Under the pieces are notes generated by a model. The model did no database searches and was not told the origin of the DNA. It saw only the letters and a list, made by a program, of their open reading frames with translations. Shown piece by piece: positions 1 to 27,558 of a stretch of 27,558 nucleotides of DNA. Location of the stretch: positions 1 to 27,558 of IMG/VR virus record IMGVR_UViG_3300037502_003250; one strand, given 5' to 3'. Every line of letters starts with the position of its first letter. Within the stretch, counting starts at the first letter, position 1. Source of the DNA: a virus. The position numbers were made by a program, and so were the translations under genes.

Positions 1-1
1 C

Positions 2-283
2 AGAACGGAATTGGTCCAACGAGTCAACTACACGAAATCCGCTTGGGCGCGTCAATGCGCAGAAAAACGCAACGTTGCTAATTTGCAAGGTGTTTGCATG
101 ACGCAAGACGCAGCCCGGTATCTCTATGGGGTCAAGCACGATAGAAAGCTCGTACCCCTGATTGAAATCGATTCTTCAGAAACACCGGCACCGCTGGTTT
201 CGTTTGCGGTGTCGGTTATGGCTTGGACTGGCCAACCATTCGTCACGCTCGACGTTGCCGATGTGATCCGGTTCGTCGAATAG
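2..283 (+). CDS. Unrecognised protein, partial at the window edge
   Basis: This is the only convincing plus-strand coding frame in the window. The frame is open to the left edge, so the true start probably lies outside, and it ends at TAG 281-283. A possible internal start is ATG at 98, preceded by AAGG. Composition is ordinary for a soluble protein and the codons resemble the neighbours. I recognise no domain. A family-2 repeat lies inside the frame and encodes roughly AEKRNVAN. The gene converges on the minus-strand gene that ends at 285. It could be a chance frame, but no competing minus-strand gene covers the same bases. Confidence 0.5.
   Translation, partial: RTELVQRVNYTKSAWARQCAEKRNVANLQGVCMTQDAARYLYGVKHDRKLVPLIEIDSSETPAPLVSFAVSVMAWTGQPFVTLDVADVIRFVE
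60..84 (+). repeat. Family-2 palindrome, isolated copy
   Basis: An A-tract, a perfect GCAACGTTGC core (69-78) and a T-rich arm. This is the family-2 copy whose core matches the family-1 core exactly, and it lies in the plus-strand gene. Confidence 0.75.
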
Positions 284-284
284 C

Positions 285-428
285 CTACTTGCCCTTGGGC
301 TTCGATTTGCCTGCCTTGCTCAGCGCGATCGCCACGGCTTGCTTCCGAGGCATCGACGGATTCGCTTTAAGTTCCGTCTTTATGTTCGCGCTGATCGTCT
401 TTTGGCTTGAGCCTTTTTTGAGTGGCAT
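285..428 (-). CDS. Small Lys/Ser-rich phage protein (47 aa)
   Basis: This short gene begins [13 protein letters not shown] and ends with a [14 protein letters not shown] segment. I recognise both ends from small basic proteins that recur in many phages, usually starting MPLKKGSS and carrying KQAVAIA. No enzymatic role is known to me. Basic residues are spread throughout and there is no membrane segment. GGAG lies about nine bases upstream of the ATG. It is the last minus-strand gene before the strand switch. The call is by pattern memory, not by alignment. Confidence 0.85.
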
Positions 429-470
429 TTCCGATGCTCCGGTGGTTACTGATCTGACTTGAAAGCCAGA

Positions 471-1154
471 TTATAGCACCTCAAAACCTTTTTCGGTGGT
501 GCGGATCTTCTGTCCGTTTGGTAGACAGTAGCAGCAGTCAGCCACGAGCAAAGTGCGCATTTGATTGAACGCTTGTCGAATCGCTGGCCACTTGCTTCGG
601 TTTGCAAAATTTACGCGATCCTCACCGATCAGGCACCATTCGCTAGCACCTTGCGACCAGTACGCATCGGAAGCCAATCGAGGTTCATCGTCTGAAAGCT
701 TGACCCAGCCGCTTGGTATGTAGTCCTTGGAGCGTGATTCGACCTCCTTCGTCTCGATGCGTCGGCGATACCAATTAGTTCCTTTCTGAGCTTTCTCGTC
801 GTTATTGGCTCGCCATGAGTAGCACCAGCTGTTATCACATGCCCAGAATTCATCGCCCTTCTGCAAATCCTCCGGCGGAAACTTCTCCAGCAACCTCCAC
901 CCTTCGCCGGGATCGGGTTTGTCGAGCCACCATTGCGGAGGATCGTAGACTTGGCATTGTTTCCACCCTTCGGCTCGATCACAGCGAAATAGCCCAGTGT
1001 TCCAACCAATCAGTTTTCTTAGGCACCAAGAGGTTCCTTCGCCATCCCGAAACCTCGCCTCAACCTTCTCGCCTCGCATCACTTTGGCGATGTCCTCGGC
1101 GGTTGCGTCTCGCCAGAATGCTTCGGGTCTTTGCTCCGTCTTTTGTTCACTCAT
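471..1154 (-). CDS. ARFRD-module protein (227 aa), paralogue of the 5624-6205 gene
   Basis: Function is unknown. The start chosen is ATG at 1154 because GAGG lies seven bases upstream; the frame extends to 1178 without a ribosome site. Near the N-terminus it has WRDATAEDIAKVMRGEKVEARFRD followed by a Trp-rich stretch and KQCQVYDP, all shared with the protein at 5624-6205. A second WxxxxxSxW-type half follows (about residues 120-200), so the protein may contain two related modules. It is Trp- and Cys-rich with no signal peptide. It starts eight bases after the stop of the membrane gene at 1163-1513 and is probably cotranscribed with it. Confidence 0.8.
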   Translation of the reverse strand: MSEQKTEQRPEAFWRDATAEDIAKVMRGEKVEARFRDGEGTSWCLRKLIGWNTGLFRCDRAEGWKQCQVYDPPQWWLDKPDPGEGWRLLEKFPPEDLQKGDEFWACDNSWCYSWRANNDEKAQKGTNWYRRRIETKEVESRSKDYIPSGWVKLSDDEPRLASDAYWSQGASEWCLIGEDRVNFANRSKWPAIRQAFNQMRTLLVADCCYCLPNGQKIRTTEKGFEVL

Positions 1155-1162
1155 CACATACC

Positions 1163-1513
1163 TCACTGATATTTCCAATTCGGTTGACGATCGGTTATCC
1201 GGTCAAACCACGCTGTCTGAGCCTTCAGATCGTCGTATTCCTTCAGCAACGTTTCAACGCCACCGAGTTGCATTTGGGTTACTTCCTGGGCCTGTTTTCT
1301 CAGGAATTCTAGTTCGGCTAGATTCTTCTCATTTTGATTCTGTGCCTGCCGGTAGATCCTCGCTGCTTCCCGATACTGATCGGCTGCATACTGAAGCCTA
1401 CGGAAGTGAAACCATATACCGGCAACGGTTCCCAGAAAGATCGTCATCGCAACTGAGCAGGCCAATATAAAGAGGATCGAAACCAACCCGATTCCACCAA
1501 TAAAAGTAGTCAT
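1163..1513 (-). CDS. Single-pass membrane protein with coiled coil (116 aa)
   Basis: Residues 4-35 are strongly hydrophobic (IGLVSILFILACSVAMTIF then a second apolar stretch), giving one or two membrane spans. Residues about 38-100 are rich in Glu, Gln, Arg and Leu with heptad-like spacing (YREAARIYRQAQNQNEKNLAEL), which predicts a coiled coil on the inner side. The layout resembles spanin-like or phage membrane scaffold proteins, but no lysis gene is adjacent and I do not assign a role. The ATG lies inside a family-2 repeat, which in turn sits next to a family-1 palindrome. Confidence 0.8.
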   Translation of the reverse strand: MTTFIGGIGLVSILFILACSVAMTIFLGTVAGIWFHFRRLQYAADQYREAARIYRQAQNQNEKNLAELEFLRKQAQEVTQMQLGGVETLLKEYDDLKAQTAWFDRITDRQPNWKYQ

Positions 1514-1543
1514 GCTTTTTTCTGCGCGCTGGCAACGTTGCCA
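1502..1543 (-). repeat. Composite of family-2 and family-1 palindromes
   Basis: Family 1 is exact at 1530-1543. Family 2 lies at 1502-1524 and contains the start codon of the 1163-1513 gene. The composite fills the gap before that gene. Confidence 0.85.
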
Positions 1544-1544
1544 C

Positions 1545-1787
1545 CTAGAAACCGAACTGGATAGGTAGCCAAATGCGAATTACCCAAAGAAAACCCCGGT
1601 AGTTTCCTTTGCGGAACATGTAAGCACCTTCAGGCACTGTGTCGCTTACCTTGAAAACCCCGAACCGAAAAATATACCAACCCGGAGAATAATGCTGATC
1701 GTTCTTGAAGCTCAACTGAAATACCCACCGACCCAGGCACGCCTTAGCGCTGGGAACGTTCTGCAGATTCTTGACGTAGCGGATCAT
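1545..1787 (-). CDS. Unrecognised aromatic-rich small protein (80 aa)
   Basis: I do not recognise this protein. It is rich in Phe, Tyr, Trp and Gly (WYIFRFGVFKV, GFLWVIRIWLPIQFGF). That suggests a compact beta structure or a membrane-associated C-terminus, but there is no clean transmembrane helix. Its start overlaps the previous gene's stop by four bases, which implies translational coupling. A family-1 palindrome begins directly after its stop. Confidence 0.7.
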   Translation of the reverse strand: MIRYVKNLQNVPSAKACLGRWVFQLSFKNDQHYSPGWYIFRFGVFKVSDTVPEGAYMFRKGNYRGFLWVIRIWLPIQFGF

Positions 1788-2026
1788 TGGATTGGGCCTC
1801 TATCTCTGGCAACGTTGCCACCTTCCAAGTCATCTTCATTATCATCTAGTGCCTGAATCAGAGCGTCGGCAGCTTTCACGGAAAGCTTCGCAATCATCTG
1901 TAAGTCTACCGGGTCAAAAAGCAACCCCTGCATGGCCATCGCCGCGAACAATTCGCGTTTGGTGAGTCCCGCAGACGCACTTATCTTGCCCATCAGCGGA
2001 TAGGCCGCATCATTACCAGTTGTCAT
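1784..2026 (-). CDS. Small phage protein with GLTKRELFAAMAMQGLL motif (80 aa)
   Basis: The central GLTKRELFAAMAMQGLL followed by an alpha-helical VKAADALIQAL segment matches a small family common in phages and prophages, typically T-K-R-E-x-F-A-A-M-A-x-Q-G. No activity is known. The C-terminal tail reads EGGNVARDRG because a family-1 palindrome lies in frame there; homologues as I recall them end soon after the ADALI helix, so the tail looks added. It overlaps the genes on both sides by four bases. Confidence 0.8.
   Translation of the reverse strand: MTTGNDAAYPLMGKISASAGLTKRELFAAMAMQGLLFDPVDLQMIAKLSVKAADALIQALDDNEDDLEGGNVARDRGPIQ
1807..1820 (-). repeat. Family-1 palindrome inside a coding region
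   Basis: Exact copy, read as GGC-AAC-GTT-GCC (GNVA) in the C-terminal tail of the 1784-2026 protein. Confidence 0.9.
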
Positions 2027-2289
2027 TTATTTGACCTTTCCGTGGCAACGTTGCCACTTAAATCGTACACAAAAGAATTGTCACTTACCGATCGACTGCA
2101 GGTCACAAAACCGCAGGCAACTAACGTTTCTAGGTCACGCATCACGGTTCGATTGCAGACCTTGAACCCATGTTTGGAAAGCAGATAAGCACCGACTTTC
2201 TTAATCGTCGATGGACCCTGTTTTTCGAGGCACCGGATGATCGAAAACGACCTTGCTAACTGCTTGCTGAATCGCTCGCGCTTGTTCAT
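2023..2289 (-). CDS. Winged helix-turn-helix DNA-binding protein (88 aa)
   Basis: Residues 13-75 have the pattern of a winged helix: SIIRCLEKQGPSTIKKVGAYL, then a recognition-helix-like NRTVMRDLETLVACGFV and a wing ending FVYDL. RTVMRDLETLVACG resembles the helix pairs of DeoR and ArsR type domains. There is no ligand-binding domain, so it is a small phage regulator at most. The last residues SGNVATERSNK come from an in-frame family-1 palindrome. It overlaps the gene downstream by four bases. Confidence 0.75.
   Translation of the reverse strand: MNKRERFSKQLARSFSIIRCLEKQGPSTIKKVGAYLLSKHGFKVCNRTVMRDLETLVACGFVTCSRSVSDNSFVYDLSGNVATERSNK
2043..2056 (-). repeat. Family-1 palindrome inside a coding region
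   Basis: Exact copy in the GNVA frame, close to the stop codon of the winged-helix gene. Confidence 0.9.
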
Positions 2290-2292
2290 TTC

Positions 2293-2523
2293 CTACCCTC
2301 GGTAATCCGGAACGTCTGATCGCATAATGCTCAATGTCGCCCTGATCCCGCTGATCGATGTTTTATGCCTGCGCGCCCACAAATACTCACCGGCCTGCGT
2401 AGTTCGTAGCAACGTACCAACCTTTGCAACCGCACGTTCAGCTTCCGAGTATGCTTCCCTAATTCTTTTAGCGTCCTCGGCCCTTTGTGAGCTAGAAGCC
2501 TTTTGCTCCCATTCGCTACTCAT
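2293..2523 (-). CDS. Unrecognised helical protein (76 aa)
   Basis: I do not recognise this protein. It is charged and helical (residues 5-45 Glu/Ala/Lys/Arg-rich, AKRIREAYSEAERAVAKV) with a basic C-terminal half. GAGG lies just before the ATG, inside the last codons of the upstream gene, giving an eight-base overlap. No membrane segment or metal site is visible. Confidence 0.7.
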   Translation of the reverse strand: MSSEWEQKASSSQRAEDAKRIREAYSEAERAVAKVGTLLRTTQAGEYLWARRHKTSISGIRATLSIMRSDVPDYRG

Positions 2524-2746
2524 GCTTCCCTCGTCTAAAAAACGGATGATTTAATCCAGCACTAACTACCAACATTCCACGCAAGGCAACTATCGTTTCT
2601 GCGATCGCCGTCCATTCCTTCGAATAGGGGACATACTGGCCTAGATCATTGTCTTTGCGTTCGATAATCTTGACCAATCGACAATGAAGCTTTTTCCGAT
2701 TCATCGCCTGCAAGATTTTTTCGTTGCGTCGTTCCTCGGTGTTCAC
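2516..2746 (-). CDS. Unrecognised small basic protein (76 aa)
   Basis: I do not recognise this protein. The start is GTG at 2746 with AAGG seven bases upstream; a later ATG at residue 15 is possible. The N-terminal 30 residues are strongly basic and helical (NRKKLHCRLVKIIERK). The C-terminal half is mildly hydrophobic (ETIVALRGMLVVSAGL), too short and mixed for a confident membrane helix. It overlaps the next gene by eight bases. Confidence 0.65.
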   Translation of the reverse strand: MNTEERRNEKILQAMNRKKLHCRLVKIIERKDNDLGQYVPYSKEWTAIAETIVALRGMLVVSAGLNHPFFRRGKHE

Positions 2747-2763
2747 GATAGACCTTCATTGCT

Positions 2764-2808
2764 AGACATTAACTGCCTTCGAATAGTACGCCAACTGCTG
2801 ACCGATCA
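2764..2808 (-). pseudogene. Remnant of a duplicated 3' gene end
   Basis: On the minus strand these bases would encode IGQQLAYYS, the same peptide that ends the DUF6884 protein at 3219-3710, and the DNA matches there over about 30 bases with few changes. Here the segment has no start of its own and runs to TAG. It seems to be the leftover end of a duplicated copy whose body is gone. Confidence 0.55.
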
Positions 2809-3222
2809 CGATTCAAGCCTGTGCAACGAGTCGCCGCGAAGATTGAACGGAAGCACCGCACCTTTCGGAAGCACCCAGATCCACCGCATATCGGCAACGT
2901 CAACAATCTCGGACTTCGGCGGAAACACTTCGACGGCGATTCTTTCGGGCCAAAAGTGATCCTTGATTGCTTGGAGATCGTCCCAAGTAATCGGCTTTGC
3001 GTAACCGCGTCCCATCGCTTGTTCCGGAGTCTTGGCGCTTGTGTGCTTAATCGCCACTCGCAGCGTCCCGGCCCATGGTGTGCCGTCGCATCCCGGAGTC
3101 TTGCCTTCCCAAACCTGGACAACAACGCCATTAACTGGATCGGAATATACCAAGGTTGGCGCGTTTCGCCCAAGTGGATACTGCTCTCGCGGGATAAGTT
3201 CTAAAAGTTGTGGGTTGATCAT
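2806..3222 (-). CDS. DUF7694-like phage protein (138 aa)
   Basis: The start at 3222 overlaps the upstream stop as ATGA and has AAGG about 10 bases before it; the open frame extends further but without support. The C-terminal half has the run ITWDDLQAIK, then AVEVFPP, a central VVDVADM-like strand (here IVDVADM) and RWIWVLPKG with LPF. I recognise this order from DUF7694, a small family in phages and mobile elements with no known activity. The N-terminal region has an SDPVNGVVVQV strand and WAGTLRVAI. The protein looks soluble and beta-rich. Confidence 0.7.
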   Translation of the reverse strand: MINPQLLELIPREQYPLGRNAPTLVYSDPVNGVVVQVWEGKTPGCDGTPWAGTLRVAIKHTSAKTPEQAMGRGYAKPITWDDLQAIKDHFWPERIAVEVFPPKSEIVDVADMRWIWVLPKGAVLPFNLRGDSLHRLES

Positions 3223-3710
3223 GCTGCTGGTTCCTTCGAAAAATCCGAGTAGTACGCTAACTGCTGACCGATACCCATTCCAGCAACCGGCTTGATAACC
3301 TGCGCACCGAACATTTCTAGGATCTTGTCTAGCGGCTCGATGTACTTCGACCCGGCATGAAGTTCGATTGCGACTTCCTTCAAGTCCTGTATGTCGTGAT
3401 CGTAGTACAGAGCATCGATCAACTGATTGACTACCGTTACATGCCACGCAGCAACGTCGATCGGTGCCAAGTCGTTAATGGTTTTGTCGTATGGCCTCAG
3501 CGGAGTTGTGGGATTCACCAATCCAGACTTAGCCGACGCGATAAACCATACCAAGCCCCTCGATTCAACGTGGGCTCGCCGCTTCTTGAACAGATCAGAC
3601 GTATAAAGATCCTGGGCCTCAATCCAAGCGTCTCCGTGTTGACCAACTCGCTTTACTTCGACCTTGATCTTAGAGCACCCAACGATTGCAAATAGTTTAC
3701 GCCTTATCAT
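3219..3710 (-). CDS. DUF6884 domain protein (163 aa)
   Basis: The N-terminus reads LFAIVGCSKIK, followed by AQDLYTSDLFKKRRAHVE and then VWFIASAKSGLVNP and LRPYDKTIND. This GCSKxK ... LYxSxLFxKxR ... SAKxGLxxP ... PYDxTL order is the signature I know for DUF6884, found in phages and bacteria and of uncertain activity. Asp, Lys and Cys in these motifs are conserved in the family, which suggests an enzyme. The C-terminal 60 residues end in IGQQLAYYS, repeated as a remnant downstream. Its ATG precedes the next gene with a four-base overlap. Confidence 0.75.
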   Translation of the reverse strand: MIRRKLFAIVGCSKIKVEVKRVGQHGDAWIEAQDLYTSDLFKKRRAHVESRGLVWFIASAKSGLVNPTTPLRPYDKTINDLAPIDVAAWHVTVVNQLIDALYYDHDIQDLKEVAIELHAGSKYIEPLDKILEMFGAQVIKPVAGMGIGQQLAYYSDFSKEPAA

Positions 3711-4087
3711 TCTTCCACCTTAACTCCAAACGGGGTGCCATCGTCGAAAACCTTACGATCAAAGGAAGCTTCCCATGAGTGGCTATGATGGCCGGACTTA
3801 CCGAACGCTGCCGGTGGAAAAGTATTCGACCGATCGTCTTTCCATGACCACCACCGATCCCGATGAGGCTTAAATTCTTCGCCATTCGCAAACGGCCTGT
3901 ACTCCGCTGGCTTCTCGATCTTGCGGATGATGGGAACCTTTCTTATCGTGCGACTTGGGCCTATCGCAAAAGGTTCACCGAGTTGATTCAGGCCAATCTC
4001 TCCCGGTTCTCCAATCCTCAAACAATGCACTAACGCCCACCCATGGGGCACTCCTGGCACGCCGCGAAAACCTTGTTCATTGCTCAT
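3707..4087 (-). CDS. Tandem paralogue A, GFRGVPGVP family (126 aa)
   Basis: The start is ATG at 4087, forming a TAATG junction with the upstream paralogue. It begins GFRGVPGVPHGW, has IIRKIEKPAEYRPFAN and EEFKPH in the middle, and ends DDGTPFGVKVEE. The same three blocks occur in the gene at 4087-4491, and the DNA is nearly identical at both ends, so this is a recent tandem duplication. The centre differs strongly: this copy has a Trp/His/Ser-rich segment. Function is unknown. I see no membrane or catalytic motif. Confidence 0.8.
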   Translation of the reverse strand: MSNEQGFRGVPGVPHGWALVHCLRIGEPGEIGLNQLGEPFAIGPSRTIRKVPIIRKIEKPAEYRPFANGEEFKPHRDRWWSWKDDRSNTFPPAAFGKSGHHSHSWEASFDRKVFDDGTPFGVKVEE

Positions 4088-4491
4088 TATTCCACCTTTA
4101 CTCCAAACGGGGTGCCATCGACGAAAACAAGGCATTCGAAAGCAGCCTGGAACGTGATCCAGCCACCGTAAAGCAGTACCGAGTCGTAGCTGACCCCGAC
4201 AATTGACAGAGTGTCGCCTGAATCCATCTCGCACTCACTTGTTTCTTTCACAACTTCGACACACTTCCCAACATTAGGCTTGAACTCCTCAGCATTCGCA
4301 AACGGTCGATACTTCGCCGGTTGCTCGATCTTGCGTATGATGGGGAAAACATAGGCAGTATTGCGATGGTCCCATTGCTCCACCTGGCCAACCCAGTTCA
4401 AAACAAAATCGCCCGGTTTTGGCTTGCCAAAAAACACCAACTCCCACCCATCGGGCACTCCTGGCACGCCGCGAAAACCTTCGTTACTCAT
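4087..4491 (-). CDS. Tandem paralogue B, GFRGVPGVP family (134 aa)
   Basis: It begins GFRGVPGVPDGWELV and continues KPGDFVLNWVGQ, IIRKIEQPAKYRPFAN, EEFKPN and ends VDGTPFGVKVE. Compared with its neighbour copy, the middle (residues about 75-120) encodes a different strand-rich segment (VVKETSECEMDSGDTLSIVGV). The start overlaps the stop of the membrane mini-gene upstream. I know of similar phage proteins with GW-LV and LN-GQ blocks but no function. Confidence 0.8.
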   Translation of the reverse strand: MSNEGFRGVPGVPDGWELVFFGKPKPGDFVLNWVGQVEQWDHRNTAYVFPIIRKIEQPAKYRPFANAEEFKPNVGKCVEVVKETSECEMDSGDTLSIVGVSYDSVLLYGGWITFQAAFECLVFVDGTPFGVKVE

Positions 4492-4561
4492 CGTTCTTTA
4501 CCCCTGAAAAAAACCAAATCACCAAAAACACCGCCACCAAAAACACCGTTAAAGGTTCCAT
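4484..4561 (-). CDS. Membrane micro-protein (25 aa)
   Basis: The ATG forms a TAATG junction with the stop of the gene at 4561-4773, and its own stop overlaps the start of the next gene (GATGAGTAA). Both ends therefore look translationally coupled. Residues 6-19 are a single hydrophobic helix (VFLVAVFLVIWFF), followed by a charged tail GVKNDE. The DNA contains two copies of a GGTGTTTTTGGTG unit, so part of the helix may come from a short duplication. Phage micro-proteins of this kind often act at the membrane; here that is inference only. Confidence 0.6.
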   Translation of the reverse strand: MEPLTVFLVAVFLVIWFFSGVKNDE

Positions 4562-4773
4562 TAAACCCTCACGACATACCCGGCAAACGCCCAATCGCCA
4601 AGTGGACTGTACAGGCTTGCCGACACTCGAAACAAACCGCGAACCCCGATAAGCCGAAGCGCCCTACGCCCAAGCTCAATCGCTTGCTGTTCGCTCGAAG
4701 CTCGCACCCAGGAATGGCCCAGGATGATGTTTCGATTCTTGCCAGCGTAGGCTGTGACTTTCCATTGATTCAT
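4561..4773 (-). CDS. Unrecognised small protein (70 aa)
   Basis: The start at 4773 forms an ATGA junction with the previous gene, with GAGG upstream; the longer frame to 4818 lacks a ribosome site. The sequence WKVTAYAG, then an Ala/Glu-rich helix (SSEQQAIELGRRALRL), then VRGLFRVSASLYSPLGDW suggests a small alpha/beta fold. I do not recognise a family. Confidence 0.7.
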   Translation of the reverse strand: MNQWKVTAYAGKNRNIILGHSWVRASSEQQAIELGRRALRLIGVRGLFRVSASLYSPLGDWAFAGYVVRV

Positions 4774-4967
4774 CGCTTCGAAACCTCGTTGTTTATGATC
4801 TTTTGAAGATCCTTGCAATCCTTGACAAGATCCTCAGCACGTTCTCTTAGCAAGCCAAGCCAAAGTGGATCTATTGGTTCTTCTAGGATCAAACCTAACG
4901 ATTCCCCGATGCGACTTGCTTGATATTTCATGTCGTCGATTATTTCTTGCCTGCTCAGTTTCGGCAT
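4770..4967 (-). CDS. Unrecognised helical protein (65 aa)
   Basis: A short acidic, helical protein with a clear ribosome site (AAAGGA) before the ATG. Residues 5-30 and 38-62 form two amphipathic helices (DDMKYQASRIGESLGLIL; RERAEDLVKDCKDLQKII). No domain is recognised. It overlaps the next gene by four bases. Confidence 0.7.
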   Translation of the reverse strand: MPKLSRQEIIDDMKYQASRIGESLGLILEEPIDPLWLGLLRERAEDLVKDCKDLQKIINNEVSKR

Positions 4968-5002
4968 GATTATCCTTTCTCATTCATTGCGATTACTGAA
5001 TA

Positions 5003-5464
5003 TCAGTATCGCCTGCCCTCTTTGAACTGCTCGGCATGGAATCGAACTAGCGGATTCGCTGCCGACCAGCTTGGTTTCTTCGGTCGCCACGGCCCGTCCG
5101 GATCATGCCCGATGCGAAAATGATGCTCCCTGCAAAGGGTGATCAGGTTCGCCTCGTCAAGCTCTAGTTCAGGCCTCACATGGAACGGTTCCACGTGATG
5201 TACATTCAATGCCGCCGAGGTTCCGCATGCTTCACATACGGGATACTTTTTCACGAAATTGTTTCTAACCTCTGTCCAGAGGCTCGACCGATCGCCTTCG
5301 GAGATATTCCAGTCGATCGACTCGCGATGTTCTTCAATTGGCTTTGCTGGCTCGGAATTGAAAAAGAACACCGCTGCTATCAACAGGCATGATGCCCAAA
5401 TAACGACGCAAAACGTTATCGTTGCCACGACCGTAAGTAGATAGGCTTCAGATATTTTCATCAC
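5003..5464 (-). CDS. Membrane-anchored HNH endonuclease (153 aa)
   Basis: Residues 8-36 are a strong hydrophobic segment (LLTVVATITFCVVIWASCLL), unusual for an HNH protein. After a polar linker an HNH domain follows: C77-E-A-C80, N-V-H89-H90-V-E-P, N106-L-I-T-L-C111-x-x-H114-H115 and H120. The two CxxC-type pairs would bind structural zinc, and His89/90 and His115 are the candidate catalytic residues. Phage HNH proteins next to terminases can be needed for packaging, but this one is 4 kb away and apparently tied to the membrane. Its start overlaps the upstream gene by 17 bases. The membrane call is from hydrophobicity alone. Confidence 0.85.
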   Translation of the reverse strand: MMKISEAYLLTVVATITFCVVIWASCLLIAAVFFFNSEPAKPIEEHRESIDWNISEGDRSSLWTEVRNNFVKKYPVCEACGTSAALNVHHVEPFHVRPELELDEANLITLCREHHFRIGHDPDGPWRPKKPSWSAANPLVRFHAEQFKEGRRY

Positions 5465-5627
5465 TGCTTTTTTCTATGGGTTCAAGAAAGATTAGATGCT
5501 CGCCCTGCTGACGCATCACGCAGTCTGGATGCAGCTTGCTGATCGCTTCGCTGATCGCTCCGAGCACCGAAACGCTCACCGGCAATTTGATAGCTACTAG
5601 CAACTTGTATTCGGATTCCTGGCTCAT
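5448..5627 (-). CDS. Unrecognised small protein (59 aa)
   Basis: The start at 5627 overlaps the previous stop (ATGA) and is preceded by AAGG. It reads as a small alpha/beta domain (YKLLVAIKLPVSVSVLGAISEAI, HLIFLEP). The C-terminus EPIEKSSDEN is encoded by a family-2-like repeat that runs into the start of the HNH gene. No family is recognised. Confidence 0.7.
   Translation of the reverse strand: MSQESEYKLLVAIKLPVSVSVLGAISEAISKLHPDCVMRQQGEHLIFLEPIEKSSDENI
5461..5478 (-). repeat. Family-2 half element
   Basis: An A6/T6 arm with a shortened core, covering the overlap between the 59-residue gene and the membrane-HNH gene. It is weaker than other copies. Confidence 0.4.
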
Positions 5628-6205
5628 GCCTTTACCTTTGGCCGGTAGAATGTCCATGTTTCGCGCTGCTGCTCACCACGCATGACTGCATCGCAAACCT
5701 TCATACCGATGGTGAAGTTGCAAGAATGAAAATAACCGTCTCGGCTATTCTTGAAGAAGTCCCCTGGTTCGACGATATCCGATCCGAACAACAGCCGTAG
5801 ACCTGCGTTCGGTTCTGGCTTTTCCGGATCATAGACTTGGCAATACTTCCAAGGGCATCCTGTGTCATCAATCCACTTGCTTTCCTCAGTGGAATCGTAT
5901 CCGCCAAGCCATTCGTCTGTTTTTGTCCATTCATCCAAATTATGGTCACGGAACCTTGCCTTCACCTTTTCGCCACAAACAACACTGGCAACATCCTTCG
6001 GCGTCGCATCCCGGTATTCTGAATCGTTAGCAGGCTGGTTTTCTCCTGTCAGGTATTGCTTAACAGTTGACTCAGGCTCGACGGGCTTAAAGTCTTTTTG
6101 ATGTGCCCAAAAGGGCGTACCTTGCGGCCCTTTCATTAGAACAGCACCACAAGGACTATCACCAGCAACTTCACACAACACCCAAACCTTCTCGCCTTTT
6201 TTCAT
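5624..6205 (-). CDS. ARFRD-module protein (193 aa), paralogue of the 471-1154 gene
   Basis: It begins with a beta-rich segment about 50 residues long that is not in the paralogue (KKGEKVWVLCEVAG). Then come YRDATPKDVASVVCGEKVKARFRD, W-D-x-x-W-L-G-G-Y, and WKYCQVYDPEKP, all aligning by eye with the protein at 471-1154. The C-terminal segment GLRLLFGSDIVEPGDFF parallels the paralogue's WRLLEKFPPEDLQKGDEF. Function is unknown. GGAGG precedes the ATG, and the first 35 bases overlap the gene upstream. Confidence 0.8.
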   Translation of the reverse strand: MKKGEKVWVLCEVAGDSPCGAVLMKGPQGTPFWAHQKDFKPVEPESTVKQYLTGENQPANDSEYRDATPKDVASVVCGEKVKARFRDHNLDEWTKTDEWLGGYDSTEESKWIDDTGCPWKYCQVYDPEKPEPNAGLRLLFGSDIVEPGDFFKNSRDGYFHSCNFTIGMKVCDAVMRGEQQRETWTFYRPKVKA

Positions 6206-6455
6206 CTTTGAACCTCCAAATTAACTTTCCATCCTCGACCGACAATTGACCGAGGCCCCATTTGTACTCGTAAAGCTCGACAACACTCCGCAGCGTTTCC
6301 ACTAGATCGACAAATCTAGCCGCTGGATGCAGCCGCCCGACACCGCATAGCGTCTCATTGAATGCACACAGCACCCTGGAATCGACCATACGCTCAATCG
6401 AACAACGCCACGCGCCAAGCTCGTGGACGAAATACAAGGTAAAAACTGCTTTCAT
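6171..6455 (-). CDS. Unrecognised protein (94 aa)
   Basis: The start at 6455 forms an ATGA junction with the GNAT gene; the frame extending to 6518 overlaps that gene without need. It has a strand-rich N-terminus (VFTLYFVHELGAWRCSIERMV) and a helical segment ARFVDLVETLRSVVELYEY. No domain is recognised, and there is no signal or membrane segment. Confidence 0.65.
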   Translation of the reverse strand: MKAVFTLYFVHELGAWRCSIERMVDSRVLCAFNETLCGVGRLHPAARFVDLVETLRSVVELYEYKWGLGQLSVEDGKLIWRFKDEKRREGLGVV

Positions 6456-20876: not shown

Positions 20877-21311
20877 CTACCGATAGATGACCGTTGCGAA
20901 CCATCCGCTACGGCCACGCGCAACGCCTATTTCATGTACCGGTCTGCGCCCCCAATAACAGCATGATCGAATCGCCTGCTCTGGTGAACTTGTCGAAAAC
21001 CCAACGCCCTCAGCACAGCCACCACCGAAACCGCCACCAACGTGGTACAGTCGATTCGATGATGCCTGACGCTCAGCCTTCCACTGTGCGAGCCCATTCA
21101 TAGCCACCAGCGACCGCACCGACTGCGATTCGCAGACAACATGCTCGACAACCCGCACCGGGATTTCGACCGCCGCAGAAACCACCGTTGCGACCGTTGC
21201 GACCACCCGATCAGATGGGCTTTTCGCACACTGACCGTTGACGCAATCCTGACCGACCGCTGGCAACGTTGCCACTAGCAACGCACCTAAAACCAACAAA
21301 AACGAACGCAT
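20877..21311 (-). CDS. Secreted Cys-rich protein, planctomycete-type (144 aa)
   Basis: GGAGG precedes the ATG. Residues 1-20 (MRSFLLVLGALLVATLPAVG) are a signal peptide whose hydrophobic end is encoded by an exact family-1 palindrome. Then comes DCVNGQCAKS, a CxNGxC motif that I associate with exported planctomycete proteins, and a helical centre. The C-terminus AIRSCCYWGRRPVHEIGVARG with WFATVIYR matches a small domain I recall from that phylum (NCCYSGRR ... VARGxDGW). It is presumably exported from the host cell. The function is unknown; a superinfection or envelope role is possible. Confidence 0.8.
   Translation of the reverse strand: MRSFLLVLGALLVATLPAVGQDCVNGQCAKSPSDRVVATVATVVSAAVEIPVRVVEHVVCESQSVRSLVAMNGLAQWKAERQASSNRLYHVGGGFGGGCAEGVGFSTSSPEQAIRSCCYWGRRPVHEIGVARGRSGWFATVIYR
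21261..21274 (-). repeat. Family-1 palindrome in the signal peptide of the secreted protein
   Basis: Exact copy in the VATLP frame, at the end of the hydrophobic core of the signal peptide. Confidence 0.9.
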
Positions 21312-21379
21312 TCTTCTTGCCTCCGTGAAGGAATGAAACTTACCCGATCAATCAACGCCCCGTAAAAACGGAACGCACA

Positions 21380-21709
21380 CTAATTTTGCAAAAACTTGTC
21401 GTAGGCGATCCCGATCGCTGCCAACGCTGCTTGCTTAATCAACGCATGAAACACGCCATCGTACTCCCCTGGAAGGTCAATCTTGGCGATGTACTCGTCG
21501 TACACCTTGCCGGTAATCTCAAGAATCGAAGCTCGATCAAGGCCCTTGAGTTGCTCCACACCAACCTGCTTGACGACCCGCAGGACGATATCAAAAAACT
21601 TCGACCCCGCAGCCATTGGCCTCTTGTTGGTCGATGCCTTGATATCCGGCAACGCAATCTCGATTTCCTCACGCAGTTTTTTCTCAAAACTCAAACTCGG
21701 TTTGCTCAT
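21380..21709 (-). CDS. Unrecognised helical protein (109 aa)
   Basis: The start at 21709 has AGGAGA seven bases upstream; the longer frame to 21835 overlaps the nuclease gene. It is helical, with a basic N-terminus (SFEKKLREEIEIALPDIKAS) and conserved-looking AGSKFFDIVLRVVKQVG and AALAAIGIAYDKF blocks. No domain is recognised. It is the last gene before the secreted protein. Confidence 0.7.
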   Translation of the reverse strand: MSKPSLSFEKKLREEIEIALPDIKASTNKRPMAAGSKFFDIVLRVVKQVGVEQLKGLDRASILEITGKVYDEYIAKIDLPGEYDGVFHALIKQAALAAIGIAYDKFLQN

Positions 21710-21719
21710 GGCAACTCTC

Positions 21720-22529
21720 CTAGAATAGATACGGATCAGGCCAACCGTCGCGGTGCCAGTTGCCGGACTTCGTGCGCTCGATGATTTCTTCGATCGCATC
21801 CTGCAGCACGATAGCCGCAGCCGCCAGCGTCTCACCCCTCGGTTGGAACACTTCGCATCGGTACGGTTCCGATGACTCTACGACGATAAAGTGTACCTCA
21901 GGTAGCTCCCCGTTGCGAATCGACTCGACTAAAAGCTGGTACATCACAGCCTGAACGTCCCACTTGTGATCCAATGGACGGTAGCCTACAGTCCGGTCGT
22001 CGAAGTCCGAAATCGTTTTCAAATCAATTACGCACTTATCCAACCAGTCGATTCTCCCCCGTACCGGCTGGTAGGATCCATCCAGTAGTGGGGCCTCGGC
22101 TGTGATCGTAAGCTCGGTCAGAGCTTCGGCCCTGTTCTCAAGCAGTTTCCTGGCTATCGGGTTTCCCGCAATCGCCTCCCGAATGTAGTTGAGCCCCTGA
22201 ACCTGATCCGACTTCAGAAGCACTACACCCTGATTCTCTGCCTTAAACTGATCCCACGCAGCCCCGCGCCGTGCCCCGTTGCTTGATAGGGCCTCTTTGG
22301 GAATCTCTTTCCAGGTCTGCTCCCAGATAGCTAGCAACTGATCCTCGTGAACCGCTGTACCGAAATCCATAGCCGAAGTAGCTTTTCGCTTACGTCCCTT
22401 GATGTACTCCCACTCAAAATGCTCTGGGCTTTTCAGCAGCGTCTTGACCATAGACGCGCTAATTTCTGGCCGAGAATGATAGCTGTCGATCGCCTCCCCG
22501 ATATGAACCTGACCGTTTCTGAATCCCAT
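21720..22529 (-). CDS. PD-(D/E)XK recombination nuclease (269 aa)
   Basis: The start at 22529 makes a TAATG junction with the previous gene. Residues 51-66 (TSAMDFGTAVHEDQLL) resemble the helix before the active site in RecB/RecE-type nucleases, and the catalytic core is GRIDWLDKCVIDLKT (Asp161, Asp169, Lys171), followed by the QAVMYQLLV helix (193-201). The order G-H ... D-x-x-x-DxK ... QxxxY is that of phage exonuclease partners of ERF or RecT. It would resect DNA ends for the annealase at 19128. Confidence 0.85.
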   Translation of the reverse strand: MGFRNGQVHIGEAIDSYHSRPEISASMVKTLLKSPEHFEWEYIKGRKRKATSAMDFGTAVHEDQLLAIWEQTWKEIPKEALSSNGARRGAAWDQFKAENQGVVLLKSDQVQGLNYIREAIAGNPIARKLLENRAEALTELTITAEAPLLDGSYQPVRGRIDWLDKCVIDLKTISDFDDRTVGYRPLDHKWDVQAVMYQLLVESIRNGELPEVHFIVVESSEPYRCEVFQPRGETLAAAAIVLQDAIEEIIERTKSGNWHRDGWPDPYLF

Positions 22530-22768
22530 TACAAGTCCCTGTTCCCTTTTAACCAAGAAACCTCTGCGTCAATAGCCTGCGAGCGTGTTGAGAACGGCCC
22601 CAACTTTGGACCACCCACCGGCCCCATATCTGCGTGCCAACCGTCCGCTTCTGGCTCAACATGCGATGCCCTACGAATGGCAACGTTGCCACACTCGCGC
22701 AGCAAGTCGTTTCCCTCGTCGCTGTAAATCGCCTGGATATCTGATCCAATCAGTAACGTTATTTCCAT
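22529..22768 (-). CDS. Small phage protein with RASHVEP and GPFSTRSQA motifs (79 aa)
   Basis: The start at 22768 has GGAGG eight bases upstream. The N-terminus (MEITLLIGSDIQAIYSDE) is followed by GNVAIRRASHVEPEADGWHADM and PVGGPKLGPFSTRSQAIDAEVSWL. I recall the RASHVEP...GPVGGPxLGPFxTRSxA block from many phages, with no known activity. An exact family-1 palindrome is in frame in the block as GNVA. Confidence 0.8.
   Translation of the reverse strand: MEITLLIGSDIQAIYSDEGNDLLRECGNVAIRRASHVEPEADGWHADMGPVGGPKLGPFSTRSQAIDAEVSWLKGNRDL
22678..22691 (-). repeat. Family-1 palindrome inside the 79-aa gene
   Basis: Exact copy in the GNVA frame, next to the conserved RASHVEP block. Confidence 0.9.
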
Positions 22769-22786
22769 AGGACTATCCTCCGAACT

Positions 22787-22800
22787 ATCAATGCCACCGC
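22787..22800 (-). promoter_or_regulatory. Family-3 motif GGTGGCATTG upstream of the 79-aa gene
   Basis: GGTGGCATTGATAG ends about 20 bases before the start, with GGAGG between, the same arrangement as at 8360. Confidence 0.4.
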
Positions 22801-22806
22801 ACGCAC

Positions 22807-23109
22807 TTAGAACCATGCAGGGTCGAATAAATCCCCGACAATTTCCGAAAGCGTGTTCATAACAACGGCATCCTGCCGCAAGTCAAAATTGATTTCCGCG
22901 AACGCTCTGGCCTGATCAATCTCGAAAACGTAGGTCCGCTCGTCGATCTTTGCGATCTGCGATTCCCAACCTGGAAAGTTAACCGCGAGGATCTTTCGCA
23001 GCTTCCCGACCGGTGCTGTCGTATTCAGCGCTGCGACCAGCGTTAGCCTGCTCCCTGTGGATCGGCTAAGCTCGATCATAAAAAACCTCGGCCTCCAAGC
23101 GGTGGTCAT
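22807..23109 (-). CDS. Unrecognised protein (100 aa)
   Basis: Its start overlaps the DUF2997 stop by four bases. It has strands and helices in alternation (FMIELSRSTGSRLTLVAALN, IAKIDERTYVFEID) and an acidic end. No family is recognised. Cotranslation with the DUF2997 gene suggests a shared role. Confidence 0.65.
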   Translation of the reverse strand: MTTAWRPRFFMIELSRSTGSRLTLVAALNTTAPVGKLRKILAVNFPGWESQIAKIDERTYVFEIDQARAFAEINFDLRQDAVVMNTLSEIVGDLFDPAWF

Positions 23110-23288
23110 CGCTTGGCCTGCCGTTCCTGGCCCTGCCGGAAGTACTCCGGCTTCTGCTCGTCGGCTGTGACCTGACCCAACGCTTGCTCGATTCCCTTTG
23201 TAAGATCCGAACAGCCTTTGCCCGAGCAGCCGTTGACCTCGACCTTCACCTGTCCGGCCTTGTCAATCGTTACCTCAATTGTTTCCAT
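23106..23288 (-). CDS. DUF2997 protein (60 aa)
   Basis: It reads METIEVTIDKAGQVKVEVNGCSGKGCSDLTKGIEQALGQVT, matching the DUF2997 pattern (xxIEVxIxxxGxVKxExxGxxGxxCxxxTxxLExALG). In cyanobacteria and plastids DUF2997 genes sit beside DUF1257 (Ycf35). Here DUF1257 is two genes upstream. The Cys pair (residues 21 and 26) may bind metal. Function is unknown. Confidence 0.85.
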   Translation of the reverse strand: METIEVTIDKAGQVKVEVNGCSGKGCSDLTKGIEQALGQVTADEQKPEYFRQGQERQAKR

Positions 23289-23541
23289 CGTATTGCCAGA
23301 ATTCTTTCTGTTCCCAAGAGTAATTGTGAATCGAATCTTGATCGGCGTGATCGTTAAACAGCGTGCAATTGTGGCCCTGATGCTCGACCATGAAGCCGAT
23401 CAGTAAAGCCGAGTTGTATTCCTTCAGGTCCTTACCAGCCTGTTTGGCTTCGGCGATGTTTTGTGGATACACCGGACCGAGCTTGTCCAAATCCCTGAGA
23501 ACCTTGCAATCTCGACAGCCGATGTAGTAATTGACGCCCAT
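23275..23541 (-). CDS. Small CxxC protein (88 aa)
   Basis: The start at 23541 has GAGGTAGGGC just upstream. It begins VNYYIGCRDCKVLRDL, where CxxC could bind a metal with the later HQGHNC. The rest is mixed (LKEYNSALLIGFMVEHQGHN, NYSWEQKEFW). It lies between DUF1257 and DUF2997, so it is probably part of the same module. Not recognised. Confidence 0.65.
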   Translation of the reverse strand: MGVNYYIGCRDCKVLRDLDKLGPVYPQNIAEAKQAGKDLKEYNSALLIGFMVEHQGHNCTLFNDHADQDSIHNYSWEQKEFWQYDGNN

Positions 23542-23545
23542 CGCC

Positions 23546-23971
23546 CTACCTCGAAAGTGTGAGCTTGACTCGACCATCCTTAAGCAACTGTTCCTTGACC
23601 GCGAAGCCCTGCTTCTTGGCCTGCTTGCGTGCGACCTCGATCGCATAGGCTTGCTGTAGCTTTCCGATGCCACGGATATCGTCCTCAAAGGCAATAGCAT
23701 CCTGCATCCCTGGCCCGGTATTCTGACCATACTTTTTGCCCCGATTGTGAGGATCAAAATCGATCTTCAAGCCGGTTGCTGTTTTATGCACCCCGACCTC
23801 AAACGCAAACTTGCTAGGATGCACTATCGCAGCATCGCATGGGCTTACCTGATCGTTGTACCATCGGAACTGCTTTTGATCCTGCTTTAGCTCGACCCCG
23901 CAACGCTGGCAGGCTTTTGCCAGTGCGTCTAGGTCCTTGAACTCTACCTCTACCGTAGCAATGTGACTCAC
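23546..23971 (-). CDS. DUF1257 (Ycf35-like) protein (141 aa)
   Basis: It begins MSHIATVEVEFKDLDALAKACQ, the DUF1257 pattern (MSHIxTxxxxIxDLDALxxAC), and goes on with GVELKQDQKQFRWY, CDAAIVHPSKFAFEVGVH and a C-terminal helix (LQQAYAIEVARKQAKKQGF). Length and order fit Ycf35, a plastid/cyanobacterial gene of uncertain function. It shares an operon with DUF2997 and a Ycf46-like ATPase, the same trio as in cyanobacteria. It follows a composite repeat. Confidence 0.88.
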   Translation of the reverse strand: MSHIATVEVEFKDLDALAKACQRCGVELKQDQKQFRWYNDQVSPCDAAIVHPSKFAFEVGVHKTATGLKIDFDPHNRGKKYGQNTGPGMQDAIAFEDDIRGIGKLQQAYAIEVARKQAKKQGFAVKEQLLKDGRVKLTLSR

Positions 23972-24000
23972 TTCCGAACCTCGCTTTCGTGTTTTCGCGC

Positions 24001-24060
24001 TGGCAACGTTGCCAGCAAATTAACCCCACCGATCAGAAAAAAGCACGATTGCTTTTATTC
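24001..24060 (-). repeat. Composite of family-1 and family-2 palindromes
   Basis: Exact family 1 (24001-24014), then family 2 (24034-24060). The TAA stop of the coiled-coil gene lies in the family-2 arm. Confidence 0.9.
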
Positions 24061-24960
24061 AAATTCGATTTCTCGCTCGGCTGCCTTGACGATGTGCTTG
24101 CTGACCGATTCCTTGAGGTTTGCGAAGGCCTGCTGCATTGTAGCTCGCTGGCCTGCATCCTTCTTGATCGCCTTGGTATCAAGCCCCACGGCCAACTGCT
24201 CGGCCTGCCTTACCAGGGCATCAAGCTCGGCATCATCGCTGACCGACAAGGCCCGGAACCGCTGGGCGAACTCTACGATGTTGTCCACGGCTCGCTGCTG
24301 AAGGATCCGCTTTTTCCCGTCCTCGGATTCCCCCTGCTCCAATCGTTCGGCAACGCTGTTGACCATGTCAGCAAACTCTTGCTGAAGCGCCTGCTCGGCC
24401 ACGTTTGCAGCCTGTTCGAACTTGATCCGGCACTTTTCGATTTCTCGCTCTAGGATTCCCTTGCCGAGTTGTTCTAGCTTCCTGTCCGGTTGAACCGAGG
24501 GATAGCTGATCGTCAGCCAAATCATCTGCCGAACGTCAATCCTGTAGTCGGCCTCGACGTATAGCTGAGCGAGCCTTCGCTGGGCGTCCTGCTTGACCGT
24601 TTCCCAAGCGTCATACAACGCTTGTTTTGCCTCTGCCAATTCTGTCTGGTAGCGATTGATCTGCTCGTTCATTCGCTCAATCTGATCGACCTTGATGAGC
24701 CTTACACCGTCCTCGTACTTAACCGTGTAGGCTTGCCAGTATGCTCTTGCGGCCCGGATGATGCCATAAACGGTTTTGACCTCCGGGATTTTTTTGTTCA
24801 AAATCTCCCGCCCCCCGCTGACCGACTTGGCATCGGACTCGAAGAATGAAGCGACCCGCGCTAGCTGTGAATCTGTCATCTTCTTGCGACTCGAAAAGCT
24901 CGTCACTTCCAGCTTGCACCCGCTCATTTCGTCGGCGAGTCTCTGTCCTAAATCCGGCAT
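24055..24960 (-). CDS. Coiled-coil protein next to the AAA ATPase (301 aa)
   Basis: The first 75 residues are mixed (VTSFSSRKKMTDSQLARVASFFESD, IIRAARAYWQAYTVKYEDGVRL). Residues 90-290 are a long helical, charged region with many Glu, Gln and Arg (MNEQINRYQTELAEAKQAL, QAANVAEQALQQEFADMV). No catalytic motif is seen. It starts just downstream of the AAA gene, so it may be a partner of it; DUF3150 is a loose possibility. The stop is inside a family-2 repeat. Confidence 0.75.
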   Translation of the reverse strand: MPDLGQRLADEMSGCKLEVTSFSSRKKMTDSQLARVASFFESDAKSVSGGREILNKKIPEVKTVYGIIRAARAYWQAYTVKYEDGVRLIKVDQIERMNEQINRYQTELAEAKQALYDAWETVKQDAQRRLAQLYVEADYRIDVRQMIWLTISYPSVQPDRKLEQLGKGILEREIEKCRIKFEQAANVAEQALQQEFADMVNSVAERLEQGESEDGKKRILQQRAVDNIVEFAQRFRALSVSDDAELDALVRQAEQLAVGLDTKAIKKDAGQRATMQQAFANLKESVSKHIVKAAEREIEFE

Positions 24961-24973
24961 GTTTCAAACCCTG

Positions 24974-25000
24974 TAGAAAAAAGTAATGTTGCGTTTATCC
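24974..25000 (-). repeat. Family-2 palindrome between the AAA and coiled-coil genes
   Basis: A6, TAATGTTGCG core and T-rich arm, about 15 bases before the coiled-coil start. Confidence 0.7.
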
Positions 25001-25005
25001 AATAG

Positions 25006-25020
25006 AACAATGCCGCCATC
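25006..25020 (-). promoter_or_regulatory. Family-3 motif GGCGGCATTG upstream of the coiled-coil gene
   Basis: GGCGGCATTGTTCTAT, about 48 bases before the start. The TTCTAT matches the copy at 8360. Confidence 0.4.
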
Positions 25021-25036
25021 TGTGTCTTGGCACCAA

Positions 25037-26494
25037 CTATTCTAGCTCCCGTCCGCTATTTTCTTTGTGGCGTCGGTATGGCCCCGGAGCGCTGGCCGAA
25101 AGGAATCGACCCTCTGCCCCTTGGCGTAGCCTTGCAATCGCCTCGGGTGCTTGCTTGGCGACCGGTACGATGTACTCGCTGGCATCCCGCAAGGTGATCC
25201 CTAGCGAGTCTGCAATCTCGCAGCACGATTCGATTTCTGCACCGGTCCACTCTAGGGCAGTCAGTTCCTTGATCGCCTGGGTATCAGTGTGCCCAAACTT
25301 CTTTGCATACAAGGCCCAAATCGCCTTGCGTTCCGCTGCGTCCGGAAGATCGAAGAACCACGTCCCGAGCTTGAAACGTCGCTTTAGTTCAGGCGGTAGA
25401 TCGGTCAGGCTGTTGCACGTTGCAATCCAGAGCGTTTCCCCACCGCTGATCGCATCGATCACCTTTAGCGCCTCGCGTATCTGACCTTCGGACTGACCGA
25501 CCAAGGATCCTTTTGTCCCGCCAAGGTCAAGCTGAATCGTCGGTATCCCGCCCTCGGATCCTGCGGCCTTAGCGACCGCTGACTTCGCAGCCCCAGGAGG
25601 CCCTACGAGGATCGTTCCCGTGGCTCGATGATCCTGCATCCAGGATAACAACTGGCCTAGCTGATCCTGGGAAACCCCGCTGGTATCGGATCCCGCAGCC
25701 CCGAGCGACTTTTCGATTTCGTCCACGAATACGATCGCCTTCGGCTTCTGCTTGCCCTTCAGCACCCGTCGCATAAAGGTCTTGTACTGATCGCAACCGC
25801 CGATCTGATCGAACCCGCCCTTTTGCGTGACCACCCGGAGGCCCGGCGTTTGGTCGATCTTTTTGCGTTTAGACTCCCAAAGCTGATCTACGTCCAAGCC
25901 CTCTTTGCTCAGCGCGAGGCAGGCGAGATTCTCGGCACAAAAGGCCGTTACACCGATCGCAGCCGTAGCACCGCTGTCCAGGGTTTCATCATCGGCTTGC
26001 GTCTTGCCCCACTCGCAAACGTTCTGCACGATCCCTCGAAGCTCGTCGGCCCTAGGCAACGGATCATCGAACCGCACTACGTCGTGGATCAATTCCGCTG
26101 GCAACGTTGCCACGCCCAGGAGCACCAATGTTTTCTTGCTGGCCTTGAATTCGTCGCGGAGATTCCACACGGCTTGCACCGCGCGAGGGTCGTCCATGAA
26201 TAGGTGGGCGTTGCAAACCACAACTATCTGCCTGCGTGATAGCTCTTTCAGGTCAGACAGGAAGTTCACCATCGACCCCGAATAGTCCTGCTGCGGAAGG
26301 GCCGAAATCCCCTCGACTGCCTTCGTATCCGACAGTTCGGAAAACGCACCCCTGATCACATCCCACACGATCACGCCAACCGGATCCTCGATCCCGCTTA
26401 CCTGCTCTCGGATCGTCCGGATCGTCGCTGCCGGGTCGCCGGTCGTTACCGCCACTAGAGGAACACCAGCCCTAAAAGCCTTGGAAATCTGCAT
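25037..26494 (-). CDS. Ycf46-like AAA ATPase with permuted Walker order (485 aa)
   Basis: The N-terminal 150 residues follow the Ycf46 layout (IVVVCNAHLFM, LRDEFKASKKTLVLLG, LPAELIHDVVRFDDPLP). The ATPase half is unusual. The Walker B-like AIVFVDEIEKSLG (253-265) and the GVSQDQLGQLLSWMQ block come before the Walker A-like VGPPGAAKSAVAKA (297-310). Then LWIATCNSLTDLPPELKRRF gives sensor 1 and the arginine finger. The usual order is A then B. Walker A also has Ala in place of the last Gly (GAAKS). An in-frame family-1 repeat encodes VATLPAEL in a conserved strand. Confidence 0.85.
   Translation of the reverse strand: MQISKAFRAGVPLVAVTTGDPAATIRTIREQVSGIEDPVGVIVWDVIRGAFSELSDTKAVEGISALPQQDYSGSMVNFLSDLKELSRRQIVVVCNAHLFMDDPRAVQAVWNLRDEFKASKKTLVLLGVATLPAELIHDVVRFDDPLPRADELRGIVQNVCEWGKTQADDETLDSGATAAIGVTAFCAENLACLALSKEGLDVDQLWESKRKKIDQTPGLRVVTQKGGFDQIGGCDQYKTFMRRVLKGKQKPKAIVFVDEIEKSLGAAGSDTSGVSQDQLGQLLSWMQDHRATGTILVGPPGAAKSAVAKAAGSEGGIPTIQLDLGGTKGSLVGQSEGQIREALKVIDAISGGETLWIATCNSLTDLPPELKRRFKLGTWFFDLPDAAERKAIWALYAKKFGHTDTQAIKELTALEWTGAEIESCCEIADSLGITLRDASEYIVPVAKQAPEAIARLRQGAEGRFLSASAPGPYRRHKENSGRELE
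26099..26112 (-). repeat. Family-1 palindrome inside the AAA ATPase gene
   Basis: Exact copy, in the VATLP frame, where Ycf46-type proteins normally have a conserved LPxEL. Confidence 0.9.
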
Positions 26495-26523
26495 CTTACA
26501 GCCCTTTGAAAAAGAAAATCACC

Positions 26524-26583
26524 TGGCAACGTTGCCAACATACCAATGCCACTAACCAGAAAAAAGCACTACTGTTTTTTTCT
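26524..26583 (-). repeat. Composite of family-1 and family-2 palindromes
   Basis: Exact family 1 (26524-26537), a family-3 variant (26544-26550) and family 2 (26557-26583) fill the gap between the AAA gene and the 38-aa gene. Confidence 0.9.
26541..26555 (-). promoter_or_regulatory. Family-3 motif variant upstream of the AAA ATPase gene
   Basis: AGTGGCATTGGTATG about 50 bases before the AAA start, inside the composite repeat. Confidence 0.35.
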
Positions 26584-26698
26584 AATCGTCAAAAAAACCT
26601 GCGACCGAGGCCAAAAGATAGGCACCGATTACAACTCCGCACACACACAGGACGCCACCGATCTCGCGTCCGTCAAGATACTCGTTGATCCAGTTCAC
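26582..26698 (-). CDS. Membrane mini-protein (38 aa)
   Basis: The GTG start overlaps the CsrA stop as GTGA and has GGGGG upstream. A polar N-terminus (NWINEYLDGREIGG) is followed by one hydrophobic helix of about 20 residues (VLCVCGVVIGAYLLASVAG) with two Cys, and an acidic end. It is one of three very small membrane genes in this window. Its stop abuts a family-2 repeat. Role unknown. Confidence 0.6.
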   Translation of the reverse strand: MNWINEYLDGREIGGVLCVCGVVIGAYLLASVAGFFDD

Positions 26699-26928
26699 TT
26701 GCCACCCCCGAGCGAAAGAGCCTTGGGGAACCGCGAAGCAAATCGCGCAAAACAGCTTGCTCGAAACTTGCGTTGCTCAGGGGTCAACAGTTCATCCCGA
26801 GCTATCTCTACCTCAGGGGGTGCGATGATTTCAATCTTCGCCTTGCCTGGGCCTGACGATAGGACCCGAACCAAAACCCCGCCGATCCATACCGCCTCGT
26901 TCGGCTTGCGTTTGATTACCAGGCTCAT
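26695..26928 (-). CDS. csrA: CsrA-like RNA-binding regulator (77 aa)
   Basis: It begins MSLVIKRKPNEAVWIGGVLVRVL and continues KAKIEIIAPPEVEIARDEL, matching CsrA (MLILTRRVGETLxIGDxVxVxVLxxxGxxVRIGIxAPxxVxVxRxEI) in order. The family binds GGA-containing leaders of mRNAs and blocks or promotes translation. Residues 50-77 are an extension rich in Arg, Phe and Gly. It overlaps the upstream gene by four bases. In a phage it could regulate host or phage messages. Confidence 0.9.
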   Translation of the reverse strand: MSLVIKRKPNEAVWIGGVLVRVLSSGPGKAKIEIIAPPEVEIARDELLTPEQRKFRASCFARFASRFPKALSLGGGK

Positions 26929-27185
26929 GAGCAGACCTCCCAGGCTTTCTTGGTCCCGTATCCGAGTTGGGTTCCCTCGCAGATGAACAGAACCGTTGGC
27001 TCGTCCCCGTAGTCCTCATCTTCCTCGTCGTCGTCGTAGGACTCGGCGATTTCCCGCGATGAGCATAGGCCCTCGATCGTGTTCTCAAAAGGCCAGTTCT
27101 GTTGCGTCATCAAACGCACTTCGGTATCACCGCCAAGCTCGTCTCGGATATCTTCCAAGCGCGCAATCAATTCTTCGACCGTCAT
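26925..27185 (-). CDS. Small acidic phage protein (86 aa)
   Basis: The start at 27185 has GGAAGGG nine bases upstream. It begins MTVEELIARLEDIRDELGGDTEVRLMTQQNWPFENTIEGL, then an acidic run and TVLFICEGTQLGYGT. I recall the same layout (MTVxELIxxLxxxxPDxEVRLxxQ ... VYIVEGxQLGY) from many small phage proteins of unknown function. Confidence 0.8.
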   Translation of the reverse strand: MTVEELIARLEDIRDELGGDTEVRLMTQQNWPFENTIEGLCSSREIAESYDDDEEDEDYGDEPTVLFICEGTQLGYGTKKAWEVCS

Positions 27186-27219
27186 AGTCAATCCCTTCCA
27201 AAAGTCAGAGTCAAAACAG

Positions 27220-27233
27220 TGGCAACGTTGCCA
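27220..27233 (-). repeat. Family-1 palindrome in the gap before the 86-aa gene
   Basis: Exact copy, intergenic, between a terminator and the ribosome site. Confidence 0.9.
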
Positions 27234-27238
27234 CATAC

Positions 27239-27260
27239 AAAAGCCGGAGCCCATCCCGGC
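27239..27260 (-). terminator. Candidate intrinsic terminator
   Basis: Minus strand GCCGG-(8)-CCGGC stem followed by TTTT. It would end the transcript of the partial gene at the right edge. Confidence 0.6.
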
Positions 27261-27276
27261 ATGGGGCCACCAAGAA

Positions 27277-27558
27277 CTAGCTTCGAGCTTCGTTCAGGGC
27301 TTTGTTCACAACTTTGATCGCAGCGTCAACGAATCGGTTGATCTTTGCCAACTGCGCCTTAGCATGCTTCCTTTCTTCCGGCCCAAGATCACCCGCGAGG
27401 GATTCGCAAAGCATATGACCGTCCTCGTAAAACTCGCCACGTCGTTCGACCGCAAGATCGAGCAATTGGTTTATCGAATAATCTTCTGGTTTTTTGTTGT
27501 CGACGTCGCACCAGTTCTCCAGCACACAATTCAGTTCTTCGATTCGCTGTAGTTTTTT
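27277..27558 (-). CDS. Unrecognised protein, partial at the right edge
   Basis: The frame is open to the right edge of the window without a stop, so the gene is truncated here. The visible part has LQRIEELNCVLENWCDVDN, INQLLDLAVERRGEFYED and a helical EERKHAKAQLAKINRFVDAAIKVV block. An internal GTG at 27525 is a less likely start. I do not recognise it. Confidence 0.7.
   Translation of the reverse strand, partial: KKLQRIEELNCVLENWCDVDNKKPEDYSINQLLDLAVERRGEFYEDGHMLCESLAGDLGPEERKHAKAQLAKINRFVDAAIKVVNKALNEARS

Follow-up and report, generated by a model that had tools for sequence, protein, structure and literature searches.

A phage-encoded AAA+ ATPase with exchanged Walker A and Walker B blocks and its conserved DUF3150, DUF1257 and DUF2997 neighbours

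The catalytic AAA domain of a virus-encoded ATPase carries its Walker B block before its Walker A block, a feature that the sequence-only reading of this DNA overlooked. The window, by which we mean the whole 27,558 nucleotides of virus record IMGVR_UViG_3300037502_003250, encodes this 485-residue double-AAA+ protein on the minus strand (25037..26494; supported by its ORF, Pfam, profile, AlphaFold and fold matches). When it is compared with a profile of its ordinary-order relatives, the profile segments appear in the order 22-260, 337-378, 279-336, 381-514. The moved block, residues 252-291 (25622..25741, minus strand), comprises the Walker B strand and the helices that follow it and matches profile positions 337-378 (E 2.7e-13); the Walker A block, residues 293-350 (25445..25618, minus strand), now comes after it and matches positions 279-336 (E 1e-17). 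Residues 355-475 (25070..25432, minus strand), which include sensor 1 (N361), R373 and the lid, match positions 381-514 (E 5.4e-24) and are collinear with the ordinary relatives. The exchanged units are two adjacent blocks of approximately 42 and 58 residues.

By the profile-order test, the swapped order is present in all 124 permuted relatives (35-83% identical; two of them, L082 and L127, were assigned to this class by reading the sequence), and all 45 ordinary relatives are collinear. The two classes were defined by strict motif expressions, with which this independent test agreed throughout. The junctions between blocks are near-seamless in the permuted proteins, and 0 of 200 shuffles gave a match. 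These counts refute the idea that the swapped order is an artefact of assembly or of reading frame, to which we give practically no credence: the order is identical in 124 loci on many separate contigs. Since it is also found in the isolated phage Tunturi_3, whose host is Tunturiibacter psychrotolerans (for the Tunturi phages, see PMC11924767), assembly error is unlikely.

The N-terminal AAA domain of the ATPase is degenerate, with neither Walker A nor Walker B evident on reading residues 1-240, and the C-terminal domain is of the catalytic type with a full set of catalytic residues. The C-terminal domain has every signature residue of a classical AAA+ protein (those of Walker A, the Walker B DE pair, sensor 1 and the arginine), but not their classical order, in which Walker A comes first and is followed by Walker B and then sensor 1, and the Pfam AAA match (57.9 bits) is split into two separate stretches. 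Among the 83 permuted members that were aligned, D258, E259, G298, G301, K304, N361 and R373 are invariant in every one. A motif does look degenerate by eye in two of the 124 (Walker B in L082, Walker A in L127), as it might if the permuted ATPase were a catalytically dead scaffold, but the invariance of the Walker A lysine, the Walker B DE pair, the sensor asparagine and the arginine makes that reading very improbable. We propose that the swapped ATPase would hydrolyse ATP in a ring.

The AlphaFold (AF2) model of the ATPase (pLDDT 91.8, pTM 0.82) has a strand at residues 253-257 for the Walker B block. As a whole it aligns best to p97/Cdc48 (8ub4_A, Z 18.0, 393 residues aligned, 5.1 A) and its second domain to Vps4/p97 D2 (4d82_B, Z 16.2, 204 residues aligned, 2.5 A), Foldseek and VIA matches that by themselves do not prove that the moved strand lies in its usual position. 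The model suggests that the swapped protein would still fold as a parallel AAA+ sheet. The profile segments span positions 22-514 and the fold aligns to both p97 domains, as in the double-AAA ATPase family, which we take to be the one named Ycf46; none of the searches gave the ATPase that name.

In an iqtree phylogeny of a reduced set (24 permuted and 36 ordinary proteins), the permuted proteins form a single clade nested among ordinary-order proteins that have the same module. The UFBoot support for this clade is modest at 75, and reaches 100 for the clade with L017 and again for that with L139, L143 and Manganitrophus; FastTree gives the permuted clade 0.59. The simplest history compatible with the tree is that the exchange took place once, in an ATPase lineage that would already have been accompanied by DUF3150, DUF1257 and DUF2997, and that it has presumably been retained across phages and bacteria since then. 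We found no permuted AAA+ protein in the literature; this search covered open-licence papers only, so the absence is no proof. Two papers that combine permutation with AAA+ or Walker terms, PMC10853773 and PMC7824862, were set aside, as both concern methylases.

In the ORF list, the ATPase gene belongs to a row of consecutive minus-strand genes for a DUF2997 protein, a small CxxC protein, a DUF1257 protein, a helical protein of the DUF3150 family and the ATPase, which the sequence-only reading had placed on one strand and in the right order and position (23106-26494). Its assignment of two of the products to Pfam families also holds, both scores exceeding the curated cut-offs: the DUF2997 protein (60 residues, 23106..23288, with a conserved G..G.GC) matches the whole of PF11211 (positions 1-47 of 47; 64 bits, cut-off 24.1), and the DUF1257 (Ycf35-like) protein (141 residues, 23546..23971) matches PF06868 with 25.6 bits (cut-off 22.2) over model positions 66-102 of 103 only, the C-terminal third. 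The 87-residue CxxC protein (23275..23538, ATG at 23538) overlaps the start of the DUF2997 gene. Downstream of the row, on the same strand, lies a gene for a 95-residue protein (22529..22816) without a match in Pfam and PHROG searches, whose family is represented beside the module at 45 of the 107 permuted loci. The record also encodes a terminase, an ERF annealing protein, an exonuclease, a helicase and an HNH protein.

The remaining member of the row (301 residues, 24055..24960, minus strand) had been described as a coiled-coil protein, and its identity can now be refined: on profile comparison, it is a divergent DUF3150 protein. PF11348 matches 34 of the 81 members of its family but not the window protein itself, at E up to 0.1 or even up to 1. 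When the family was aligned to annotated DUF3150 proteins with hhalign, the probability reached 100, with E-values of 2.5e-48 and 5.3e-23, and the top BFVD fold match of the window protein is also DUF3150 (E 5.3e-15). Its AF2 model (pLDDT 94.0) has no Foldseek match in the PDB at E 0.001; VIA retrieved nothing but helical bundles (best Z 10.1, 101 residues aligned, 2.9 A), and we do not take them as kin. Weak matches, below cut-off, to capsid, coat and NACHT proteins were likewise rejected. For DUF3150, DUF1257 and DUF2997, no solved relatives were found by sequence. A tblastn search of named phages with the window DUF3150 protein found nothing, and a profile search detected a relative in Tunturi_3 that tblastn had missed, so members of this family escape searches with a single sequence. 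A neighbour gene in mycobacteriophage Catdawg may or may not be a DUF3150 relative: its hhalign probability is 8.5, but the protein of the related phage Dylan has a weak fold match to the DUF3150 model (E 0.012).

Profile searches of related loci showed that the partner genes recur beside the ATPase and on its strand. A DUF3150-like gene is the most constant partner, in 103 of 107 permuted loci, followed by DUF1257 (95/107) and DUF2997 (78/107), and 77 loci have all three. The 29 loci in which no DUF2997 gene was detected suggest that it may be dispensable or too divergent. The same profiles gave no matches to reversed ORFs; the linkage of these genes is more than chance. The gene-order survey that had been suggested as a check thus bears out four of the five genes proposed as a set, the ATPase, DUF1257, DUF2997 and the helical protein. 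The CxxC protein is incidental: it has two ORF matches in total, and among other loci only L011 shares it.

The proposal of a conserved phage module stands in that many phages carry the gene set, but the set is not specific to phages. The Manganitrophus plasmid CP114559 has contiguous AAA-DUF1257-DUF2997-DUF3150 genes, with an ATPase of ordinary order, and the module is also found on bacterial genome contigs, PRTRC ThiF scoring above the family cut-off in 10 of the 18 genomes searched. Because of this distribution, mobile-element-related is a better label than phage-related.

We consider it somewhat probable that the module is a mobile-element AAA+ remodelling machine with a substrate that can be suggested from its context. 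The exchanged-core ATPase would work as an ATP-driven ring, with DUF3150 as its main partner or substrate receptor and DUF1257 and DUF2997 as small adaptors, and the target may be a protein, or a complex of protein and DNA, that takes part in recombination or replication of the element. Neighbours with a named function belong mostly to DNA metabolism (RecE-like and other exonucleases, RecT, Rad52, helicase, primase, helicase loader and DNA methylases), a context that may reflect mere clustering of early phage genes. The fuller statement, that the ATPase would be a functional motor in which the Walker B/pore-loop-2 segment leads directly to the Walker A strand and sensor 1 directly follows the pore-loop-1 segment, having spread among phages and among bacteria from several phyla and standing at the centre of a four-part recombination/replication-remodelling machine, strikes us as evenly balanced.

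Alternatively, the module might act as MoxR-type ATPases do and chaperone a redox cofactor, iron-sulfur or other, DUF1257 and DUF2997 handling the cofactor protein and the ATPase driving its insertion or activation. A cysteine is conserved in 91% of DUF2997 family sequences, the cyanobacterial duf2997-ycf35-fed7 cluster includes a ferredoxin (PMC4284462), and 19 permuted loci, of which 17 come from bacterial genomes, have an NrdG/PFL-activase-like radical SAM protein close to the module. An NrdG-like protein is found in Bryobacterales. We regard this chaperone role as unlikely, since ferredoxin and radical SAM proteins are absent from the 24 Pfam families of 133 sampled phage neighbours (a partial sample) and from the window proteins scanned. 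Less probable still is a conflict module, in which the AAA+ motor would serve counter-defence or inter-element exclusion. Carriage by phages and plasmids and a patchy occurrence (in one phylum, 2 genomes out of 149, the query genome being one of the two) would suit it, as would a weak and partial similarity between the ATPase and the anti-phage IetA family. That similarity, however, scores 25.4 bits where the cut-off is 510 and is confined to the AAA core, and PADLOC gave no convincing partner match, its one weak hit being PtuB to DUF1257 (E 0.0064).

AAA+ ATPases occur in all living things, and their core motifs are regarded as having a defining order. A natural block exchange that has been conserved offers a test of how important strand connectivity is to motor coupling, and the ordinary-order sister proteins make the swapped ATPases a ready natural experiment. 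Annotation by motif order or by a single match would misjudge such proteins. DUF3150, DUF1257 and DUF2997 gain a common context for testing.

Several known systems share parts of this arrangement. The sequence-only reading described Ycf46, Ycf35 and DUF2997 as linked or co-occurring in cyanobacteria and plastids; in PMC4284462, DUF2997 does adjoin DUF1257 as it does in the module, but the printed cluster has the ferredoxin fed7 in place of the ATPase and DUF3150, and no Ycf46. Plasmids of Burkholderiales, one of which also has PRTRC genes, encode DUF3150 beside an 'ATP-binding protein' (MoxR-like, on reading one sequence) and a VWA protein, so that an AAA gene again adjoins DUF3150 on a mobile element, but another kind of ATPase and the VWA protein replace the window-type ATPase, DUF1257 and DUF2997. 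Of the 355 pooled neighbours of the module, 133 were sampled, and the 24 Pfam families that they contain include no VWA domain. There may also be a link to cobS of the SXT/R391 elements, for which we found no supporting paper in the open-licence literature. RsgA/YjeQ proteins are circularly permuted GTPases, P-loop NTPases whose motif order is altered by permutation; theirs is a circular permutation of a whole domain, whereas in the window ATPase two internal AAA+ blocks are exchanged. p97/Cdc48, Vps4 and spastin resemble the window ATPase in fold, with Cdc48 D1-D2 as the counterpart of the whole chain and Vps4 and p97 D2 as those of its second domain, but they have the ordinary motif order and are approximately 15-21% identical to it, and unlike this comparison set it has Walker motifs in its second domain only. 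The ordinary-order double-AAA ATPases (L018, L139, L143 and that of Manganitrophus CP114559) have the same four profile segments, and several have the same DUF3150/DUF1257/DUF2997 neighbours as the permuted ones; their Walker A block precedes the Walker B block, whereas in the window ATPase the two are exchanged.

In the window ATPase (minus strand, 25037-26494), two adjacent blocks of the AAA core are exchanged. Direct reading of the protein shows the Walker A segment (GPPGAAKS, residues 298-305) following, not preceding, the Walker B segment (253-262, with DEIEK at its end), and Pfam AAA matches the protein in two stretches. Against a profile built from 44 relatives of ordinary motif order, it gives four separate matching pieces: residues 2-243 to profile positions 22-260 (E 3.4e-35), 252-291 to 337-378 (E 2.7e-13), 293-350 to 279-336 (E 1e-17) and 355-475 to 381-514 (E 5.4e-24). 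None of 200 shuffled versions matched this profile. The ordinary-order proteins of loci L018 and L139, both among the 44 profile builders, each gave a single collinear match.

The loci sampled came from viral scans and genome scans (the best 80 loci per scan) plus three named phage regions, and the proportions below are properties of that sample rather than of nature: an ATPase ORF was present at 169 loci, with 124 permuted, 44 ordinary and 1 truncated, and the permuted share was 82/86 on viral contigs, 41/80 on genome contigs and 1/3 in the named records (Tunturi_3 permuted, Catdawg and Javan368 ordinary). With an ordinary-order protein from a Manganitrophus plasmid added and the truncated locus excluded, the profile-order test gave 124 swapped and 45 collinear proteins, 44 of the 45 having also built the profile, and no conflicts with the motif classes. 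Both blocks were separate matches in all 124 permuted proteins (median profile positions 337-378, then 278-336.5), mostly separated by -1 to 3 residues. Identity to the window ATPase is 35-83% for permuted and 22-29% for ordinary proteins.

The permuted ATPase looks functional, judging from conservation and a structural model. An alignment of 83 permuted proteins shows no variation at D258, E259, G298, G301, K304, G333, N361, R373 and F374, and AlphaFold2 predicts the window protein with a mean pLDDT of 91.8 and pTM of 0.82, placing a strand at 253-257, then helices, then a strand at 292-297 followed by the P-loop helix. From model confidence, secondary structure and the invariant residues, we infer where the moved strand sits with respect to the P-loop.

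The sequence-only reading had put this ATPase in a row of five consecutive ORFs on one strand, and all were found, adjoining, on the minus strand: the ATPase, a helical protein (24055-24960), DUF1257 (23546-23971), a CxxC protein (23275-23538) and DUF2997 (23106-23288). Its naming of DUF2997 and DUF1257 was borne out by Pfam matches of 64 bits and, in the C-terminal part, 25.6 bits. The gene it called a coiled-coil protein is present, and we now assign it to the DUF3150 family by family profile and fold: 34 of 81 members of its family match Pfam DUF3150 (the window protein by itself reached no match to that model), the family profile finds annotated DUF3150 proteins on the Manganitrophus (E 2.5e-48) and Cupriavidus (E 5.3e-23) plasmids, and the top viral fold match of its model is a DUF3150 protein (E 5.3e-15).

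The proposed survey of this gene set, run on 107 permuted loci that extend 3 kb or more downstream and on 39 ordinary loci for comparison, found DUF3150-like genes in 103 versus 6, DUF1257 in 95 versus 11, DUF2997 in 78 versus 12 and all three in 77 versus 5, counts that are not independent events because several loci are near-duplicates. Every partner match in permuted loci lies on the ATPase strand. Across all permuted loci except L021, the commonest order is ATPase-DUF1257-DUF2997-DUF3150 (49 loci); the window's order, ATPase-DUF3150-DUF1257-DUF2997, occurs in 25. Short DUF1257-like proteins (L035:7995-8336, L051:7516-7839 and similar) form a second type in phage loci; many of them start with MPC and are missing the family's central part. 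An unnamed family, represented in the window by a 95-aa protein (22529-22816), adjoins the module in 45/107 permuted loci. A phage-borne CsrA-like regulator (26695-26928) lies just upstream of the ATPase, with profile matches in 13 permuted loci, and a DUF5131 protein (11245-12006; PF07505, E 6e-69) is near the module in other phages too.

The window also contains 17 exact copies of the 14-base palindrome TGGCAACGTTGCCA, plus 2 with one mismatch (0.12 expected with up to two mismatches). The exact copies are at 1530, 1807, 2043, 7272, 7374, 8506, 9074, 13312, 13526, 13989, 18226, 21261, 22678, 24001, 26099, 26524 and 27220; several lie 17-38 bases upstream of minus-strand start codons (30 bases for the ATPase and DUF1257 genes, for example) and others inside genes. 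L002 is the only one of the 169 loci to share it (2 copies), and a few other viral contigs (L224, L245, L246, L252) hold 3-6.

The module had been described as phage-borne, which is true of phages but too narrow, as it also occurs on bacterial contigs and, with an ordinary-order ATPase, on the Manganitrophus plasmid. Outside phages, permuted ATPases were found on contigs labelled Bryobacterales and other Acidobacteria, Planctomycetaceae, Armatimonadetes/Chthonomonas, Nitrospirales, Deltaproteobacteria and Myxococcales. In one phylum sample 2 of 149 genomes had it, the query genome being one of the two, a sparse occurrence that fits an accessory element, as expected. PRTRC ThiF, a plasmid/element marker, scored above cut-off in 10/18 genomes searched versus 0/14 controls, and at L100 it is found a short distance upstream of the ATPase. 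At L171 a JAB-domain gene (5840-6265) sits two genes upstream of the plasmid ATPase.

A tree built on the collinear parts of the ATPase (N-terminal domain and C-terminal segment) splits all 119 included permuted proteins from all 45 ordinary ones (support 0.59), and the permuted clade has UFBoot 75 in a reduced tree of 60 proteins; we read this as suggesting that the swap arose once. In the reduced tree the clade nests with the ordinary protein of L017 (UFBoot 100) and next with those of L139, L143 and the Manganitrophus plasmid (100). DUF3150-like and DUF2997 genes neighbour L017, all three partner families are close by at L139 and L143, and the four module genes are contiguous on the plasmid. 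Since these nearest ordinary relatives bear module genes, the gene set seems to predate the swap.

As for role, the window record, a virus record, also encodes terminase, ERF, exonuclease, helicase, HNH and ParB-like genes, and the named neighbours among 133 sampled phage proteins are mostly of recombination or replication, in small counts of 1-2 proteins per family. On a Cupriavidus plasmid, DUF3150 is flanked by genes for an ATP-binding and a VWA protein; a Simplicispira plasmid also has a VWA protein next to DUF3150. Because of these neighbours we favour an AAA+ remodelling machine, in which DUF3150 would be the core partner. The rival, a redox role, draws on a cyanobacterial ferredoxin cluster and on the presence, in bacterial loci, of a radical SAM gene resembling NrdG. 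That NrdG/PFL-activase-like gene (L112:10105-10677 and relatives) is near the module at 19 loci, of which 17 are from bacterial genomes. PADLOC yielded no convincing assignment to defence.

Sequence searches found no solved chains for DUF1257 (matches only at E 0.25 or weaker), DUF3150 or DUF2997. Literature searches on permuted AAA+/ATPases returned nothing relevant, and those on Ycf46/DUF1257/DUF2997 no title on phage copies. In structural alignment, the ATPase model matches Cdc48 over both AAA domains (8ub4_A, Z 18.0, 393 aligned, 5.1 A); the model's second domain matches Vps4 (4d82_B, Z 16.2, 204 aligned, 2.5 A; 6bmf_B, Z 17.0, 214 aligned, 3.1 A). The kind of protein, an AAA+ ATPase, is known, and its exchanged core is, as far as our searches reach, new.

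Follow-up and report, generated by a model that had tools for sequence, protein, structure and literature searches.

The locus and its gene neighborhood

The window, that is, the whole stretch of viral DNA analyzed here (IMG/VR record IMGVR_UViG_3300037502_003250), spans 27,558 nucleotides and encodes, on the minus strand, a 485-aa protein whose reading frame was confirmed to be open, within a cassette with the gene order AAA, DUF3150, DUF1257, DUF2997 (Table 1). In this protein, residues 253–265 (AIVFVDEIEKSLG) and 275–287 (SQDQLGQLLSWMQ) precede VGPPGAAKS (297–305), in which A303 (25586–25588) occupies the place of the last Walker A Gly, and sensor 1 (IATCNS, 357–362, with ATCN at 358–361) and RRF (372–374), which holds the arginine-finger candidates, come after. 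The motif order, Walker B, Walker A, sensor 1, arginine finger, is the one given in a preliminary description of the sequence, which had also remarked on the missing Gly; both observations hold. Walker A, Walker B, sensor 1, and the arginine finger are all there, and the standard order of A, B, and sensor 1 is broken; AAA+ ancestry follows from homology, and the chain order is what has changed.

Table 1. Features of the ATPase gene and its cassette (window positions; residue numbers refer to the 485-aa protein)
Feature	Positions	Strand	Basis
Ycf46-like AAA ATPase, permuted core, 485 aa	25037..26494	-	full-length relatives 36–83% identical
N-terminal half, residues 1–220, resembling a degenerate AAA module that lacks Walker A	25835..26494	-	AF2 and structure alignment
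Displaced beta3-alpha3 unit, residues 253–292, with Walker B AIVFVDE	25619..25738	-	profile mapping
Walker B, residues 253–259	25718..25738	-	D258 in 90/91, E259 in 91/91 permuted sequences
beta1-alpha1-beta2-alpha2 unit, residues 293–353	25436..25618	-	profile mapping
Walker A GPPGAAKS, residues 298–305	25580..25603	-	K304 in 91/91
beta4 and sensor 1, residues 354–362	25409..25435	-	N361 in 91/91; AF2
Arginine pair R372-R373, arginine-finger candidates	25376..25381	-	R373 in 91/91
DUF3150-like helical partner, 301 aa	24055..24960	-	iterated profile, 1.7e-85
DUF1257 (Ycf35-like) partner, 141 aa	23546..23971	-	Pfam PF06868, E 1.5e-5
DUF2997 small protein, about 60 aa	23106..23288	-	iterated profile, E 3.9e-23

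By its sequence, the window protein is best classed as a Ycf46-like member of the AAA family, with the topology as the new part: its top matches in BFVD are named ycf46, and the association with DUF1257 (Ycf35) and DUF2997 is present. No NCBIfam model came near its cut-off against the window protein. Between 9251 and 20033, the window has ordinary phage genes: the terminase large subunit (9251–10714), a helicase (16058–17659), two ParB-like proteins (12626–13273 and 18079–18960), and an Erf annealing protein (19128–20033).

The cassette accompanies ATPases of both orders, in phages, plasmids, and bacteria. A DUF3150-like neighbor, identified with an iterated profile started from an annotated plasmid DUF3150 protein (L021; Pfam E 1e-8), was found in 85 of 91 permuted and 61 of 79 standard loci, DUF1257 in 76 and 74, and DUF2997 in 62 and 73, respectively. 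No described function for the combination of AAA, DUF3150, DUF1257, and DUF2997 was found in the open-access literature; in cyanobacteria, DUF2997 and ycf35 (DUF1257) adjoin the ferredoxin gene fed7 (PMC4284462). The window's DUF3150-like protein also matched a podovirus major capsid model of NCBIfam, but weakly (E 8.4e-5, far short of the cut-off) and probably by chance.

Exchange of two internal blocks

The Pfam AAA model (PF00004), which like phrog_8638 is of standard order, matches the window protein with 57.9 bits (cut-off 21.2), the match being split into two stretches. When scanned alone, residues 242–293 align to model positions 51–96 (E 3.6e-5) and residues 293–353 to positions 2–53 (E 3.8e-7). 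The same inversion is seen with phrog_8638, where the beta3-alpha3 block maps to positions 365–406 and the beta1-alpha2 block to 307–364. Because each displaced block matches Pfam AAA singly and at inverted positions, the unusual motif order is well beyond chance, and the separate scans against the two models show both blocks to be complete, with only their order inverted.

A profile built from ten standard-order relatives delimits the rearrangement. On this profile, window residues 253–292 fall on positions 317–356 and residues 293–353 on positions 254–315, and permuted proteins match it in four blocks arranged 1-3-2-4 (for example, positions 8–244, 317–356, 254–315, and 361–502 along one protein). 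Returning the two middle blocks computationally to the standard order restores one continuous match and lifts the best-domain score from a mean of 112 to one of 302 bits, with a gain in all 73 testable sequences (10 more were left unparsed by the simple motif rule); un-swapped L011 matches end to end with 353 bits. These end-to-end matches, together with the BFVD hits, uphold the earlier assignment of the protein as Ycf46-like. An independent alignment of standard-order sisters, searched with a second program against 20 whole contigs, gave the same pattern (e.g., 3–164, 232–273, 169–230, and 274–393).

The N-linker and the stretch from beta4 to the lid are unmoved, and the exchange is limited to two internal blocks. 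Classical circular permutation was accordingly rejected, since the domain ends stay put and only these two blocks trade places. Segment profiles found a single copy of each block per protein: among 253 classified matches, there was no duplicate and no duplicated intermediate of the B-A-B or A-B-A type, and a second Walker B after Walker A was absent from every classified sequence, in agreement with the earlier statement that none lies between Walker A and sensor 1; in the window protein, a standard Walker B was looked for after residue 305 and not found. No standard-order paralogue was seen in the same phages across 20 contigs; one of these, G012, holds one further weak AAA match.

Structure prediction, which the preliminary description had proposed as a check, is in line with the profile results. 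The AF2 model of the window protein (pLDDT 91.7, pTM 0.80) was computed from 68 permuted sequences with no standard-order ones in the input; AF2, knowing AAA folds, could favor the canonical sheet. Its predicted elements run E253-257, H260-267, H274-288, E292-297, H304-315, E319-322, H332-350, E354-360, H368-373, and E378-380, whereas the standard-order sister L180 gives the normal order: E193-197, H204-215, E219-222, H234-249, E252-256, H275-290, E295-301, and E319-322. The elements of the two models pair one to one, with similar lengths but in swapped order, and the predicted loops at the new junctions, from alpha3 to beta1 and from alpha2 to beta4, are three residues each. In the AAA fold, the sheet order is 5-1-4-3-2, these strands begin at one edge, and beta4 has beta1 and beta3 on its two sides; right-handed beta-alpha units allow reconnection of this kind. 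The predicted order of strands and helices, the lengths of these elements, and the confidence of the model agree with a 5-1-4-3-2 sheet and an intact ATP site. Taken together, the 1-3-2-4 block match, the gain on un-swapping, and the predicted strand order substantiate the suggestion of an internal permutation of the fold.

The N-terminal half (residues 1–220) was predicted to consist of alternating strands and helices, and the tandem AAA proteins p97, Rix7, and NVL are the best structural matches of the permuted model and the standard-order control alike. This shared preference points to a degenerate AAA module in the N-terminal half, unrelated to the swap, and Ycf46-type proteins may, by these models, have two AAA domains in tandem, the first of them dead. 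The Foldseek match to tandem AAA proteins was rejected as evidence of permutation, given that the standard-order control prefers them too.

Relatives, origin, and sequence constraint

To place the window protein among its relatives, we gathered sequences from IMG/VR, using protein and alignment queries, and from GenBank phages, plasmids, and genomes. Among the matches listed, at least 163 were permuted, at least 90 were of standard order, and none was intermediate, with at least 90 distinct permuted sequences (the window excluded) and at least 79 distinct standard ones; these counts do not represent natural frequencies. The identity of the permuted relatives to the window protein ranges from 83% down to about 36%, and in all of them the two blocks abut at the same junction, with 0–1 residue between the matches. 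Relatives with the same order, which the preliminary description had recommended looking for, are thus plentiful. They include gp103 of the cultured Tunturiibacter podovirus Tunturi_3 (PP885686; 36% identity over 97%), an isolate described previously (PMC11924767).

Across 396 Acidobacteriota genomes, full-length permuted genes were present in two assemblies (L255 and L256); the remaining matches were fragmentary, and the fetched ones with both blocks were of standard order. L255 sits in a 389-kb contig amid genes that, judged by eye, resemble replication, recombination, and SNF2-helicase genes. On this contig (L275, 14239–15744), the permuted ATPase gene lies near primase-, SNF2-, and methyltransferase-like genes, and the region is likely an integrated mobile element.

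In a tree restricted to sequence outside the swap (104 rows below about 62% identity; quick search, root for drawing only), a branch with SH-aLRT 100 sets the 70 permuted rows apart on one side, where they adjoin a cluster of 14 standard-order phage proteins. Judged by this topology, the data fit a single origin of the swap.

Residues K304, S/T305, E259, G301, G333, N361, and R373 are invariant in all 91 permuted sequences, the window included, and 90 of these have D258. At the place of the last Walker A Gly, 42 of the 91 permuted proteins have Ala, 42 have Gly, and 7 have Ser, compared with Gly in 79 of 79 standard ones; from this contrast, the loss of the Gly is a lineage-level change separate from the permutation. 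A tie between the missing Gly and the swap was rejected, 42 of 91 permuted proteins still having it; MCM and MoxR ATPases likewise include Walker A loops with Ala at this place. Pairwise comparison with close relatives gives a dN/dS of about 0.06–0.14 overall, with the lowest values, in most comparisons, in the two swapped blocks; the values are rough, as synonymous sites are near saturation. The arginine-finger region (25343–25393, residues 368–384) reads LPPELRRRF.LGTFFFDLP in the permuted group and LPPEF.RAERFDG.FFVDLP in the standard group, the permuted version looking two to three residues shorter.

Proposed mechanism and comparison with known systems

The observations are best explained by a functional AAA+ ATPase whose core carries an internal segment swap, the ATP site being intact and formed by its own chain, a reading to which we assign a probability of about 0.85. 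The beta3-alpha3 unit of the active AAA domain of a tandem-AAA phage ATPase would have moved ahead of the beta1-alpha1-beta2-alpha2 unit, most simply through a partial tandem duplication and a later complementary loss, resulting in the chain order beta3-alpha3-beta1-alpha1-beta2-alpha2-beta4-alpha4-beta5. Each unit would form a beta-alpha layer with its strand starting at the same sheet edge, so that loops of about 3 residues could reconnect the units and rebuild the 5-1-4-3-2 sheet and the ATP site in one chain. The permuted core would retain a normal three-dimensional site and hydrolyze ATP; the ATP-site part of this mechanism is well supported by residue conservation. The protein would combine a degenerate first AAA module with an active second one, the arginine finger being supplied by the neighboring subunit. 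More tentatively, at somewhat less than even odds, the protein might act with the cassette proteins as a ring-shaped remodeller, with the target presented by the DUF3150 and DUF1257 partners and with DUF2997 as a further putative partner.

The location of the ATP site could be different if the protein formed a domain-swapped ring, in which the beta3-alpha3 unit would complete the site of the neighboring subunit in trans. Neighbors in AAA+ rings do pack closely, this unit has shifted along the chain, and the sequence data are compatible with such a ring; however, the confidence of the monomer model, in which 3-residue loops bridge the new junctions, and the flanking of beta4 by both beta1 and beta3, which makes intrachain placement easy, render such an arrangement unlikely. 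Slightly less likely still is a catalytically dead protein retained as a binding factor or scaffold, with the swap and the Walker A change as signs of decay. Although A303 replaces the usual Gly, and Ala or Ser does so in about half of the permuted group, the other half has the full Gly loop, the Lys, Ser/Thr, Glu, sensor-1 Asn, and one Arg are retained in 91 of 91 sequences, and in most comparisons constraint on the protein is strongest in the swapped blocks.

As to origin, the order could be fluid and the swap could have arisen several times rather than in a one-time event, given that the tree is quick and its midpoint root serves for drawing only, but the position of all permuted proteins on one side of a fully supported branch (SH-aLRT 100), the lack of intermediates, and the common junction make recurrent origin quite improbable. 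Mis-assembly, a frame error, or chance resemblance of motifs, which the window taken alone would be insufficient to dismiss, was rejected and is hardly credible, because the same junction recurs in independent copies, namely, in two bacterial assemblies and in 90 further sequences of separate sample origin, among them that of an isolate genome. With the segment-swapped core as the preferred reading, we further consider it probable, albeit with less confidence, that a natural, active AAA+ ATPase with Walker B before Walker A has become fixed throughout a broad group of tailed phages, which would be, within our searches, the first report of such a topology.

Few folds conserve their order as strictly as AAA+ domains do, and the A-B-sensor order is taken for granted by family models, motif searches, and structure aligners; the Pfam and PHROG models break the permuted proteins into pieces, and in annotations they go by the bare name "ATPase". 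A segment-swapped AAA+ domain found in nature would imply that beta-alpha units can be reshuffled within the domain with the catalytic residues kept, and this very conserved fold appears to tolerate rearrangement while retaining these residues and its usual partner genes. The swap thereby offers a natural experiment in which folding order can be set against function, for which Tunturi_3 gp103 provides a cultured phage protein to test, and also draws attention to the widespread AAA-DUF3150-DUF1257-DUF2997 cassette.

No report of a permuted AAA+ domain was found in the open-access literature; the passages on circular permutation retrieved from open-access papers concern methylases, peptidases, phage DNA, and alignment benchmarks. 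Whole-protein homology links the window protein to the Ycf46-like ATPases of phrog_8638 from phages, plasmids, and bacteria, such as the "AAA-ATPase" of Pseudomonas phage SM1 and that of a mycobacteriophage, with which it shares the degenerate N-terminal AAA-like half, the FDxIGG linker, the LPPEL and WTGAEIE blocks, and the DUF1257, DUF2997, and DUF3150 neighbors. In those proteins, however, Walker A precedes Walker B (block A, 307–364; block B, 365–406). The best solved relatives, by sequence and fold, are Cdc48/p97, Rix7, and NVL, both AAA domains of which align piecewise but have the standard order, with the permuted-group profile aligning out of register; among the matches listed for this profile against solved chains, there was no one-piece match. 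The anti-phage ATPase IetA is similar in the AAA core but falls far below the family cut-off and has different partners; its profile matches the standard-order sister in one piece and the permuted protein in the C-terminal part only. Reordered motifs within the P-loop NTPase fold have a precedent in the circularly permuted GTPases RsgA/YjeQ and YlqF. These are whole-domain circular permutations of TRAFAC GTPases, whereas in the window protein two internal AAA+ units are exchanged and the domain ends remain fixed.
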